In this document: piece after piece, positions 1 to 64,000 of the stretch
Numbering within the stretch: position 1 is the first letter of the stretch
Layout of the letters: each line of letters begins with the position of its first letter
Assembly (NCBI RefSeq): GCF_003991565.1
Contig: NZ_CP032819.1
Span: 3,038,001 to 3,102,000 of the forward strand
DNA length: 64,000 bases
Origin: Butyricimonas faecalis
Lineage (GTDB): Bacteria; Bacteroidota; Bacteroidia; Bacteroidales; Marinifilaceae
Direction: 5' to 3'
Made by a program: the position numbers and the translations under genes
The notes under the pieces: generated by a model
What the model saw: only the letters and a program-made list of their open reading frames with translations
Told to the model about the DNA's origin: nothing
Databases searched by the model: none

Positions 1-1926
1 ATTGGGTAAACCACAAAGAACTGCCTGTCGAAGCCTATCTACCCTAGAGGTATTATCAAAACTAATCCCGGAAGAACTCATTCTCTTCTCCTGATTCTTC
101 ATCTGCTCCATTAGTATACTGTAATCAGACCATACTCCAACTCCCCGTTCCGGTAGAAAAACCATTTCAGGTTGAATAAATTCACTCGTTCCTTTTTCCT
201 GACGAAAGAAACTCGTCAAAGTAATCGGGGTTTCAATCAACTTCAAACGAGAATAAGGATAAGAATAATGCATCTTATATTCAATAGATTTCTTCATTTC
301 CCGGATTAGTTCTGGTAATGAATCAGACAAGACTTCCAATCCCCTTAAAATATCATCATGTCCTTTAAAAAGATAAAGTTCATACTGCACGGAATCAACA
401 ATTATCTCTCTTTTCTCGTAACTACCGATACAGAGTGAAATTCCAGGTAACGGAAGGAGATTCGTGAAATGTACCCCATTATCTATTTCTTCTTCATTTC
501 CTTGTGCTATAACTCTCCGTTCTTCGGTATTCAACACTTGTAACGAATAAAACGTGAAATCCGGGAATATTTCATACGGCTGTGCCGGGTTCACGGGGGG
601 AGTTGTCATCGGGTACCACAAGCATTCCGGTGTCAAAAAAGTAAAATCTTGATCCAAAAACAGGTATCTTTTTCCATATCGACATTGAAGATAAGTATTA
701 TCTTCCTGGCTGAATAAGACATTATCAGGCACACTTAGATAGCATACCTGCTCGTCTATTCCACCCTGATATTCTATTGTTAATGCTATTTCCTCGTCAG
801 GTAACAATTTTTGGCGTACTCGTATCACCTGTTTATCCCGTTCAAATGGTAAATTCGCTTCCCCTTTAATCGAAAGTACCTCTAAACCCGGATTCAAATA
901 AAGAATAATTTCCGGTAATGTTTCCTGTGTACGGTTTTGTATCAATAGAATACTTTTCCCGCTCATTTCATCACCTCTTTGTTCAAAACTTATATTATGA
1001 CAAACCACACTGCCTTTCGGCACATTATTGTATTTATTGAAAGTCTCCGTATAAACCTTTCTTGCAAAGACTTTTTGGGAGTACAAAGAATAAACAAGAC
1101 TCCCTACCGTAATACCTGCTATCATGCAAACAATAGAAAGTCCTGTTACACACATCTGGTTCTCCGGGCTATTGGAAAGCCGTTTGAATAAACATATTGT
1201 GAATCCAAGAAAACCAAAACCTACAAACAGCCAACATAACCGCTGTAAAAGATAACCTGTTAAATCTGAATGTCCTGTTACGCTCGAAAAAGTATTCGGT
1301 AAACTATACCCAAACGGATCAAAAATACCTTGTCCAACGCTACCAACATAAAAAATCAAACACCCTACTACTATCAAAAGGAGTAAAATACTCAATGCCT
1401 GATGACGGATCAAAGTATGAATAAAAAAAGAAAGACTCAACATAAAAACGAGTGATGGAACAATAAATGTAATCAAGTAAAACAAATAAATCCACACATT
1501 CACTGGCGAATCACTGGCGAAAAAATGCAATAAAAAACCGAAGAATAAGGACACTATCGCCATCATAATAAACACCCATGCAAACCCAGCAGCCATACCT
1601 AGTACATACTCGACATTACTCTCCGGACGATAATAAACCATGTCCATCGAATCCAACTTTCTCTCTTTTGTCAAGAACATACCTACTAGAAAGACTAGCG
1701 GAATAACTTGTAATCCAACAAACAAGTAAGCATTCATGTAAGGGAAAAATGAAGACAAGGTTATTAAACCGTTATTTATCGACACAAAGGGATTTGCTTG
1801 GAACAATATTTGGTACAAGAGAATCCAACAAAACGTCAACAAAAAGAAGACCCGAAACAACCAACTCCGCAACAATAACTTAGAGTTGTAAGTGGCAATC
1901 ACTTTCAAATTATAAAAATTCATCAT
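1..1926 (-). CDS. ABC-2 type permease with M1-peptidase-like extension (C-terminus cut by window edge)
   Basis: An open frame of 642 codons runs from the ATG at 1926 (a second ATG follows at once) to the window edge, so the C-terminus is not seen. The first ~270 residues hold about seven hydrophobic segments (roughly 20-40, 55-75, 103-130, 138-160, 168-185, 217-236, 253-270). The rest is soluble and beta-rich. This is the layout of Bacteroidota ABC-2 permeases joined to an M1 aminopeptidase-like domain (family knowledge); any HEXXH site would lie beyond the edge, so peptidase activity cannot be judged. It is the last visible gene of the leftward run that starts at 6.26 kb, and its start overlaps the stop of a 36-codon ORF, which suggests translational coupling. 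Membership of the peptide-export operon is inferred from position only. Confidence 0.75.
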   Translation of the reverse strand, partial: MMNFYNLKVIATYNSKLLLRSWLFRVFFLLTFCWILLYQILFQANPFVSINNGLITLSSFFPYMNAYLFVGLQVIPLVFLVGMFLTKERKLDSMDMVYYRPESNVEYVLGMAAGFAWVFIMMAIVSLFFGFLLHFFASDSPVNVWIYLFYLITFIVPSLVFMLSLSFFIHTLIRHQALSILLLLIVVGCLIFYVGSVGQGIFDPFGYSLPNTFSSVTGHSDLTGYLLQRLCWLFVGFGFLGFTICLFKRLSNSPENQMCVTGLSIVCMIAGITVGSLVYSLYSQKVFARKVYTETFNKYNNVPKGSVVCHNISFEQRGDEMSGKSILLIQNRTQETLPEIILYLNPGLEVLSIKGEANLPFERDKQVIRVRQKLLPDEEIALTIEYQGGIDEQVCYLSVPDNVLFSQEDNTYLQCRYGKRYLFLDQDFTFLTPECLWYPMTTPPVNPAQPYEIFPDFTFYSLQVLNTEERRVIAQGNEEEIDNGVHFTNLLPLPGISLCIGSYEKREIIVDSVQYELYLFKGHDDILRGLEVLSDSLPELIREMKKSIEYKMHYSYPYSRLKLIETPITLTSFFRQEKGTSEFIQPEMVFLPERGVGVWSDYSILMEQMKNQEKRMSSSGISFDNTSRVDRLRQAVLCGLPN

Positions 1927-2033
1927 AATAGCATTTTAAAAAGTTTTACTGGAGCAAGTTTTTCGTAAATATTTCTGAAAATAAAGTCTCTAGCAGCCTT
2001 ATCTCTAATTATTACATCACAACGTCTTTTCAT
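1923..2033 (-). CDS. short basic ORF (36 aa) between exporter and permease
   Basis: An ATG at 2033, 11 nt after the exporter stop, opens 36 codons. The stop (TGA, 1925-1923) overlaps the ATG of the permease gene in the TTATGATG arrangement typical of coupled genes. The product starts MKRRCDVIIRDKAARDFIFR, is basic, and ends in a short hydrophobic tail. I recognise no family. It could be a true small protein, a translational coupler, or a remnant; the coupled stop/start is the only positive evidence. Confidence 0.35.
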   Translation of the reverse strand: MKRRCDVIIRDKAARDFIFRNIYEKLAPVKLFKMLL

Positions 2034-2044
2034 GGAAAGCCAAA

Positions 2045-4234
2045 TCAAATATTTCCGGTTTGTATCTCCCACATTTTAAAATATTTGCCATTCGCATTTA
2101 TCAATTCTTCATGAGAGCCTTGTTCCACAAGTTTCCCGTCTTTAAGTAAAAATATTTTATCTGCGTTCATTATCGTACTGAGACGATGAGCTATCAAAAT
2201 CACTGTTCTATTATTTTTGCGCAAATCATTGATTATATTCTTAATCATTTGTTCTGCTTCCGAGTCAAGTGCAGACGTCGCTTCATCAAGAATCAATATT
2301 TCAGGATTACGATACAATGCTCTTGCGATGGCAATTCTTTGACGTTGTCCACCTGATAGTTGCATCCCGTTTTCACCAATATATGTTTTTAGTCCTTGTG
2401 GTAATTTATCTACAAACTCTCTTATTCCTAATCTTCTACATAGATCATTTACATGTTCCCAATCAGGTTCCAAATCATCAAGTAAAATATTATCAGCAAC
2501 AGAACCGTTAAATAGGTCTATACGCTGGGGTACAGCAATAACAGCTGAACGCAAATCGTTTGTACTAATATGTTTTATATCTATTCCACCAATAGTAATT
2601 TTGCCGGAAAGAAGAGGATAAAGATTCTGGATTAATGATACAATTGTACTCTTCCCACTCCCACTTTCGCCAACAATAGCACTTACTTTACCTGATGGAA
2701 AACATATATTAAAATGTTCAAATATAATTTCTCTTGAACCATATCTAAACGTTATGTCATGAAAAATCACATCACCGCATGAACTACGCAAAAACGGAAC
2801 TTTATATTGGTCATCATCTTCTTGCTGCCTGTCAAATATTTCGAATAACCGTTCTGCTGCAATTTTTGTTTCCTGAAACACATTGTTTACGTTTAATAGT
2901 GCAATGACAGGTCCCATAAAATATCCTGTTAAAGAATTGAAAGACATAAGTTCTCCAGGAGTAATTATTCCGTCAAGGACAAAGGATGTTCCAGCCCAAA
3001 ATAATATTGCAGAGAATAACCCTGAAAATAATCCCGATGCTGCACCGAGATTCAGTCCATACATTCCAGAATTCCAACCGGTACGAGTTAATGTAACGAA
3101 TCGTTCCTCTGTCTTTAAATTTGCATAATCTTCTATACCAAAACGTTTGATAGTACCTGCGGCATTAATAGTCTCAACAAGTTGCGACTGCATATCAGCA
3201 CCTTGTTCCATTATTTTACGTTTAATTATTTTATTTACTTTATTGTAAAAGTAATACATCACAGCATATATCGGAATTGTACACAACATAATGGCTGCAA
3301 GTTTCCAATAATATGAAAACATCAACATAAAAGAGACTATTACAGTAAATACGTTTATCACGATTGTCAGTAATGTACTGTTTATAAATGTATTAATGCG
3401 TGCAGCATCAGCCATCCTCGAAAGAATTTCACCGGAACGCATAGAGTCAAAAAATGATTGTGGAAGCTTTAATAGATAACGATAATATCCAAGTATTAAT
3501 CTTGTATTTACTTGTACCCCAGCGTGCAGCATCATTTTTGACCGTACAAAATTTATAAATACAGACAGCAACGTAGACACTATCAATATTATACATATCA
3601 AATGCAACAAGTTAAAATTGCGTTCAGGAATAACGTAATCTATTATCTTTTGTATACATATTGCAGAAATCAAACCTATCACAGTATATATAAGCGAACC
3701 GAATAGAGCCTGTATAAACACTTTTCGATGTGGCTTGAATAAAAACCAAAACCTATAAATAATAGAAACTTTTTCGTTTCGTTTTACAAAATCTTCGTCA
3801 GGAACAATCAACAACAACATTCCTGTCCATTTTTGCATAAACTCTTCGATTAGTTCTGCTTTTATTTCTCCGGTTACTGGATCCATAATCCATATTTTAT
3901 CTCTGCCAATTTTATAAATAACCACGAAGTGCTGTAATTTTCCATTCAATATTATATGGGCAATCGCAGGAAGTGGTATTTTGTATAAACTACTTTTTTT
4001 GCCAATACTTCGATTATTAATGGTTTCTATTGCTTTCACACCTTTTGCGGCAAACCCTAATTTCTGTGCAGCTTCAACCATACCAAGAAAATTAGTACCC
4101 TGACGGTCCGTGTGAGTAATTTGACGAATTCTAGCTAAAGGTAACTGCAATTCATAATATGCCGCAACTGAAGACAAACATGCTGCTCCGCAATCGGTTA
4201 TATCGTGTTGTTTTATGCAGACACCACTCTTCAT
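2045..4234 (-). CDS. peptidase-containing ABC transporter (C39 peptidase, bacteriocin-type exporter)
   Basis: The protein (729 aa) should cleave double-glycine leaders and export the mature peptide across the inner membrane. It has three parts in the usual order. The N-terminal C39 peptidase shows QHDITDCGAAC with catalytic Cys15, His102 in QHFVVIYKI and Asp118 in IWIMDPVTGE. A six-helix ABC membrane domain spans about residues 165-450. The ATPase domain shows Walker A GESGSGKST, signature LSGGQRQRIAIARAL and Walker B ILILDEATSALD. All catalytic residues are present and the length is normal, so it looks functional. Its start overlaps the stop of the upstream lipoprotein gene by 4 nt, placing both in one operon with the leader peptide it probably cleaves and the HlyD-type adaptor. 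No TolC-type channel gene is seen nearby. Confidence 0.93.
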   Translation of the reverse strand: MKSGVCIKQHDITDCGAACLSSVAAYYELQLPLARIRQITHTDRQGTNFLGMVEAAQKLGFAAKGVKAIETINNRSIGKKSSLYKIPLPAIAHIILNGKLQHFVVIYKIGRDKIWIMDPVTGEIKAELIEEFMQKWTGMLLLIVPDEDFVKRNEKVSIIYRFWFLFKPHRKVFIQALFGSLIYTVIGLISAICIQKIIDYVIPERNFNLLHLICIILIVSTLLSVFINFVRSKMMLHAGVQVNTRLILGYYRYLLKLPQSFFDSMRSGEILSRMADAARINTFINSTLLTIVINVFTVIVSFMLMFSYYWKLAAIMLCTIPIYAVMYYFYNKVNKIIKRKIMEQGADMQSQLVETINAAGTIKRFGIEDYANLKTEERFVTLTRTGWNSGMYGLNLGAASGLFSGLFSAILFWAGTSFVLDGIITPGELMSFNSLTGYFMGPVIALLNVNNVFQETKIAAERLFEIFDRQQEDDDQYKVPFLRSSCGDVIFHDITFRYGSREIIFEHFNICFPSGKVSAIVGESGSGKSTIVSLIQNLYPLLSGKITIGGIDIKHISTNDLRSAVIAVPQRIDLFNGSVADNILLDDLEPDWEHVNDLCRRLGIREFVDKLPQGLKTYIGENGMQLSGGQRQRIAIARALYRNPEILILDEATSALDSEAEQMIKNIINDLRKNNRTVILIAHRLSTIMNADKIFLLKDGKLVEQGSHEELINANGKYFKMWEIQTGNI

Positions 4235-5130
4235 CGTTTCAAGTAAATTATTTTATCCGTCGTATTCAAATACATGTATGAATATCCTTGTGCATAACAT
4301 AGACTTAATATTCCATTCATTGACATTATATCAAATAATGCATTATCAGAATAATACTTACAACCCTCATAAATTAGGAGACTGTGATACATCAAGTTAA
4401 CTAAAGGAAAATAATAGTTTATAGTATCAGATTTGTGGTTTTCTAATTCAGTATACTGACGTAAATTTGAGTTACGTTTACGTTTATCTTTTAATGAATC
4501 GGGAAGAGATAAACATATAGAATAGAATGCACTATCATTTATAATGTACGTCCAAGATGCCCCAGAATCTATCATTACATTATCTAACAGCCCAATGCCT
4601 TTACAATATAATGAACAAAATTTAAGATTGAGTTGATCTCTGTATTTAATAGATACACATTGATTTGTGTCAAAAGTTATTGGTTCAAATGAAATTGTCA
4701 ATTCATCTTTTTCAAAATCGAACAACCAATTACATTGATCGATAATGTCATTTCCCCATACTGAGAAATTATGTTCTCCATCTACAATACTAAATTCAAT
4801 AGGATTTTTCAATTGCATGTGGCAAATTGATACAGAAGTTTTGATAGATTTTTGAAATAAAACCGGATTCTTTCCCGTGTGAGGAAAAAAACTATATACT
4901 TTTTTAGCAGATGTATCTAATCCTATTCTATTTTGTTCCTTTTTTTCAATCAATGATGACTGCGCACCTGTATCAAAAATACCATATACTAATGAATCAT
5001 TTATTGAGAGAGGAAAAACTATGTGACCAACATCGTTAAACATGAATTTCACAATAACATGATCTCTCTCGCATGACCATATCATTAAAATGGAAAATAA
5101 TAGGAATAATTTTAACATATTCACGCTCAT
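4231..5130 (-). CDS. retropepsin-like aspartic protease lipoprotein, two-lobed
   Basis: The protein (299 aa) starts with a lipoprotein-type signal sequence ending IWSC (Cys20). Two aspartic-protease active-site motifs follow: GIFDTGAQSSL (Asp53) and VMIDSGASWTYI (Asp188). Each is followed later by a hydrophobic-Gly stretch (GNDII near 126-130 and GILSL near the C-terminus), as expected for two retropepsin lobes in one chain, like a pepsin-type pseudo-dimer. Both aspartates and the DT/SGA context are intact, so an active enzyme is plausible. It lies 12 nt after the leader-peptide gene and overlaps the C39 exporter by 4 nt, so it is transcribed with both. A role in trimming the exported peptide, or in protecting the producer, is inference from context. 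Translation may also start at Met5. Confidence 0.75.
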   Translation of the reverse strand: MSVNMLKLFLLFSILMIWSCERDHVIVKFMFNDVGHIVFPLSINDSLVYGIFDTGAQSSLIEKKEQNRIGLDTSAKKVYSFFPHTGKNPVLFQKSIKTSVSICHMQLKNPIEFSIVDGEHNFSVWGNDIIDQCNWLFDFEKDELTISFEPITFDTNQCVSIKYRDQLNLKFCSLYCKGIGLLDNVMIDSGASWTYIINDSAFYSICLSLPDSLKDKRKRNSNLRQYTELENHKSDTINYYFPLVNLMYHSLLIYEGCKYYSDNALFDIMSMNGILSLCYAQGYSYMYLNTTDKIIYLKR

Positions 5131-5142
5131 TCTATATACTAA

Positions 5143-5451
5143 TTAATCTGATATTTGCCGTATTGTAATGGTTATATCAATTCCATTACCAGTAATAGTA
5201 TATCCATAACCAGGTGCAACTGTAATAGAATCAATAGTTATATGTGCATTTATTTCATAAGGAGGAGGTGTAGGATCAGTTGTATGAATTGTTTGCGGTG
5301 GTCTACTATCTCTATATATGGTATACACTAATGCAACAAATGCAATAATAACACCTGCTATCGTCCAGAATGCTACTCCTCCATTAACTTCTGTCAGTTC
5401 TTTTTGGTTCATTTCTTCAACCTCGTAAATTGCCAAGTCAAATTTTTTCAT
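5143..5451 (-). CDS. double-glycine leader peptide (bacteriocin-like precursor, 102 aa)
   Basis: The first 25 residues form a classic double-glycine leader ending in ELTEVNGG, with acidic and hydrophobic residues spaced as C39 peptidases require. Cleavage after Gly25 would release a 77-residue product. That product begins with one hydrophobic helix (VAFWTIAGVIIAFVALVYTI), then a Pro-rich linker (about residues 50-65), then a beta-prone, Thr/Ile-rich tail. It has no cysteines and lacks the YGNG box of class IIa bacteriocins. It sits between the HlyD-type adaptor gene (28 nt gap) and the retropepsin-like lipoprotein gene (12 nt gap), two genes from the C39 exporter. The leader and context make it a near-certain export substrate; whether it is a toxin, a signal or a surface peptide is unknown. 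Confidence 0.85.
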   Translation of the reverse strand: MKKFDLAIYEVEEMNQKELTEVNGGVAFWTIAGVIIAFVALVYTIYRDSRPPQTIHTTDPTPPPYEINAHITIDSITVAPGYGYTITGNGIDITITIRQISD

Positions 5452-5479
5452 AATAATTTAGTTTAAGTTAATAATAAAA

Positions 5480-6229
5480 CTATTTTAAAGGATTAATCCA
5501 ATTTTCAACGTTATCGTATAATAGATCAATAATCCTTCGATTATTTACTATGAATCTACAATTAACATTCATCCCTCGTTTCAAATATCCTCTATGACCA
5601 TTTTTAAGTTCCAAGTAATCTTTATCCAAGCTGCTATACACTTTATAAAATACGCCCTGATAAGTTACTGTAGGATTATCTGCTATTTCTACTAACATTC
5701 CTTTCAACATACCCCATTGATTATAATTGTAAGCATCTACCTGAATATTACAAGGTAATCCTACTCTTAACAAACCTAAATCTTTAGAGAATACATTACA
5801 CTCTACACATAATTCACTGTTAGGAATCAGATCAATTAGTTGCTGTCCCAATGAAACTTTCAAACCTTCAACTAGTTTGCTTGTATTAGTACAGATACCA
5901 TCAATAGGAGAACAAACAGTATATTTATGATTGGTCTTTAAATCACTAACTATAAAAATTGTATCTCCTTGTTTCACTTCTATATTTTCAGATATGTTAA
6001 AAATATGTAAAATACCATCAGCAGGAGATATTAGCGCCATTATGTTTCCTCGAGACTGCACTGTCCCTACAACGGATGTACCAACATCTATACGAATAAA
6101 AAAGAACGAAATAAATATTCCAACCAATGCAAAAATGATAATAGAATATAATAAACTTGAACGTTTATTGTGTTCAAATATTATCTGTTCATAAGATTGA
6201 TCTATGACTGAATCTGGGAATATCTTCAT
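5480..6229 (-). CDS. short HlyD-family secretion adaptor lacking the coiled-coil hairpin
   Basis: The protein (249 aa) has one N-terminal membrane anchor (about residues 27-47), then two half-lipoyl stretches (SPADGILHIF...VKQGDTIFIV and CSPIDGIC...VSLGQQLIDLIP), then a beta-barrel-like part and an RGMNVNCRF motif of the HlyD D-domain. Membrane-fusion adaptors of type I exporters normally run to 400 or more residues, with a long alpha-hairpin between the lipoyl halves. Here only about 30 residues separate them, so the hairpin is absent. It is the first gene after the strong promoter at 6257-6287 and leads into the leader-peptide and exporter genes, so it is the likely periplasmic adaptor. How it would reach an outer-membrane channel is unclear. 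Confidence 0.85.
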   Translation of the reverse strand: MKIFPDSVIDQSYEQIIFEHNKRSSLLYSIIIFALVGIFISFFFIRIDVGTSVVGTVQSRGNIMALISPADGILHIFNISENIEVKQGDTIFIVSDLKTNHKYTVCSPIDGICTNTSKLVEGLKVSLGQQLIDLIPNSELCVECNVFSKDLGLLRVGLPCNIQVDAYNYNQWGMLKGMLVEIADNPTVTYQGVFYKVYSSLDKDYLELKNGHRGYLKRGMNVNCRFIVNNRRIIDLLYDNVENWINPLK

Positions 6230-6256
6230 TCTATCAGATTATTATATTCTATTACA

Positions 6257-6287
6257 CAAATATAAAATAAATATCTTTTAATCCAAA
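6257..6287 (-). promoter_or_regulatory. promoter of the peptide-export operon
   Basis: Reading leftward, TTTG (6287-6284), a 19-nt spacer and TATATTTG (6264-6257) match the Bacteroidota sigma-ABfr promoter form TTTG-N19-TAnnTTTG exactly. Transcription should start near 6250, about 20 nt before the HlyD ATG at 6229. No other promoter of this quality was seen within the operon. Confidence 0.8.
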
Positions 6288-6565
6288 TATATTGATTAAA
6301 AAATTATTATTATTTCATTATATTATATAATATACATTTATAGAAAGCTAATAAAAAAACTACTCAGACAATACATTACATCTGCTCTTACTGTTCATGT
6401 GTTCTATTTCATTTAACAAGAGTTCGGTATAAAAATTAAGTTATTCTTTTGAATATTACAGATATAACTATAATCATATTGTATTCTATAGAATTTCTAT
6501 TAAAATTAGATTTACAAATCATTACCACTAGCAGATCATTTCCGGTTATAAAGTTTTTAGTAGGC

Positions 6566-6655
6566 TTATAAAGTCTTATTAAAACGCTATTCGGTATAGC
6601 GTTTTAATAGGGTTTTAATAGCGTTCTAATAGCGTTTTACATGGTAGTGATCCGG
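6566..6655 (+). repeat. structured element A: hairpin + four 11-bp repeats + GGTAGTGATCCGG
   Basis: In order: TTATAAA (6566-6572); a perfect 14-bp inverted repeat (6577-6590 with 6596-6609) around a 5-nt loop; four 11-bp units ATAGCGTTTTA, ATAGGGTTTTA, ATAGCGTTCTA, ATAGCGTTTTA (6596-6639), the first of which is the 3' arm of the hairpin; three bases; then GGTAGTGATCCGG (6643-6655). The element at 37036-37124 has the same parts at the same spacing with different repeat sequence. It lies in the gap that also holds the DnaA boxes. Function unknown. Confidence 0.85.
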
Positions 6656-6798
6656 ATGTAATCATGTATTTATTTTCATTTGCCGTATTAAATCGGACCT
6701 AATACCGGATTATTTTGCAACGATTACCTTTTCTAATCCTTCCCGAATTCTGATGTGAAACCTTATGATATTGAAGTGTTAGTATCCCCGTTAGTAAC

Positions 6799-7180
6799 TG
6801 TGAATAAAAAAAGAACTAAAAAGAATAACTTTATTTTGATTTCTCGATTTTGAATTCAAGTAATAATAGTATTCAAAAATACAAGAATAGTTATTCAAAT
6901 TATTCCAATTCCTTTCTACAAAATACTAACATGAATTCACATGAATTTTATTGAAAACTTTTCCAAAGTCTGTTTTACTAACTACTGTGGATAACTCAAG
7001 AATAAATCTCATTATCAATCATTAATAAAATCATAACCTGTGAATAACTCTTGACTCCACAAATAATAACGATTAAAACAAAAGAATCTCTTATTTTTTA
7101 TACCAAAAACTCACAGCCTATCATTATCCTCATATCTTTTTTTAAAAAAATAAAAGATAATATATATATATGATATTGTT
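6799..7180. other. candidate chromosomal replication origin (oriC)
   Basis: Three perfect DnaA boxes (TTATNCACA, all on the minus strand) lie at 6799-6807 (TGTGAATAA), 6986-6994 (TGTGGATAA) and 7039-7047 (TGTGAATAA). The last two share the longer context CTGTGNATAACTC. They are followed by a very AT-rich stretch around 7081-7180 with an alternating TA run, suited to unwinding. Genes point away on both sides: leftward from 6229 and rightward from 7237 for more than 20 kb. The plus strand is C-rich to the left and G-rich to the right, as at a replication origin. A parS site and mnmG lie 9 kb away. Not proven, but several independent signs agree. Confidence 0.65.
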
Positions 7181-7236
7181 ATTGGGAACTTGTTACTTTT
7201 GTCCGTTGAATCACATTTAATGAAGACAAAGTTATT

Positions 7237-8718
7237 ATGAATCCTTTAAAAAAGCTAATGGGTGAAACCGTAATTTATGGTTTCTCGACAATACTCGGAC
7301 GATTTATAAATTGGTTGCTGGTACCACTGTATACCAGGGTACTTTCTCCCGTCGATAATGGTATATTTACAAATTTGATGGGGTATGTTGCTTTGTTGGT
7401 CGTATTATTGACTTATGGTACTGAAACGGGATTTTTCCGTTTCGCAACGAAAGATAATAAGGATCGGGTGTTTTCAACTTTATTGACTTCTTTGCTTTTT
7501 ACTTCAACTTTGTTTTTATTACTCTGTTTTTTGTTTCTCCCGCGAATTGTCAGTTTTCTTGAGGTGGGGAACCACCCGATTTACTTCGTTTTATTGATTG
7601 TAACGATCGCGATTGATGTGGTGAGTACTTTGCCCTTCGCCCTATTGAGAATGGAGGGGAAAGCCCTTCGTTTCGGCGTTATCAAGTTAGTGAATATAAT
7701 GATTAACGTGGGATTGAATTTATTTTTCTATTTGCTTTGTCCGTTTTTGGAAAAGAAAGGGATTCACGTTCCTTTTTATCAAGCTGACGGTGGGGTGGTT
7801 TATATTTTCATTTCCTATTTGGTTGCTTCTGTTTGTACGCTGGTGATGTTGTTTCCTTATATTTTCCGGTTTAAGTTTGTTTTCTCGTTCTCTTTGTTGA
7901 AAGATATTTTGAAATATTCATACCCGATTTTGATCGTGAGTGTTGCCGGGATGATTAATTTGCAGGGAGATAAGATTTTGATGCCTAAAATATTGGGAGA
8001 TGGAGAGGAGTCTTTGGCTATTACCGGGATATACGGGGCAAGTTATAAATTGGCTTTGGTGATGTATATTTTCACGCAAGGTTTTCGTTTTGCTTTTGAA
8101 CCTTTCTTTTTCAATTACGCGAAACATAATGATTCAAAGAAAATATATCAGGATGTTCTGCTTTATTTTACCGGATTCGGTTTAATGATCTTTTTGGGTG
8201 TCATGTATTTTCTCGATGTATTGAAATATTTCTTGGGGTCGGAGTATTTTAGCGGGTTGACGATATTGCCTTGGGTGTTGATGGCTAATTTGTTTCAGGG
8301 TATTTATTATTCGTTGTCTTTGTGGTATAAATTGACGGATAGAACAATATACGGGGCTTATATGGCGGTTATCGGCTGCGTGATCACGATAGGTGGAAAC
8401 GTGATTTTTTTGCCGAAGGTAGGTTTTATGGCATCTGCTTATTCTGTTTTCACTTGTTTTTTGGTTATGACTATTTTGTCTTTTGTACTGGGAAGGCATT
8501 TTTACAAGATCAATTATGATGTACCTAAGATTATTTTTTATTTCGTGATTTGTTTATTGTTTTATTTTGTCGGTGGTTATATAAAATTTGATAGTAGTTT
8601 GGTAACCTGTTTGGCTCGTTTACCGTTATTTGTACTCTTCGTGTATATTTTTATAAGGAGAGAGATGAGTTTTTTGCTGACAAAAGATTTTATGTATAAA
8701 TTAATTCATAAAAAATAG
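7237..8718 (+). CDS. oligosaccharide flippase-type membrane protein (MOP superfamily)
   Basis: The protein (493 aa) has about 12-14 hydrophobic helices spread over its length and an N-terminus of the polysaccharide-flippase type (GETVIYGFSTILGRFINWLL, then VPLYTRVLSP). Members of this Wzx/MurJ-like superfamily flip lipid-linked sugars across the inner membrane. No glycosyltransferases adjoin it, so the substrate cannot be named; in Bacteroidota a stand-alone copy beside dut is common (family knowledge). A possible promoter box TACTTTTG lies at 7194-7201. It is the first rightward gene after the candidate origin. Confidence 0.85.
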   Translation: MNPLKKLMGETVIYGFSTILGRFINWLLVPLYTRVLSPVDNGIFTNLMGYVALLVVLLTYGTETGFFRFATKDNKDRVFSTLLTSLLFTSTLFLLLCFLFLPRIVSFLEVGNHPIYFVLLIVTIAIDVVSTLPFALLRMEGKALRFGVIKLVNIMINVGLNLFFYLLCPFLEKKGIHVPFYQADGGVVYIFISYLVASVCTLVMLFPYIFRFKFVFSFSLLKDILKYSYPILIVSVAGMINLQGDKILMPKILGDGEESLAITGIYGASYKLALVMYIFTQGFRFAFEPFFFNYAKHNDSKKIYQDVLLYFTGFGLMIFLGVMYFLDVLKYFLGSEYFSGLTILPWVLMANLFQGIYYSLSLWYKLTDRTIYGAYMAVIGCVITIGGNVIFLPKVGFMASAYSVFTCFLVMTILSFVLGRHFYKINYDVPKIIFYFVICLLFYFVGGYIKFDSSLVTCLARLPLFVLFVYIFIRREMSFLLTKDFMYKLIHKK

Positions 8719-8780
8719 CTATCTTAGCGCAATTTATGAGACTAGTTAAAATGTAATTGATTTTCAAAGTTACAGTGAGT

Positions 8781-9215
8781 ATGAAAGTTAGAATAGTGAA
8801 TAAATCGAAGCACCCGCTTCCGGAATATAAGACGAAGTCATCTGCCGGTTTGGATATACGGGCTAATATTGATGAACCTATCATGTTGAAATCCTTGGAA
8901 AGGAAGCTTGTTCCCACGGGTTTGTTTATCGAATTACCCGATGGCTACGAGGCTCAGATGCGTCCGCGAAGTGGATTGGCTTTAAATGAGGGGATTACTT
9001 TGCTAAATACTCCGGGGACGATTGATGCTGATTATAGAGGGGAAATCGGGGTGATTCTAGTGAATTTGTCTCATGAGGTAGTGCAGATTAATGATGGGGA
9101 CAGAATTTGCCAGATGGTGATTAATAAAGTTGAACAAGCTGAATTAATTGAAGTGGAAACGTTGAGCGAGACGGAGAGGGGAAAGGGTGGTTTTGGTCAC
9201 ACGGGTAAACAATAA
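8781..9215 (+). CDS. dut: deoxyuridine 5'-triphosphate nucleotidohydrolase (dUTPase)
   Basis: The trimeric dUTPase hydrolyses dUTP to dUMP and pyrophosphate, keeping uracil out of DNA and feeding dTMP synthesis. The family motifs appear in order: [27 protein letters not shown] with the catalytic Asp, DRICQMV, and the C-terminal P-loop-like [10 protein letters not shown]. The length (144 aa) is normal from the ATG at 8781. An in-frame TTG at 8757 would add eight residues before the conserved start and is less likely. A possible TATCTTAG box near 8720 precedes it. It begins a tight run with the TPR gene (10 nt gap), the DUF4292 gene and the EnvC-like gene. Confidence 0.95.
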
Positions 9216-9225
9216 ATCATTTATA

Positions 9226-10962
9226 ATGACTAAACGAGGTCGATTATTATTTGTTTTTTTATTGCTTTTGTGTACTACTCAGCTTTTTGCTGATAAAAAG
9301 AAAGCGGTAGAACCTACTTTGGAGGGTGAGGCTAAAGTACAGTTTGATTATGCTTTCATGGAGGGGGTGCGTTGTAAGATTTTAGGTGATTTAAAGTCTG
9401 CTATTGCCTGTTTCGATCAGTGTATGAAGATCTATAACAGAAGTGCTGCTGTACGTTATGAATTGTCCAGTATACTGGCGTTAGGAGATGATTATACGTT
9501 ACCTTTGCAACTGATGCGGGAAGCTGTGGAATTGGAGCCGACAAATATTTGGTATAATTTGCTGTTGGCGAATATTTTGCAGAAAAAATCAATGATTGAA
9601 GAGGCGTGTAAGGTATATGATAAATTGATATTGTTGCATCCTGATAGAGAGGATTTTTATGTCGTGGAGACTGATTTGTATTCTTCTGTTGAAAAGTGGG
9701 ATAAGGCTATAAATGTGTTGGATCGTTACGAGAAACAGTTTGGAATAAGTGAGCCTGCTATTATAGAGAAGGCCAAGTTATATTCTAAAATGGATGATGT
9801 GAAGAGTGCCTCGACTGAGATCATGAAGTTGGTGAAGAAGTATCCTGAGAAAACGGATTATTTGGGTTTATTGGCTGAATTGTATTTGTCACATGATCAA
9901 GAGAAAAAAGGTCTTCAATTGCTGAACAAGATTGTAAAGAATGATTCGGATAATGGTTTTGTACGACTTTATCTGGCTGATTATTATCGTACAAAAAATG
10001 ATACGCTAAATACTGAAAAATATATTCGTTCGGCTTTGTTGAATGATAACGTGGAGAATGGATTGAAAGTTCAATATTTGCTGAAGTTGTTGGTGAATCA
10101 AAATGATTCGAATATTTCTTTGGATTATATTTATTCTTACGTACAATTGTTGTTGGATAAGTATCCCGAGGATATAGCGGTTAGAACTTTGAATGCTGAT
10201 TTTTTAAAGCGATATAATAGGCTGGAGGAGTGTAGGGGAGAGCTGGAGTTTCTTATTTCTAAGGAGAAGAATAATTATCTGGTCTGGGAAGAGTTGTTGA
10301 TGTTATATAATAAACTGGAAGATACGGCTGCCATGTATCGGGGTGGGGTAGAGTGCTTGAAGTATTTTCCGAATGAACCGTTACCCTATGTAATGGTCAG
10401 TTTGGCTTTATTGATTCGGAAGGATTTGGAGAGGGCAAAGGGATATTTGGAACAAGGGCTTGTCTTGTCTCCGGATAATTCTCCTATTAAGGCTCAATTT
10501 TTTGCTTATCTTGGTGAGGTGTATTATAAGCAAGATAGTATTGAACAGGCTTTTGCCATGTTTGATAGTACTTTGTTGATAAACCCGGGTGATATCATGA
10601 CGTTGAATAATTATAGCTATTATCTTTCATTGCGGAATGAACATTTGGATAAGGCTGAGAAGATGATTTTAACGGCATTGAGTGCAGATCCGAATAATTC
10701 GACTTTTTTGGATACTTACGCGTGGGTTTTGTTTAAAAGTAAAAATTATTCTTTGGCTAAATTTTATATGCGTTCGGCTATCGAGAATGAGAAGAGTCCG
10801 AGTGGGGTTTTGTATGAGCATTATGGTGATATTTTGTTTATGAACGGGGAGAAGGAAGAGGCTGTAAAGATGTGGCGGAAGGCATTGGAATTGGGTGATG
10901 AAGAATGTGGTGATTTAAAAAATAAGATAGAGAATGGTTTATCGGTAGATCATGAGAAGTAG
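9226..10962 (+). CDS. exported tetratricopeptide-repeat protein
   Basis: The protein (578 aa) begins with a signal peptide (LLFVFLLLLCTTQLFA) and is then almost wholly helical TPR-like repeats; a clear unit lies near NPGDIMTLNNYSYYLSLRN. It should sit in the periplasm or at the outer membrane as a protein-binding scaffold. The ATG at 9226 is chosen because it puts the signal peptide at the N-terminus; the frame could extend to a GTG at 9187 inside dut. Its 3' end overlaps the DUF4292 gene by 11 nt. The order dut, TPR protein, DUF4292 lipoprotein, EnvC-like protein recurs in Bacteroidota and points to cell-envelope work, but no precise role is known. Confidence 0.85.
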   Translation: MTKRGRLLFVFLLLLCTTQLFADKKKAVEPTLEGEAKVQFDYAFMEGVRCKILGDLKSAIACFDQCMKIYNRSAAVRYELSSILALGDDYTLPLQLMREAVELEPTNIWYNLLLANILQKKSMIEEACKVYDKLILLHPDREDFYVVETDLYSSVEKWDKAINVLDRYEKQFGISEPAIIEKAKLYSKMDDVKSASTEIMKLVKKYPEKTDYLGLLAELYLSHDQEKKGLQLLNKIVKNDSDNGFVRLYLADYYRTKNDTLNTEKYIRSALLNDNVENGLKVQYLLKLLVNQNDSNISLDYIYSYVQLLLDKYPEDIAVRTLNADFLKRYNRLEECRGELEFLISKEKNNYLVWEELLMLYNKLEDTAAMYRGGVECLKYFPNEPLPYVMVSLALLIRKDLERAKGYLEQGLVLSPDNSPIKAQFFAYLGEVYYKQDSIEQAFAMFDSTLLINPGDIMTLNNYSYYLSLRNEHLDKAEKMILTALSADPNNSTFLDTYAWVLFKSKNYSLAKFYMRSAIENEKSPSGVLYEHYGDILFMNGEKEEAVKMWRKALELGDEECGDLKNKIENGLSVDHEK

Positions 10963-11806
10963 TTGTGTTTTATTATTGGTTTTATTGTGTTTAGTGTCAT
11001 GTAGATCCGTGAAGGAGGTTACGGAAAGTCGTAGAGATTTGCCGAATATTACCGAAGGAAAATTGTTTAAGAATATTATTTCTAACGAGTTAGATTATAA
11101 CACGATATATGCGAAGAAAGTTGATTTATTTTTGAAAGATAGCAAGAGTTCTCATAGTCTTAAAGCTATTTTGAGAATACAGAGAGATAGTTTTATATGG
11201 ATTTCGGTTAGTGCTTCTTTGGGTGTTGATGTGGCTCGATTGTTATTAACCCCGGATAGCGTTAAATTTGTGAGTCCCAGAGAGAAAAAATATTTTGTTT
11301 CGGATTATAGCTATTTTGCTGAACGTTTTGACGTGGGGTTGACGTTTGATTGTTTTCAACGGATACTGACAAATCAATTCTTTGATTTTGAATCTTGTAC
11401 TACAGAGACCGCACGGGGAAAACGTTATAAGTTTGATAGGTCGGGTAACGATTATGTTTTGTATAGTTTGGAGGAGAAGGCTTTAGGTAGGAAATTGAAA
11501 AAGCTATACAAGAAAAGGAGAAAGAATAAAGAATTTTCTTTGGTGTTACAGAAGATACACATTGATCCGGATTGTTTCCGGCCTAATGCTGTTTCTATCG
11601 AAGATTTGGAAGAAGGTGTGGGAATGATGGTGAAATACAATAATATAAAGGATTTTAGTGGAAAATTGTTTCCTGAAAAAATAACTTTTAATGTATTTTC
11701 GGATAATGATAATTGGGAGGTTATATTGAATTTTGATCGGTTGGAATTTGACGTGGAAGTTTCACCTAATTTTAGAATACCTAGTAAGTATAAAAGGATG
11801 AATTAG
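10952..11806 (+). CDS. DUF4292 lipoprotein
   Basis: The protein (284 aa) has a lipoprotein signal (LLVLLCLVSCRS, Cys17) and a beta-rich body with the DUF4292 pattern: an early YAKKVDLFLKDS strand, IWISVSASLGVDVARLLLTP, and a late GKLFPEKITFNVF strand. DUF4292 resembles the LolA/LolB fold used to carry lipids or lipoproteins (family-level similarity; not tested here). Its start overlaps the TPR gene by 11 nt and one base separates it from the EnvC-like gene, so the three are co-translated. An envelope-assembly role is inferred. Confidence 0.8.
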   Translation: MRSSCVLLLVLLCLVSCRSVKEVTESRRDLPNITEGKLFKNIISNELDYNTIYAKKVDLFLKDSKSSHSLKAILRIQRDSFIWISVSASLGVDVARLLLTPDSVKFVSPREKKYFVSDYSYFAERFDVGLTFDCFQRILTNQFFDFESCTTETARGKRYKFDRSGNDYVLYSLEEKALGRKLKKLYKKRRKNKEFSLVLQKIHIDPDCFRPNAVSIEDLEEGVGMMVKYNNIKDFSGKLFPEKITFNVFSDNDNWEVILNFDRLEFDVEVSPNFRIPSKYKRMN

Positions 11807-11807
11807 C

Positions 11808-12998
11808 ATGAAGATTTGTCGTAATATATTGATTGTGATTTTCTTGTTTTCTTTCACTTTTTCTTACTCGCAGTCGATTGACGCGATTAAAAAGAAAAAT
11901 GAAAAGACGGAGAGGGAGATCGCGTATTTAAATAAATTACTGGAAAATGCTCGTAAAGATAAATCTTCTACTATACAGAAAGTTTCAATTATTAACCAGA
12001 AAATCGGTAAGGGAAAGGAGATGATTCAATCTCTCACGAACGAGGTGAATTATCTTGACAGCCAAATTAAAAAGAATGAGACTGTTAGATTGGGTTTGGA
12101 ATCTGATAAGCAACGGATGTTGAAGTTCTATTCTAAGATGGTGTACGAGACTTGGAAAAAGAGGAATGAATCGGATAAGTTGATCTATATATTTTCTTCT
12201 TCAAGTTTTGCCCAGGCTTATGCCCGGTATAAATATTTTGAACAGGTTCAGGAGTATTCCAAGCGGCAGATTCAGTTGATTGAACAGACAAATGATTCAT
12301 TGACTGCCATCAATAAAGAATTGAGTAAGTTAATGGCTTTGAAAAGTGAAACACAGTCTAAAATTGCCTCTCAAAATAATCAATTGATACGGGAACAAAA
12401 TGAAGCGAACACGTATGTAGCGGATTTGAAGAAGAAGGAAAAAGAGCTTTTGCGAAAGTTGAATATTGAAATAAAGAATAGAGAACGCTTTAAAAAAGAG
12501 TTAGAGAAACTTATTGCTGCTCAGACTAAAAAGTCGGGTAGTAAAAATTCTACATATCGATTAACACCAGAAGAGAAACTTATTTCTGACGATTTCGCTA
12601 AAAATAGAGGAAAGTTACCTTGGCCTGTTGAACAGGGGTTTGTTTCTGAAAAATTTGGGGTGAATGTACATCCCGTTTTTAAACAGGTGAAATTAAATAA
12701 CGCAGGAATTACTATTACAACGTCCCGGAATGCTGATGTTAGAGCGGTGTTTAAGGGTGTAGTGACGGAAATCATGTTTATCCCGGGGGATAATAACGTT
12801 GTGATTGTACGGCATGGAAATTACTTGACGGTGTATTCGAATTTAGTGGAAGTGTTTATTAAGAAGGGGGATACTGTCAATGTAAAGCAAAAAATTGGCA
12901 AGCTGGCTGTGAGTAGTGGGAATAACAGTACGTTAAATTTTCAAGTTTGGAGAGATAAAGACAATTTAGATCCGCAATTATGGTTAACATCTTGGTAA
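11808..12998 (+). CDS. EnvC-like murein hydrolase activator (degenerate M23 domain)
   Basis: The protein (396 aa) has a signal peptide, a long coiled coil (about residues 25-250, rich in Lys/Glu/Gln) and a C-terminal LytM/M23 domain. In active M23 peptidases a zinc-binding HxGxD-type stretch is expected; here it reads NNAGITI, so the first His and the Asp are missing, although the later HGNYLTVYSNL is kept. That matches EnvC, whose LytM domain does not cut but activates periplasmic amidases during cell division (established). I therefore read it as an activator, not an enzyme. It is the last gene of the dut run; the following 190 nt hold no clear terminator. Confidence 0.85.
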   Translation: MKICRNILIVIFLFSFTFSYSQSIDAIKKKNEKTEREIAYLNKLLENARKDKSSTIQKVSIINQKIGKGKEMIQSLTNEVNYLDSQIKKNETVRLGLESDKQRMLKFYSKMVYETWKKRNESDKLIYIFSSSSFAQAYARYKYFEQVQEYSKRQIQLIEQTNDSLTAINKELSKLMALKSETQSKIASQNNQLIREQNEANTYVADLKKKEKELLRKLNIEIKNRERFKKELEKLIAAQTKKSGSKNSTYRLTPEEKLISDDFAKNRGKLPWPVEQGFVSEKFGVNVHPVFKQVKLNNAGITITTSRNADVRAVFKGVVTEIMFIPGDNNVVIVRHGNYLTVYSNLVEVFIKKGDTVNVKQKIGKLAVSSGNNSTLNFQVWRDKDNLDPQLWLTSW

Positions 12999-13190
12999 AA
13001 TGGTAGTATGTTTGAAAGATTAATAATATACTTTAGCGGCGGTTGTTATTTAAAAATATTTTACTTACATTCGCTAGATAGTACGATAGTGAGAATATTG
13101 TTTTTAAAAGCTGTGGATAATGAGTAAAATGGTGACTAAAAAGAGCTCGATTATGATTGCGATGATCATTATTAATTATTTGAAAAAGCG

Positions 13191-13589
13191 ATGGACAAAT
13201 TAGAATTTTCGATTGCCTCTGAAATTGGTAATATCGTTAAAGTTGAGAACTTTATCGATTATTTCTCGGATGTTTATCATGTAGAACCGGATGTATTCGG
13301 CAAGATTAGCTTGTGCGTTATTGAAGCTGTGAATAACGCGATTCTTTACGGGAATAAACTGGATTCTTCGAAGTATGTTAAGTTTTTCGTGTATGAGGAG
13401 GAAAAGCGTTTATTCGTAACCGTGAAGGATGAGGGAGAAGGGTTTGATTATTCTTATATTCCGGATCCTACTTTGCCGGATAACATAGAAAAAGATGCAG
13501 GACGTGGTCTTTACCTGATGAAAACGCTTTCTGATGATTTGATTTTTGAGGATGGTGGATCAAAGGTGACCATGGTTTTCAATTTATAA
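13191..13589 (+). CDS. RsbW-like serine kinase / anti-sigma ATP-binding protein
   Basis: This 132-aa single-domain GHKL ATPase has an N box (EAVNNAILYGN), a G1 box (DEGEGFDY) and a G2 box (GRGLYLMKTL). This form is typical of RsbW/SpoIIAB-type kinases, which bind a sigma factor or phosphorylate an STAS anti-anti-sigma protein. In Bacteroidota the partner is usually encoded elsewhere, and none is seen here. The ATG at 13191 overlaps the end of a 27-codon ORF (13120-13203). It is followed by ybeY after 7 nt, so the two are probably co-transcribed. Confidence 0.85.
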   Translation: MDKLEFSIASEIGNIVKVENFIDYFSDVYHVEPDVFGKISLCVIEAVNNAILYGNKLDSSKYVKFFVYEEEKRLFVTVKDEGEGFDYSYIPDPTLPDNIEKDAGRGLYLMKTLSDDLIFEDGGSKVTMVFNL

Positions 13590-13596
13590 TACATAG

Positions 13597-14025
13597 ATGA
13601 GCGAACTTCTTTTTTTTTGCGAGGAGTGTGATACGCCTCCTTTTTTTAATGAAGAGAGAGTGAAACAATGGCTACAGGCCGTTGCTGATGATTATTCGTT
13701 TCAGTTAGGAGCGATCTCTTTTATTTTTTGTAATGATGATTATATCCTGGATGTGAACAGGAAATATTTGAATCATGATTATTATACTGACGTTATTACT
13801 TTTGATTATTCCGAGAGAAAAATATTGTCAGGTGATGTTTTTATCAGCCTTGATACAGTTCAATCCAATGCTTTAGAATTTCATACGACTTATGAAGATG
13901 AATTGCATAGGGTGGTTGTACACTCTGTGCTTCATTTAATGGGTTTTAAGGATAAATCAGATGTTGACGCTAGAGAGATGCGTCAAAACGAAAATCATTG
14001 CTTAGAATTGCTTAAAACGATATAA
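13597..14025 (+). CDS. ybeY: endoribonuclease YbeY (16S rRNA maturation)
   Basis: YbeY is a zinc-dependent endoribonuclease acting in 16S rRNA 3'-end processing and ribosome quality control. The signature is HSVLHLMGFKDKSDVDAREM, preceded by DVITFDYSE and SGDVFIS as in the family. The third metal ligand, His in proteobacterial enzymes, appears as Asp/Lys here (GFKDK); similar changes are usual in Bacteroidota YbeY, so activity need not be lost. The length (142 aa) is normal. mnmG follows after 2 nt. Confidence 0.92.
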   Translation: MSELLFFCEECDTPPFFNEERVKQWLQAVADDYSFQLGAISFIFCNDDYILDVNRKYLNHDYYTDVITFDYSERKILSGDVFISLDTVQSNALEFHTTYEDELHRVVVHSVLHLMGFKDKSDVDAREMRQNENHCLELLKTI

Positions 14026-14027
14026 TT

Positions 14028-15911
14028 ATGTCACGATTACTGCCCGTATATGATGTTATTGTAGTAGGGGCCGGACACGCTGGTTGTGAGGCGGCATGTG
14101 CTGCCGCTAATTTAGGATCAAAGACATTGCTTATTACACTGGATATGAATAAGATAGCACAAATGTCTTGTAATCCGGCCATGGGTGGTATTGCTAAAGG
14201 TCAGATTGTTAGGGAGATAGATGCTTTAGGCGGTGGTTCTGGCATCGTGACGGATAAAAGTACAATCCAATTCCGTATGCTGAACCTATCTAAAGGGCCT
14301 GCTATGTGGAGTCCAAGGGCTCAATGTGATCGAATGATTTTTTCGGCCGAATGGAGGGATAGGGTAGAGCATACTGATAATCTGGATTTGTGGCAGGATG
14401 ATGTGATTGAACTTCTTTTGGATAAGGGACAGGTTACCGGGGTTAGAACCAGATTGGGGATTTCTTTTAGTGGTCATCGGGTGATTTTGACGAATGGTAC
14501 TTTTTTAAACGGTCTGATGCATATCGGACGGGTTAGTTTTCCCGGTGGTCGTATTTCAGAACCGGCCACGTATGGTTTGTCTGAGCAACTGAGAGCGTAT
14601 GGTTTCACAGTAGGGCGAATGAAAACGGGTACTCCGGTTCGTATAGATGGCCGAAGTATTGATTTTTCCAAATTGACTCGTCAGGATGGGGATAATGATT
14701 TCCATAAGTTCTCTTTTCTGAGCTTCGCGTATACGAATTCACTTGAGAAAATGCCTTGCTATATCGCCTACACGAATAAAGTCGTACATGACATTTTGCG
14801 GGAAGGATTTGATGATAGTCCTTTGTTCAACGGTACTATAAAAAGTATAGGTCCTCGTTATTGTCCGAGTATTGAAACTAAATTGGATACTTTTTCAGAT
14901 AGGGATAGTCACCATCTGTTTTTGGAACCGGAGGGGGAGAGGACAACCGAATATTATCTGAATGGTTTTTCTTCTTCTTTGCCTTGGGATATTCAATTGC
15001 GGGCATTGAGAAACGTGGAAGGTTTTGAGCATGTAAAAATTTTCAGACCGGGTTATGCTATCGAATATGATTTTTTTCAGCCTACTCAATTGTATCCTAC
15101 TTTAGAAACAAAATTAGTCAAGGGACTTTATTTTGCCGGACAAATAAACGGGACTACCGGATACGAGGAGGCAGCGGCTCAAGGATTGATGGCTGGAATT
15201 AATGCCCATCTTTCACTTCATGAAAATAGAGATTTTGTACTGAATAGGGATCAGGCTTATATTGGTGTATTGATAGATGATTTAGTTACGAAGGGAGTGG
15301 ATGAACCTTATCGGATGTTTACTTCACGCGCCGAGTATAGAATTTTATTGAGACAGGATGATGCTGATGCCAGATTGACGCCTTTAGGGTATTCTCTAGG
15401 TTTGGTGAAAGAAGATCGCTTTGCCGTGTTTGAAGATAAAATTTTGAAACGTGACCGGTTGATAGACTTTGTTACTAATTTTAGTATTTCACCTGAAGAG
15501 ATTAACCCGACCTTAGAAAATTTGAAATCTTCGCCTATCCGTCAAAAAATTAAATTGATTGATATTATTTCGAGACCGCAGGTAACTATTCCTAAAATTA
15601 TAGATGCAATTCCTTCTTTAAAGGAATTTGTTTTTGATCATAATTTGCGGGAAGAAATCATAGAAGCTGCTGAAGTTTTAATTAAATATTCTGGATATAT
15701 AGAGAGAGAAAAATTGATTGCTGATAAATTGAATCGGTTGGAGAATTTAGTTATTGCGAATAAATTTAATTATATGGAGATAACTTCTCTCTCTTATGAA
15801 GCTCGTCAAAAATTGACAAAGATTAATCCGAAAACTATTGGGCAGGCATCACGTATTACAGGTGTATCGCCTTCTGACATTAATGTTTTATTGATTTTAT
15901 TGGGAAGATAA
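14028..15911 (+). CDS. mnmG: tRNA uridine-5-carboxymethylaminomethyl modification enzyme MnmG (GidA)
   Basis: With MnmE, this FAD enzyme installs the cmnm5 group on the wobble uridine of several tRNAs, using methylenetetrahydrofolate. The N-terminal dinucleotide fold is clear (VIVVGAGHAGCEAACAAA), followed by the family blocks MSCNPAMGGIAKGQIVREID, GRMKTGTPVRID and NGTTGYEEAAAQGLMAGINA, and the C-terminal MnmE-binding helices. Full length (627 aa). In many bacteria mnmG sits near the replication origin; here the candidate origin is 7 kb upstream and a parS site begins 7 bases after the stop codon. Confidence 0.97.
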   Translation: MSRLLPVYDVIVVGAGHAGCEAACAAANLGSKTLLITLDMNKIAQMSCNPAMGGIAKGQIVREIDALGGGSGIVTDKSTIQFRMLNLSKGPAMWSPRAQCDRMIFSAEWRDRVEHTDNLDLWQDDVIELLLDKGQVTGVRTRLGISFSGHRVILTNGTFLNGLMHIGRVSFPGGRISEPATYGLSEQLRAYGFTVGRMKTGTPVRIDGRSIDFSKLTRQDGDNDFHKFSFLSFAYTNSLEKMPCYIAYTNKVVHDILREGFDDSPLFNGTIKSIGPRYCPSIETKLDTFSDRDSHHLFLEPEGERTTEYYLNGFSSSLPWDIQLRALRNVEGFEHVKIFRPGYAIEYDFFQPTQLYPTLETKLVKGLYFAGQINGTTGYEEAAAQGLMAGINAHLSLHENRDFVLNRDQAYIGVLIDDLVTKGVDEPYRMFTSRAEYRILLRQDDADARLTPLGYSLGLVKEDRFAVFEDKILKRDRLIDFVTNFSISPEEINPTLENLKSSPIRQKIKLIDIISRPQVTIPKIIDAIPSLKEFVFDHNLREEIIEAAEVLIKYSGYIEREKLIADKLNRLENLVIANKFNYMEITSLSYEARQKLTKINPKTIGQASRITGVSPSDINVLLILLGR

Positions 15912-15917
15912 AAGGAA

Positions 15918-15933
15918 TGTTTCACGTGGAACA
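15918..15933. other. parS centromere site (ParB binding)
   Basis: TGTTTCACGTGGAACA differs from the perfect 16-bp parS palindrome TGTTTCACGTGAAACA at one base and matches the general consensus TGTTNCACGTGNAACA. It lies between mnmG and ade, outside coding sequence, about 9 kb from the candidate origin, where ParB sites are expected. No parA or parB gene is present in the window. Confidence 0.9.
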
Positions 15934-16022
15934 TTGAAAATAGTGCGAAGAGGGGTATTGAATAAATCTAGTAAAAAAGTACATTTATAGGGTCAAATTG
16001 TAAATAAAAACCGAGGTATAAA

Positions 16023-17639
16023 ATGGAAATTGTAGAAGGAAATTTAATTGATATAGAAAACAGGGAATTTTATCCTTGTGCTATATTTATATCTGAAGGA
16101 AAGATTATAAATATAGAAAGAAATTCTAATTCGTATGATCAATATATTTCACCGGGATTTATAGATGCGCATGTTCATGTGGAGAGTTCCATGTTAATGC
16201 CTGTTGAATTTTCCAAATTAGTAATTCCGAATGGAACAGTGGGTGTGGTTGCCGATCCGCATGAAATTGCAAATGTTTTAGGGGTAGAGGGGGTGAAATT
16301 GATGATAGATAATGGAGAAAAAGCACCTTTAAAATTCTTTTGGGGTATTCCTTCCTGCGTTCCTGCCACTCCATTTGATAAACCAGGATCCATTTTATCC
16401 GTAGAAGACACGGATAAATTAGCAAAAACCGGAAAATTCATACTGCTTTCTGAGGTTATGAATGTTCCTGGTGTTATAAATAATGATCCGGATGTTATTG
16501 GAAAAATAGAAATAGCCAAGAAATATCAATTAAAAATAGATGGTCATGCACCGGAACTCACGGGTGATTCTCTGAGTTCATATATTGCTCATGGTATAGA
16601 AACCGATCATGAATCTTCGACCATAGAAGAGGCAGAGGAGAAAATTTCAAAAGGAATGTACATCATGATCAGGGAGGGAAGTGCTGCTAAAAACTATGAT
16701 GCATTAAAATCATTGATTGCTACACGTACAGATCGTGTCATGTTTTGCACGGATGATTCACACGCTGATGACCTATTAAATAAAGGTCATATTAATAAAA
16801 TTATCAGAAAAGCATTGGCTGATGGCTATGGTATTTTTGATATTTTGCAGATAGCGTGTCTTAATCCGGTACATTTTTATAATTTGAATATAGGAACTTT
16901 GCATGTTGGAGATGATGCAGATTTCATTATTTTGGATGACATAGAATCTTTGAATGTACGTTCTACTTATATTAAAGGGAAGGTAGTTTATGGTGAAAAC
17001 AATTCTAAAAGTAATCCGGTTTATGATGTACCGTTATTAAATAAGTTTCATCACGATGAAATAAGTTTATCCGATCTTCATACAAATGTTTTTGGAGATG
17101 TTGCATGTATTCAAGTGAGACCTGATAGTATTCTGACAGACAGTAAAATACTTCATTTTAACGAGAAAATAGAAGGTTTTCAATCAGATTTGGATAAGGA
17201 TATTTTGAAAATAGTTTATTTAAATCGTTACTTTAATTCTAAACCGCAAATTGGTTTTATTTCAGGTATCGGTTTAAAACGAGGAGCTTTTGCTTCTTCT
17301 ATATCACATGATTCGCATAATATTATTGCAGTGGGTTGTACAGATCAAGATTTAATGCTTGCAATAAACGAATTGATAAAGGAAAAAGGTGGTTTAGTCG
17401 TGAATGAAGCGGGCGAATTGCACTCTTTACCCCTTCCTATTGGTGGTATTATAAGTGATAAAAGCGGGAGGGAAGTGGCAAGTTGCTACATGGAATTGAA
17501 TGAAATACTTTCAAAAATGGGGACACCACTAAAATCTCCTTTTATGACGCTTTCATTCATGGCATTAATTGTAATACCTACTTTAAAAATAGGAGAAAAA
17601 GGGATCTTTGATTTCGAAAAGTTTGATTTTGTATCATAG
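16023..17639 (+). CDS. ade: adenine deaminase
   Basis: The enzyme converts adenine to hypoxanthine and ammonia for purine salvage. It is an amidohydrolase with the metal-binding GFIDAHVHVESSML near the N-terminus, ADPHEIANVLG, KIDGHAPELTG, GIETDHESS and CTDDSHADDLL, all in the order of the Ade family. The C-terminal domain has the GGxxV-type stretch KGGLVVNEAGELHSLPLPIG. The length (538 aa) fits. It lies between the parS site and uvrC, which begins 3 bases after its stop. Confidence 0.95.
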   Translation: MEIVEGNLIDIENREFYPCAIFISEGKIINIERNSNSYDQYISPGFIDAHVHVESSMLMPVEFSKLVIPNGTVGVVADPHEIANVLGVEGVKLMIDNGEKAPLKFFWGIPSCVPATPFDKPGSILSVEDTDKLAKTGKFILLSEVMNVPGVINNDPDVIGKIEIAKKYQLKIDGHAPELTGDSLSSYIAHGIETDHESSTIEEAEEKISKGMYIMIREGSAAKNYDALKSLIATRTDRVMFCTDDSHADDLLNKGHINKIIRKALADGYGIFDILQIACLNPVHFYNLNIGTLHVGDDADFIILDDIESLNVRSTYIKGKVVYGENNSKSNPVYDVPLLNKFHHDEISLSDLHTNVFGDVACIQVRPDSILTDSKILHFNEKIEGFQSDLDKDILKIVYLNRYFNSKPQIGFISGIGLKRGAFASSISHDSHNIIAVGCTDQDLMLAINELIKEKGGLVVNEAGELHSLPLPIGGIISDKSGREVASCYMELNEILSKMGTPLKSPFMTLSFMALIVIPTLKIGEKGIFDFEKFDFVS

Positions 17640-17642
17640 TGT

Positions 17643-19448
17643 ATGGCAGAAGATGAATTTGGCTTGAAAGAGAAAGTCAGTAAATTACCTACGACTCCGG
17701 GAGTGTATCAGTTTTTTGATGCAAATGGAGTAATTATATATATAGGTAAGGCTAAGAATCTGAAAAACAGAGTTTCATCTTATTTTGTAAAGACAAATCA
17801 GACCTCTAAAACAATGGTTTTAGTCCGTAAAATACGGGATTTGAAATACATTGTGGTTAATACAGAGGAAGATGCGCTATTGTTAGAGAATAATTTAATC
17901 AAGAAATACAAACCCCGGTATAATATTCTATTGAAGGATGATAAGACATACCCTTGGATTTGTATTACAAAAGAGGCTTTTCCACGAGTTTTCACTACTC
18001 GGAAATTTATTCGGAACGGGTCAGAATATTTTGGGCCTTATACTTCGGTTAAATATGCTAACACTTTGATTTCCTTGGTGAAATCGCTGTATAAATTGAG
18101 AACTTGTAATTTATCTCTCAATAAATCAGCTGTTTATAGCGGAAAATATAAAGTATGTTTGGAATATCATATTGGAAATTGTATGGGACCTTGTGTCGGG
18201 TACGTGCAAGAAGAGGAGTACATGGAATATATTGCACAAATCCGGAACATTTTAAAGGGAAATATTTCTTCCGTGATTGATCTCATGACCCGAAAAATGA
18301 AGGAATATACTATTTCTCTTCAATTCGAAAAGGCTCAGGAAATGAAGGAAGCAATAGAAGCATTGAGGTCTCATCAAGCGAAGTCCACGATAGTAAGTAC
18401 TTCGATAAATGATATTGATGTATTTTCTTATTTAGAAGACGAAAAATATGCCTATGTGAATTACTTGAGAATTGTTCATGGAGCTGTGAATCAAGTGCAT
18501 ACTATCGAATTGGAGAAAAAGTTGGATGAATCAAAGGAATCCTTACTTTCTTTTGCCATTTTTGAGATTCGCCAGTTGGTAAACAGTCGTTCCAAGGAGA
18601 TTCTGGTACCTTTCTATCCGGATGTATTGATGGAAGGAATGAATTATGCTATTCCGCAAAGGGGTGAAAAAAAGCAATTGTTGGAGTTATCCGAACGTAA
18701 CGTGAAATTCTTTAAAATGGATCGGGAACGTCAACGGGGATTACGTCGGCAGGATAGTAAATTGGATTTATTGAATACGATAAAAAATGATCTGAAATTA
18801 CCGCGATTACCTCACCGGATGGAATGTTTTGATAACTCTAATATACAGGGAACCAATCCTGTAGCCTCTTGTGTTGTTTTCATAGACGGTAAACCGGCAA
18901 AGCGGGAATACAGACGTTTCCACGTGAAAACTGTTATCGGGGCAAATGATTTTGCCTCTATGGAAGAGATTTTGTACCGTCGTTATCACCGGGTGCTTGA
19001 AGAGGGTGGGGAGCTGCCTGATCTGATTGTGGTGGATGGAGGAAAAGGGCAATTAAGTTCAGCCGTGGCTACATTGCGTAAATTGGATTTGTTGGAAAGA
19101 GTGCCTATCATCGGTTTGGCCAAGCAAATGGAAGAAATATATTACCCCGGAGATAAAGATCCTTATTTGTTAGCGAAAACTTCTGTGGCTTTAAAGACAT
19201 TAATGCATATTCGGGACGAGGCTCACCGTTTTGGTATCACTTTTCATCGTAAATTGCGAGAGAAAAAGCAGACAATCAGTGTGTTAAGTGAAATTAAAGG
19301 CATTGGTGAGAAAACAGAAGTATCTTTATTGCAATATTTTAAGTCTGTAAATGCTATAAAAGAGGCATCTCGTGAAGAGCTGGCAAAAGCCATCGGTCCG
19401 GCAAAAGGAAATGTCGTGTATGATTATTTTCATTCTGCTATGTCTTAA
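17643..19448 (+). CDS. uvrC: UvrABC excinuclease subunit C
   Basis: UvrC makes both incisions in nucleotide excision repair. The protein (601 aa) shows the N-terminal GIY-YIG nuclease (GVYQFF...VIIYIGKAKNLKNRV), a Cys-rich segment (KVCLEYHIGNCMGPCVGYV), the UVR helix pair that binds UvrB (EKAQEMKEAIEAL), the RNase H-like second nuclease (MECFDNSNIQGT, IVVDGGKGQL, HRFGITFHR) and the C-terminal helix-hairpin-helix (LSEIKGIGEKTEVSLLQYF). It is complete and unremarkable. The sigma-factor promoter box lies 9 bases after its stop. Confidence 0.97.
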   Translation: MAEDEFGLKEKVSKLPTTPGVYQFFDANGVIIYIGKAKNLKNRVSSYFVKTNQTSKTMVLVRKIRDLKYIVVNTEEDALLLENNLIKKYKPRYNILLKDDKTYPWICITKEAFPRVFTTRKFIRNGSEYFGPYTSVKYANTLISLVKSLYKLRTCNLSLNKSAVYSGKYKVCLEYHIGNCMGPCVGYVQEEEYMEYIAQIRNILKGNISSVIDLMTRKMKEYTISLQFEKAQEMKEAIEALRSHQAKSTIVSTSINDIDVFSYLEDEKYAYVNYLRIVHGAVNQVHTIELEKKLDESKESLLSFAIFEIRQLVNSRSKEILVPFYPDVLMEGMNYAIPQRGEKKQLLELSERNVKFFKMDRERQRGLRRQDSKLDLLNTIKNDLKLPRLPHRMECFDNSNIQGTNPVASCVVFIDGKPAKREYRRFHVKTVIGANDFASMEEILYRRYHRVLEEGGELPDLIVVDGGKGQLSSAVATLRKLDLLERVPIIGLAKQMEEIYYPGDKDPYLLAKTSVALKTLMHIRDEAHRFGITFHRKLREKKQTISVLSEIKGIGEKTEVSLLQYFKSVNAIKEASREELAKAIGPAKGNVVYDYFHSAMS

Positions 19449-19456
19449 TAATTTCG

Positions 19457-19464
19457 TATCTTTG
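19457..19464 (+). promoter_or_regulatory. promoter -7 box of sigma factor gene 1
   Basis: TATCTTTG matches the Bacteroidota -7 consensus TAnnTTTG. It lies 17 bases before the ATG at 19481, leaving a very short leader. No good -33 box is seen upstream, so strength is uncertain. The box argues against the in-frame GTG at 19466 as the start, because transcription would begin after it. Confidence 0.55.
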
Positions 19465-19480
19465 CGTGTATTTCAGTGTA

Positions 19481-20059
19481 ATGGATGAAAATAATATTCT
19501 GCTAGAAAGATTAAAGGCTAATGATGAGGCGGCTTATCAGGAGTTGTTTGAGATTTATTTCAAACAGTTACATCATTTTGCCGAACGAATGGTTTTTGAT
19601 TCCGAGGTTGCTCACGATTTAGTACAGGATGTATTCATCAGTTTATATGAAAATAGCAAGAAATTATCTGCTCGAAGTAATCTTTCGGGTTGGTTATTTG
19701 TATCCGTCCGTAATTCCTGTTTGAAATATTTGCGTGACCGGAAAGTTGAAGATCGTAGAAATGTTCTTTATGCAGAAGCTATGCTGCATTCTGAATCCAT
19801 GGAATGGATTGATGATGAAGAGTTATTAGAAAAGATTTATCTCGCGATAGAACATTTATCGGGTAAATGTCGTGAGATAGTTAAAATGCGATTGATCAAA
19901 GAAATGAAATATAGCGAAATTGCGTCGGAACTTTCAATTTCTGAAAATACAGCTAAAGTGCAAGTGCATAGGGCTATACTAAAGATAAAAGAACAATTGG
20001 CTGCTGATTCTGCTTTCTTTATTTTGCTTAATGCATACTTGGAATTTTTCCAAGAGTAG
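19481..20059 (+). CDS. ECF RNA polymerase sigma factor (FecI-like, Bacteroidota type)
   Basis: The protein (192 aa from the ATG at 19481) has sigma region 2 (AYQELFEIYFKQLHHFAERM, then VAHDLVQDVFISLYE) and region 4 (LSGKCREIVKMRLIKEMKYS, then EIASELSISENTAKVQVHRA), with no other domain. Such factors are held by a FecR-type anti-sigma protein, encoded 69 nt downstream here, and redirect polymerase to the SusC/SusD genes when the receptor is occupied (known for the family). It is the first gene of a five-gene locus ending with a thioredoxin-like protein. Confidence 0.93.
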   Translation: MDENNILLERLKANDEAAYQELFEIYFKQLHHFAERMVFDSEVAHDLVQDVFISLYENSKKLSARSNLSGWLFVSVRNSCLKYLRDRKVEDRRNVLYAEAMLHSESMEWIDDEELLEKIYLAIEHLSGKCREIVKMRLIKEMKYSEIASELSISENTAKVQVHRAILKIKEQLAADSAFFILLNAYLEFFQE

Positions 20060-20128
20060 AAAAAAAATCGAAATTATTTGTAAACCTTTTTGAGTTCTTG
20101 GGATTATATGTACAAATAAACTCAAGAA

Positions 20129-21277
20129 ATGGACTCGATAGATTGGATTATTATTAATAAAAGTCTTGATGGATCGTTAGATGATCAGGAATCGAAAATG
20201 CTATCAGATTGGTTAGCCGAATCGGCGGAACATCGTGCGTTATACCAGAAAATAAAGGCTTATGATTCGTATTCACTTAGTGATGAAAAATTTGAGCGAT
20301 GGAGGTCAGAATATACGGATGTATTGTCTCGCTTAAAACAGCGTCGAAATAGAAGGCTTGTGCGTCGGAAAATCCTTGTATCCACTTCGGTGGCAGCTGT
20401 TGTTGCTGTTGTCGCGTTATTTACCTTGTTTTTGAATTATCCGGAACCTGGCTCTGTAAATTTGAATGAAAGCGGCGAGCATTCGAAAGTTCAATTACAA
20501 CTTGCAAATGGTCATTGGTTAGACCTGGATACGATTAAAGAGAATCGTTTGATGGGAATGGATCATGTGAATGTTTCATCCGGAAACAAGACATTGACCT
20601 ATCAACATGCTGATAATTTGCAGCAAATGGAGTATAACATATTGAAAACAGAAAGGGGAGGAGAATGGAACGTGACGCTGGAAGATGGAACTAAGGTTTA
20701 TTTGAATTCCTCGTCAACATTGAAATACCCGGTTTCTTTTGCAGGTGAAAGTCGCGAAGTATTTCTTGAAGGAGAGGCTTATTTTGAAGTGACGCATGAT
20801 CCAAATAAACCATTCATTGTCAAAACAAATGATATGAATATTTTAGTCCGGGGAACTTCTTTCAATATAAATGCTTATCCGGATTATAAAATTGTCAGGA
20901 CAACACTTGTTAACGGGAAAATTGAAGTAGAATGTTCCGGTAATACCCATACGATTCTTCCGGGACAACAAATTGTTTTCGAGAAAGAGACAAAATCAGT
21001 AAAGATACAGGAAGTTGACACGGAATTATATACATCCTGGAAAAATGGTTTTTATAAATTCAATGAGACGAGACTTGAAGATATATTGGCGATGTTGTCG
21101 TTGTGGTACGATGTGGATGTGATCTATGCTGATGAATCAGTTAAAGATCTGAGTTTCACAAGTTCAGGTAAGATGGCCCGTTATGACAATCTCATGAATC
21201 TGTTAAAGAAATTCGAATACACCAATAATGTTACGTTTGAATTGAATGGTAAGAAGTTAACCGTTAGGAAAAAATAA
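20129..21277 (+). CDS. FecR-family anti-sigma factor
   Basis: This 382-aa inner-membrane protein has an N-terminal cytoplasmic part (about residues 1-75) that should bind the upstream sigma factor, one membrane helix (around SVAAVVAVVALFTLFLN), a periplasmic FecR domain (WNVTLEDGTKVYLNSSSTLK, FLEGEAYFEVTHD) and a C-terminal DUF4974 domain (ETRLEDILAMLSLWYDVDV) that senses the TonB-dependent receptor. Complete. It couples SusC1 signalling, through the receptor's STN domain, to the sigma factor. Confidence 0.93.
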   Translation: MDSIDWIIINKSLDGSLDDQESKMLSDWLAESAEHRALYQKIKAYDSYSLSDEKFERWRSEYTDVLSRLKQRRNRRLVRRKILVSTSVAAVVAVVALFTLFLNYPEPGSVNLNESGEHSKVQLQLANGHWLDLDTIKENRLMGMDHVNVSSGNKTLTYQHADNLQQMEYNILKTERGGEWNVTLEDGTKVYLNSSSTLKYPVSFAGESREVFLEGEAYFEVTHDPNKPFIVKTNDMNILVRGTSFNINAYPDYKIVRTTLVNGKIEVECSGNTHTILPGQQIVFEKETKSVKIQEVDTELYTSWKNGFYKFNETRLEDILAMLSLWYDVDVIYADESVKDLSFTSSGKMARYDNLMNLLKKFEYTNNVTFELNGKKLTVRKK

Positions 21278-21278
21278 A

Positions 21279-21347
21279 CTTGCTAAGGGTGCATCCTTAG
21301 CAAGCTAAACCTGCAAAATAGCTTAAATGGTAGTGAGACTATTTTGC
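21279..21347 (+). promoter_or_regulatory. two-hairpin leader of susC gene 1
   Basis: Hairpin A: a perfect 10-bp stem CTTGCTAAGG (21279-21288) with CCTTAGCAAG (21295-21304), 6-nt loop. Hairpin B: a perfect 9-bp stem GCAAAATAG (21313-21321) with CTATTTTGC (21339-21347), 17-nt loop. Neither is followed by a T-run, so simple termination is unlikely. The SusC start is 28 nt further on. The same two-hairpin plan precedes the second SusC gene with unrelated sequence. Confidence 0.75.
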
Positions 21348-21375
21348 TAAATAGTAATAATTAAAAAACAAAGTT

Positions 21376-24300
21376 ATGAAAAAAAAGCGAACCAAGAAAA
21401 GGTTGACGGATGAATTGAGTGTCCGGAAATTTTTAATTAAAATGAAATTGCCACTTTTTTTATTGATGATTTTATTTTTATCAGTAAATGGGGTTGCTTT
21501 TTCTCAAACAGCTAAAATCTCAGTTAATTTTACAGAAACTCCACTTTCAGAAGTTTTTGCAGCATTGGGAAAACAGAGTAAAATGGTTTTCCTGTATGAC
21601 CATAAATTGATTGAATCTAAAGGAAAAGTTTCTTTAAAGGCTGACAATCAGGAATTAGAAAAGGTGTTGAAAGAATTTTTACCCCCATTGGGGTTGACAT
21701 ACATTTTCGAAGATAGCGTTGTTGTCGTTCGGAAAGCTCCTGCTGATCGTCCTGTGAAAGCGGTAAGAATGATTACAGGTGTCGTAACGGACGAAACAGG
21801 ACAACCCTTGCCGGGAGTTCACGTGGTGATTAAAGGTACACATAAGGGCATCGCGACGGATGTTAACGGAAAGTTTAGTGTTGCGGTTGAAGATGGTACG
21901 AAACCGGTATTTGTTCTTTCGTTTGTGGGAATGGAACCTTTGGAATTGAAAGTTTCGGAAAAAGATAACTATAAAGTGATTTTAAGTACGAAATTACAAA
22001 AGTTTGATGATGTGATCGTTACTGGTTACCAAACGATTTCCAGGGAAAGAAGTGCAGGTTCATATTCGAGGGTTTCAGGTGAAGAAGTATCTAAAAAGGC
22101 GAACCTGACGGGGAATATTCTTGAAACTCTTGAAGGACTGACTCCCGGATTAAGTGTAAATTACGGGATTGGAGAGGACAAGTTCTTGATCCGGGGAACG
22201 ACGTCGATTAATTCGTCAACAGAACCACTGATCGTGGTCGATGGAGTTGCATTAGAGGAGGGGAATATCGAGGAACTTATAAACAGTAACGATATAGAGA
22301 GCGTGACTTTCCTTAAAGATGCGACTTCTGCTTCGATCTGGGGAGCTAGAGCTGCAAATGGGGTAATCGTGATAACTACGAAATCGGGTAAAACCGGAGA
22401 TCATCGTTTAAAAATTACTTATGACGGTTCATTTACTTACAAGGGGCTTCCTGATTTTGGATATAAGGGACTTATGAGTAGCGAACAGATTATCCAGTCT
22501 GCAAAGGAGATTTTTGATCCGGAGGCTTATCCATGGGCAACGGTAACTACCAAAAATGGGGGAGCTTTAGTTTATCCGCATGAAATACCGTTATATCAGT
22601 ATGCTAATAATGAGATAGACGAGGCTGAACGGGATCGGCAGCTTGAGGCATTAGCCAAGTTGGACAATCGTTCACAAATTGAAAAATACTTGTTGCAGCC
22701 GGCTTTATTCACGAAGCATACAATATCATTTTCGGGTGCAGCCAATAATATTTATTCCATCTATGGATCGGTTGGTTACGAGTATAACCAGAGTACCGAA
22801 CGGGCAAATACCAACAAGATCATGCTCAATTTCAAGCATAATATACAGTTGAAAAAATGGTTGAAAATTGATTTGACAACGAATCTTTCCGTGCAAAATG
22901 TAAAAACAGGTCTCATGCCGGCATACACGAATGTAAATACGATTTTACCTTACGAAATGTTGGCAGATGAAGAAGGAAACCCGATCGATCATTCCCACAC
23001 GATTTTTTATAAAGATTATCAAGATGAGCTTGAAACAAAGAGTCTTCTCGATTTAAGCTATGTCCCTTTGAATGATATGAAGGAAGGGTTTAATAAGTCA
23101 AAATCGGTGAATGGTCGTGTAAATTTGGGTATTGCTATAAATTTGGTTAAGGGATTAAAATATGAAGGACGTTTCCAGTACCAGCAAAATTATAGCAAGA
23201 GCGAGTTATTTTACAGCCAAAATTCATCGCTGGTTAGAATAGAGTTAGCAAGATTCACAAAACCGGCTAATCCGCCTTCAACCACGGCTCCTACTTATTA
23301 TCTGCCCACTACCGGAGGACGATACACCCTTGCCAATGTTGACGGGATAAACTGGACGATTCGAAATCAATTTAATTATGACCGTGTTTTCGGTAAGGAT
23401 AAACAACAAATAACAGCGATCCTTGGAATGGAAATACAGTCAGGAGTATCTACTTCCAATTCAAATACACGACGGGGATATGATCCGCAATCACAGACTT
23501 ACCAAGCGTATGATGAAAAGGAACTTGCCACGAATGGAATTTCAGGTGCCGTGTACACTAATTTCGGAACACCCCGTAATACATTGGTGACGAAAATGTT
23601 TTCTCAAAGTGAAACGGAAAAACGGTTTGTTTCTTTTTATTCGAATGTTGCGTACACTTACAATAGTAAATACACGTTGAATGGGAGTATTCGGGTAGAT
23701 CAGTCAAATTTATACGGGAGTGATCCGAGCGTCCAGTTTAAACCTATATGGTCTCTTGGTGTGGCTTGGAACTTGAAGAGGGAAAGTTTTATGGATCAGG
23801 TTGATTTCCTGAATCGCTTGGATTTTCGGTTTAGTTATGGTTTGGGAGGAAATTCTCCAAAGCCGGGCAAGGGAGGACCTTATAACTTGTTGAGTGCAAG
23901 AGCTAATTCTATGTTTGCAGGATTGGGTATAGGTTATGACATCATGTATCCGGCAAATGATAAGATTCATTGGGAAAGGACTCGGACTATAAATGGCGGG
24001 ATAGATGTGGCCATGTTTAACAACCGGATTACAGCATCAATAGACGTGTACCATAAACTGACAACAGATTTGTTAGCAACGAAGCCGACGGATCAGACGT
24101 TGGGATGGGAGAGTTTTTATACCAATTTCGGGGATATGAAAAACCAGGGATTTGAAGTATCTCTTCGGACGAAGAATATCTTCTCCCGGAATTTTAGTTG
24201 GTCAACCGTGTTGACGATGACGAATAACCGTAATAAAGTTCTGAAACTCAATCTTGATGGTGCAATGACCGCAAGTAAAAAGGTGTACATGGACTATATT

Positions 24301-24969
24301 GAAGATTATGCAGGCAATAGCTTGTTTGCATATCGGTGGGCAGGTTTGAGTGAGGAAGGAAACCCTCAAGTTTTCAACGCGGAAGGAGAAATAATCGGTG
24401 ATTATCAAGATGAATCTTTGACCGAGAATGCCGTGAAGTTTATGGGTGTTACCCAGCCGAAATGGTATGGCGCATTGACGAACAACTTTTCTTACAAGGG
24501 GTTTGACTTTTCGTTTATGCTCGTGTATAACTTTGGTCACAAGATGCGTCGTGATGTAAATAATTTTTGGTACGGGCGATTGACACATAATGTAAGCAAG
24601 AAGTTTTTAGATCGTTGGCGGGAACCTGGTGATGAGAAATACACGGATGTACCGAAATATGTTTCGAAAACGGTTGAAAATAAAACGAAGTCTCGGAACA
24701 TTACCTTTTATGAATTAGCGGATATTAATGTTTTGGATGCGTCCTATGTCAAATTACGGGATATTACATTATCATACTCTCTGCCTAAAAGTTTGTGTGA
24801 CAAACTATTCATGGATAGAATCACGTTACGGGCACAGGCCTCTAATTTATTCCTGATAGCGGCAAATAACGATGGGATAGACCCTGAATATCACCACTAC
24901 AGAAGTGGGTTACGCGGGACAAAATACGGTCCGTCGTGGTCATTCGGACTTACTATTAACTTTAAATAA
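21376..24969 (+). CDS. SusC/RagA TonB-linked outer-membrane receptor with STN signalling domain
   Basis: The protein (1197 aa) has a long basic N-terminus before the signal helix (residues ~25-48), an STN domain (FTETPLSEVFAALGKQSKMV) that signals to FecR, a carboxypeptidase-regulatory-like beta sandwich (ITGVVTDETGQPLPGVHVVI), a plug domain (FLIRGTTSINSSTEPLIVVD, GVALEEG) and a 22-strand barrel ending in SFGLTINFK. With the SusD lipoprotein encoded 8 nt downstream it should form a lidded importer powered by TonB. No enzyme for glycans or proteins is encoded in the locus, so the substrate is unknown. The STN domain, upstream sigma/FecR pair and two-hairpin leader indicate substrate-induced expression. 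Confidence 0.95.
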   Translation: MKKKRTKKRLTDELSVRKFLIKMKLPLFLLMILFLSVNGVAFSQTAKISVNFTETPLSEVFAALGKQSKMVFLYDHKLIESKGKVSLKADNQELEKVLKEFLPPLGLTYIFEDSVVVVRKAPADRPVKAVRMITGVVTDETGQPLPGVHVVIKGTHKGIATDVNGKFSVAVEDGTKPVFVLSFVGMEPLELKVSEKDNYKVILSTKLQKFDDVIVTGYQTISRERSAGSYSRVSGEEVSKKANLTGNILETLEGLTPGLSVNYGIGEDKFLIRGTTSINSSTEPLIVVDGVALEEGNIEELINSNDIESVTFLKDATSASIWGARAANGVIVITTKSGKTGDHRLKITYDGSFTYKGLPDFGYKGLMSSEQIIQSAKEIFDPEAYPWATVTTKNGGALVYPHEIPLYQYANNEIDEAERDRQLEALAKLDNRSQIEKYLLQPALFTKHTISFSGAANNIYSIYGSVGYEYNQSTERANTNKIMLNFKHNIQLKKWLKIDLTTNLSVQNVKTGLMPAYTNVNTILPYEMLADEEGNPIDHSHTIFYKDYQDELETKSLLDLSYVPLNDMKEGFNKSKSVNGRVNLGIAINLVKGLKYEGRFQYQQNYSKSELFYSQNSSLVRIELARFTKPANPPSTTAPTYYLPTTGGRYTLANVDGINWTIRNQFNYDRVFGKDKQQITAILGMEIQSGVSTSNSNTRRGYDPQSQTYQAYDEKELATNGISGAVYTNFGTPRNTLVTKMFSQSETEKRFVSFYSNVAYTYNSKYTLNGSIRVDQSNLYGSDPSVQFKPIWSLGVAWNLKRESFMDQVDFLNRLDFRFSYGLGGNSPKPGKGGPYNLLSARANSMFAGLGIGYDIMYPANDKIHWERTRTINGGIDVAMFNNRITASIDVYHKLTTDLLATKPTDQTLGWESFYTNFGDMKNQGFEVSLRTKNIFSRNFSWSTVLTMTNNRNKVLKLNLDGAMTASKKVYMDYIEDYAGNSLFAYRWAGLSEEGNPQVFNAEGEIIGDYQDESLTENAVKFMGVTQPKWYGALTNNFSYKGFDFSFMLVYNFGHKMRRDVNNFWYGRLTHNVSKKFLDRWREPGDEKYTDVPKYVSKTVENKTKSRNITFYELADINVLDASYVKLRDITLSYSLPKSLCDKLFMDRITLRAQASNLFLIAANNDGIDPEYHHYRSGLRGTKYGPSWSFGLTINFK

Positions 24970-24977
24970 GGTTGACG

Positions 24978-26468
24978 ATGAAATGTAATCATGTATATCA
25001 CGGATTGGCAACTATATTGAGTGTTGTCTTGTTGCTTGGAGGTTGTAAGGATTTCCTTGATGTAAAACCTAAAGGAAAAGATATTCCGGAAACAATCGAA
25101 CACTATAACGGAATGTTCAATAGTACGAATCTGACTTCTGTAACCTATACTCAAGTGACGGAACTCGGGACGAAATTAGGCGTGAGTACCCTGTACAATA
25201 TTTTTATGGGAGATGAACTCACGGCGACACAAACTTCGATTTCTGAACTTGATTTCAAAATGAATCAGGCGTATCAATGGGAGGGAAAGATTTTCGGTGA
25301 AGAAGATGATGTTTGTGAATGGGCGACGATGTATCAGCAAATCTACACGTTTAATGTTATCATTAATAACGTGATGGATGCATCGGGTGGAACGAATAAA
25401 CGGAAGTTGGAACTCCAAGCTGAAGCACGGGTGAATAGGGCTTTTAGATATCTGATACTTGCCCAATATTTTGGAAAACCATATAATGAATCAACGGCTG
25501 GCACTGATTTGTGTGTTCCTCTTGTTGTAGAGGATGATATGAATTTGAAAAATCTGAAACGGAATACAGTTCAGGAAGTGTATAATTTTATCATTAAGGA
25601 ATTGGAAGAATCTTGTCCCAATTTGGTGGAATCAACGAATCATCCGTTACGAATTTACCAATGTGCAGGATGGTTTTTCTTGGGTAAGGCTTATTGGGTT
25701 AAAGGAGATTACGAGAATGCAAGAATCGCCTTGGAGAAAGCACTTAAATCTTCTGAAATAAATACCACCGGTATCACTTTGTGGGATTACAACCAAATGT
25801 TAAGTGAATGGGGATATAATTCCGCTAAGCCTTACGCGTGGACTTCCGGTTTCCCGGCTAATAACACAGGGGCTAACAAAGAGGTGGTTTACAACTATCA
25901 GTATGCGATCTCTTCAATTTCCAGTGCAACGGGGCAACCCAAATTATTTGTAAAGGAAAAATACATGGATCTGTACGAGCAGGATGATCTTCGAAGAAAC
26001 TTTTTTTCGAATAAAACGAGGACCGGGGCCGCTATGGAGGGATATAGGAGATTACCTTGCAGGACAGTCTTTAATTTAGGTGTTGAAATGCCTGATCTGT
26101 ATTTAATGCTGATAGAGTGTCAGGCCCGCTCAACGAATCAGGCCTTGCAAGATGAGGCTCGGGTAAATCTTGAAGAATTTCGACGCCACCGGATGCCTCA
26201 GGAAGCTGCGGTGATTCCTGCCGATATAACTTCTCAGGAAAAACTTATTCGCTTTGTCGTGGAAGAGCGATTGCGGGAATATATGATGACCGGCATACGC
26301 TGGTTTGATATGAGAAGATTGTGGAATGACCCTCTTTTTCAAGATTGGAAAGCCGAATATACACATACCGATGGGGAAAGTTCTTATACGCTGACAGAAG
26401 ATCGGCTTGTTTATCAAATTCCACCGAAAATACTTGTATTTAACTCGGATTGGCAGAATAATAAATAA
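24978..26468 (+). CDS. SusD/RagB-type surface lipoprotein
   Basis: The protein (about 496 aa from the ATG at 24978; an in-frame TTG at 24972 is less likely) has the lipobox LLGGCKDFLDV, then SusD-type TPR helices (VNRAFRYLILAQYFG, FFLGKAYWVKGDYENARIAL) and a conserved C-terminus (EERLREYMMTGIRWFDMRRL). It forms the substrate-capturing lid over the preceding SusC barrel. The spacing between the two genes is 8 nt, so they are co-transcribed. Complete; substrate unknown. Confidence 0.94.
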   Translation: MKCNHVYHGLATILSVVLLLGGCKDFLDVKPKGKDIPETIEHYNGMFNSTNLTSVTYTQVTELGTKLGVSTLYNIFMGDELTATQTSISELDFKMNQAYQWEGKIFGEEDDVCEWATMYQQIYTFNVIINNVMDASGGTNKRKLELQAEARVNRAFRYLILAQYFGKPYNESTAGTDLCVPLVVEDDMNLKNLKRNTVQEVYNFIIKELEESCPNLVESTNHPLRIYQCAGWFFLGKAYWVKGDYENARIALEKALKSSEINTTGITLWDYNQMLSEWGYNSAKPYAWTSGFPANNTGANKEVVYNYQYAISSISSATGQPKLFVKEKYMDLYEQDDLRRNFFSNKTRTGAAMEGYRRLPCRTVFNLGVEMPDLYLMLIECQARSTNQALQDEARVNLEEFRRHRMPQEAAVIPADITSQEKLIRFVVEERLREYMMTGIRWFDMRRLWNDPLFQDWKAEYTHTDGESSYTLTEDRLVYQIPPKILVFNSDWQNNK

Positions 26469-26480
26469 CAATAAATATTG

Positions 26481-27911
26481 ATGAAAATGAAAAAACTAAT
26501 TTTATTAAGCATTATATTACTTGGAACATTTGCGCTGAAAGCACAGGTAATTAAAGGAAAATTTAATGATTATCATGGGGAAACAATAAAGATCAACATT
26601 GGAGGTTGTGATCGGGAAGCCCTTAAAATAGGAAGTGACGGATCGTTTGTATTCAACCCGGTGATCAGGTATGAAGGGCAAAAGTTTACTATAAATATGC
26701 CCGATGAAACTCGGATTCCGGTGTTAGTTGGTAAAGGAGAAGAGGTTCGCTTGGAGGTATCAAAAGACAAGGATGGGAAAACAATAGCTAAATTTTCCGG
26801 AGATAGAACGGATATTAATACCTATTTATTTGTTCACGCGAATCAATTATCATTAAAGGGTGTTAGAGGACAGAAATTTGCTACGTTTAAGGAATACTCG
26901 GCAAGTTTGGATCGCTTGAATAAAAAATTGGATCAATTACTGGATAAAGTTAAGGGAGATCAGGATCTTGTCGATGAATATCGGGTGGAAAAGAATGTGG
27001 ACATCATTTCGGCTAAAATCGGATTTGGAAGAGATGATGAAAAACTGGCTCTTGCAGATGCCGATTACATAAAATTTATGAAGTCGATAGATCTGAATGA
27101 TAGCGTAACCTTTAGAAAAGATCCTCGCAAAGCCTCGTTGGGTTATACGGGAATAGTAGCAAGAAGAATATCTTGGGAAGCAAAAAACAGGGCAACCGCT
27201 CAAGACGATCCCGCTAAATCTCTTATTAAAAATTTATTGATTCTTGACGAATTGGTGAGTAACCAGGAGATTAAAAATAGTGTTTCTCACTATTATGCCG
27301 TTATGTTTTATATGGGTGGGGGAAATGCTCACGCGAGAGAGTTTGTTGAGACTTTTAATAAAATAAATACAGATCCGGAACATCGTGCTTTTGTGAAATC
27401 AAGACCATTACCATCAAAGGATAATAATCTTGAAGCCGGATCCGTGGCTAAGGATTTTGAAATGCGTGATCGTGATGGTAATTTGGTGAAACTTTCAGAT
27501 TTTAAGGGAAAACTTGTTTATATGGATATCTGGGCAACATGGTGCGGACCGTGCGTGGAAGAGATTCCTAATATGGAAAAATTGTACCAATATTATAAAA
27601 ATGATCCAAGAATCCTGTTAGTGAGTGTATCCGTGGATAGTAAAAAGAACCTTTGGGAGAAAAAATTGAATGAAGACAAGCCTCAATGGCCTCAATATAT
27701 CGTTGACGGAACTTTAAAAGATAAATTGTACAATGAATACATGATAACCGGAATCCCTCGTTTTATGATGTTTGATAGTGAAGGTAAAATTATCACAATC
27801 AATGCACTGAGACCTTCTAACAGTAAGTTGATTCCGTTTATAGAGGAACAATTGGCTAAACCGAAAGAGATGAAAGGCCCCGGTGGTATGAAAATGATTA
27901 AACTAAAGTAA
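26481..27911 (+). CDS. exported TlpA-like thioredoxin with N-terminal DUF4369-type domain
   Basis: The protein (about 476 aa) has a signal peptide (LILLSIILLGTFALKAQ), a beta-rich N-terminal part resembling DUF4369 (VIKGKFNDYHGETIKINIGG), a helical middle and a C-terminal thioredoxin domain with an intact WCGPC redox motif (Cys355/Cys358). It should reduce or isomerise disulfides in the periplasm or at the outer membrane. It ends the sigma/FecR/SusC/SusD locus, 12 nt after SusD. The counterpart gene in the second locus has lost its first redox Cys. The start could be the ATG at 26481 or 26487. A palindromic repeat follows and probably ends transcription. Confidence 0.88.
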   Translation: MKMKKLILLSIILLGTFALKAQVIKGKFNDYHGETIKINIGGCDREALKIGSDGSFVFNPVIRYEGQKFTINMPDETRIPVLVGKGEEVRLEVSKDKDGKTIAKFSGDRTDINTYLFVHANQLSLKGVRGQKFATFKEYSASLDRLNKKLDQLLDKVKGDQDLVDEYRVEKNVDIISAKIGFGRDDEKLALADADYIKFMKSIDLNDSVTFRKDPRKASLGYTGIVARRISWEAKNRATAQDDPAKSLIKNLLILDELVSNQEIKNSVSHYYAVMFYMGGGNAHAREFVETFNKINTDPEHRAFVKSRPLPSKDNNLEAGSVAKDFEMRDRDGNLVKLSDFKGKLVYMDIWATWCGPCVEEIPNMEKLYQYYKNDPRILLVSVSVDSKKNLWEKKLNEDKPQWPQYIVDGTLKDKLYNEYMITGIPRFMMFDSEGKIITINALRPSNSKLIPFIEEQLAKPKEMKGPGGMKMIKLK

Positions 27912-27934
27912 TTTAAGATTCCTATAAACTATTG

Positions 27935-28046
27935 GAAGTTGTCCAACTCCTTCCCCTAACCCCTCTTCACATAGGTGCGAAAATAGCTTAGTAATCAGCT
28001 CTCCCCCTGTGTAAGGGGGAGTTGGAGGGGGTAGTTGGACAACTTC
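27935..28046. repeat. palindromic intergenic repeat, copy 1 (likely bidirectional terminator)
   Basis: The 112-bp element has perfect 13-bp terminal inverted repeats, GAAGTTGTCCAAC (27935-27947) and GTTGGACAACTTC (28034-28046), and an inner C-rich/G-rich pairing (CCCCTAACCCC near 27953; GGAGGGGG near 28024). It fills the gap between two convergent genes. Parts of it, such as CCCCTAACCCCTC, AATCAGC and GTTGGAC, recur in order at 43514-43626. Confidence 0.75.
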
Positions 28047-28048
28047 TT

Positions 28049-29140
28049 TTATTCATTCATAATGTCCGTCTGTCGGTCGATAGAGGCTTGGTGTATGGCC
28101 TTGAACACCCGCTCCACGAGTTCTTCACTCAAGTTATTCTTGCGAGCTTCTTCGAGAACTCGGGTCAATATTTTTTCCCAGCGGTCCGGTTGGAGAATGG
28201 TAATGTTGTTTTGTTTTTTATACATCCCGATCTCTTCAATAATCTTCATCCGGTTGGTGAGAGCTTCCATGATCGTGTTGTCCAGCGTATCGATTTTTTC
28301 CCGGAGTTCTTCCATGATTAAAGTATTGTTTGAATTGTTTGGATGTTCTTCCCGAATAACTAGATGAGTTAGAATTTGATTCAATTGATCGGGGGTAATT
28401 TGTTGAGAAGCATCACTTAATGCACAATCCGGATTCACGTGAGATTCGATAATTAATCCGTCAAATCCCAAGTCCATGGCTTTTTGTGATATTTCTTGGA
28501 TATACTCCCGGTGACCACTGATATGGCTGGGGTCACAAAAGAGCGGTAAATTCTTAATGCGTCGCTTTAATTCAATAGGTATTTGCCATTGAGGCATATT
28601 ACGATAGCGGGTACTGTTATAAGATGAAAACCCGCGATGAATAGCGCCTAATTTTGTAATACCACACAAATAGAGGCGTTCAAAAGCACCAATCCATAAT
28701 TCTATGTCCGGATTTACCGGATTCTTGACGAGAACCGGGATGTCAACTCCTTTCAGGGAGTCTGCGATTTCTTGAACGGCAAATGGATTTGCCGTGGAGC
28801 GGGCGCCAATCCATAACATATCCATCCCGTATTTCAATGCGGTTTCCACGTGATGAGCATTAGCGACTTCCGTGGAAATCTTCATTCCCAACTCTCGTTG
28901 GATATTTTGCAACCAAGGCAATCCTTTCACGCCAACTCCTTCAAAGCAATTCGGACGAGTCCGAGGTTTCCATATCCCGGCTCGTAAAACTTCTATTCCA
29001 TTGTTTTTCAATAAACTTGCAGTCTTAAAAAGTTGCTCTTCAGTTTCGGCACTGCAAGGACCTGCGATCATTAATGGACGTGTTTGTCGGGTAAACAAAT
29101 TCCACTCGGAATAAGATGGTATCTCTAATGCTTTGGTCAT
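28049..29140 (-). CDS. bifunctional DAHP synthase / chorismate mutase (type II)
   Basis: The N-terminal ~265 residues are a 3-deoxy-7-phosphoheptulonate synthase of the KDO8P-like (AroA-beta) class: MIAGPCSAET, GIWKPRTRPNCFEGVG, STEVANAHHVE, WIGARSTANPF, LVKNPVNPD, CDPSHISGHRE and IIESHVNPDCALSDA. The C-terminal ~90 residues form an AroQ chorismate mutase (LREKIDTLDNTIMEALTNRM). One protein thus performs the first step of the shikimate pathway and the step committing chorismate to Phe/Tyr. I place the start at the ATG at 29140; an in-frame TTG at 29164 lies inside a TATCTTTG promoter-like box. Upstream lie two tandem Tyr/Phe-rich leader peptides with terminators, consistent with control by aromatic aminoacyl-tRNA supply. 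Confidence 0.95.
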   Translation of the reverse strand: MTKALEIPSYSEWNLFTRQTRPLMIAGPCSAETEEQLFKTASLLKNNGIEVLRAGIWKPRTRPNCFEGVGVKGLPWLQNIQRELGMKISTEVANAHHVETALKYGMDMLWIGARSTANPFAVQEIADSLKGVDIPVLVKNPVNPDIELWIGAFERLYLCGITKLGAIHRGFSSYNSTRYRNMPQWQIPIELKRRIKNLPLFCDPSHISGHREYIQEISQKAMDLGFDGLIIESHVNPDCALSDASQQITPDQLNQILTHLVIREEHPNNSNNTLIMEELREKIDTLDNTIMEALTNRMKIIEEIGMYKKQNNITILQPDRWEKILTRVLEEARKNNLSEELVERVFKAIHQASIDRQTDIMNE

Positions 29141-29161
29141 TTTAACTACAAAATTAGAGTT

Positions 29162-29169
29162 CAAAGATA
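29162..29169 (-). promoter_or_regulatory. possible -7 box just upstream of DAHP synthase/chorismate mutase
   Basis: On the minus strand TATCTTTG (29169-29162) matches TAnnTTTG and lies 22 bases before the chosen ATG. No TTTG box is found 19-21 nt further upstream, where the preceding hairpin sits. It may give basal transcription independent of the attenuators, or be fortuitous. Confidence 0.4.
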
Positions 29170-29189
29170 TTCTTTTCTTTTCTAAAAAT

Positions 29190-29220
29190 GGAGCTATCCC
29201 TTTACTTTTTGGATAGCTCC
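29190..29220 (-). terminator. hairpin between the 45-aa ORF and DAHP synthase
   Basis: On the minus strand GGAGCTATCC (29220-29211) pairs perfectly with GGATAGCTCC (29199-29190), followed by ATTTTTAG. The loop AAAAAGTAAAG resembles the loop of the terminator-like hairpin at 43076-43104. It could be a third attenuator or the end of the leader transcript. Confidence 0.6.
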
Positions 29221-29239
29221 CGGAGGATGATGATGTGCT

Positions 29240-29377
29240 TTAACAAAATGTTCCGTGTTTAAAATTGAATTTAGATACTTTTTTAGCAGAAGTCTTCTTA
29301 CTTGATTTTTTGGAAAGGAATACACGGTTTTGTGTGTTCTTGTTTCCTGGCTGAAGATTTGATTTTTGTGTTTTCAT
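29240..29377 (-). CDS. small basic ORF (45 aa) in the DAHP synthase leader
   Basis: From an ATG at 29377, 45 codons run to a TAA at 29240. The product is strongly basic: Lys/Ser runs such as FLSKKSSKKTSAKKVSK occupy the middle, and it ends KHGTFC. It lies after the second leader-peptide terminator, so its transcription would depend on read-through of both attenuators. I do not recognise a family. It may be a nucleic-acid-binding micro-protein, a third leader, or non-coding. Confidence 0.4.
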   Translation of the reverse strand: MKTQKSNLQPGNKNTQNRVFLSKKSSKKTSAKKVSKFNFKHGTFC

Positions 29378-29415
29378 ACTTGTTTTTGTTTTATGTGTTA
29401 TGACAGATTTAAATG

Positions 29416-29443
29416 AAAAAACCCGGCTGGTTTCAGCCGGGTT
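29416..29443 (-). terminator. attenuator terminator 2 (after leader peptide 2)
   Basis: On the minus strand AACCCGGCTG pairs with CAGCCGGGTT around a 4-nt loop, followed by a run of Ts (29421-29416): a strong intrinsic terminator. Its 5' arm CCCGGCT (29441-29435) can instead pair with AGCTGGG (29500-29494) inside leader peptide 2, which would prevent termination. Confidence 0.85.
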
Positions 29444-29461
29444 GAATAAATATAATATGCG

Positions 29462-29563
29462 TTACTTACATTTTGCAGGTATTACAAGGTCATCCCAGCT
29501 ATTGTTGAGGCAATAATAATAGTAGAAATAATAACGACCTGTATGTGAAAAAATAGTATTCAT
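29462..29563 (-). CDS. leader peptide 2, Tyr/Phe-rich (33 aa), attenuator
   Basis: From the ATG at 29563, 33 codons include the run YYFYYYY (residues 11-17: six Tyr and one Phe in seven codons). Downstream RNA can form exclusive structures. Region 1 (29540-29530, overlapping the first Tyr codons) pairs with region 2 (29503-29487); region 2 (AGCTGGG, 29500-29494) pairs with the 5' arm of terminator 2. A ribosome stalled at the Tyr/Phe codons would mask region 1 and free region 2 to disrupt the terminator. This is the logic of trp/phe-type attenuation. The peptide is likely only a sensor. Confidence 0.8.
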   Translation of the reverse strand: MNTIFSHTGRYYFYYYYCLNNSWDDLVIPAKCK

Positions 29564-29584
29564 GTCTATGGTTTTAAATGAAAA

Positions 29585-29605
29585 AGGCCTCGAATTTCGG
29601 GGCCT
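29585..29605 (-). terminator. attenuator terminator 1 (after leader peptide 1)
   Basis: On the minus strand AGGCC (29605-29601) pairs with GGCCT (29589-29585), with a further inner CG/CG pairing, followed by five Ts. The stem is shorter than terminator 2. A GGGG at 29636-29633, just after the leader-1 stop codon, could pair with the CCCC of the 5' arm as a weak antiterminator. Confidence 0.65.
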
Positions 29606-29637
29606 CTATATTTTTAACAATCACAATATTTTCCCCT

Positions 29638-29694
29638 TTACTTTTCCGGAAAGTAATAATAGAAATAGTAATATGAGGTGTACATCGTGTTCAT
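29638..29694 (-). CDS. leader peptide 1, Tyr/Phe-rich (18 aa), attenuator
   Basis: The complete product is MNTMYTSYYYFYYYFPEK: seven Tyr and two Phe among 18 residues, including YYYFYYYF. It starts about 15 nt after the predicted transcription start, with a purine-rich AAGAAGAG just upstream as ribosome site. A terminator follows 33 nt after the stop. Such composition and position are the hallmark of amino-acid attenuator leaders (compare pheL). The next gene of known function downstream is DAHP synthase/chorismate mutase, which makes precursors of exactly these amino acids. Confidence 0.82.
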   Translation of the reverse strand: MNTMYTSYYYFYYYFPEK

Positions 29695-29714
29695 TCTCTT
29701 CTTATTGTTCGAGA

Positions 29715-29745
29715 CAAATATAGGCATTCTGAAATATAAAACAAA
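29715..29745 (-). promoter_or_regulatory. promoter of the Tyr/Phe leader-peptide transcript
   Basis: On the minus strand TTTG (29745-29742), a 19-nt spacer and TATATTTG (29722-29715) form a perfect Bacteroidota promoter. It fires toward leader peptide 1, leader peptide 2, the 45-aa ORF and the DAHP synthase gene. Confidence 0.85.
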
Positions 29746-29776
29746 TAAGCAAGAAGAAAAGTTAGGAGAAAAAGTC

Positions 29777-29784
29777 TAACTTTG
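29777..29784 (+). promoter_or_regulatory. promoter -7 box of polA
   Basis: TAACTTTG matches TAnnTTTG and lies 25 bases before the polA ATG at 29809. No convincing -33 box was found. It is divergent from the leader-peptide promoter, about 55 bp away. Confidence 0.55.
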
Positions 29785-29808
29785 TGTGGATTAATTTGAA
29801 AAGGAAAG

Positions 29809-32511
29809 ATGATGACTAACGAGGAGAAAAAATTGTACTTGCTGGATGCTTACGCGTTGATTTACCGTTCATATTACGCGTTTATCAATAATCCCCGAAT
29901 TACGACAACGGGAATAAATACATCAGCTACTTTCGGTTTTTTTAATTTTTTACTGGAATTGCTTGAATTGGAAAAACCGACCCATCTGGCAGTAGTTTTC
30001 GACCCGGAAGGTCCTACTTTCCGTCATGAAATGTACCCGCCCTACAAAGCCCAGCGTCCCCCCATGCCTGAAGACTTGAAAAAGTCGGTCCCTTATATTA
30101 AACGAATCATTGAAGGATTAGGAATTAAATCGATTGTTGTCAGCGGCTTTGAGGCCGACGATGTGATCGGAACGCTGGCCAAACGGGGAGAAAAAGAAGG
30201 TTTTCAGGTGTACATGATCACGCCGGATAAAGATTATGCCCAATTGGTCAGCGAGCGGGTGTTCATGTATAAACCGGGGCGTGCCGGAAACAAGTCTGAA
30301 GTGTGGGGTATTCCGGAAGTATTGGATCATTTCGGGATCGAACGGGTGGAACAAGTGATCGATATTCTTGGCTTGATGGGCGACACGGCGGATAACGTGC
30401 CGGGATGTGATGGTGTCGGACCCAAAAGTGCCGCGACATTGATTTATAAATATGGAAGCATAGAAGGGGTATATCAACATATAGATGAACTGAAAGGCAA
30501 ACAAAAAGAACGTTTGTTGTGTTGCCGGGATACCGTCTTTTTGTCGAAAGAACTGGTGACGATCAACACGGAAGTCCCCACGGAAGTGAAAGCTGAAGAT
30601 TTGGTTTTAGGCGAGATTCAAGACGCGGTATTGAAGCCGATCTTTGACGAGTTAGAGCTTTTCTCTCTGGCAAAGCGAGTGTTCACGATAGAACACGAGG
30701 AAAATTTGGTAGAAACGATTCACTCGGAAGAAGTCGATTACCGGGAAATCACTACCGTGGCAGAACGGGACGAGTTGCTTCAGCAGCTGAAAAAAGCCCC
30801 GGAATACGTGCTGAACGTGATCTTTGGCGACGGAACGATTTATAACTCTTATCCGGACTATCTATGTTTCTCAACAGCCGTAAATACGGCTTGTTATCTG
30901 CGATTACCTTCAGCGAAAGATAAAGCGGAGGAAGTGATTCGTCTATTTAAACCTATTCTTGAAGATAAGGATAAAACTTTGATCTCGAATGACGTGAAGG
31001 ACGATATCATCTGGTTAAGAAGAGCCGGGGTCGAAATCCTAAATAAAATATTTGATGTCAAGATCGCCCACTACGTGCTACAACCGGATAGTTCCCATGA
31101 ATTGGAACGCATTGCATTGGAAATGCTGAATTATCGCTTGATAAAAGGAGATAATACCGAGAATCCTCAATTATCCCTGTTCCCTGATGAAGATTCCAAG
31201 AAAGACAAGGACTTTGCGGAACGTACGGATATCTTATTTCGCTTGAAAGGAAAACTGGAAGAGGCGTTACAGGAAGTCGGGCTTTATAAACTATATGAAG
31301 AAATTGAAATGCCCTTGGTATCCGTCCTGGCCGACATGGAATACGAGGGGGTAGCCATTGATAAAGCGGCACTGGATGAGTTATCCGAGGACTTGAAGAT
31401 AAGAATCGCGGAGACGGAGAAAATTATATTTGAAATGGCCGGCAAAGAATTCAATATCAGCTCCCCCAAACAACTGGGCGAAATTTTGTTCGACCAAATG
31501 AATATTGATCCCGGCAACAAGAAAACCAAAACCGGTCAATACAGTACCTCCGAACAGGTATTATCCAAATTGGAAGATGCACACCCGATTGTCGGACATA
31601 TACTTAATTACCGGGGATTAAAGAAATTGTTGACTACCTATGCGGAGGCTTTACCCACGTACATTGATCCGGCTACCGGAAAAATACACACGCATTTTAA
31701 CCAAGCGGAAGCCGCTACCGGAAGATTGAGTAGCTTGAATCCGAACTTGCAGAATATACCTATCCGGACGGCCGAAGGTCGTAACATTCGAAAAGCCTTT
31801 ATCACGGGTGATCCGGATTACGGGTTTTTCTCGGCCGATTATTCGCAGGTAGAGCTGAGATTGATGGCGCATTTAAGTGGCACGCCGGAATTGATCAACG
31901 CATTCTTGCGAGGCGAGGATGTGCATGCTGCAACGGCATCCAAGATTTATCACGTGCCCTTGGAAGAGGTGACCCCGGAGATGAGGCGACGAGCGAAAAC
32001 GGCTAATTTCGGAATTATTTACGGCATTTCGGCTTGGGGATTGGCAGAACGGCTGAAAATATCCCGGAAAGAGGGGAAGGAATTGATTGATGGCTATTTT
32101 GCCCTTTATCCCGGAGTGAAACGTTACATGGAGGAATCCGTGGAGAAAGCCCGGAAAAAAGGGTACGTGGAGACGATTATGGGGCGCCGTCGTTATCTGA
32201 GAGATATAAATTCCCGGAACGCGGTTGTTCGGGGTGTTGCCGAGCGAAACGCGGTGAACGCTCCTATTCAGGGGTCGGCTGCCGATATTATTAAGAAAGC
32301 GATGATATGTATTCATCAAAAATTAAAAGAACGGGGATTACGTTCCAAGATGATCTTGCAGGTGCATGACGAGTTGAATTTCAAATGTCACCACGAAGAA
32401 GTCGAGGAATTGAAGAACCTCGTGGTGGATTGCATGGAACATGTCGTAAGCCTCTCCGTACCTTTAACCGTGGGAACCGGCTACGGGAAAAGCTGGTACG
32501 AGGCGCACTAA
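29809..32511 (+). CDS. polA: DNA polymerase I
   Basis: The protein (900 aa) fills and repairs DNA gaps and removes primers. The N-terminal 5'-3' exonuclease is intact (FEADDVIGTLAK, GLMGDTADNVPGCDGVGPKS). The C-terminal polymerase carries motif A (DYSQVELRLMAHL), motif B (RRRAKTANFGIIYGIS) and motif C (QVHDELNF). In between, the place where the proofreading exonuclease usually reads DTET reads PEYVLNVIFGDG (residues 331-342), so the metal-binding Asp and Glu look lost and proofreading is probably absent. Two adjacent ATGs (29809, 29812) follow a GGAAAG ribosome site. Codon use here is more GC-rich than in the preceding loci. Confidence 0.96.
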   Translation: MMTNEEKKLYLLDAYALIYRSYYAFINNPRITTTGINTSATFGFFNFLLELLELEKPTHLAVVFDPEGPTFRHEMYPPYKAQRPPMPEDLKKSVPYIKRIIEGLGIKSIVVSGFEADDVIGTLAKRGEKEGFQVYMITPDKDYAQLVSERVFMYKPGRAGNKSEVWGIPEVLDHFGIERVEQVIDILGLMGDTADNVPGCDGVGPKSAATLIYKYGSIEGVYQHIDELKGKQKERLLCCRDTVFLSKELVTINTEVPTEVKAEDLVLGEIQDAVLKPIFDELELFSLAKRVFTIEHEENLVETIHSEEVDYREITTVAERDELLQQLKKAPEYVLNVIFGDGTIYNSYPDYLCFSTAVNTACYLRLPSAKDKAEEVIRLFKPILEDKDKTLISNDVKDDIIWLRRAGVEILNKIFDVKIAHYVLQPDSSHELERIALEMLNYRLIKGDNTENPQLSLFPDEDSKKDKDFAERTDILFRLKGKLEEALQEVGLYKLYEEIEMPLVSVLADMEYEGVAIDKAALDELSEDLKIRIAETEKIIFEMAGKEFNISSPKQLGEILFDQMNIDPGNKKTKTGQYSTSEQVLSKLEDAHPIVGHILNYRGLKKLLTTYAEALPTYIDPATGKIHTHFNQAEAATGRLSSLNPNLQNIPIRTAEGRNIRKAFITGDPDYGFFSADYSQVELRLMAHLSGTPELINAFLRGEDVHAATASKIYHVPLEEVTPEMRRRAKTANFGIIYGISAWGLAERLKISRKEGKELIDGYFALYPGVKRYMEESVEKARKKGYVETIMGRRRYLRDINSRNAVVRGVAERNAVNAPIQGSAADIIKKAMICIHQKLKERGLRSKMILQVHDELNFKCHHEEVEELKNLVVDCMEHVVSLSVPLTVGTGYGKSWYEAH

Positions 32512-32538
32512 TTGTAGAATATAAAGATATTGTTGGGA

Positions 32539-33339
32539 ATGTTGGACGAGCCAATTGATTCAGTTATAACGGATAGTATCGTTCCGGTGCAGGACTCTGC
32601 GGAAAGACTGGCCTCATTGTTAAAAGAGGCGGCCTCCTGGAAACCTATGTTGCCTTTTGACACGTTGACAAATCAGGTGGAATTAGTAGAAGGGATTCCT
32701 TTGAACGGGGAGAAAATGAACATTGAATTCATTTCCAGTATTCTGATTTACACGGTTATATATCTTGTTTTTATCGCTTTGTTGCGTCTGCGGGGAAGAG
32801 GGTTTCTCACGACGGTGTACACCTATTTTTTCAACCGTAAAAGAGGAGCCAGTTTGCAATCGGAAGGCGGGATGCCGAACTACTTTTTTGTTTTTTTGTC
32901 CGTTTGTCTTTCCTTCTCGATCTTGTCTATATTGTTGACTTTTTTAATGGATCCTCCCTTTGCATTCTTTCATGCTTTAATCTATTTCCTGATCATTTTC
33001 GGTTACTACTTTTTAGTCCTGGGACTTGTGCGACTTTTCGGATGGACATTTAATGGAAGACATTGCGCGTCAGAGATCATCTTGAATCTGCGCACCAGCG
33101 CGATCGTATTGGGATTATCGATTTCTCCCTTTGTGCTAGCCTTGTTCTACGTGCAAGCTGTGGCAGTAGATATGTTATTGTATGTCATTTTAGGAATAGG
33201 TATCATTATACTGATTTTCAGATTTATAAGATTGATTAAAATATTATATGGATATAGAGTTTCAATTTTGTATATGATTTTGTACCTTTGTGGGCTCGAA
33301 ATATTGCCGATTCTTGTCTTGTACAAGCTATTGGGATAA
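32539..33339 (+). CDS. DUF4271 integral membrane protein
   Basis: The protein (266 aa) has a ~55-residue hydrophilic N-terminus and about seven hydrophobic helices (from ISSILIYTVIYLVFIALLRL to the C-terminus). It matches the Bacteroidota DUF4271 family by size, helix pattern and position directly before hemD. The function is unknown; the constant link with hemD suggests, without proof, an envelope role tied to haem synthesis. The ATG at 32539 is preferred to the TTG at 32530. Confidence 0.8.
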   Translation: MLDEPIDSVITDSIVPVQDSAERLASLLKEAASWKPMLPFDTLTNQVELVEGIPLNGEKMNIEFISSILIYTVIYLVFIALLRLRGRGFLTTVYTYFFNRKRGASLQSEGGMPNYFFVFLSVCLSFSILSILLTFLMDPPFAFFHALIYFLIIFGYYFLVLGLVRLFGWTFNGRHCASEIILNLRTSAIVLGLSISPFVLALFYVQAVAVDMLLYVILGIGIIILIFRFIRLIKILYGYRVSILYMILYLCGLEILPILVLYKLLG

Positions 33340-33375
33340 GTAAGAGAAGTTAGTGTAATTTTAAAACAGAAAGAG

Positions 33376-34140
33376 TTGAAAATAAAAAAGATACTAGTTT
33401 CGCAGCCAAAGCCGACAACCGAGAAATCTCCGTATTTTGATTTGGCAGAAGAATTTGGATTGAAATTAGAATTCAAATCATTTATAAAGGTAGAAGGTGT
33501 CACGGCAAAAGAATTTCGTCAAGAGAGAATAAATATTCTCGATTTTACCGGGATCGTCTTTACCAGTCGTACGGCTATTGACCATTTCTTCCGAATCTGT
33601 ACCGAAATGAGGGTAACCGTTCCCGACACGATGAAGTATTTCTGTATATCAGAGGCAATTGCTTTCTATCTTCAGAAATATATCGTGTACCGTAAGAGAA
33701 AAATTTTCTACGGGGACAAAAAAGTCGAGGATATGACGAAAATTTTGTTGAAGCACAAAACCGAAAACTTCCTGGTACCGGTTTCCGACGTGCATAAAGA
33801 AAATATCCCCGCTTTGATGGATGAACTACACCTGAAGTACACGAAATCCATATTTTATAAAACCGTGTCCAGTGATGTAGCCTCCGAAATTCCGGATTTG
33901 AAAGAGTATGACATCTTGGCGTTCTACACCCCGGCCGGTATCAAATCGTTGTTCCACAACTACCCGAATTTTGAACAGGGTTCGACGATTATCGCGGCCT
34001 TCGGCGAGGCAACAGCCGAGGCGGTGGAAGAGGCAGGCTTGAGGCTTGATATAAAAGCCCCCACGGAAAAAGCCCCTTCGATGACCATGGCGCTGGAACA
34101 GTTCATTAAGGTTTACAACAAAGAAAATAAATCAAAATAG
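33376..34140 (+). CDS. hemD: uroporphyrinogen-III synthase
   Basis: HemD closes hydroxymethylbilane into uroporphyrinogen III in tetrapyrrole synthesis. The 254-aa protein shows the weakly conserved HemD pattern: ILVSQPKPTTEKSPYFDLAE, GIVFTSRTAIDHFF, ILAFYTPAGIKSLFHN and TIIAAFGEATAEAVEEAG. Translation appears to start at a TTG (33376) behind AGAAAGAG. A TACCTTTG box within the upstream gene (33283-33290) may drive it. A strong hairpin just after the stop ends transcription. Confidence 0.88.
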   Translation: MKIKKILVSQPKPTTEKSPYFDLAEEFGLKLEFKSFIKVEGVTAKEFRQERINILDFTGIVFTSRTAIDHFFRICTEMRVTVPDTMKYFCISEAIAFYLQKYIVYRKRKIFYGDKKVEDMTKILLKHKTENFLVPVSDVHKENIPALMDELHLKYTKSIFYKTVSSDVASEIPDLKEYDILAFYTPAGIKSLFHNYPNFEQGSTIIAAFGEATAEAVEEAGLRLDIKAPTEKAPSMTMALEQFIKVYNKENKSK

Positions 34141-34142
34141 GA

Positions 34143-34172
34143 AAATGGACATCAAACGATGTCCATTTTTTG
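34143..34172 (+). terminator. hemD terminator
   Basis: AAAATGGACATC (34143-34154) pairs with GATGTCCATTTT around an AAAC loop and runs into Ts (to 34171). It directly precedes the rnpA promoter box. An in-frame ATG lies inside this hairpin and is not a plausible rnpA start. Confidence 0.85.
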
Positions 34173-34180
34173 TATGTTTG
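34173..34180 (+). promoter_or_regulatory. promoter -7 box of rnpA
   Basis: TATGTTTG fits TAnnTTTG. It lies immediately after the hemD terminator and 9 bases before the ATG at 34190, implying a nearly leaderless mRNA. Confidence 0.55.
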
Positions 34181-34189
34181 CACTCGTAT

Positions 34190-34615
34190 ATGGATGAAAC
34201 GATAAAATACACGTTTTGCAAAGAAGAACGGCTATGCCGGAAAGGGGGATTCGAGGAACTTTTATCCTCGGGCTATAGTTTCGTCTCTTATCCGTTACGC
34301 GTGGTTATCCGGTTATACCCGAGGGAAGAGAAAGATTTCCCGGCCCGTATCGCCGTGAGTGTTTCTAAAAGACGTTTCAAACGAGCCGTGAAACGCAACC
34401 GGGTAAAACGTTTGATTCGGGAGGCCTATCGTCTGAATAAAAATGTATTATACTCTTCTATCCCGGAGAATAAAACGATGGATATATTGTTTATATATTT
34501 GCATGACGAGATTTTTGAATATGGTAAAATCGAAAAAGCGATAACCGGTGCTATTAAAAAAATCAGGAACTATATTGAAAAAGATAGTGGTGGGGATATT
34601 ACTGATACCCATTAA
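34190..34615 (+). CDS. rnpA: ribonuclease P protein component
   Basis: RnpA is the protein subunit of RNase P, which cuts 5' leaders from tRNA precursors. The protein (141 aa) has the family core: [14 protein letters not shown] near the start, [20 protein letters not shown] (the RNR basic motif) and [13 protein letters not shown] start it at the ATG at 34190; the longer in-frame start at 34145 lies in the upstream terminator. The 3' end overlaps yidD, the usual neighbour. Confidence 0.94.
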
Positions 34616-34796
34616 ATTTTATCAGCTATGCATTTCCCCTTGGACACCCCCGAGTTGCCGCTATACACCGACTTGTTCGCAATACGCGGTCGAGGCGTTA
34701 CGAAAACACGGTCCGGTAAAAGGATTATACCTCGCCATAAAACGGATATGTTCCTGTCACCCGTGGGGTGGTTCGGGCTACGATCCGGTACCTTGA
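34548..34796 (+). CDS. yidD: membrane protein insertion efficiency factor YidD
   Basis: A small inner-membrane-associated protein that helps YidC-dependent insertion. The family core is intact: [32 protein letters not shown] and [15 protein letters not shown]. It overlaps the end of rnpA by 68 nt, as often seen. The start is uncertain: GTG at 34548 gives 82 aa, while TTG at 34575 gives [10 protein letters not shown] and a more typical 73 aa. Confidence 0.93.
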
Positions 34797-34798
34797 AA

Positions 34799-34830
34799 TT
34801 TGTTATTTTGTTGGATATATACTATTTTCG
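34799..34830 (+). promoter_or_regulatory. probable promoter of the S41 protease gene
   Basis: TTTG (34799-34802), a 20-nt spacer and TATTTTCG (34823-34830, one base off TAnnTTTG) lie 25 bases before the ATG at 34855. Confidence 0.5.
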
Positions 34831-34854
34831 CTAGATTGTTATTAAAATAAGATT

Positions 34855-36504
34855 ATGAGAAAAAATACACGTGTAATTATCTTCATTTCGGGAGTCTTGA
34901 TACTGGCTTTCGGGATGCTTGGCTTGAAAGAAGACAATAAAAGGTTCCAGATTAGTAAAGGATTGGATATTTTTGCCACGCTTTTCCGAGACGTGAATCT
35001 TTTTTACGTGGATGACGTGCAGCCGGAGAAAATGGTGCAGGACGGGATTGATGCCATGTTGAAAAAACTGGACCCTTACACGGTTTATTACCCGGAAACG
35101 AAGCTGGACGAATTCAAGATGATGACGACGGGCGAATACGCCGGGATCGGTTCCGTGATCGGCATGAAGGATGATTACGTGGTGATCCGCGAGCCCTACA
35201 AGGGATCTCCTTCATACAAGGCCGGACTGCTTCCGGGCGACTTGATCTTGTCTATTGACGGGGAAAACATGAAGGGAAAGAATGTCGAGTACGTGAGTTC
35301 CCGCCTGAAAGGACAACCCGGTAAGGAAGTGGTGCTTAAACTGCAACGCGTCGGGGAAGAAAAACCGCTGGAAAAACGGGTTCTTCGGGAAGTGGTACAG
35401 GTTCCCAGTGTTCCTTATTACGGGATGTTGAACAACGAAATCGGGTATATCTATTTTACCGGTTTCACGGATAAGGCTGCCGATGATGTAAGACGTGCGA
35501 TCATGGATTTGAAAAACCGGGGAGCGCAATCCCTTGTCCTCGATCTTCGCGGTAACGGGGGCGGATTGTTGGATCAGGCGGTAGAGATTGCCAATTTCTT
35601 CCTGCCGAAAGGCTCCTTGATCGTGAGCACGAAAGGAAAGATGAAACAATGGGATAAAGAGTATTTCACGACGAGAAACCCCTTGTTGCCGGATATGAAA
35701 CTGGCCGTGTTGATCGACCGGGCTTCGGCCTCTGCTTCGGAGATCCTTTCCGGTTCTTTGCAGGATTATGACCGGGCGGTTGTGATCGGCGAACGTTCAT
35801 TCGGCAAGGGATTGGTGCAAACCACCCGTGATTTGGTTTACAACACGAAATTAAAAGTGACCACGGCGAAATATTATATTCCGAGTGGACGCTGTATTCA
35901 AGCGGTGGATTATTCTCATCGTAACCCGGATGGTAGCGTGGGCACGATTCCCGATTCTTTGATGAAACCCTTTAAAACGAAGGCCGGGCGAATCGTGTAT
36001 GACGGTGGTGGCATCACGCCGGACGTGAAAATCGAGCCGGAAAAGTACGCTAAAGTAACCCAGGAACTGGTGTTGCAGGATATGATCTTTGATTTTGTTA
36101 ACGAATACGCGGCAACTCATCCCACGATCGCGGCTCCTTCTGAATTTGTTTTGTCGGATGAATTGTTCAACGAGTTCAAGGAATACTTGAAAAAGCGTAA
36201 GTTTGAATACGAAACAGCCTCTCAACTTGTTTTGGAAAGATTGGAGAAAACCACTCAGGATGAGAAATACTATGATCAGGTTTCAGGTCTGGTCGAACAA
36301 TTGAAAAATAGTCTTGGCCATTCCATCGATCGGGATTTGGATGTTTTCAAGAATGAAATTTCCGATATATTATCCGATCAGTTGATGGAACGTTATTATA
36401 TGCAAGAGGGTGTGATAGAGTATCATGTCCGTAATGACAAGGATATAGCCAAAGCGTTGGAGGTCTTATCGAACAACGAGGAGTATCAAAAAATATTGAA
36501 GTAG
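34855..36504 (+). CDS. S41 family C-terminal processing protease (CtpA-like)
   Basis: The periplasmic serine protease (549 aa) has a signal anchor (VIIFISGVLILAFGML), an N-terminal helical part, a PDZ domain (YKAGLLPGDLILSIDGE) and the S41 core, with Ser in DRASASASEILSG and Lys in ERSFGKGLVQT. It then has a ~130-residue C-terminal extension usual in Bacteroidota. Both catalytic residues are present. Such enzymes trim or degrade envelope proteins. It stands alone with its own promoter; a long inverted repeat follows its stop. Confidence 0.93.
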   Translation: MRKNTRVIIFISGVLILAFGMLGLKEDNKRFQISKGLDIFATLFRDVNLFYVDDVQPEKMVQDGIDAMLKKLDPYTVYYPETKLDEFKMMTTGEYAGIGSVIGMKDDYVVIREPYKGSPSYKAGLLPGDLILSIDGENMKGKNVEYVSSRLKGQPGKEVVLKLQRVGEEKPLEKRVLREVVQVPSVPYYGMLNNEIGYIYFTGFTDKAADDVRRAIMDLKNRGAQSLVLDLRGNGGGLLDQAVEIANFFLPKGSLIVSTKGKMKQWDKEYFTTRNPLLPDMKLAVLIDRASASASEILSGSLQDYDRAVVIGERSFGKGLVQTTRDLVYNTKLKVTTAKYYIPSGRCIQAVDYSHRNPDGSVGTIPDSLMKPFKTKAGRIVYDGGGITPDVKIEPEKYAKVTQELVLQDMIFDFVNEYAATHPTIAAPSEFVLSDELFNEFKEYLKKRKFEYETASQLVLERLEKTTQDEKYYDQVSGLVEQLKNSLGHSIDRDLDVFKNEISDILSDQLMERYYMQEGVIEYHVRNDKDIAKALEVLSNNEEYQKILK

Positions 36505-36516
36505 CATGAAAAAACA

Positions 36517-36552
36517 GATAGTAGTTTTTTGAAATTCCAAAAAACTACTATC
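36517..36552 (+). terminator. inverted repeat ending the S41 gene and overlapping the tRNA promoter
   Basis: A perfect 15-bp inverted repeat, GATAGTAGTTTTTTG and CAAAAAACTACTATC, surrounds a 6-nt loop (AAATTC). It starts 13 bases after the S41 stop. Its 3' arm merges with TATCTTTG (36549-36556), the -7 box of the tRNA gene. Confidence 0.75.
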
Positions 36553-36556
36553 TTTG
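36549..36556 (+). promoter_or_regulatory. tRNA-Gln promoter -7 box
   Basis: TATCTTTG matches TAnnTTTG and lies 17 bases before the tRNA 5' end. A TTTG at 36528-36531 gives a 17-nt spacer, slightly short. Four bases of the box belong to the upstream inverted repeat. Confidence 0.6.
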
Positions 36557-36573
36557 CATCGCAATAAAACAAT

Positions 36574-36644
36574 TGCCCTATTGTGTAATGGTAGCACTAC
36601 AGATTCTGGTTCTGTCTGTCTGGGTTCGAATCCTAGTGGGGCAA
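36574..36644 (+). tRNA. tRNA-Gln (anticodon CTG)
   Basis: Cloverleaf folded by hand: acceptor TGCCCTA with TGGGGCA (one G-T pair), D stem GTG/CAC with loop TAATGGTAG, anticodon stem ACAGA/TCTGT with loop TTCTGGT (anticodon CTG), T stem CTGGG/CCTAG with loop TTCGAAT, discriminator A. The 3' CCA is not encoded. Confidence 0.95.
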
Positions 36645-36651
36645 CAACATA

Positions 36652-36695
36652 AAGAAAACCCTTATAGTTGGAAAACTGTGAGGGTTTTCTTTTTG
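36652..36695 (+). terminator. tRNA-Gln terminator
   Basis: AAGAAAACCCT (36652-36662) pairs with AGGGTTTTCTT around an 18-nt loop and is followed by Ts: a good intrinsic terminator directly after the tRNA. Confidence 0.8.
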
Positions 36696-37000
36696 AATGA
36701 AATTTGTTGATTATCAGTGCCGTTACTTCTCTTTTCTATTTTGTTTGAATGATTTGTGATATTAGGATTAAGGGATAATTTGAGGCATAAGAGGTATCAT
36801 AAAAGGTATCATTTCCCAGTTTTGACAATAAATTTAGGTATCATATTAATGTATTTATTGTTAATGTTTTACAAATAAATATTATGATAATGATCCAGAT
36901 GGCCTCATTTTTTTCATGTATGTTTGGAAGGAGTAAGTAAGGTTTGTACTTGTTTGTGCTAAGGTTTATTTTTAATTTGTAGTTAATAGGTAATGACTAA

Positions 37001-37124
37001 CGGATTACTACCAAATGTAGTATTTTCATTACATTTTATAAATACTTTATGAACCTTATTATATATAAGGTTCATATAAGGTTTCTATAAGGTATCTATA
37101 AGGTTCATGACGGTAGTGATCCGG
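37001..37124 (+). repeat. structured element B: hairpin + four 11-bp repeats + GGTAGTGATCCGG, with end inverted repeats
   Basis: TTATAAA (37036-37042); a perfect 12-bp inverted repeat (37048-37059 with 37065-37076) around a 5-nt loop; four 11-bp units ATAAGGTTCAT, ATAAGGTTTCT, ATAAGGTATCT, ATAAGGTTCAT (37065-37108); three bases; GGTAGTGATCCGG (37112-37124). On the left, CGGATTACTACC (37001-37012) is the inverted form of the right-hand motif with one mismatch. The plan matches element A although the repeat unit differs. It sits in the ~550-bp gap between the tRNA terminator and the AraC gene, where nothing else was recognised. Confidence 0.85.
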
Positions 37125-37242
37125 TAGTATTCAGTTCATGACAATATACTTGTAATTAAATTGCTTGTTATATAAGCATTGATTTTCATGTAGTTACGAT
37201 TCTGCTATGTTTGAAATTTCTCTTTTTTGAAGAAACTATTTT

Positions 37243-38154
37243 TTATTTTTTGGATTTCGCCATCACATTTCTGAATTCTAGAGGTGAAATGCCGGCCCAT
37301 CTTTTGAAAAACTTACTGAAAGAGGCTTGGTCAGAGAATTGCAACTCGGAGGCAATCTGCTGAATGGAAAATTCGGATAGCGCGAGAAGGTTGCGCGCCT
37401 CGCTGTATAACATCTCGTAAATGAAATTGTTCACGGAGCGGCCGGTTTGTGATTTGATGATGGAGGTCAGGTACTGGGGCGTGATATTCATTTCCCGGGC
37501 GTAAAAAGGAACGGAATGTTCCGTTTTATAATGGAGCATGAGCAACGTGATAAACTTCCGTAATATATAGGCATATCGGGTTTGTGGAACACCTTCGGTT
37601 GTTTCATCTATTTCTTTATTATCCAAGATGTTGTCGATTTCCAGATAGTAACGAATCAGGGCGTTCTGGATCATTTCCAACTGATAGGAATGTTCCGTTC
37701 GGGAGAGTTGAATCCGGAGGTCTTCCATGCTGGTGGTTAGCAGGAGTTTTTCTTCCTCGGAGATTTGCACGATGGGGTAATGGTACATGTTCATCCTGCG
37801 GGCAATGCGGTGTTGGATGTTGAGAATAGGCAGGCGGTCGATAAAATTCTTGTGCGAACAGAGGCACAGGCATTGAAAATCATCGCTTACTTGGTGAAAA
37901 TTCGTGAGGTGCAGCGGGGATAGGATGCACAGGGAATGGGCGTCAAGCGGGTATTCCGCGCTATCGACCAAAAGCGTGGCTCTTCCCGATAACACCAGGA
38001 TGTAGGAAAAAGCATTCAGGTAAACGGATTTGTTTTCGAACAGGAGAAATTTAGTGCCGGTGTCGGAGGTGAACACGGCAATTTCTCCCTTGTAGGAAGC
38101 GCTTTTTCTGAAAGCCGCGATTTCTTGAATGTTGACAATGTTGTAAGGCTCCAT
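37243..38154 (-). CDS. AraC-family transcriptional regulator
   Basis: The protein (303 aa) has an N-terminal cupin-like sensing part (LNAFSYILVLSGRATLLVDS) and a C-terminal pair of helix-turn-helix motifs (YAREMNITPQYLTSIIKSQT; IQQIASELQFSDQASFSKFF), ending with the AraC signature KRWAGISPLEFRN. It lies 8 nt after the YczE-like gene on the same strand and faces a TolC/HlyD/MFS efflux operon. Control of that operon is a reasonable guess from position. The ligand is unknown. Confidence 0.92.
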   Translation of the reverse strand: MEPYNIVNIQEIAAFRKSASYKGEIAVFTSDTGTKFLLFENKSVYLNAFSYILVLSGRATLLVDSAEYPLDAHSLCILSPLHLTNFHQVSDDFQCLCLCSHKNFIDRLPILNIQHRIARRMNMYHYPIVQISEEEKLLLTTSMEDLRIQLSRTEHSYQLEMIQNALIRYYLEIDNILDNKEIDETTEGVPQTRYAYILRKFITLLMLHYKTEHSVPFYAREMNITPQYLTSIIKSQTGRSVNNFIYEMLYSEARNLLALSEFSIQQIASELQFSDQASFSKFFKRWAGISPLEFRNVMAKSKK

Positions 38155-38162
38155 GCTGGGGG

Positions 38163-38831
38163 TTATCTTATGATGATGGAGCGAAGTTTATGTAATGTTT
38201 TTTGTGTCATGATTTTTTGGTTCAAAAAGCTGACCAGGTAGCCCGTTATGCAGGCCGCGATGATGGAACCTTCCCGCACGCCTTCTACGCGTTGGCTCAA
38301 GATGAGGGAAAGGATGACGGCCGACGTGACCAGGGTAACATCGAAGTACACTTTGAATTTTCCGAATTCCTTGTTACAGTTGCGGGAGGCGTATTTCACG
38401 AATCCTTCGGCACTCATCATGGCCACGCGGGGTTTTATTTCGAGAACAACTCCGATGGATTGCACGAGGCAGCCGACGAGTAGCAAGGCAATGGACATCC
38501 CGTAGTTCGAGGGGTGTAAGTCATTTGTCAAGAGCATATTCAGGTCGATAAATACCGAGAATATGAAGGAAAAGGGAAGCTGAAGTAGTATTTCGATGAT
38601 GTCCCGTTTGCTTTTATTGTTCCGGATCAGCCAGAATTGTCCGATGATTAATAGCGTATTGATGATGAACGTGCAGGTTCCCAAGGATAGAGAGCTGTTC
38701 AGGCTCAACACGTAGTTTACACTGGATATAGGCGTGGTGCCTAGAGCCGAACGGACAATCAACACGACTCCCGCGGCTAGAAAATACAAGCCGATAACGA
38801 ATACTAAATATTTTTTTGAAAGTTCCTTCAT
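38163..38831 (-). CDS. YczE/YitT-like integral membrane protein
   Basis: The protein (222 aa) has about five hydrophobic helices and the family-type start KKYLVFVIGLYFLAAGVVLI followed by RSALGTTPISSVNYVLS. Related YczE/YyaS/YitT proteins are putative transporters of unknown substrate. The ATG at 38831 follows AAAGGAG, one of the few clear ribosome sites in the window, so the longer frame to 38900 is rejected. It shares an operon with the AraC regulator. Confidence 0.85.
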   Translation of the reverse strand: MKELSKKYLVFVIGLYFLAAGVVLIVRSALGTTPISSVNYVLSLNSSLSLGTCTFIINTLLIIGQFWLIRNNKSKRDIIEILLQLPFSFIFSVFIDLNMLLTNDLHPSNYGMSIALLLVGCLVQSIGVVLEIKPRVAMMSAEGFVKYASRNCNKEFGKFKVYFDVTLVTSAVILSLILSQRVEGVREGSIIAACITGYLVSFLNQKIMTQKTLHKLRSIIIR

Positions 38832-38860
38832 GGTTAATTTCTCCTTTGTAAAAAAACATG

Positions 38861-38868
38861 CAAAGGTA
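38861..38868 (-). promoter_or_regulatory. promoter -7 box of the YczE-like/AraC operon
   Basis: On the minus strand TACCTTTG (38868-38861) fits TAnnTTTG and lies 29 bases before the ATG at 38831. No clear -33 box was found. Confidence 0.55.
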
Positions 38869-39001
38869 CTATTTTTTGATGAGAATAGGAATAATGGCAA
38901 ACGGGTTGTTTCAAATAAAACAAATTCTCTCGGTTTTCGAACATCCGATTGTTGGGGCTTTTTTAGGAATTTTGCGGCGTCTTAAAGAAAGAAAAAGCAG
39001 G

Positions 39002-40306
39002 ATGAATAGGAAGAAATTTGTGACAGGACTATTGTGTATGGCCGGTCTGTTACCGGTTTGCGCGCAACAAAGGGTTTTGAGCGTGGAGGAGATGTTTCGT
39101 TTGGCCGACACGAATAGTCGGAGTATTCGCTCGCATCGTCTCGCTGTTGATGAAACAAGGCAGGGAACGAAAACGGCTAAAAGTGATAAGTTGCCTTCTA
39201 TCGAGGCAAATTTGTCGTTCAGTTATATCGGGAACGGCTGGATGACGGATCGGGATTTTTCGGACGGGCAGAAGGCCTCTATGCCGCATTACGGGAATAG
39301 TTTCGCGATTAAAGCGACACAGGTGGTGTATGCCGGGGGAGCTATCAATCGTGGTGTCCGGTTGAGCGAGTTGCGGGAGCAGGTGGCGGAATTGGAGTTG
39401 CAGGATAGCCGCCAGGAGGTGCGGCTTCTGTTGGTGGGGTATTATTTGGAACTTTACCAGTTGTATAACCGGCAAGAGGTTTACGAGAAAAACATCGAGC
39501 AAACTCGTATGCTTGTGAAAGAGATTCAAGCCGCTTTTCAACAGGGGACGGCCTTGAAGAGTGATATTACCCGTTACGAGCTTCAGTTGCAGAGTTTGGA
39601 GCTGGGCTTGACGAGTACGCGGAACCGGATTAAAGTTTTGAATCGTCAGTTGACAACGACGATCGGTTTGGACCCGGAGACGGTGATTTTACCCGACACG
39701 ACCGTGTTGACAAGGGAAATGGAGAGGCGGGATGAGTTGGCTTGGCAGGGAATGAAAGATGAATCTCCGCGCTTGAAACTGGCAGATTTGGGGGTGGAGA
39801 TCAGTAAGCAACAACAAGATTTGGTGCGTGCAGGGCGTAGGCCGAATATCGGACTCGTGGCCGCGAATCATTTTGACGGGCCGATACTGATCGAGGTGCC
39901 GCCGATTGACAAGAATTTTAATTACTGGTATGTCGGAATAGGTGTTTCCTACAAGTTTGACGCTCTTTTCAAGAATAATAAGAAGTTGAAGCAAGCCCGG
40001 ATTGCTACCCGGAAGGCGGAGGAGGAGCGGTTGTTGGCGGAGGAACAGGTCGCTAACGGGATTCATGCCGCGTGGGTTGAACTGGATGAGGCTTATTCCC
40101 GGTTGCGTACGCGGGAGAAGAGCGTGCAATTGGCTCACGAGAATTACGACGTGGTGCGTTATCGTTACTTGAACGGGTTGTCCCTGGTGACGGATATGCT
40201 GGATGCCAGTAATATACAGTTGAGTAGCGAGTTGGAGTTGACGAATGCCCGGATCGGTATTCTGTATCAGTATTATTTGTTGAAGAGGACGGTTGGTGGT
40301 TTGTAA
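39002..40306 (+). CDS. TolC-family outer-membrane efflux channel
   Basis: The protein (434 aa) has a signal peptide (KKFVTGLLCMAGLLPVCAQ) and two long alpha-helical OEP repeats with the beta strands expected of TolC trimers (QVVYAGGAINRGVRLSELRE; ANGIHAAWVELDEAYSRLRT). It forms the outer-membrane duct of a tripartite pump with the HlyD and MFS proteins encoded next. I choose the ATG at 39002 for the signal peptide; the frame extends upstream to 38858 without supporting features. It overlaps or abuts the HlyD gene at 40306. Confidence 0.92.
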   Translation: MNRKKFVTGLLCMAGLLPVCAQQRVLSVEEMFRLADTNSRSIRSHRLAVDETRQGTKTAKSDKLPSIEANLSFSYIGNGWMTDRDFSDGQKASMPHYGNSFAIKATQVVYAGGAINRGVRLSELREQVAELELQDSRQEVRLLLVGYYLELYQLYNRQEVYEKNIEQTRMLVKEIQAAFQQGTALKSDITRYELQLQSLELGLTSTRNRIKVLNRQLTTTIGLDPETVILPDTTVLTREMERRDELAWQGMKDESPRLKLADLGVEISKQQQDLVRAGRRPNIGLVAANHFDGPILIEVPPIDKNFNYWYVGIGVSYKFDALFKNNKKLKQARIATRKAEEERLLAEEQVANGIHAAWVELDEAYSRLRTREKSVQLAHENYDVVRYRYLNGLSLVTDMLDASNIQLSSELELTNARIGILYQYYLLKRTVGGL

Positions 40307-41364
40307 TGATTTTAATTGATATTTTGGTTATGAGTACAAGTAGAAAGAAATGGATTCCTAACGTGGTTTTAATCCTTGTTATTGTTGTCGGAATTTGCTG
40401 GGTGGCCAGTCGTTTTATTCATTTGGGACGGGTGGTGTACACGAATAATGCCCAGGTGAAACAACATATTACCCCGGTAAATACCCGGGTACAGGGGTTT
40501 ATCAAGAAGATATATTTCGAGGAGTACCAGCGTGTGTGTAAAGGCGATACGCTGGTGGTGATCGAGGATGCCGAGTTTTGTCTGCGATTGGCCCAGGCGG
40601 AGGCGGATTACCGGAACGCGCTGGTCGGGATGGACGCGATGCACACGACGGTTCACGCGGCGCAGAGTCATGTGTTGGTGACGGATGCCGGGGTGGAGGA
40701 GGTGCGGGTGCGATTGGCGAACGCGGAGAAAGACTACGAGCGTTACAAGGAGTTGTTGAAGCAGGGGGCGGTTACCGTGCAACAGTTTGATCGGGTGAAG
40801 ACGGAGTTCGAGGCAACGAAGGCTCGCCACGAGCAAATTCTTCGCCAGCGACAGGCGGTTTCACTGGTGAAGCAAGAGCAGGCGCAGCGTTTGGAACAAA
40901 ACGAGGCGAATGTCAAGCTTGCCGAGGCCGCGTTGAATTTGGCCCGACTGAATCTTTCGTACACGGTGATTCTGGCCACGACCGACGGGGTGACCGGGCG
41001 CAAGAATATACACGAGGGGGAGCTCGTGCAACCGGGTCAGACGATGGTTAATCTCGTGGACGTGAACGAAAAATGGGTGATCGCGAATTACAAGGAGAGG
41101 CAAACGACCCGCATGGAGGAGGGGCAGATGGTGGAGATCGAGGTGGATGCTATCCCAGGAGTAAGGTTTGAGGGACGAGTGGCGTCGATTTCGGAGGCCA
41201 CGGGGGCTTCTTTTGCACTGATCCCGCAGGATAATTCTGCCGGGAATTTCGTGAAGGTGGAACAGCGTATTCCGGTTCGTATTGAATTCACGGGGAGAAA
41301 CAGGCCGGAGGATATGAGCCGCTTGCGTGCCGGGATGAACGTGGAGTGTAAGGTTAATTACTAG
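40306..41364 (+). CDS. HlyD/EmrA-family periplasmic adaptor
   Basis: The protein (up to 352 aa) has an N-terminal anchor (NVVLILVIVVGICWVASRFI), a first lipoyl half (YTNNAQVKQHITPVNTRVQG), a coiled-coil hairpin (about residues 95-195), a second lipoyl half with TTDGVTGRKNIHEGELVQPG and the beta-barrel/MP domains. This is the EmrA form that pairs with MFS pumps. Unlike the adaptor at 5480-6229, the hairpin is present. The start may be the ATG at 40306 or 40330. The MFS gene follows after 5 nt. Confidence 0.92.
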   Translation: MILIDILVMSTSRKKWIPNVVLILVIVVGICWVASRFIHLGRVVYTNNAQVKQHITPVNTRVQGFIKKIYFEEYQRVCKGDTLVVIEDAEFCLRLAQAEADYRNALVGMDAMHTTVHAAQSHVLVTDAGVEEVRVRLANAEKDYERYKELLKQGAVTVQQFDRVKTEFEATKARHEQILRQRQAVSLVKQEQAQRLEQNEANVKLAEAALNLARLNLSYTVILATTDGVTGRKNIHEGELVQPGQTMVNLVDVNEKWVIANYKERQTTRMEEGQMVEIEVDAIPGVRFEGRVASISEATGASFALIPQDNSAGNFVKVEQRIPVRIEFTGRNRPEDMSRLRAGMNVECKVNY

Positions 41365-41369
41365 AGGAG

Positions 41370-42947
41370 ATGTCTGTACCGAATATACCGACACGTATCC
41401 TGATGTTCCGGGATTTTGTTCCGGACCGGGTACGTGTGTTTCTTTGTTTGTTTTTTGCCGTGACGTTTCAATTCAGCGGGGGGATTTATTTGGCGTCTGT
41501 TTCTCAGATGGTCGGGTCGTTGGCGTTGATGCAGGAGGATATCATGATGGCGGGTTATGCTTCGTTCGTGGGGACAACGATTGTTTTTCCTATTCTTTTC
41601 CGGTTGAAGTTTCGTTTCACTTCCCGGTCGATTTTCTTGATGGTTTGTCCGGCGTTGATTGTTTGTAATTTGATCACGATGAGCACGGGGAGTCTTCCCG
41701 TGTTGGTCGGGGTGTGTTTTATTGCCGGGATGTTGCGTATGTGGGGGACGTTCGAGTGCTTGTCGAGCGTGCAGCTCAGTATCACGCCGACTCGTAATTT
41801 CGCGGTGTTCTTTCCGGTCGTGTATCTTATCGTGTTGGGGAGTATTCAGTTGTCGGGGCTGGTGACTGTTTATTTGGGGTATTGGGCTGACTGGCGATAC
41901 ATGCATGGGTTGATTGTCGGATTGTTGCTTGTCGTATGGTTGTGTGCGGCCCTGTTTACCCGACATTTTCGGTTTATGAAGGCGTTGCCGTTGTACGGGA
42001 TAGATTGGTTGGGCGGTGTTTTGTGGGCGATTTTTCTTTTGGCGTTGGTTTTTGTTTTTGAATACGGGAAGTTTTATGACTGGTTGTATTCTCCTTATAT
42101 CCGTTCGGGAATCGTGGTTGCGGTCGTGGCGTTGTTGTTGAATATTAACCGGATGCACACGCTGCGGCATCCTTATATCACGAAGGAGGCGCTGGGGTAC
42201 CGCAATATGGGGGCGATATTGTTCGCGTTTCTGGTGTTGTGTTGCTTGCAGGCGACACCGACAATCCTGCAAAATATGTTTACCGGGGGTATTTTGAAGT
42301 ATGACGTGCTGAGTTCGGTGTCTCTGAATTGGTGGAATTTGCTGGGGATTGTTTTGGGTGCTTTGGCGGTTTATTACTGGCACGCTCGTTTGCATGGGGG
42401 GTATAAAAGGGCCGTGTTTACGGGGTTCGCGCTGGTCGTGATGTACCAGTGTTTCATGTTTTTCCTGATAGATCCGCGGATGAATATTGAGTGGCTTTAC
42501 CTGCCGACGTTGTTAAGAGGGGTGGGGCTCGTGATGATTTATATATCGTTGACGGTTTATATCTCGGGTTTCGTGTCGTTCCAGCATTTCTTCCAGGTGT
42601 TGTCTTTGTTGGGTTTCGTGCGGACGGGGTTCGGGTCGGCATTCGGAAGTGCGATTTATGAACGGATGATGCAGCATGTGTTGCCGGAGAAGTACCAGTT
42701 GTTGGCTACCGATCTGGATGCTGTGAATCCTGTTGCGGCGCACATCCCCGTGGAGCAGCTTTATGGGGAGACGATGAGGCAGGCGATGCTGGTTAGCGTG
42801 AAGGAATTATATGGCTGGACGTGTATTGCTGGGATTTTCTTTTTGCTGATGCTTTTGAGTTACAGGTATTTGAACCGGAACACGGTGGGACGTTTACCCG
42901 GGATGAGGCGGATTAAGCGGATGATGAAACGGGATGTTTCTTTTTAA
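41370..42947 (+). CDS. MFS multidrug efflux transporter (EmrB-like)
   Basis: This 525-aa proton-driven exporter has about fourteen hydrophobic segments across its length, with only short hydrophilic ends, as in the DHA2/EmrB class. The sequence is well diverged from EmrB, so the substrate cannot be guessed beyond drug-like or toxic compounds. It is last in the TolC/HlyD/MFS operon; the large palindrome and a terminator hairpin follow. Its GC-rich codons create long reading frames on the opposite strand that are not genes. Confidence 0.9.
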   Translation: MSVPNIPTRILMFRDFVPDRVRVFLCLFFAVTFQFSGGIYLASVSQMVGSLALMQEDIMMAGYASFVGTTIVFPILFRLKFRFTSRSIFLMVCPALIVCNLITMSTGSLPVLVGVCFIAGMLRMWGTFECLSSVQLSITPTRNFAVFFPVVYLIVLGSIQLSGLVTVYLGYWADWRYMHGLIVGLLLVVWLCAALFTRHFRFMKALPLYGIDWLGGVLWAIFLLALVFVFEYGKFYDWLYSPYIRSGIVVAVVALLLNINRMHTLRHPYITKEALGYRNMGAILFAFLVLCCLQATPTILQNMFTGGILKYDVLSSVSLNWWNLLGIVLGALAVYYWHARLHGGYKRAVFTGFALVVMYQCFMFFLIDPRMNIEWLYLPTLLRGVGLVMIYISLTVYISGFVSFQHFFQVLSLLGFVRTGFGSAFGSAIYERMMQHVLPEKYQLLATDLDAVNPVAAHIPVEQLYGETMRQAMLVSVKELYGWTCIAGIFFLLMLLSYRYLNRNTVGRLPGMRRIKRMMKRDVSF

Positions 42948-43051
42948 AAAGTACTCATCTGCTGCGTTCCTGCTTCCCAAAGATTCGGTCACGTACTTTA
43001 GTACGCTCCCTCGTCTTTGTCAATCAGCGCCTTGCATCTAAGCACTTTTTT
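42946..43051. repeat. 106-bp imperfect palindrome
   Basis: The sequence is an imperfect inverted repeat centred near 42998, from AAAAAGTACT at the left to AGCACTTTTTT at the right. Its core is CGTACTTTAGTACG (42992-43005), and AAAGA/TCTTT and GATTCGG/CCCTCG blocks sit in matching places on the arms. It overlaps the last bases of the MFS gene. RNA from either strand would fold into one long hairpin. I see no coding potential. Confidence 0.7.
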
Positions 43052-43075
43052 AACGACCTTCTAAAATGAAGAAAA

Positions 43076-43104
43076 AGGCTGTCTATTTACTTTTTAGACA
43101 GCCT
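43076..43104. terminator. bidirectional terminator between MFS and Xre genes
   Basis: AGGCTGTCTA (43076-43085) pairs perfectly with TAGACAGCCT (43095-43104) around a 9-nt loop. A-rich sequence on the left gives a T-run on the minus strand, so it probably serves mainly the leftward Xre gene. Confidence 0.75.
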
Positions 43105-43142
43105 CAACTGGTACTTTTTCCCGAAGATAGAGAGTAACTAAT

Positions 43143-43385
43143 TTATTCCTTTGGAAATTTAGATTTTGGAATATCTTTCAGGAAATCACTTAATGAGATA
43201 TCGAAATAATTGCATATTGCTTTTAAGGTTGATATCGTCATGTTATTTTTAGCAATTTCTATTCTGGAAATATTTATGTCTGTTGCGATTAAGAATTCTA
43301 TTTGCGAAAGATCTTTCTCCTTTCGTAAAACCTTTATTCTTAGGGCGATTTCTTTTAGTAATGCTTCATCAATATATTTTTTCAT
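43143..43385 (-). CDS. small Xre-type HTH regulator
   Basis: This 80-aa protein is essentially one HTH_3 domain: ALRIKVLRKEKDLSQIEFLI, then ATDINISRIEIAKNNMTIST and LKAICNYFDISLSDFL. It has no partner toxin or phage gene next to it. An 18-bp palindrome, GCCAAC-N6-GTTGGC (43419-43436), 34 bases upstream of its start is a natural candidate for its own operator. Role unknown. Confidence 0.85.
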   Translation of the reverse strand: MKKYIDEALLKEIALRIKVLRKEKDLSQIEFLIATDINISRIEIAKNNMTISTLKAICNYFDISLSDFLKDIPKSKFPKE

Positions 43386-43418
43386 GCCGTAAAGAAAGAA
43401 ATGAACGTATCAATTTTC

Positions 43419-43436
43419 GCCAACGAATTTGTTGGC
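43419..43436. promoter_or_regulatory. palindrome upstream of Xre gene (possible operator)
   Basis: GCCAAC GAATTT GTTGGC, a perfect 6-bp-arm inverted repeat with an AT-rich spacer, in the promoter region of the small HTH gene. Binding by that regulator is inferred from position only. Confidence 0.4.
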
Positions 43437-43513
43437 AAATAAAAAAGGTTTTCTTTGTAAAAATACGGATTTTATCAATAATAAAATTGTTGCAACCGGG
43501 GTGGTGTGTCTTT

Positions 43514-43626
43514 ATAGGCTCAAGCGACTACCTCCCCTAACCCCTCCTTGCACAGGAGGGGAAGCCGCTTGGCAATCAGCCTAAGGGATGGTTTGTGATG
43601 TAAGATGAGGCTTGTTGGACCGTCTC
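43514..43626. repeat. palindromic intergenic repeat, copy 2
   Basis: Nested stems: TAGGCT with AGCCTA, AAGCG with CGCTT, and CCCCTCCT with AGGAGGGG (43541-43562). Shared with copy 1 at 27935-28046, in the same order, are CCCCTAACCCCTC, AATCAGC and GTTGGAC. The right end adds AGATGAG/CTCATCT (43603-43609/43624-43630). It lies between divergent genes, so it is not acting as a simple terminator here. Confidence 0.6.
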
Positions 43627-43664
43627 ATCTGTATTTGATGTCGTATTTTATTCAAATAATCTTC

Positions 43665-43672
43665 TATCTTTG
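43665..43672 (+). promoter_or_regulatory. promoter -7 box of ABC exporter operon
   Basis: TATCTTTG matches TAnnTTTG and lies 39 bases before the ATG at 43711; no good -33 box was found. Confidence 0.5.
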
Positions 43673-43710
43673 TGATAAAATGTTTGGGATGTAATTAATG
43701 ACTTCAGTAT

Positions 43711-44511
43711 ATGGCAGATGATTGCGTGATTCGGGTGACCGGTTTGAAAAAGAGTTTTCCCAAGGGGAAAGAGGTTTTACACGTGTTGAAGGGTATTGAT
43801 ATGGAGATTCGCCCGGGAGAGGTGATTGGTTATCTTGGAAGTAACGGGGCGGGGAAGTCCACGACCGTGAAGATTATGTGCGGGTTATTGGAGGATTTTG
43901 AGGGGAAGGTAGATGTGTTGGGGTATGATGTGCGGGAAAATGATATAGAGGTGAAGAAACGGATCGGGTATATCCCGGAGAATGCGGTGATGTACGAGCA
44001 TTTGACCCCGATGGAGTACTTGGAGTTTATCGGAGCCATGTACGGGTTGGATCGGAAGGAGGTGAGCCGGAAAGCTGATGAGTTGCTCTCGTTGTTCGAG
44101 ATGAGGGAGAACCGGGACGTGCGGATGGTAAATTTCTCGAAGGGGATGAAACAGAAGGTGCATATTATTTCGGGGCTGTTGCATAACCCGGAAGTGATTT
44201 TTATGGATGAACCTTTGAACGGGCTGGATGCTAACGCGGTGATTGTCGTGAAGGAGGTCGTGGCTCGTTTGGCAAAAGAGGGGAAAACGATCTTTTATTG
44301 TTCACACCTGATGGATGTGGTGGAGAAAATAGCCAGTCGGGTGATCTTGATCAACGAGGGAATGATTATCGCTAACGGTTCGGTTCGGGAGTTGATGGAA
44401 GAGGCGGGTGTGAATTCTTTGGAGAGTTTGTTCACGAAGTTAATAGGGGTTACGGGGCAGTCGGAGAAAGCGGAACAGATTGTAAACGCTTTTGAAAACA
44501 GGGAGTCATGA
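43711..44511 (+). CDS. ABC transporter ATP-binding protein
   Basis: The 266-aa ATPase has Walker A GSNGAGKST, a signature-like NFSKGMKQKVHIISGLLHNP (degenerate LSGGQ, usual in CcmA/NatA-type exporters), Walker B VIFMDEPLNGLD and the switch His in FYCSHLMDVV. It energises the membrane protein encoded next, whose start overlaps its stop by 4 nt (44508-44511). Together they look like an ABC-2 type exporter of unknown substrate. Confidence 0.92.
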   Translation: MADDCVIRVTGLKKSFPKGKEVLHVLKGIDMEIRPGEVIGYLGSNGAGKSTTVKIMCGLLEDFEGKVDVLGYDVRENDIEVKKRIGYIPENAVMYEHLTPMEYLEFIGAMYGLDRKEVSRKADELLSLFEMRENRDVRMVNFSKGMKQKVHIISGLLHNPEVIFMDEPLNGLDANAVIVVKEVVARLAKEGKTIFYCSHLMDVVEKIASRVILINEGMIIANGSVRELMEEAGVNSLESLFTKLIGVTGQSEKAEQIVNAFENRES

Positions 44512-46133
44512 TCAAGGTGGTTGCACAAATCCTACGGCTCTTCCGGGGGATGTTTACCCGTATGGGGGTTGATTTCGATCGGATGTTGGCCATTGTGACG
44601 GTAAAGTTGACGCTGGATAACCGGATTGACCGGAGCGGGCGGAACAAGAAGAATGCATCGAACGCGTTGATGAAACAGGGAATTTTACTCGGCATCTGCG
44701 GGCCGATCTTTTTCTTGTCGGGGATAGCATCGGGAGCTTTCGAGGTGTCGCTTTTGTTGTTCCAGTCGTACTTGTTTTTGATGTTGTTGATGAGTTTTAT
44801 GATGGAGTATTCCCGAATTCTTTTTGACGGGAAGGACAATCATATTTTGCAGTGTTTGCCCGTGAATTCCAAAACGATACTGGTTGCTCGCCTGATGTCG
44901 ATGTTGGTGTATATGTTTTTTCTTTCCGGTTGTATGTCGGTGGTCCCGACGGTGATTGTCTGTTGCTGGAAAGGGGTGGTATCCGGGGTATTTTTTATTG
45001 TTTCCGTGTTTTTGAATACGGTTTTCACGTTGCTTTTCGCTAATGCTGTTTATCTCGGGGTGATGCGTTTTGTTTCCGTGGAGAAGTTCCAGCGGGTGGT
45101 GAGTTATGCGCAGGTGGTGTTGATTGCCGGGGTGGCTTTGAGTTATCAATTGGTCGGACAGTTTACACGGAGTGTGCAGTTGGATGTGTTTCATCCGGGG
45201 AATTGGGTGTATTTCACGCCACCTTGTTATTTTATGTCTTTGACCGTGCTGGGGAAGCAACCGACAGGGCCCGTGTTGTTGTTGGCACTGATCGGGGTGG
45301 GGCTTGTTGGTGTGCTTGGTTATATCACGGTGGCTTATCTCGCTCCTTATTTTTCGGTGAAGGCGGGGAGGTTAAACTCGTACACGCCCGAGAGCAAGAA
45401 GTGTAAGGGTGGAAAGGAGGAGTGGCTTTACGCTTTGGCACGGGTGTGTGGTCGGAGTCCGATGCAAGTGACGGGTTTTGTTTTGGGATGGCGTATGACC
45501 CGCGATAATTTGAAGTTCAGGCAAGGTGTTTTGCCCATGATGATTTACACGGTGTGTCTGGCAATTTTCTTTTTGTACCAGGGACAGCAGGAGGAAGTTG
45601 GCGGTATTGCTTATTATATGCCTCTTTACATGATGACAATGATTGGTATTGGAATCCAGATGAATATGTCGATCACGGATAAGGGGGATTTACTTTGGCT
45701 TTATCGCTCTAAACCGTTGGTGCGTCCGGGAGCTTTGATTCTTGGGTGTTTCAAGGCTTTGTTCGTGAAATATTATCTTCCGGCTTACGTGTTGCTCTGC
45801 GGGATTTTTATCGTGATGCTGGGCTGGGTGGTTCTTCCGGACTTGTTGTTTGTTCTAGCCGTGAGTACGTTGGTGAGTTACGTTTATCTTTGGTTTTCCG
45901 GGATGCTTTTCCCCTTCTCGAAAGAGAAAAGTTCCATGGATTCCGGACGGAATATGTTGCGGGTTGTCGTGTTGATGCTTATGCTGGTCCTTGTCGGGGG
46001 TGCGCATGTGCTGGTCATGCGCTTGTCGTGGTTTGGCATTTGGGCTGCGATCGCGGTGGTGGTATTCCTTGTTTTCTTGATGGAATTCGTGATATGCCGT
46101 GTTTCTTGGCGGAAGGTGATTTCTAATTATTAA
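44508..46133 (+). CDS. ABC exporter membrane subunit
   Basis: The protein (541 aa) has about twelve hydrophobic segments in two halves separated by a hydrophilic stretch near the middle (YFSVKAGRLNSYTPESKKCK). It is translationally coupled to the ATPase gene and resembles large ABC-2-like permeases of Bacteroidota. The substrate is not predictable. No terminator was seen between it and the next gene, 51 nt further on. Confidence 0.82.
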   Translation: MIKVVAQILRLFRGMFTRMGVDFDRMLAIVTVKLTLDNRIDRSGRNKKNASNALMKQGILLGICGPIFFLSGIASGAFEVSLLLFQSYLFLMLLMSFMMEYSRILFDGKDNHILQCLPVNSKTILVARLMSMLVYMFFLSGCMSVVPTVIVCCWKGVVSGVFFIVSVFLNTVFTLLFANAVYLGVMRFVSVEKFQRVVSYAQVVLIAGVALSYQLVGQFTRSVQLDVFHPGNWVYFTPPCYFMSLTVLGKQPTGPVLLLALIGVGLVGVLGYITVAYLAPYFSVKAGRLNSYTPESKKCKGGKEEWLYALARVCGRSPMQVTGFVLGWRMTRDNLKFRQGVLPMMIYTVCLAIFFLYQGQQEEVGGIAYYMPLYMMTMIGIGIQMNMSITDKGDLLWLYRSKPLVRPGALILGCFKALFVKYYLPAYVLLCGIFIVMLGWVVLPDLLFVLAVSTLVSYVYLWFSGMLFPFSKEKSSMDSGRNMLRVVVLMLMLVLVGGAHVLVMRLSWFGIWAAIAVVVFLVFLMEFVICRVSWRKVISNY

Positions 46134-46184
46134 TACTTTTCTGACTTTTCCGTTATAATAACTTTTACTATATTTACGGTCAAT

Positions 46185-46673
46185 ATGGATTATATAGAAG
46201 TATATCATGGAGGGTATTGCCAGGTCGAATTTCCTGAAATCATTATAGGTAAGTATGCCAAAGATTTCGGAGGAGGTTTTTATTGTACGGAGTTGAAAGA
46301 ACAGGCTGCACGTTGGGCTCGTCGGTACGATAATCCTGTAATTAGTATTTTTCGTTTTGAGATAGATTATGGATTGAAGATTCTTCATTTTACCGAGATG
46401 ACAGAGGAATGGCTCGATTTTATCGTAAATTGTCGTAATGGTGTGAAACATAATTATGATATAGTGATCGGTGCTATGGCTAATGATCAAATCTATAATT
46501 ATATATCGGATTTTGTTCAAGGGATTATTACAAGAGAGCAATTTTGGGCTTTGGCGAAATTTAAGCATCCCACGCATCAAATAAACTTTTGTACTCCGGA
46601 TGCACTAAAATGTCTTACTTTTTTGAAGTTTGAGGAGCTAAAAAATGATTGGACGAGAAAAGAAAGAGTATAA
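46185..46673 (+). CDS. DUF3990 protein (ADP-ribosyltransferase-like fold, possible toxin)
   Basis: The 162-aa protein has the DUF3990 pattern: VYHGGYCQVEFPEII near the N-terminus, then KDFGGGFYCTELKEQAARWA and HNYDIVIGAMANDQIYNYI. DUF3990 belongs to the ADP-ribosyltransferase-like clan; the His-Gly and GFYCT elements would be the NAD-binding parts (family knowledge; catalysis not shown). It overlaps the next ORF by 29 nt, and the two form a compact, AT-rich cassette between an ABC exporter and a symporter. A toxin-antitoxin or phage-defence role is inference. Confidence 0.8.
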   Translation: MDYIEVYHGGYCQVEFPEIIIGKYAKDFGGGFYCTELKEQAARWARRYDNPVISIFRFEIDYGLKILHFTEMTEEWLDFIVNCRNGVKHNYDIVIGAMANDQIYNYISDFVQGIITREQFWALAKFKHPTHQINFCTPDALKCLTFLKFEELKNDWTRKERV

Positions 46674-47100
46674 TGATTTATTTTTTGTTTGTAGTCTGAT
46701 AGAGTATATTGGTCGAAAAACGAAAAATCATCGGAATGTTGTGGTTAACGCTATCGGTAAGGATAAATTGCAGCATCTGTACGAGTTGGCGGATGTATAT
46801 CATAGTGACAATATAGATAAAGTTAGTGATGAATTGATTGATAATTATCATATCAAAGAAGGAGCGTTTGATAATGTTTCTGATAGTAAGTACTCGATAC
46901 CCACACATTGGGATATAGGGAAGGTGTATAAGAGGTTGATCATAGACATTTGTGTAAAACAGGGTAAAGAGTCGATTGAAACGTTGGTAGAAGTGTACAA
47001 TTCATGGTTGTCCCGCAAGATAGAAGACTTCAATAGTAGCCTTTATTATGAAAATCCGGGGTATCTTTATGAATCTTATCTTGAAGGGGATGTTTTGTAG
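46645..47100 (+). CDS. partner protein of the DUF3990 cassette (unknown function)
   Basis: The 151-aa protein begins inside the DUF3990 gene at an ATG preceded by GAGGAG. It is acidic, largely helical and soluble (FFVCSLIEYIGRKTKNHRNV; VSDELIDNYHIKEGAF; PTHWDIGKVYKRLIIDIC), and ends YENPGYLYESYLEGDVL. Similar proteins accompany DUF3990 genes in Bacteroidota by my recollection, making it a candidate antitoxin or chaperone; I cannot name a family. Its last 71 nt overlap the 3' end of the convergent symporter gene. Confidence 0.7.
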   Translation: MIGREKKEYNDLFFVCSLIEYIGRKTKNHRNVVVNAIGKDKLQHLYELADVYHSDNIDKVSDELIDNYHIKEGAFDNVSDSKYSIPTHWDIGKVYKRLIIDICVKQGKESIETLVEVYNSWLSRKIEDFNSSLYYENPGYLYESYLEGDVL

Positions 47101-48256
47101 AACGGTGACCGGATGCTTTGGTCATGATTAGTGTCAAAGCCCCGTCTCCCGTGATGTTACAGGCCGTTCCGAAACTATCTTGTAAGGCGAAGATGGTTAG
47201 TAGAAGGGCTGTTCCGGCTTCATCGAATCCGAGTATGGAGATCACGATTCCCAGAGAGGCGATGACGGTTCCGCCGGGAACTCCCGGCGCCCCGATGGCA
47301 AAGATGCCGAGCAGGATGATGAACAGGATCATGACGGTTAATGATGGGAGCGAACCGTAAAGCATGAGTGACACGGTCATCACGAAGAAGACTTCTGTTA
47401 GTATGGAACCGCATAAATGGATGTTCGAGAACAGGGGAATGGCGAAATCAATAACATCGTCTTTTAATACTGGACTTTTCTTGGCACATTTTAACGCAAC
47501 GGCTAACGTGGCAGCGGATGACATCGTGCCGACAGCCGTGAGGTAGGCGGGGCCGTAGTACTTCAATACCTGCCAAGGATTTTTTTTCGAGACGGCTCCG
47601 GCAAGGACGTACAAGAAAGAAAGCCACACGAACTGGGAGATGATGACAATAACCATAACGCCAAGGAACACGGGTAGTTGTTTCGTGATCGCACCCTCGT
47701 AGCTTAATGCACAGAAATTGGCTGCGATGAAGAAGGGGAGAATGGGTATAAGAATCCGGTTGATGAGTAATAACACCATTTTTTGAAAATTGTCCAGCAG
47801 GTTTTCGAATACTTCCGATTTGGTCCACACGGTGGCGAGGCCGATCATGATGGCAAGTACAAGGGCTGTCATCACGCTGACGACAGGAGGTATGTCAAGG
47901 CGGAAGATTAGTTCCGGTAATTGTCGTAAGGTTTCTTTCACGGGTTCGATGGAGAGATGCGGGATCAGGGTGTACCCGGAGACCATGGCAAAGAAGGCTG
48001 CACCAATGGAAGAAAGATAAGCGATGACGAGTGCCAGTGACAGCATTTTGGATGCGTTGTCCTTCATTTTGGCAATAGAGTAGGATACGAATCCTAAGAT
48101 AATGAGCGGAACCATGAAGAAGATCAGTTGTCCGAGGATGTATTTCACGGTAACAACAATATTCATGAATCCTTCGTTAGCGATAAATCCGAGTAGAATC
48201 CCGATAATGACGGCGATGATTAATTTGAATATGGTACTGGAATATAATTTCTTCAT
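47030..48256 (-). CDS. dicarboxylate/amino acid:cation symporter (DAACS family)
   Basis: The 408-aa sodium- or proton-coupled transporter of the glutamate/C4-dicarboxylate type has about eight helices, the serine-rich hairpin TVGTMSSAATLAVAL-like stretch (GTMSSAATLAVALKC), GAPGVPGGTVIASLG and the substrate-site NITGDGALTLIM. The sequence after this motif (ASGHRSTKHPLQDKIHKDTP onward) is hydrophilic and is read antisense to the end of the DUF3990 partner gene, so the C-terminal tail may be a product of the cassette's arrival. Confidence 0.9.
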   Translation of the reverse strand: MKKLYSSTIFKLIIAVIIGILLGFIANEGFMNIVVTVKYILGQLIFFMVPLIILGFVSYSIAKMKDNASKMLSLALVIAYLSSIGAAFFAMVSGYTLIPHLSIEPVKETLRQLPELIFRLDIPPVVSVMTALVLAIMIGLATVWTKSEVFENLLDNFQKMVLLLINRILIPILPFFIAANFCALSYEGAITKQLPVFLGVMVIVIISQFVWLSFLYVLAGAVSKKNPWQVLKYYGPAYLTAVGTMSSAATLAVALKCAKKSPVLKDDVIDFAIPLFSNIHLCGSILTEVFFVMTVSLMLYGSLPSLTVMILFIILLGIFAIGAPGVPGGTVIASLGIVISILGFDEAGTALLLTIFALQDSFGTACNITGDGALTLIMTKASGHRSTKHPLQDKIHKDTPDFHNKGYY

Positions 48257-48329
48257 GATTCTTTTTTTTTCGTTTATACCGTCTGCAGAAGGAAATTAGT
48301 TACAGAAAAGAGGGTGTTCTCAAGCGGAA

Positions 48330-48355
48330 ACCGTAAAAGTGGTTCGTTTTACGGT
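48330..48355. promoter_or_regulatory. palindrome between symporter and hydrolase genes
   Basis: ACCGTAAAA (48330-48338) and TTTTACGGT (48347-48355) form a perfect 9-bp inverted repeat with an 8-nt spacer, in the divergent intergenic region about 75 bp from the symporter start. It has the look of a dimeric repressor site; the binding protein is unknown. Confidence 0.4.
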
Positions 48356-48442
48356 AATTTGTATACAACTCCAATGAATGGAATATCATACTTTTACATC
48401 ATAAATTAGAAGTGTTAGGTATGAAATTTAAAATGGAATAGT

Positions 48443-49510
48443 ATGAGTATAAAAAACATTGTAATAACAGGTATGTTGTTCCTTGCCGGAACAATCGCGA
48501 GTGCCCAAACAAGTGCAGATCAGATAAAAGAGAAGAATATGGAAAAGTTAGAATTAGTGAAGGAGTGGGACAAGGTTTTCCCACAGAGCAACAAAGTGAT
48601 CCACGAGAAGGTGACTTTCCGTAATCGTTACGGTATCACGCTTGCCGCGGATATGTATATTCCGAAAAATGCCGAGGGGAAGTTAGCGGCTATTGCCGTG
48701 AGCGGTCCTTTCGGGGCTGTAAAAGAGCAATCATCCGGTCTTTACGCTCAGACGCTGGCGGAGCGCGGTTTTCTGACAATCGCTTTCGATCCTTCTTACA
48801 CGGGTGAAAGCGGAGGGCAGCCTCGGTACGTGGCTTCGCCGGACATCAACACGGAGGATTTCAGTGCTGCCGTTGATTTTCTTTCGACTCGCGATGATGT
48901 TGACCCTGAACGCATTGGAATTTTAGGTATTTGCGGATGGGGAGGAATGGCTCTTAATGCCGCAGCCATGGACACGCGTATTAAAGCTACGGTTACGTCT
49001 ACGATGTATGACATGAGCCGGGTGAATGCCAACGGGTATTTTGACGCGATGGATGCCGATCAACGATATGAACTTCGCCGGCAACTTAATGCCCAGCGTA
49101 CGATTGACGCCAAGAAGGGCACGTATGAATTGGCCGGGGGTGTGGTGGATCCGTTACCTGATGATGCCCCGCAGTTCGTGAAGGATTATTACGCTTACTA
49201 CAAAACTCCGCGCGGGTACCACAAACGTTCACTTAATTCCAATAAGGGTTGGAATAAGACGTCGTCACTTTCATTTATCAATATGCCGTTGTTGACTTAC
49301 AGCGATGAAATACGGAATGCCGTGCTTATGATTCATGGTGAAAAGGCTCATTCCCGCTATTTTAGTGAAGATGCTTTCAAGAAACTGAAAGGTGATAACA
49401 AGGAACTTTTGATTATCCCTGGGGCAAGCCACGTGGATTTGTATGATAACCAGGCAAATGTTATTCCTTTTGATAAGATAGAATCTTTCTTTCGTGCATA
49501 TTTGAAATAA
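48443..49510 (+). CDS. exported alpha/beta-hydrolase-fold protein with unusual nucleophile elbow
   Basis: The 355-aa protein has a signal peptide (IVITGMLFLAGTIASAQ) and an alpha/beta-hydrolase body: AVSGPFGAVKEQSSGLYAQT, AFDPSYTGESGGQPR, RIGILGICGWGGMALNAAA, a late Asp region (AVLMIHGEKAHS) and His in IPGASHVDLYDN. The usual elbow small-x-Ser-x-Gly aligns as C-G-W166-G-G, so the expected Ser is Trp; Cys164 is the only nearby nucleophile. It may use Cys as in dienelactone hydrolases, or be inactive. A strong terminator follows. Confidence 0.85.
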   Translation: MSIKNIVITGMLFLAGTIASAQTSADQIKEKNMEKLELVKEWDKVFPQSNKVIHEKVTFRNRYGITLAADMYIPKNAEGKLAAIAVSGPFGAVKEQSSGLYAQTLAERGFLTIAFDPSYTGESGGQPRYVASPDINTEDFSAAVDFLSTRDDVDPERIGILGICGWGGMALNAAAMDTRIKATVTSTMYDMSRVNANGYFDAMDADQRYELRRQLNAQRTIDAKKGTYELAGGVVDPLPDDAPQFVKDYYAYYKTPRGYHKRSLNSNKGWNKTSSLSFINMPLLTYSDEIRNAVLMIHGEKAHSRYFSEDAFKKLKGDNKELLIIPGASHVDLYDNQANVIPFDKIESFFRAYLK

Positions 49511-49512
49511 TA

Positions 49513-49553
49513 AAAATGCCCAAGTTCAAAATCGACATGAACTTGGGCATTTT
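49513..49553. terminator. bidirectional terminator between convergent genes
   Basis: AAAATGCCCAAGTTC (49513-49527) pairs perfectly with GAACTTGGGCATTTT (49539-49553), 15 bp with an 11-nt loop and A/T-rich ends on both sides, so it can stop transcripts from the hydrolase gene and the M49-like gene. Confidence 0.9.
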
Positions 49554-49571
49554 GTATAATATCGTTTCGGA

Positions 49572-51203
49572 TTATAACCCTAGAACTTTGGTTCCTTGTT
49601 TGAAGAAAATATCCTTCGGGATGTTAGCTTCCGCGATACGATCCAAATCTTTCTGTAAGGTCGGGGGAACGATACCCTTTTCTGCTACTAATTGAGTAGC
49701 TTTCTGGATGTCGCCGTCTCCTTCGATCGTGATGTATTCTCCGGCAATCACTTCGATGTCTTTTTTCATCTTTTCGAAATCTACGGTGTAGTATCCCGTG
49801 GTTTCATCCTTGCTGATGGCTCCGCTTTCCATGAAATGGGCAAATTGCATCATGTTTGCTTTTCCGTGGGCGCTGGCGGCACCAAAACGAACGGAACGGA
49901 AGATTCCGGCGATGAAGGTCACGTAATTGTCCATGAGGTCTTTGTTTTCCAATACTCCCCATTCTGCGAGTTTGGTCACGCAGAAAAGACCAAGAATGTC
50001 CGCTTTACCTTCCTCGATAGAAGTGTAGTAGTTTTGCAGGGCAGAGCGAACGTCTTGTTTGCCATTCAGCGTGTATTTGATTCCCAGCCCATGAGCTACT
50101 TCGTGGAACATTACGTTCTCGAAGAAAGCGTCGAAGTTGATATGTTTCTGTTGATCCGGGGTAATTAACAATTTGGATATCGGCACAACCATTTTCTCGA
50201 ATTTGGCCTGCATGGAGTTTTTCAATTGCAGTTTACGACTTCCTTTTGCCGCGTGTACTCTCGGGTCGTTCGGCAGGTTGATTGCGATATTTTTGCTTCC
50301 GGCATTGCAGTCTCCTGCGTAGTAAATCACGTCATAAGCGTTCATGTCCGGGTTGGCATTTGCTTTTTCCTTTTTGTATTTGGCCGGAACCGGTAAGTTT
50401 TCCTGTAATTTGGGCAAGTATTGAGCGTATTCGGACAAGCGTTTGCTCCACTCTTTGTCTTTCACGAGGATTTGTCCGGAGTGAGAAGCTTTGTACCCGT
50501 AAAGTTGATCTTCGTAGGTTTCGATGGGGCCCACCACGAAGTCCAGCGTGTTGTTTTGCATATCCATCCAAGCCAAATCGCTGGCCAGGTAATCGTCATC
50601 CAAAAGGGCTTTTGATCTTAATGCCAAGTAGTTTTTTAATCCCGGATCTTCGGCAAGTTCAGCTGCTTCTTCGAGTAATTTAGAGGCTTTTGCCACTTGT
50701 TCCGGGTAAGCTTCGTGGAATGAAAGCACGATGAGTTTTCCGGCAGCATCCCGACGGACAACACTATACCAATCCGTTTTTCGGGGATCTTCCAATGCAT
50801 CAAATTCTTCTTTTGTCATATCGGCCGGGTAGAAGTTCGCCCCGAGAGGTTTTGCGCCCACGCCGTCGATAAAAGGTTTGTTATCGTTTAATCTGTCCCA
50901 AGGACCGTAGTTGATGGAGAGGTATTTCAATGCGGCAGAGTCTTGGGCGAATTGAGCCATCAGTGTACTCTTGTCCCCGTATGCGTTTTGCCAGAAGATG
51001 TCTTCCATGATATCAGCCACTTCGATAAGTAGGGGGAGCATTTTCTTTTCGTTTTCAGTCAATTGGTTTAAATCCGTTGTTAAGGGAAATTCTGCATACT
51101 GATCTGCAAGCGATTGATAGGGGCTTGGTTTCGTTTCTTTCTTGGCCTCTTTACAAGAGAACAAGAAAATACCTAAAGATAGAAATAGGAATAGTTTTCT
51201 CAT
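49572..51203 (-). CDS. M49-like zinc peptidase lipoprotein (dipeptidyl-peptidase III family)
   Basis: The protein (543 aa from the ATG at 51203) has a lipoprotein signal (FLFLSLGIFLFSCKEAKKET). The metal site shows FHEVAHGLGIKY (HExxH) and a downstream EEGKADILGLF, comparable to the HExxxH and EECRAE sites of dipeptidyl peptidase III; this shorter HExxH form is common in Bacteroidota. It probably releases dipeptides or small peptides at the cell envelope. The frame extends to 51284 without a signal peptide, so the later ATG is chosen. Divergent from sigma factor gene 2. Confidence 0.85.
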   Translation of the reverse strand: MRKLFLFLSLGIFLFSCKEAKKETKPSPYQSLADQYAEFPLTTDLNQLTENEKKMLPLLIEVADIMEDIFWQNAYGDKSTLMAQFAQDSAALKYLSINYGPWDRLNDNKPFIDGVGAKPLGANFYPADMTKEEFDALEDPRKTDWYSVVRRDAAGKLIVLSFHEAYPEQVAKASKLLEEAAELAEDPGLKNYLALRSKALLDDDYLASDLAWMDMQNNTLDFVVGPIETYEDQLYGYKASHSGQILVKDKEWSKRLSEYAQYLPKLQENLPVPAKYKKEKANANPDMNAYDVIYYAGDCNAGSKNIAINLPNDPRVHAAKGSRKLQLKNSMQAKFEKMVVPISKLLITPDQQKHINFDAFFENVMFHEVAHGLGIKYTLNGKQDVRSALQNYYTSIEEGKADILGLFCVTKLAEWGVLENKDLMDNYVTFIAGIFRSVRFGAASAHGKANMMQFAHFMESGAISKDETTGYYTVDFEKMKKDIEVIAGEYITIEGDGDIQKATQLVAEKGIVPPTLQKDLDRIAEANIPKDIFFKQGTKVLGL

Positions 51204-51256
51204 TTTTATAAAATTTGTGTTTGAGTATTTGGGGACGAATTTATAAAAAATTCCGT

Positions 51257-51264
51257 TACCTTTG
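51257..51264 (+). promoter_or_regulatory. promoter -7 box of sigma factor gene 2
   Basis: TACCTTTG matches TAnnTTTG and lies 42 bases before the GTG start at 51307. The nearest TTTG upstream (51228-51231) is 25 nt away, longer than usual. Confidence 0.5.
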
Positions 51265-51306
51265 TGATTGGTAATCGTGATCATTAATTTTTAGAAGGAT
51301 ATCAAG

Positions 51307-51888
51307 GTGAACGATTCTGGGGGAAATAAGAATCAAGAGATATGTCGGTTACTTCGTTCCGGAAATCAAAAAGGGATGGAGTTGTTATTTGATGTCTATT
51401 ATAAATCCTTGGTTGTATGGGCCGATACATTTCTGCGTGATATGAATATGGCAGAGGATGTTGTGCAGGATTTTTTCCTATCAGTATGGAATGGTAAGAC
51501 TTATAAGAAATTTGAACCGGCGACATTGGCATCTTTTCTTTATGTTTCAGTACGAAATCGATGTTTGAATAGGTTGGATAAGCAGGATATTTTTCACCAT
51601 GCCGTGGAATTGGATCACGTGGATTTAGCTTTTGAGGAGTATAATGAGCGGCATGACGAAATTGTGGCGAAAGTGTTGGAGGAGATCGCTTTGTTGCCTG
51701 ATCGTAGCCGGGAGGTGATGAATGGGGTTTTTGTCGAAGGGTTGAAGTACCGGGAGGTGGCGGAACGTTACGGAATTTCGCTATCCACGGTGAAGACGTT
51801 ATTGAGTAATTCGGTCAAGAAGTTGAGGGAGCGGTTAGATGATGAGTTTTTTGCCGGATTCTTATTGTTTTTCTATGTGTTGAAATAA
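51307..51888 (+). CDS. ECF RNA polymerase sigma factor 2 (FecI-like)
   Basis: The 193-aa protein, starting at GTG, has region 2 (GMELLFDVYYKSLVVWADTF, then MAEDVVQDFFLSVWNG) and region 4 (LPDRSREVMNGVFVEGLKYR, then EVAERYGISLSTVKTLLSNS). It should be held by the FecR protein encoded 62 nt downstream and switch on the SusC/SusD genes beyond. Not closely similar to sigma factor 1 outside the conserved helices, so the two loci are likely separate systems. Confidence 0.92.
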   Translation: MNDSGGNKNQEICRLLRSGNQKGMELLFDVYYKSLVVWADTFLRDMNMAEDVVQDFFLSVWNGKTYKKFEPATLASFLYVSVRNRCLNRLDKQDIFHHAVELDHVDLAFEEYNERHDEIVAKVLEEIALLPDRSREVMNGVFVEGLKYREVAERYGISLSTVKTLLSNSVKKLRERLDDEFFAGFLLFFYVLK

Positions 51889-51950
51889 AATCAATTTTTT
51901 TTGAAAATCCATTAGACCTTTTTCTATGTTTCCGGTATTATTAATGAAAA

Positions 51951-53135
51951 ATGATACCGTTTATGCGAAATAATTTGTTGGATCAAGAAATACGAGAACG
52001 TTTATTAAGCTATATCAATGGAGAGCTGGACGAGGAGGAGCGTCTTTCTGTTGAAAGTTGGTTGAGAAATAAACCGGAAAACCGGGAGGCATTTCGTCTC
52101 TTGGAAAAGGATTGTTTATTTATTCGTTGGGCGGGAAGAGAACGTGAGGTGAATGTTGGAAAGAGAAAAACGATCTTGTTACAAGAAATTCGTCGGGGTA
52201 GAATTCGGAAAATCAGTTTCCGAATAGCAGCTACCGTGGCATTGCTGATGACGTTGGGAGGCATGTACTTGTTTGTATCTTCACCCACTCATGAAAAGAT
52301 GTTGGCCAAAAATGAATCGGTGATACGACATGCCTATCCTCAAGCGAAATTGATTCTTTCCACGGGTAAAGAGATTGATTTGACAAAAAATGCAGGACAT
52401 ATTCAAGAACAGGATGGTTCTGTTGTAGCGTTGGATAGTAATAAAATGCTTGTTTATGACGGAGCTCAAGTAATTGAATCGAAAAAAACGTTATATAATA
52501 AAATTATTGTTCCTAGAGGAGGAGAATTTTTTCTGACATTATCTGATGGGACAGAAGTATGGTTGAATGCAGATTCTGAATTGGAGTATCCGGTCAATTT
52601 TGTTGCCGATGAACGAGCGGTGAAGTTAAGGGGTGAAGCTTATTTTAAAGTGAAGAAAGACACGACAAAACCATTTCGGGTGACTTCCGGGGAATATCGT
52701 TTACAGGTGTACGGGACGGAATTTAACATGAATACTTATCACCAAGAAGAGATTCAAGTGGTTTTAGTACAGGGTGCTGTTGGGTTCCGGGCGAACTTGT
52801 CAACACCGGAATTGCGATTGAAACCGAATCAATTGGGCGTGGCGAATGAATTAACGGGGAAGACGGAAATAAAGGAGGTGGATGTTTATCCTTATATTGC
52901 ATGGAAGAATCAGGATGTGGTGTTTATGAATGAAAGGTTAGAATCAATTATGGAAAAGATTGAGCGGTGGTATGATGTGAATGTCTTTTTCCAAAACGAT
53001 TCGCTGAAAGATGTTAGACTGTATGGAAATATTCAACGTTATGCTGATATACAGGATTTGTTGTTCTTTTTGGAGAAGACTTCCGGGGCTCATTTTAGTA
53101 TAAAGGATCGAACGATTATTATTAATAATAAATAA
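51951..53135 (+). CDS. FecR-family anti-sigma factor 2
   Basis: The 394-aa protein has an N-terminal sigma-binding part, a membrane helix (RIAATVALLMTLGGMYLFVS), a FecR domain (GGEFFLTLSDGTEVWLNADS, RGEAYFKVKKD) and a C-terminal DUF4974 (NERLESIMEKIERWYDVNVF). The start is the ATG at 51951 or 51963. It transmits the state of the STN-bearing SusC encoded next to sigma factor 2. Confidence 0.93.
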   Translation: MIPFMRNNLLDQEIRERLLSYINGELDEEERLSVESWLRNKPENREAFRLLEKDCLFIRWAGREREVNVGKRKTILLQEIRRGRIRKISFRIAATVALLMTLGGMYLFVSSPTHEKMLAKNESVIRHAYPQAKLILSTGKEIDLTKNAGHIQEQDGSVVALDSNKMLVYDGAQVIESKKTLYNKIIVPRGGEFFLTLSDGTEVWLNADSELEYPVNFVADERAVKLRGEAYFKVKKDTTKPFRVTSGEYRLQVYGTEFNMNTYHQEEIQVVLVQGAVGFRANLSTPELRLKPNQLGVANELTGKTEIKEVDVYPYIAWKNQDVVFMNERLESIMEKIERWYDVNVFFQNDSLKDVRLYGNIQRYADIQDLLFFLEKTSGAHFSIKDRTIIINNK

Positions 53136-53139
53136 AAAA

Positions 53140-53207
53140 CGGAGAGTTGTGGCGACTCTCCGGGGATTGTAATAACCAGTAATGACCTTCTTGCAAAAGG
53201 TTATTAC
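53140..53207 (+). promoter_or_regulatory. two-hairpin leader of susC gene 2
   Basis: Hairpin A: CGGAGAGT (53140-53147) with ACTCTCCG (53155-53162), 8 bp, 7-nt loop. Hairpin B: GTAATAACC (53169-53177) with GGTTATTAC (53199-53207), 9 bp, 21-nt loop. The SusC ATG is 32 nt further. The order, stem lengths and distance match the leader of SusC gene 1, while the sequence does not. Confidence 0.72.
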
Positions 53208-53239
53208 CATGTTTAACACAAAAATTTAGAAACAAATTT

Positions 53240-56200
53240 ATGAAAAAAAAGGACAGGTCGTGCCATTTCTTTGGAAAAGCACGAGAAAAAGTTTGGAAAA
53301 CAATGAAATTACATGCTTTTTTTATCATTTTTTTCGTTAGTTTGGCTTTGCCGAGTGTGGCACAGGAGCAAACTGTAACGTTGAAATTGACGGATGTAAA
53401 TCTGTATGAATTGTTTGATGCAATTCGGAAGCAGACGGGATTGCGTTTCCTTTACAACGCAGAACAGATGAAAGAAGTTCCGAAGGTAAGCGTGGATGCG
53501 AAGCAGAAAAAAGTAAAGGATGTGCTGACGGAGGTCTTGGCCGGAACTCCTTTAACTTACGAGTATGACAAGGATGTGGTGACGTTGGTGAAAAGGAATG
53601 TGGCAAATTCAGAACCGCAAGTGAAATTGATTCAAGTGACGGGACGAGTGGTAGATGAAAAAGGGAATCCGATTCCGGGGGCAACAGTACTTATTCAGGG
53701 AACAAGTCAGGGGGTTGCTACCGATGTGGAGGGACGTTACACGATTAATGTGAGGCCGACGGATGCTTTACGGGTTTCTTTTGTCGGATACAAAACAGAA
53801 GTGGTAGAATTAAAAGGAAAAACGAAAATCAATATTCGATTGAATCCTACCGCGGAGAACATTGAGGAGGTGACGGTTGTTGCATTTGGTGAACAGAAAA
53901 AAGAGAGTGTGGTTTCGGCTATTACTACAGTTGATGTAAAGCAGTTGAAATCATCCAGTAGTGATTTAACCACACAGTTTGCTGGTAAAATCCCCGGTAT
54001 GATCGCTTGGCAAACGGGTGGTATTCCCGGGGCGATGACCGAGGAGGAAATGAACACGAAATTTTATGTCCGAGGAATTACTTCTTTTCAAACGAATGCA
54101 AATATCGACCCATTAATTTTGATTGATGGAGTGGAGTCTTCCAAATTGGATTTATCTCGTCTTTCGACGGAAGATATCGAGAGTTTTAGCGTGTTGAAAG
54201 ATGCCTCGGCGACGGCCATGTATGGCGCTCGGGGAGCTAACGGGGTAATTCTTGTGACAACCAAAAAGGGAGAAGAGGGAAGCGTGTATACGACCGTGCG
54301 TTATGAAGCGATTTTATCACAGCCTACCCGAAAGATAGAGGTCGTAGATCCCATCAATTATATGAAAATGTACAATCAGGCGTTATTAGCACGTAATCCT
54401 CAAGCTGTACCTGAATATAGTGTAGAGCGTATTGCTAGGACTGGATCTGATAAATATCCGTCATTTGTTTATCCTGCAAATGATTGGTATAAATTAATGT
54501 TCTATGACCATTCTATCAATCATCACATGGGGTTGAATATTCGCGGTGGTTCACCTCTCGTGCAATACTTTGCTTCTGTAAGTTATAACCGGGACGAGGG
54601 TATGTTGAAAACCGATCGTTTGAATCAATTTGATACCAATATCAAGAATAACACGTTTTCATTCCGTACGAATTTGAATATTGATTTGGCTGCCGGTATC
54701 CGTTTGTTGATCAATACGTCTGCTAATTTGGATAAATATCACGGTCCTTTTACAGATGTCACGGAAGCTTATTATTTAGCTTTTAATGCTTCTCCCGTGG
54801 GATTTGCTCCGACATATCCTGGGGATGAAAATACGAGTTGGCCGCATCTACGTTTTGGGGGGATTACAGCTGAATCAATTAATCCCTACAAATTGCTTCA
54901 TCAAGGATATAAAGAAAGAAGTCGTTATTCTGCTACAACACGTGCTGAGTATATCCATAATCTTTCTTCGTTGGTAAAGGGATTAGAATTGCGAGCAAGC
55001 GTTTCGTTAAATAAAATAGGGTATTATAATAATGCTTATAGTACAGAGCCTTTTATGTATGCCCTTAAAGGTTATGATTTTGTTAACAACACGCACTGGT
55101 TGACTTTTTTAAATGAAGATAAGGCCGAAAGAACATTGAGTAAAAATAGTCAGGCCAGTAGCCGGGAGCAGCAAACGCAATTGATGTATGAAGTGCGTGG
55201 ATTACACACGGCAGCTTGGGGTAATCATCAGACTAGTTTGACAGCAGTATTTAATATGCAGGAAACGACGATATCTGAAACGGCGACGGTTTTAGATGGT
55301 ATCCCAAATCGGAATATGGGTATGTCTATGCGAGGTTCTTACGGTTTTAAAGATAAATATTTCATGGAGGCTAGTTTTGGTTATAATGGTTCTGAGCGTT
55401 TTGCCAAAAATCATCAATGGGGATTTTTTCCTGCTATTGGTGGTGCATGGATCGCTTCTAAAGAACGTTTTTTAGCAGACAATACTTCCGGTTGGCTATC
55501 TTTTCTGAAATTCCGTTTTTCTTGGGGGAAGGTTGGAAATGATGGTGTGATTACTTCACCTCGTTTTACTCATCTTCCTGTGATAGGTTCGCAAGGTATT
55601 TATGATCCTCGAAAAGGAGAAGCTAGTATGGACAAGTATGTGGTACAATCTTATCCAAATACAAAAATTAAATGGGAGATTGCCGAGCAAATGAATTTAG
55701 GTATAGAATCGAAGTTCTTTGATGGCGTTGTGGAATTGAACGCTGATATTTATCAAGAAATTCGCCATAATATACTTGATTATCGGTATAATGTTCCGGC
55801 AACCACGGGTTTGGCTGCATTACAGCTTTCTAACGTGGGGCGTGCCCGTTCTCGGGGTATTGATTTGTCGGGTAAGATTCAACATGCATTTAGTTCGGAT
55901 TGTTGGCTTATATTGAACGGAACGTACACGTATAGTAAGGCCATTTATCAAGAAATCGAGGAAGCTACCGACAAACCCCAATGGCAGCGTAAAAAAGGAC
56001 AAGAGATCTCACAACAAGTGGGCTACATTGCAGATGGGTTGTTCTATGATGAGGCGGAAATTTTGAGTGCTCCTCGTCAAGATGGGGAAGTTATGCCCGG
56101 GGATATTCGTTATCGCGATATCAATGGGGATGGAAAAATTGACGTGAATGATGCTACTTATATCGGTTATCCGGAAACACCACGAGTGATTTACGGTTTT

Positions 56201-56689
56201 AGCGGATTTTTCAATTATAAAAATTGGGAATTTAGTTTTGCGTTTCAAGGATCCGGTAAGCGTTCATTCTTTATCAATCCGGATAAAATTAGTCCTTTTG
56301 TTAAAGATAAAGCAATGTTGAAAGCGATTGCAGATGACCACTGGAGTGAGGATAACATGAGTGAACGTCCTTTTTGGCCTCGTTTGTCCACACAATCGAT
56401 TATAGCGCATAATCCTTATGAAGATTGGTCTGCTAACAACGAGGAACGTAAAAGTACTTATTTTATGCGAGAATGCCGTTTCTTGCGGTGTACATCTATA
56501 GAGTTAGCTTATAATATGCCCAGAAAATTGATGGATAAATTGAAAATGCAAAATGTGAAATTTTATCTGCGTGCGAATAATCCTTTCCTAATTTCGAATT
56601 TTAAAGTGTGGGATGTGGAGTTGGGTGAGAATGGGTTTAATTATCCTATTCAACGGACTTATTCCTTGGGTGTGAATATTAGCTTCTAA
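53240..56689 (+). CDS. SusC/RagA TonB-linked receptor 2 with STN domain
   Basis: The 1149-aa protein has a signal helix (residues ~22-42), an STN domain (LTDVNLYELFDAIRKQTGLR), a carboxypeptidase-like sandwich (VTGRVVDEKGNPIPGATVLI), a plug (TVVAFGEQKKESVVSAITTV; FYVRGITSFQTNANIDPLIL) and a long barrel ending YSLGVNISF. It pairs with the SusD protein encoded 18 nt downstream. The STN domain and sigma/FecR pair imply induction by its own substrate. No glycosidase or protease is encoded in the locus. Confidence 0.95.
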   Translation: MKKKDRSCHFFGKAREKVWKTMKLHAFFIIFFVSLALPSVAQEQTVTLKLTDVNLYELFDAIRKQTGLRFLYNAEQMKEVPKVSVDAKQKKVKDVLTEVLAGTPLTYEYDKDVVTLVKRNVANSEPQVKLIQVTGRVVDEKGNPIPGATVLIQGTSQGVATDVEGRYTINVRPTDALRVSFVGYKTEVVELKGKTKINIRLNPTAENIEEVTVVAFGEQKKESVVSAITTVDVKQLKSSSSDLTTQFAGKIPGMIAWQTGGIPGAMTEEEMNTKFYVRGITSFQTNANIDPLILIDGVESSKLDLSRLSTEDIESFSVLKDASATAMYGARGANGVILVTTKKGEEGSVYTTVRYEAILSQPTRKIEVVDPINYMKMYNQALLARNPQAVPEYSVERIARTGSDKYPSFVYPANDWYKLMFYDHSINHHMGLNIRGGSPLVQYFASVSYNRDEGMLKTDRLNQFDTNIKNNTFSFRTNLNIDLAAGIRLLINTSANLDKYHGPFTDVTEAYYLAFNASPVGFAPTYPGDENTSWPHLRFGGITAESINPYKLLHQGYKERSRYSATTRAEYIHNLSSLVKGLELRASVSLNKIGYYNNAYSTEPFMYALKGYDFVNNTHWLTFLNEDKAERTLSKNSQASSREQQTQLMYEVRGLHTAAWGNHQTSLTAVFNMQETTISETATVLDGIPNRNMGMSMRGSYGFKDKYFMEASFGYNGSERFAKNHQWGFFPAIGGAWIASKERFLADNTSGWLSFLKFRFSWGKVGNDGVITSPRFTHLPVIGSQGIYDPRKGEASMDKYVVQSYPNTKIKWEIAEQMNLGIESKFFDGVVELNADIYQEIRHNILDYRYNVPATTGLAALQLSNVGRARSRGIDLSGKIQHAFSSDCWLILNGTYTYSKAIYQEIEEATDKPQWQRKKGQEISQQVGYIADGLFYDEAEILSAPRQDGEVMPGDIRYRDINGDGKIDVNDATYIGYPETPRVIYGFSGFFNYKNWEFSFAFQGSGKRSFFINPDKISPFVKDKAMLKAIADDHWSEDNMSERPFWPRLSTQSIIAHNPYEDWSANNEERKSTYFMRECRFLRCTSIELAYNMPRKLMDKLKMQNVKFYLRANNPFLISNFKVWDVELGENGFNYPIQRTYSLGVNISF

Positions 56690-56707
56690 ATCTAAAACAT
56701 ATTAATA

Positions 56708-58633
56708 ATGAAATATTTAGTTTATACTATATTGATAATTATTGCATTTGGATTTACCGGATGTAATTATTTGGATGCCGTACCCGAGAAGGATATCCAG
56801 ACCGTGGAATCGATTTTTGAACAACGGAAAGGTGCAGAACAATGGCGGCGTGGTCTTTATGCTTCAGCGAACCTGTTGTTTGCGGATGCTTGTAGAAATA
56901 TGTCTTTTTTCGGGGCAGATGAGTTGGTGGTGAACGAATATATGAAAAATGATGCAACTGTAGCAGGAATCAAGATATCTGAAGGATTGCAGATGGCGCA
57001 AACTCCTTACGGGGATGTGTGGGCAAGTGTTTATAACATAATTCGTGACTGCAATACTTTTCTTGATAATATCGATAACGTGTACAATATGAAGAATACA
57101 GAAAAGAGAATGTGGGAGGCAGACGTGAAAGCTTTGAAGGCATATCTCTATTTCGAATTAGTACGCCGTTACGGACCGATTGTTTTAGTTCCTGAAAATT
57201 TGCCTGCCGATGCTGATATTCAAACTTTGCAGTTGCCGCGAATGCATGTTGATACTTGTTTTAATACGATTGTTACTTTATTGGATGAGGCCATTGAATA
57301 TTTGCCGGCAGGGAATATCAGGGAATCGGATGAATTTTACACGTTTGCTGAAGAAGCGGCTTATGCGCTAAAAGCGAGAGTATTGTTGTATGCAGCTTCT
57401 CCTTTATTTAATGGTAATGCGTTTTATTCCGATTTTAAGGGGAAAAACGGAGAAGTACTTTTTAGCACGACATATGATAAAGAAAAATGGCGATTGGCGG
57501 CAGAGGCGGCAGATAAAGCTGTGGCTGTATGTTTGGCAAATGGTCGGGATCTTTATGGTGGGAATACTACCAAGGGATCGGAATTATTGAATAAGATTTA
57601 TGATGTTGAGCACAGCATGTATTCTTCATTTGATAATCCGGAATTTCTGTTGGAATGGGAATGGAGAAATCATATATCTATTTTTACAATGCCGCGTTTG
57701 GTGAATGATGAAAAAAATCTTAGTTCACAACTTTATGGGAATGTTGCCCCTTCGATAACGATGGTTGAGATGTATTACACGGAACATGGATTGCCTATTG
57801 ATCAAGATAATGCTTGGTCTTATGCTAATCGTTATAAACTAGGTAAAGAATCCAGCGGTCGATATAAAGATATTGTGTCGTTGGATGAAGATGTGTTGCA
57901 GTTACATCTACGTCGAGAACCTCGCTTTTATGCTTGTATCGGTGCAGACCGCTGTTATTGGCAGAGAGGGAAAGATAATCCAGCGCAAGGTATAGACTAT
58001 ACATTGCTTATCGAGGCTCGTAAGGGAGAAAAATGGGAAACGAATTATAATATCCTTACTTCTGTCGATTACCAAAATATCACTGGATATTGGTCTAAAA
58101 AGCATAGTTTTTCAGAATATTCGACGCGAGATTATATTTCTGTTCTGAGCACCGATCCAACCTATCCGGTAATTCGTTTGGCCGAGGTATATTTGATTCA
58201 GGCAGAGGCGTGGAATGAATATTTGGATCGACCTGATTATCGAGTGTATGATGCACTTGATAAAGTTCGCGAGCGGGCGGGAATACCAAAAGTGCGTCAG
58301 GCTTGGCAATCTTATGGAAAGAATTCGATGAAAGTGGAAACTAAAGAAGGTATGCGTGATATTATTCGGCAAGAGATTAACATTGAGTTTGCCTTCGAGG
58401 GACATCGTTTTTGGAATGTACGCCGTTGGTTAACAGCGGTTGAAGAGTTTAATCATTCGCAATTAGGTTGGAATGTGTTGGGTGCGTCCGCTTCTGAATT
58501 CTATAATCGTTACGACATGCCGATAGAGTTGCCGGGTATGAAATGTAAATTTACCGCCCCGCGTGATTATTTGTTCCCGATTCGAGCGGAAGAGATCCTA
58601 ATTTCCGGAGTAGTACAGAATCCTGGATGGTAA
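56708..58633 (+). CDS. SusD/RagB-type surface lipoprotein 2
   Basis: At 641 aa it is longer than SusD of locus 1. Lipobox FGFTGCNYLDAVPEKDI; SusD helices (VKALKAYLYFELVRRYGPIV; AAYALKARVLLYAASPLFNG) and the C-terminal INIEFAFEGHRFWNVRRW. It should form the lid of SusC 2 and capture its substrate. Co-transcribed with the two surface lipoproteins that follow. Confidence 0.94.
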   Translation: MKYLVYTILIIIAFGFTGCNYLDAVPEKDIQTVESIFEQRKGAEQWRRGLYASANLLFADACRNMSFFGADELVVNEYMKNDATVAGIKISEGLQMAQTPYGDVWASVYNIIRDCNTFLDNIDNVYNMKNTEKRMWEADVKALKAYLYFELVRRYGPIVLVPENLPADADIQTLQLPRMHVDTCFNTIVTLLDEAIEYLPAGNIRESDEFYTFAEEAAYALKARVLLYAASPLFNGNAFYSDFKGKNGEVLFSTTYDKEKWRLAAEAADKAVAVCLANGRDLYGGNTTKGSELLNKIYDVEHSMYSSFDNPEFLLEWEWRNHISIFTMPRLVNDEKNLSSQLYGNVAPSITMVEMYYTEHGLPIDQDNAWSYANRYKLGKESSGRYKDIVSLDEDVLQLHLRREPRFYACIGADRCYWQRGKDNPAQGIDYTLLIEARKGEKWETNYNILTSVDYQNITGYWSKKHSFSEYSTRDYISVLSTDPTYPVIRLAEVYLIQAEAWNEYLDRPDYRVYDALDKVRERAGIPKVRQAWQSYGKNSMKVETKEGMRDIIRQEINIEFAFEGHRFWNVRRWLTAVEEFNHSQLGWNVLGASASEFYNRYDMPIELPGMKCKFTAPRDYLFPIRAEEILISGVVQNPGW

Positions 58634-58666
58634 AAAATGAGAGTTGAAAATGTTAATACAATGATT

Positions 58667-59977
58667 ATGAAATATAAAATATTTTTGTGGGTATTCCTGT
58701 TGAGTGCTTTTACGGCTTGTGAAGATGATGAAAATGTTTTTGGGATCATGCCGGAAACAGGGTTTCGTTTCGAACCCAAAGCGGGAGGAGCGATGTTGTT
58801 TTACACTCTTCCGGGTGAACGTGATATTTATGGAATCAAAGTGAATTACACGAATGCTCAGGGGGAAGAAGTTACGAAAAAAGGTAGTTTCGGGGGAGAT
58901 TCTCTCTTGTGTGATGGTTTTAATGAAAAAAGGACAAATGTCCCGGTCAAGATATCTTATCTTGATCGTTTTCGGAATGAATCTGAAGCACTGGAAACAA
59001 CGTTTGACACGGAAGATAGTGCGCCTTACGTGTTCTTGACGGGAGTGCATGTAGAGTCATCATGGAATGGTTTTCAAGTGTTGTATGAAGCTCCCGAGGA
59101 AGTGACGGGTATGGTTCACGTGTTTTATTTGGGGACAAACCTTTTCACACAACAAGAGGACACTCTTTTGCTGGAGAGTTTTACAATTAATCGTGGAGGA
59201 GATACGTTGACGTATGATTTAAAATCAGGCGGGGAGAAGAATACAATTGTGCTGCGTGTCGATGATTTTAAAGGTTACCGAGTTGGGGAGAAAGTTTTTT
59301 CGGATGTACTTGCTTATCAAGTCGAGCGTTTGGTTGTTCCTAAAGAAAATTGGGACTTTTCGGGTGTACCTGTGGTAACGCGAGAAGATGAGAAAGTAGG
59401 AGTGGACTACCTTTTTGATGGAGACCGTAAAGGAGAGCAACGATTGAGTGTTTCTGTTGGTATGTATTATGATTCCGAATGTTTTACTTTCCTGGCGGGG
59501 CCGAATGCTTTGAATAAGCCGTTTATTGTGGATTTGGGTGGAGAGAAAATACCTGCATTTATTCGGATTTATGCTATGCAAAATTTGGATAGGATGTTTC
59601 CTGGAGGTGTAACTAGCGTTGGTTTGGCAAATGTGTGGTGGGGACATTACGGGAGCAAATTGCCTTGTGAAGTAACCTTGTATGCTAGTAATGATAAAGA
59701 GGTATGGGAGAAAGTCGGGCATTATTCGCAAAATGAGAATGCGACGGAAGCTTCTCGTTGGTATTATCAGGAAACTTTGATAACGTCCCAACAAGAATTA
59801 GCTGCGGCTGATTCGGTTTATTTTGATGTAAAAGTCAGGGCTTCAGAAAAAACTTACCGTTATTTAAAAATGGAGGTGAATAAAACGTTTTATAATTACG
59901 AGGAGTGGATAGGAAATTATAATGCCAAGGAATATGTAACCATGCATGAATTGGAAATTTACGTAAAAAAAGATTAA
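58667..59977 (+). CDS. surface lipoprotein with DUF4959/DUF5000-type domains
   Basis: The protein (about 436 aa from the ATG at 58667; in-frame starts exist at 58637 and 58661) has a lipoprotein signal ending LSAFTACEDDENVF. The acidic residues right after the Cys fit the Bacteroidota surface-export signal. Fibronectin-like beta domains follow (about residues 30-240), then a discoidin-like C-terminal domain (VDYLFDGDRKGEQRL to HELEIYV) of the DUF5000 kind, which often binds glycans. It lies 3 nt-coupled to the next lipoprotein and probably helps the SusCD pair bind its ligand at the cell surface. Confidence 0.8.
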   Translation: MKYKIFLWVFLLSAFTACEDDENVFGIMPETGFRFEPKAGGAMLFYTLPGERDIYGIKVNYTNAQGEEVTKKGSFGGDSLLCDGFNEKRTNVPVKISYLDRFRNESEALETTFDTEDSAPYVFLTGVHVESSWNGFQVLYEAPEEVTGMVHVFYLGTNLFTQQEDTLLLESFTINRGGDTLTYDLKSGGEKNTIVLRVDDFKGYRVGEKVFSDVLAYQVERLVVPKENWDFSGVPVVTREDEKVGVDYLFDGDRKGEQRLSVSVGMYYDSECFTFLAGPNALNKPFIVDLGGEKIPAFIRIYAMQNLDRMFPGGVTSVGLANVWWGHYGSKLPCEVTLYASNDKEVWEKVGHYSQNENATEASRWYYQETLITSQQELAAADSVYFDVKVRASEKTYRYLKMEVNKTFYNYEEWIGNYNAKEYVTMHELEIYVKKD

Positions 59978-59980
59978 GTC

Positions 59981-61528
59981 ATGAAAAAGAGAAAATATAT
60001 AATGGGGCTTCTTTCTACGATGCTATTGGCGATAGCGTGTAGCGAGAGTCTGGAGGACACGTATGGTGATTATACAGATGGGGGGAGAATCCGATACGTG
60101 GGCAAATGTTATGATGTCAAGACTGTGCCGGGCTGGAAACGGCTCACGTTGAATTGGAAAAGAGCAACAGACGAAGCAGCTAAGAATATCAAGGTCGTGT
60201 GGACGCTTAATGACGGGAAAGATTCAACCTTACTCGAACCAGATTGTTCGTCATTTGAAATCCCAGCATTGACTGATGGAACTTATCGTTTTGATTTAAC
60301 AGTGATTGATAATGCTGGAGAGGAGTCATTGGTGGAAACGGTTTATGGTCGTCCTTACACGGAAACACATGAGATTGTACGAACATTTACCAATGTTGTT
60401 ACTAAATCTTGGCAAGTGGGGAATGTATTAATATGTTGCATCGATAAATGGAATGATAATATCAAAGATGTGCAATTGCAATATAAGAATACACAAGGAC
60501 AGGTGGATTCGGTAAGATTAGAGAAAGAGGATTTTATTGACCCAGAAAATCCCGATCCATCTCAACTCTTTGTGTTGGAGGGGGTAAGTAATAATCCTGA
60601 GGATTCGATTACAATTTTACGTCGGGGAATGGTGGAAGGTTGTCCGGATCTCATTGATTTTGCTCCTATCGTGATGAGTAAAAACCGGGTTTTTACAACC
60701 GATTTTTTACTTACTCTTGAAACACGTTACGGTTTATCAAGCGAAACAGACGAAGAGTTGGTAAAATTGAATCATTTTATCGATACGGTCAAAACGTTGG
60801 AATTTGATTATGATATGGCATCGTTAGAAGATGTTTTGTATTGTCCAAACTTAGAGAAAGTGGTGATTGGCAAGAATCGTTATTTGACGACATTGACAGA
60901 AAAGGCAGATAAAAGTGTTTTGGAAGAGGTGGAGAAAAGTATAGCTATTCTTGATAAGGCAAATGAACTTTGCGGGGTGACCGTAGAACGGTACGGAAAT
61001 CATTATTTTAAGAATGCCTCAGCTCTCCCTTACATGGAAGATAAAGGAAAGAGTGTTTTGCCTGATTTGGATTACGTGGCAAGAGTTGCTATTGACAGTG
61101 TAACCTCTTCCGTTGAGAACGACCGCGGGAAGCTAACTCTGGAATATTTGTTAGATGATAATTCCAATACCCGGTGGGAAACCACAAATGTGGGACTAGT
61201 GAGATCCTATGAATTGACCATCTATTTGAAAGAAGAGATAGATATTCGGGGAATAAAGGTTGTACAACCCGTTTACGAGTGGTGGGATATGGAAATACCC
61301 TCTTATCTTGCTCCATCCATTCAAGTGAAAACGTCCGTTAATCAGATAGATTGGGAGGATGTTACTTATGCGGAAGAAAATACTCTTGGTAAAGGATCTG
61401 GGGAAGCGACACTCTTATCGATGAAAGAAGGTACACGGCGGGCCCGTTATATTAAAGTTTTGCTTGTAGATCAAGTGTCGGGAGTAAATGCAAGGGCAAT
61501 GATAGGTGATGTGATGATTTTCAGGTAA
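59981..61528 (+). CDS. surface lipoprotein with DUF4998 and discoidin-like domains
   Basis: The 515-aa protein has lipobox LLAIACSESLEDTYGDY, then a DUF4998-type N-terminal region (GGRIRYVGKCYDVKTVPGWK, RLTLNWKRATDEAAKNIKVV), a helical middle with leucine-repeat-like spacing (about residues 255-330) and a C-terminal F5/8 type C-like domain (TLEYLLDDNSNTRWETTNVG to GDVMIF). It begins 3 nt after the preceding lipoprotein gene. Likely another surface ligand-binding part of SusCD locus 2; the ligand is unknown. Confidence 0.8.
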   Translation: MKKRKYIMGLLSTMLLAIACSESLEDTYGDYTDGGRIRYVGKCYDVKTVPGWKRLTLNWKRATDEAAKNIKVVWTLNDGKDSTLLEPDCSSFEIPALTDGTYRFDLTVIDNAGEESLVETVYGRPYTETHEIVRTFTNVVTKSWQVGNVLICCIDKWNDNIKDVQLQYKNTQGQVDSVRLEKEDFIDPENPDPSQLFVLEGVSNNPEDSITILRRGMVEGCPDLIDFAPIVMSKNRVFTTDFLLTLETRYGLSSETDEELVKLNHFIDTVKTLEFDYDMASLEDVLYCPNLEKVVIGKNRYLTTLTEKADKSVLEEVEKSIAILDKANELCGVTVERYGNHYFKNASALPYMEDKGKSVLPDLDYVARVAIDSVTSSVENDRGKLTLEYLLDDNSNTRWETTNVGLVRSYELTIYLKEEIDIRGIKVVQPVYEWWDMEIPSYLAPSIQVKTSVNQIDWEDVTYAEENTLGKGSGEATLLSMKEGTRRARYIKVLLVDQVSGVNARAMIGDVMIFR

Positions 61529-61556
61529 TTGGGAATATTTATTTTCATAAATCTTT

Positions 61557-61587
61557 GGGGGTGCATCGCTCATTACGACACACCCCC
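61557..61587 (+). terminator. hairpin between the lipoprotein genes and the thioredoxin-like gene
   Basis: GGGGGTG (61557-61563) pairs with CACCCCC (61581-61587), with an inner TCG/CGA pairing. No T-run follows, so it may reduce rather than end transcription into the thioredoxin-like gene 145 nt downstream. The rest of the 200-nt gap shows nothing else clear. Confidence 0.55.
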
Positions 61588-61731
61588 TCACAATATTATT
61601 TGTTTTTGACGGGGAAGGAAATATGAAATTTACACAAGTCATGTATTATAGCCAAGAATCTCAAAGGTAAGATTCTGAAAAGGGAAATGGCTGATTTACT
61701 GAAGAAATGAATTTATTGATAATTTGAAATA

Positions 61732-62814
61732 ATGAATAAAATTTTATTACTATTCAGTTTGATGATAGGTTCTACAATCGCTTGTAAAGCCCAAGAGGGT
61801 TATCAAATAAGTGGTAAAGTGGATGGAATTGCTGATGGAAAAATATTACTGGTAAGTGAGGAAAGCGGTAAACTTGATACATTGGCAACAACGTTGATTA
61901 ACAATGGAGTGTTTATTTTTACGGGTAAGGTTAATCAACCTCTGGCAGCTTATCTTATGTTAGAAAATGGGGGCGGAGTCGTTCCTTTAATTCTTGAAAA
62001 TGTTAATTTTATGGTGAACATAAGTAGTACTGGAGCGTTGATACAAGGTGGAAAGCAACAGGAAATCTTTAACTTGTTCAGTCGTAATAATATGAAACTT
62101 TTGCAAACTCAAAATCGGATTCAGCAAGAGTTTCAGCAAGCGGAGCAAACGGGTAATAAGAACCGGATGCAAACATTGAGAAAACAGTTTGAAGAAGCAG
62201 TTATTAATGCTCGACAAGAAGAGGAGCAGTTATTAAAACAATATGCAGATTCGTATGTCGCGGCTTATGTTGTTGCGGTTGGAGCGAGACAATTTGAATT
62301 GAAAACTTTGAAAATTCGCTATGGATTATTGGGTGATTCTGCAAAAGCAACGATTCCTGGACGTTTCGTTGCGGAACTTATTGCTGACATGGAACAATTT
62401 GAGGAAGGATATGTTGTTCCGGATTTCACCGTTACCACGCAGGTCGGGGATTCTCTTTCCTTGTATCCCGTAAAAGGTAAATTGAAGCTGGTTGTTTTCT
62501 GGGAGTCCACGGATTCTCTTTGTCGTGAGGAAAACGTGAATCTTCTTGATATTTACCAGAAATATCATTTGCGAGGATTGGAAATCATAAGTATTTCCCG
62601 GGATCAGAATGTACAGGTCTGGGAAAAGGCCATCCATATGGATGGAATGTTTTGGAAACAAGGAATTGATCGAAATTCAGTTGTTTTTAACCGTTATCAT
62701 GTAAAAACAGTTCCTTTTAGCATCTTGCTGGATGGGGAGAATAAGATTATTGCCAAGGACTTGAAAGGAACAGAATTGCAAAAGAGAATCGGGGAGTTGT
62801 TAAAAAGGAAATGA
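61732..62814 (+). CDS. exported thioredoxin-fold protein lacking the CxxC pair
   Basis: The 360-aa protein has a signal peptide (LLFSLMIGSTIACKAQ), an N-terminal DUF4369 domain (YQISGKVDGIADGKILLVSE), a charged helical middle (Gln/Glu-rich, residues ~115-175) and a C-terminal thioredoxin/AhpC-like domain with the cis-Pro site TVPFSILLDGE. Where TlpA proteins read WCGPC this one reads FWESTDSLCREE: the first Cys is Asp, the second is kept. It therefore cannot act as a dithiol oxidoreductase in the normal way. It closes SusCD locus 2, as the intact TlpA-like protein closes locus 1. Confidence 0.85.
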   Translation: MNKILLLFSLMIGSTIACKAQEGYQISGKVDGIADGKILLVSEESGKLDTLATTLINNGVFIFTGKVNQPLAAYLMLENGGGVVPLILENVNFMVNISSTGALIQGGKQQEIFNLFSRNNMKLLQTQNRIQQEFQQAEQTGNKNRMQTLRKQFEEAVINARQEEEQLLKQYADSYVAAYVVAVGARQFELKTLKIRYGLLGDSAKATIPGRFVAELIADMEQFEEGYVVPDFTVTTQVGDSLSLYPVKGKLKLVVFWESTDSLCREENVNLLDIYQKYHLRGLEIISISRDQNVQVWEKAIHMDGMFWKQGIDRNSVVFNRYHVKTVPFSILLDGENKIIAKDLKGTELQKRIGELLKRK

Positions 62815-62831
62815 TTTTTTAGGTGCGTGCA

Positions 62832-62869
62832 AAAGAGGGTATTAATTTACGAATAAATTATACCCTCTT
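62832..62869. terminator. terminator between convergent genes
   Basis: A long stem: AAGAGGGTA with TACCCTCTT and inner TAATTTA with TAAATTA, separated by one bulge, closing on CGAA. It lies between the thioredoxin-like gene and the convergent barrel gene and can serve both. Confidence 0.85.
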
Positions 62870-62892
62870 GCTTTATTTGTAAAGATGATAAC

Positions 62893-63696
62893 TTAGAAAT
62901 TTACCCCAAATCCAATCGTGTACGGGTGGATTTCCGGAGCTTTGCTCTTTTCCATCATGTTCGTAAGGGTGTAACTTCCCCATAATGCCAGTTTGCAATA
63001 CCCGATACGAACCACGGCATCGGCTTTCACCGGATTCATGCTATAATTGCCGGAATTTTTCATACGACGGGTATCACCGTTTTCATTCTTGTAAACGATC
63101 TTTGTCTTGGTATGTAGTCTTAAACCGCCCATCACTCCGGCTGCCACGTAGGCTCGTTGGTATTGCTTGGCCGGGAATTGCCATTCGAAGATAAGAGGCA
63201 CGGTTAAATAAAGGTTCTTGAAGGAACTCTTTTTGACATTTTCGATTTCCACCGGGTAGATTTGTCCGCCGTCACCACGTTTAATGCTGTTTTTGTTAGC
63301 AAAGCGGAAACGTTGATACTCTAATCCCAGACCGGTAACTAAACCGATGTTGTTTAGCTTGTTGAGGCGCATACTGTACTGGAACATGTTGAATTGCATG
63401 ACAAGCGAATTCTTGCGTTCCAGCTCTAGATAGTCACCCGCATCGCCCAGTTTGTTGCTGACGGAGAAATCGGCAAAGCCCAGGTTGAAACCACTCCAGT
63501 GTCCCCGGAAACGCGGATTTTGACTACGTTGATAAACTCTACTATGTAGAGGATCACTTAGCACTTGTGTTTTCCAGGCTTCTCCTTTCTCCCGAAGATG
63601 TACATTCTTTATGGTATCGGTCGGATTCTTTTTTTCTGCCTGAGAAAAAAAGAAAAAACTGCATAATAATGTCAAGGTGATAATAATACTTTTCAT
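62893..63696 (-). CDS. outer-membrane beta-barrel protein (PorT-like)
   Basis: The 267-aa protein has a signal peptide (IIITLTLLCSFFFFSQAEK), a short polar linker (about residues 20-60) and a series of amphipathic strands (FNLGFADFSVSNK, FQYSMRLNKLNNIGLVTGLG, YLTVPLIFEWQF, AYVAAGVMGGLRL) ending in the barrel signature YTIGFGVNF. It resembles small Bacteroidota outer-membrane barrels of the PorT type; no specific role can be read. The gene just upstream (63717 onward) is on the same strand, 20 nt away. Confidence 0.8.
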   Translation of the reverse strand: MKSIIITLTLLCSFFFFSQAEKKNPTDTIKNVHLREKGEAWKTQVLSDPLHSRVYQRSQNPRFRGHWSGFNLGFADFSVSNKLGDAGDYLELERKNSLVMQFNMFQYSMRLNKLNNIGLVTGLGLEYQRFRFANKNSIKRGDGGQIYPVEIENVKKSSFKNLYLTVPLIFEWQFPAKQYQRAYVAAGVMGGLRLHTKTKIVYKNENGDTRRMKNSGNYSMNPVKADAVVRIGYCKLALWGSYTLTNMMEKSKAPEIHPYTIGFGVNF

Positions 63697-63716
63697 GATA
63701 TTATATTCTAATCTGT

Positions 63717-64000
63717 TTATTTGCGTGTGTTTTGATCGAATTTGACAGAATTGAAAAATTTATCTCGCTGGCTGTTGAGTTCTTCCAGATCCTCGGTTTT
63801 TCCGCCTATCGTGAGTTGGTACATACAATTATCCCGGAAGATGAATCGTTTGAAATAGGTCATTTCTTCCCCGTCTTTCATGATCGTGTATGATATTTCC
63901 CGGATATCCGTCTCCGCATCGGGAATCCTTTTCTCCCCGGTGAGTTTTGCCGTGGGCATGGAAACGGATTCTTTTTTCATGGATATGTATAGCTGGTTGA
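63717..64000 (-). CDS. C-terminal part of an unknown protein (start beyond window)
   Basis: The frame is open from the right edge of the window to the stop at 63717 (94 codons seen). An ATG at 63980 exists, but codons upstream of it continue (QLYIS before the Met), so the real start is probably beyond the edge. The visible part is a soluble alpha/beta stretch ending KFFNSVKFDQNTRK, the kind of C-terminus seen in small exported Bacteroidota proteins. Family not recognised. Confidence 0.65.
   Translation of the reverse strand, partial: NQLYISMKKESVSMPTAKLTGEKRIPDAETDIREISYTIMKDGEEMTYFKRFIFRDNCMYQLTIGGKTEDLEELNSQRDKFFNSVKFDQNTRK

Follow-up and report, generated by a model that had tools for sequence, protein, structure and literature searches.

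The gap between polA and the gene for DAHP synthase/chorismate mutase (DAHP/CM) in Butyricimonas faecalis carries, on the minus strand, two leader units in series, each a short open reading frame (ORF) with a run of tyrosine and phenylalanine codons followed by an intrinsic terminator. Leader units of the same kind stand before the pheA genes of related genomes, with one gene order in the seven operons mapped at length, and the pair in the window (the whole 64,000-nucleotide stretch analysed) therefore looks like the inherited attenuators of an aromatic operon. We conclude that these are probably two serial Tyr/Phe attenuators of trp type that descend from an Odoribacteraceae aromatic operon situated beside polA and are orphaned in the window genome.

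Anatomy and predicted folding of the leader region

The first-pass annotation had described a promoter, a first leader peptide (LP1) with its terminator (T1) and a second leader peptide (LP2) with a strong terminator (T2); re-reading and recomputation found every one of these elements present (Table 1). That account ended at T2, and a 45-codon ORF, a third hairpin (T3) and a second promoter box (P2) lie beyond it. The Bacteroidota-type promoter consensus is TTTG plus TAnnTTTG, and a TAnnTTTG box also precedes LP1 in four of seven pheA operons (L289, L291, L292 and L293). Each leader ORF is closely followed by its terminator, with stop-to-stem gaps of 32 nt in unit 1 and 18 nt in unit 2. The segment containing T2 (29416-29560) folds with a z of -3.6, marking a strong terminator, and the T1 stem of the window genome contains one C-A mismatch. 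The leader region has no Rfam match above gathering score; Phe_leader (RF01859), considered as its family, reaches 23.6 bits against a gathering threshold of 55.

Table 1. Features between the leader promoter and the end of DAHP/CM (positions in the window)
Feature	Position	Strand	Remarks
Promoter P1 of leader unit	29745-29715	minus	TTTG 29745-29742, 19-nt spacer, TATATTTG 29722-29715; read from sequence
Leader peptide 1 (LP1)	29694-29638	minus	MNTMYTSYYYFYYYFPEK, 18 aa, Y7 F2, run YYYFYYYF
Region 2 of unit 1	29637-29622	minus	AGGGGAAAAUAUUGUG; in folds, pairs upstream or with T1 5' arm
Terminator T1	29605-29585	minus	T tail present
Leader peptide 2 (LP2)	29563-29462	minus	MNTIFSHTGRYYFYYYYCLNNSWDDLVIPAKCK, 33 aa, Y6 F2, run YYFYYYY
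Antiterminator strand of unit 2 (AGCUGGG)	29500-29494	minus	partner 29441-29435 (T2 5' arm)
Terminator T2	29443-29420	minus	10 pairs, T tail
45-codon ORF	29377-29240	minus	in G001, placed after the lyase gene
Third hairpin T3	29220-29190	minus	T tail (ATTTTTA) to 29183; folding energy -17.6 kcal/mol (z -3.1)
Promoter box P2 of DAHP/CM	29169-29162	minus	TATCTTTG, 21 nt before likely ATG 29140
DAHP/CM gene	28049-29140	minus	PF00793 and PF01817; likely ATG 29140

Such units are rare by chance. Defining a unit as an ORF of at most 50 codons that begins with ATG, has at least five Tyr or Phe residues within eight codons and is followed by a terminator, we count two in the 671-nt gap between polA and DAHP/CM; among 1000 dinucleotide shuffles a single unit arose once and two never did. 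The same scan on both strands of the window returned these two units and no others. A bare run of six Tyr/Phe codons is not enriched in the genome (44 places, against 50 for a reversed control), and of the 30 of these places whose terminators were scored only LP1 and LP2 have one. Inspection of the other 14 by eye showed no terminator-bearing leader, leaving no further leader of this kind among the 44, and a search of the genome for a second copy of the region found none.

We infer transcription from P1, the sensing of tRNA charging and the direction of the response. A ribosome stalled on uncharged tRNA within the Tyr/Phe run would leave region 2 to pair with the 5' arm of the terminator, and polymerase would read on; a ribosome reaching the stop codon would prevent that pairing, and the terminator would form. 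Two units in series would multiply the stringency. Our model of these states folds the nascent RNA at equilibrium and lets the ribosome mask everything up to 15 nt beyond its P site.

In unit 2 the pairing of region 2 with the T2 5' arm, which had been proposed from the sequence and amounts to 7 bp including one G-U, is present and stands above shuffles: shuffled spacers do as well in only 0-3 of 300 trials in each of the four leader-bearing genomes. Across these genomes the arm is paired upstream at 0.81-0.88 with the ribosome on the Tyr run and at 0.23-0.26 with the ribosome at the stop. With no ribosome the value is 0.84-0.88, and in the window genome it is 0.84, equal to the stalled values there of 0.81-0.86. 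The proposed pairing of regions 1 and 2 is less clear-cut. In the best fold before the arm is made, all four genomes pair some or all of region 2 with the 5' portion of LP2, but the proposed register (AGGUC with GACC) is the best such fold only in G001 and G003; the window genome prefers another 1:2 register, although one full-length fold has the proposed one. At equilibrium, the 1:2 pairing of unit 2 fails to stop the 2:3 pairing.

In unit 1 the T1 5' arm is paired upstream at 0.51-0.62 in the stalled state and at 0.06-0.13 at the stop, and shuffles are as good in 104-181 of 300 trials across the four genomes (180 in the window genome). Without a ribosome the value is 0.53 in G004, against 0.01-0.02 in the other three; if the RNA starts 10 nt further upstream it becomes 0.44 in the window genome, 0.12 in both G001 and G003, and 0.49 in G004. 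The LP1 guard of the window genome thus depends on the start of the RNA, its unguarded pairing going from 0.02 to 0.44 when the 10 nt are added. Taken together, the folding values imply a strong antiterminator with a weak guard in unit 2, and in unit 1 an antiterminator no better than chance whose guard is sensitive to the start site. T3 was also considered as a third attenuator: its 5' arm is paired upstream at 0.39-0.47, a figure without a shuffle control, which gives no sign of a switch and does not argue decisively against one.

Aromatic operons of related genomes

Prephenate dehydratase is found in 35 of 56 genomes of the family, and 30 pheA loci from these were examined. Upstream of pheA, Tyr/Phe leader-terminator units occur in tandem in 16 of the 30 loci and singly in 12; the two leaderless loci are L281 and L285, the latter with just 80 nt of upstream sequence. 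The polA gene adjoins the pheA operon in eight of the 30, and it falls inside the mapped stretch in five of the seven operons mapped at length. All seven read LP1-T1-LP2-T2-pheA-aspC-tyrA-DAHP/CM, which, next to polA, would have been the ancestral form. The ORF before DAHP/CM is 279-287 residues long and of the same kind in each, and in L287, the one scanned, Pfam identifies it as prephenate dehydrogenase. Three further loci (L294-L296, of genomes G018, G028 and G017) have neither leaders nor pheA.

The window leaders align with LP1 and LP2 of the pheA operons at both the DNA and the peptide level, as in LP2, where GRYYFYYYYCLNNS matches NRYYYFYFYCIKSS of L291. The original identification of two trp-type leader-peptide attenuators in series is supported, and the relatives that carry homologues have DAHP/CM at the end of their operon. 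The DNA alignment took in six of the seven mapped operons and, with Butyricimonas, ten sequences. Compensatory change, proposed in the first-pass annotation as a check across relatives, is sparse. T1 has one double-changed pair, C-G in five of the ten sequences and U-A in five, but all ten keep the five inner pairs of the unit 2 antiterminator with zero double changes. The unit 1 antiterminator takes the form AGGGCUU/AAGCCCU in relatives, with up to 7 bp and one pair that is A-U in five of ten sequences and G-C in three, but its covariation score is no better than that of shuffles (225 of 500). T2 is out of register between the clades, and covariation over both failed through misalignment.

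In a wider set of DAHP loci, 25 of 80 have an upstream Tyr/Phe leader with a terminator, compared with none of the 80 on the opposite strand. Four of the 25 are tandem, namely L003 (the locus of G004), L025, L042 and L048. The leader is followed by a prephenate dehydratase gene in L040 and L048, and by aminotransferase and prephenate dehydrogenase genes in L025. Model means are 0.79 stalled, 0.55 free and 0.23 at the stop for the 29 leaders of these 25 loci, and 0.79, 0.61 and 0.26, with 0.51 for shuffled spacers, for 44 leaders of the family; test values for both sets are overstated because related leaders are not independent.

The codon make-up of the leaders has shifted. Counted over LP1 and LP2 together, the four leader-bearing Butyricimonas have 13-16 Tyr and 2-4 Phe each; at the tandem pheA loci, all 16 of them, the counts are 0-10 Tyr and 8-15 Phe. 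Judged by such counts, the specificity of the sensor seems to shift from genus to genus. The tandem pheA leaders of L270, L273-L275 and L280 are almost Phe-only (0-2 Tyr, 13-15 Phe), and those of other genera are mixed.

The genes behind the attenuators in Butyricimonas

What has become of this operon in Butyricimonas? Prephenate dehydratase is detected in none of the six genomes compared (G000-G005, the window genome being G000), and none has a prephenate dehydrogenase match (PDH_N) above cut-off, G004 reaching a sub-cut-off 21.4 bits where the TyrA of a relative scores 107.5. The TyrA search used PF02153; PF20463 was dropped as uninformative, having no match in a Bacteroides control. Auxotrophy for Phe and Tyr is predicted for the genus, although DAHP/CM is retained, as it is nearly everywhere (95 of the 96 genomes searched have a match, the window genome included). 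At the locus itself pheA-aspC-tyrA is missing, and the leaders there are mainly Tyr.

The same leaders are present in G001, G003 and G004 and absent from G002, G005 and G010, the last belonging to the next genus. LP1 has identical amino acids in the window genome, G001 and G003 and one change in G004, and the SWDDL tail of LP2 is common to all four. Since G002 and G005 are without leaders, the pair could possibly have been re-acquired instead of retained by vertical inheritance.

In G001 a 483-codon gene lies between T2 and the 45-codon ORF, and its product is a beta-eliminating lyase (PF01212). Compared with solved structures it scores 385 bits against tyrosine phenol-lyases and 321 against tryptophanases. 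At the tyrosine phenol-lyase active-site positions, whose labels we take to be T124, R381, F448 and M288, it has T134, R390 and F457, where the tryptophanase of the same genome has D, I and H, and it has F at the position corresponding to M288. It falls below the cut-off of NCBIfam TIGR02618 (tyrosine phenol-lyase), with 447.1 against 720.7 bits. As far as its sequence tells, then, the gene behind the attenuators in G001 is tyrosine-phenol-lyase-like and is not a DAHP synthase.

The lyase gene is present in G001, in two fragments in G004 and lacking in the window genome and G003. We infer loss rather than a gene never present. For G003 this is the simplest reading, as its sister is G001, with 98.1% identity in polA; the lineage of the window genome may never have had the gene, since it and G004 are unordered in the tree. 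Because the window genome has no lyase gene at this place, its attenuators are orphaned and now stand before the 45-codon ORF and T3.

Homologues of the lyase occur more widely. G012, of another genus, has one of 53% identity without leaders, and a tyrosine-phenol-lyase-like family of about 480 residues, 55-76% identical to the G001 protein, is found in 36 of 393 Bacteroidales genomes (L113 3822-5273 and L151-L181). As a trait of this family the leaders were rejected, the Tyr pair being found in G001 alone of the 33 lyase loci read; at 11 others a loose filter, with terminators unscored, picks out an aromatic-rich ORF, and two (L173 and L174) offer just 200 and 92 nt of upstream sequence. The leaders had at first been assigned to the lyase, a reading displaced by the leaders before the pheA operons of relatives.

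The 45-codon ORF is found in four of the 56 family genomes, exactly the four with these leaders, and begins and ends alike in all of them (MKT..SNLQ ... KF.FKHGTFC). Its Nd/N of 0.08-0.13 against an Sd/S of 0.27-0.39 suggests that it is apparently under amino-acid constraint, and its product has no Pfam match. T3, which the terminator scanner that called T2 had missed, is present in all four genomes; it is the probable end of the leader transcription unit, and it may be leaky. In the window genome the attenuators could thus control the 45-codon ORF, with at most weak read-through into DAHP/CM. Downstream, where DAHP/CM and its neighbour converge, an imperfect inverted repeat (27935-28046; GAAGTTGTCCAACT ... 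AGTTGGACAACTTC) lies between the two gene ends.

Competing explanations and known systems

Could both attenuators still gate DAHP/CM in the window genome by read-through, as the first-pass annotation had proposed? The gene lies on the same strand, it comes last among the genes mapped in the operon of relatives, and the leaders are well preserved across species, all of which would fit. The first genes of the operon have gone, however, and with the 45-codon ORF and T3 in between and a box of its own before DAHP/CM, direct control of the synthase here is unlikely. Nor, judged by sequence, does transcription of DAHP/CM solely from the leader promoter agree with P2 and the intervening hairpin. P2 is without a TTTG element at the usual distance, but a box of its TAnnTTTG type also precedes DAHP/CM in the leaderless G002, G005, G010 and G028; it was not found there in the leaderless G017 and G018, nor in any of the seven intact operons within the 130 nt examined before the DAHP match. 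Tyr control of DAHP/CM would moreover be of little use because the genes for the Tyr and Phe end products are undetectable. A different suggestion, that in the window genome the segment has become a decaying relic and now serves no function, is compatible with orphaned attenuators and deserves more credence, although on balance we lean against it. No structural gene of the ancestral operon stands directly behind the leaders, the T1 stem has its mismatch and the LP1 antiterminator is not above chance; yet promoter, reading frames, Tyr codons and T2 are intact, LP1 is unchanged in amino acids in three species and the 45-codon ORF looks constrained.

The lyase of G001 brings to mind TnaC, the leader peptide of tryptophanase. 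By analogy, a nascent peptide would stall at its stop codon when free Tyr is abundant and so induce the tyrosine-lyase-like gene, and both the family of that enzyme and the common SWDDL tail of LP2 are in keeping with such a device. We regard it as very improbable, however, since a modelled ribosome at the LP2 stop frees the T2 5' arm for the terminator, the terminators are intrinsic, the two leaders align with leaders of pheA operons, which are biosynthetic, and only one of the 33 lyase loci read has the pair. The likeness to TnaC lies in a leader peptide before a beta-eliminating lyase, as in G001; unlike TnaC, the leaders here give no sign of stop-codon stalling. A further scenario, improbable as a whole, has a Butyricimonas ancestor that had lost PheA and TyrA rewiring the tandem Phe/Tyr attenuators, retuned to Tyr, onto the tyrosine-phenol-lyase-like enzyme run in reverse, with the window species later losing the enzyme and keeping the bare switch. 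Reverse operation, making Tyr from phenol, pyruvate and ammonia, would be called for because the switch would open on Tyr starvation.

Attenuators of the trpL/pheL type combine a short ORF containing a run of the sensed codons, alternative RNA pairings and an intrinsic terminator. The orphaned pair shares all three, the alternative pairings as predicted folds, as well as a biosynthetic operon as its target in relatives; it differs in having two full units, one behind the other, that carry codons for the same amino acids, in its occurrence in Bacteroidota and in its changed target operon. Another close arrangement is the Salmonella mgtCBR leader, described in PMC3641672 as a singular example, in which tandem attenuators answer to ATP and to proline. 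There too two short ORFs with attenuators share one leader, and one of them responds to tRNA charging, but the mgtCBR units sense different signals, whereas both units here carry aromatic-codon runs.

Within the same phylum, excerpts from a transcriptome study of Flavobacterium psychrophilum report strong clues for leader-peptide attenuation before amino-acid operons (PMC9723704), and text from a study of B. thetaiotaomicron describes leader-like sORFs (PMC7366714); neither tandem units nor aromatic leaders come up in these excerpts. The authors of PMC2965389 state that, ermC aside, they were aware of no leader peptide system demonstrated outside Proteobacteria and Actinobacteria before their Firmicutes case, and PMC4833913 cites a 2010 comparative survey (Lopatovskaya et al.). 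Searches of the literature, mainly of freely accessible papers, turned up no tandem aromatic attenuators in Bacteroidota. To call such attenuators little described in this phylum, as the first-pass annotation did, is thus fair but not absolute, given the Flavobacterium clues (PMC9723704).

The stacking in series of attenuators for the same amino acids appears to be a common trait of this family (16 of the 30 pheA loci examined), whereas the tandem leader found in the literature has been called singular, and the loci form a natural series in which the contribution of a second attenuator can be studied. Most interesting as a lead is a tyrosine-starvation switch before a tyrosine-lyase-like enzyme: if the switch does open on Tyr starvation, its place before the lyase would fit, speculatively, either Tyr synthesis or a substrate other than Tyr. 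The orphaned attenuators would also provide testable predictions for the aromatic amino-acid genes of gut Bacteroidota, and, for evolution, the example of a starvation sensor that survived the loss of its operon, shifted in codon composition and ended up in front of a different enzyme.
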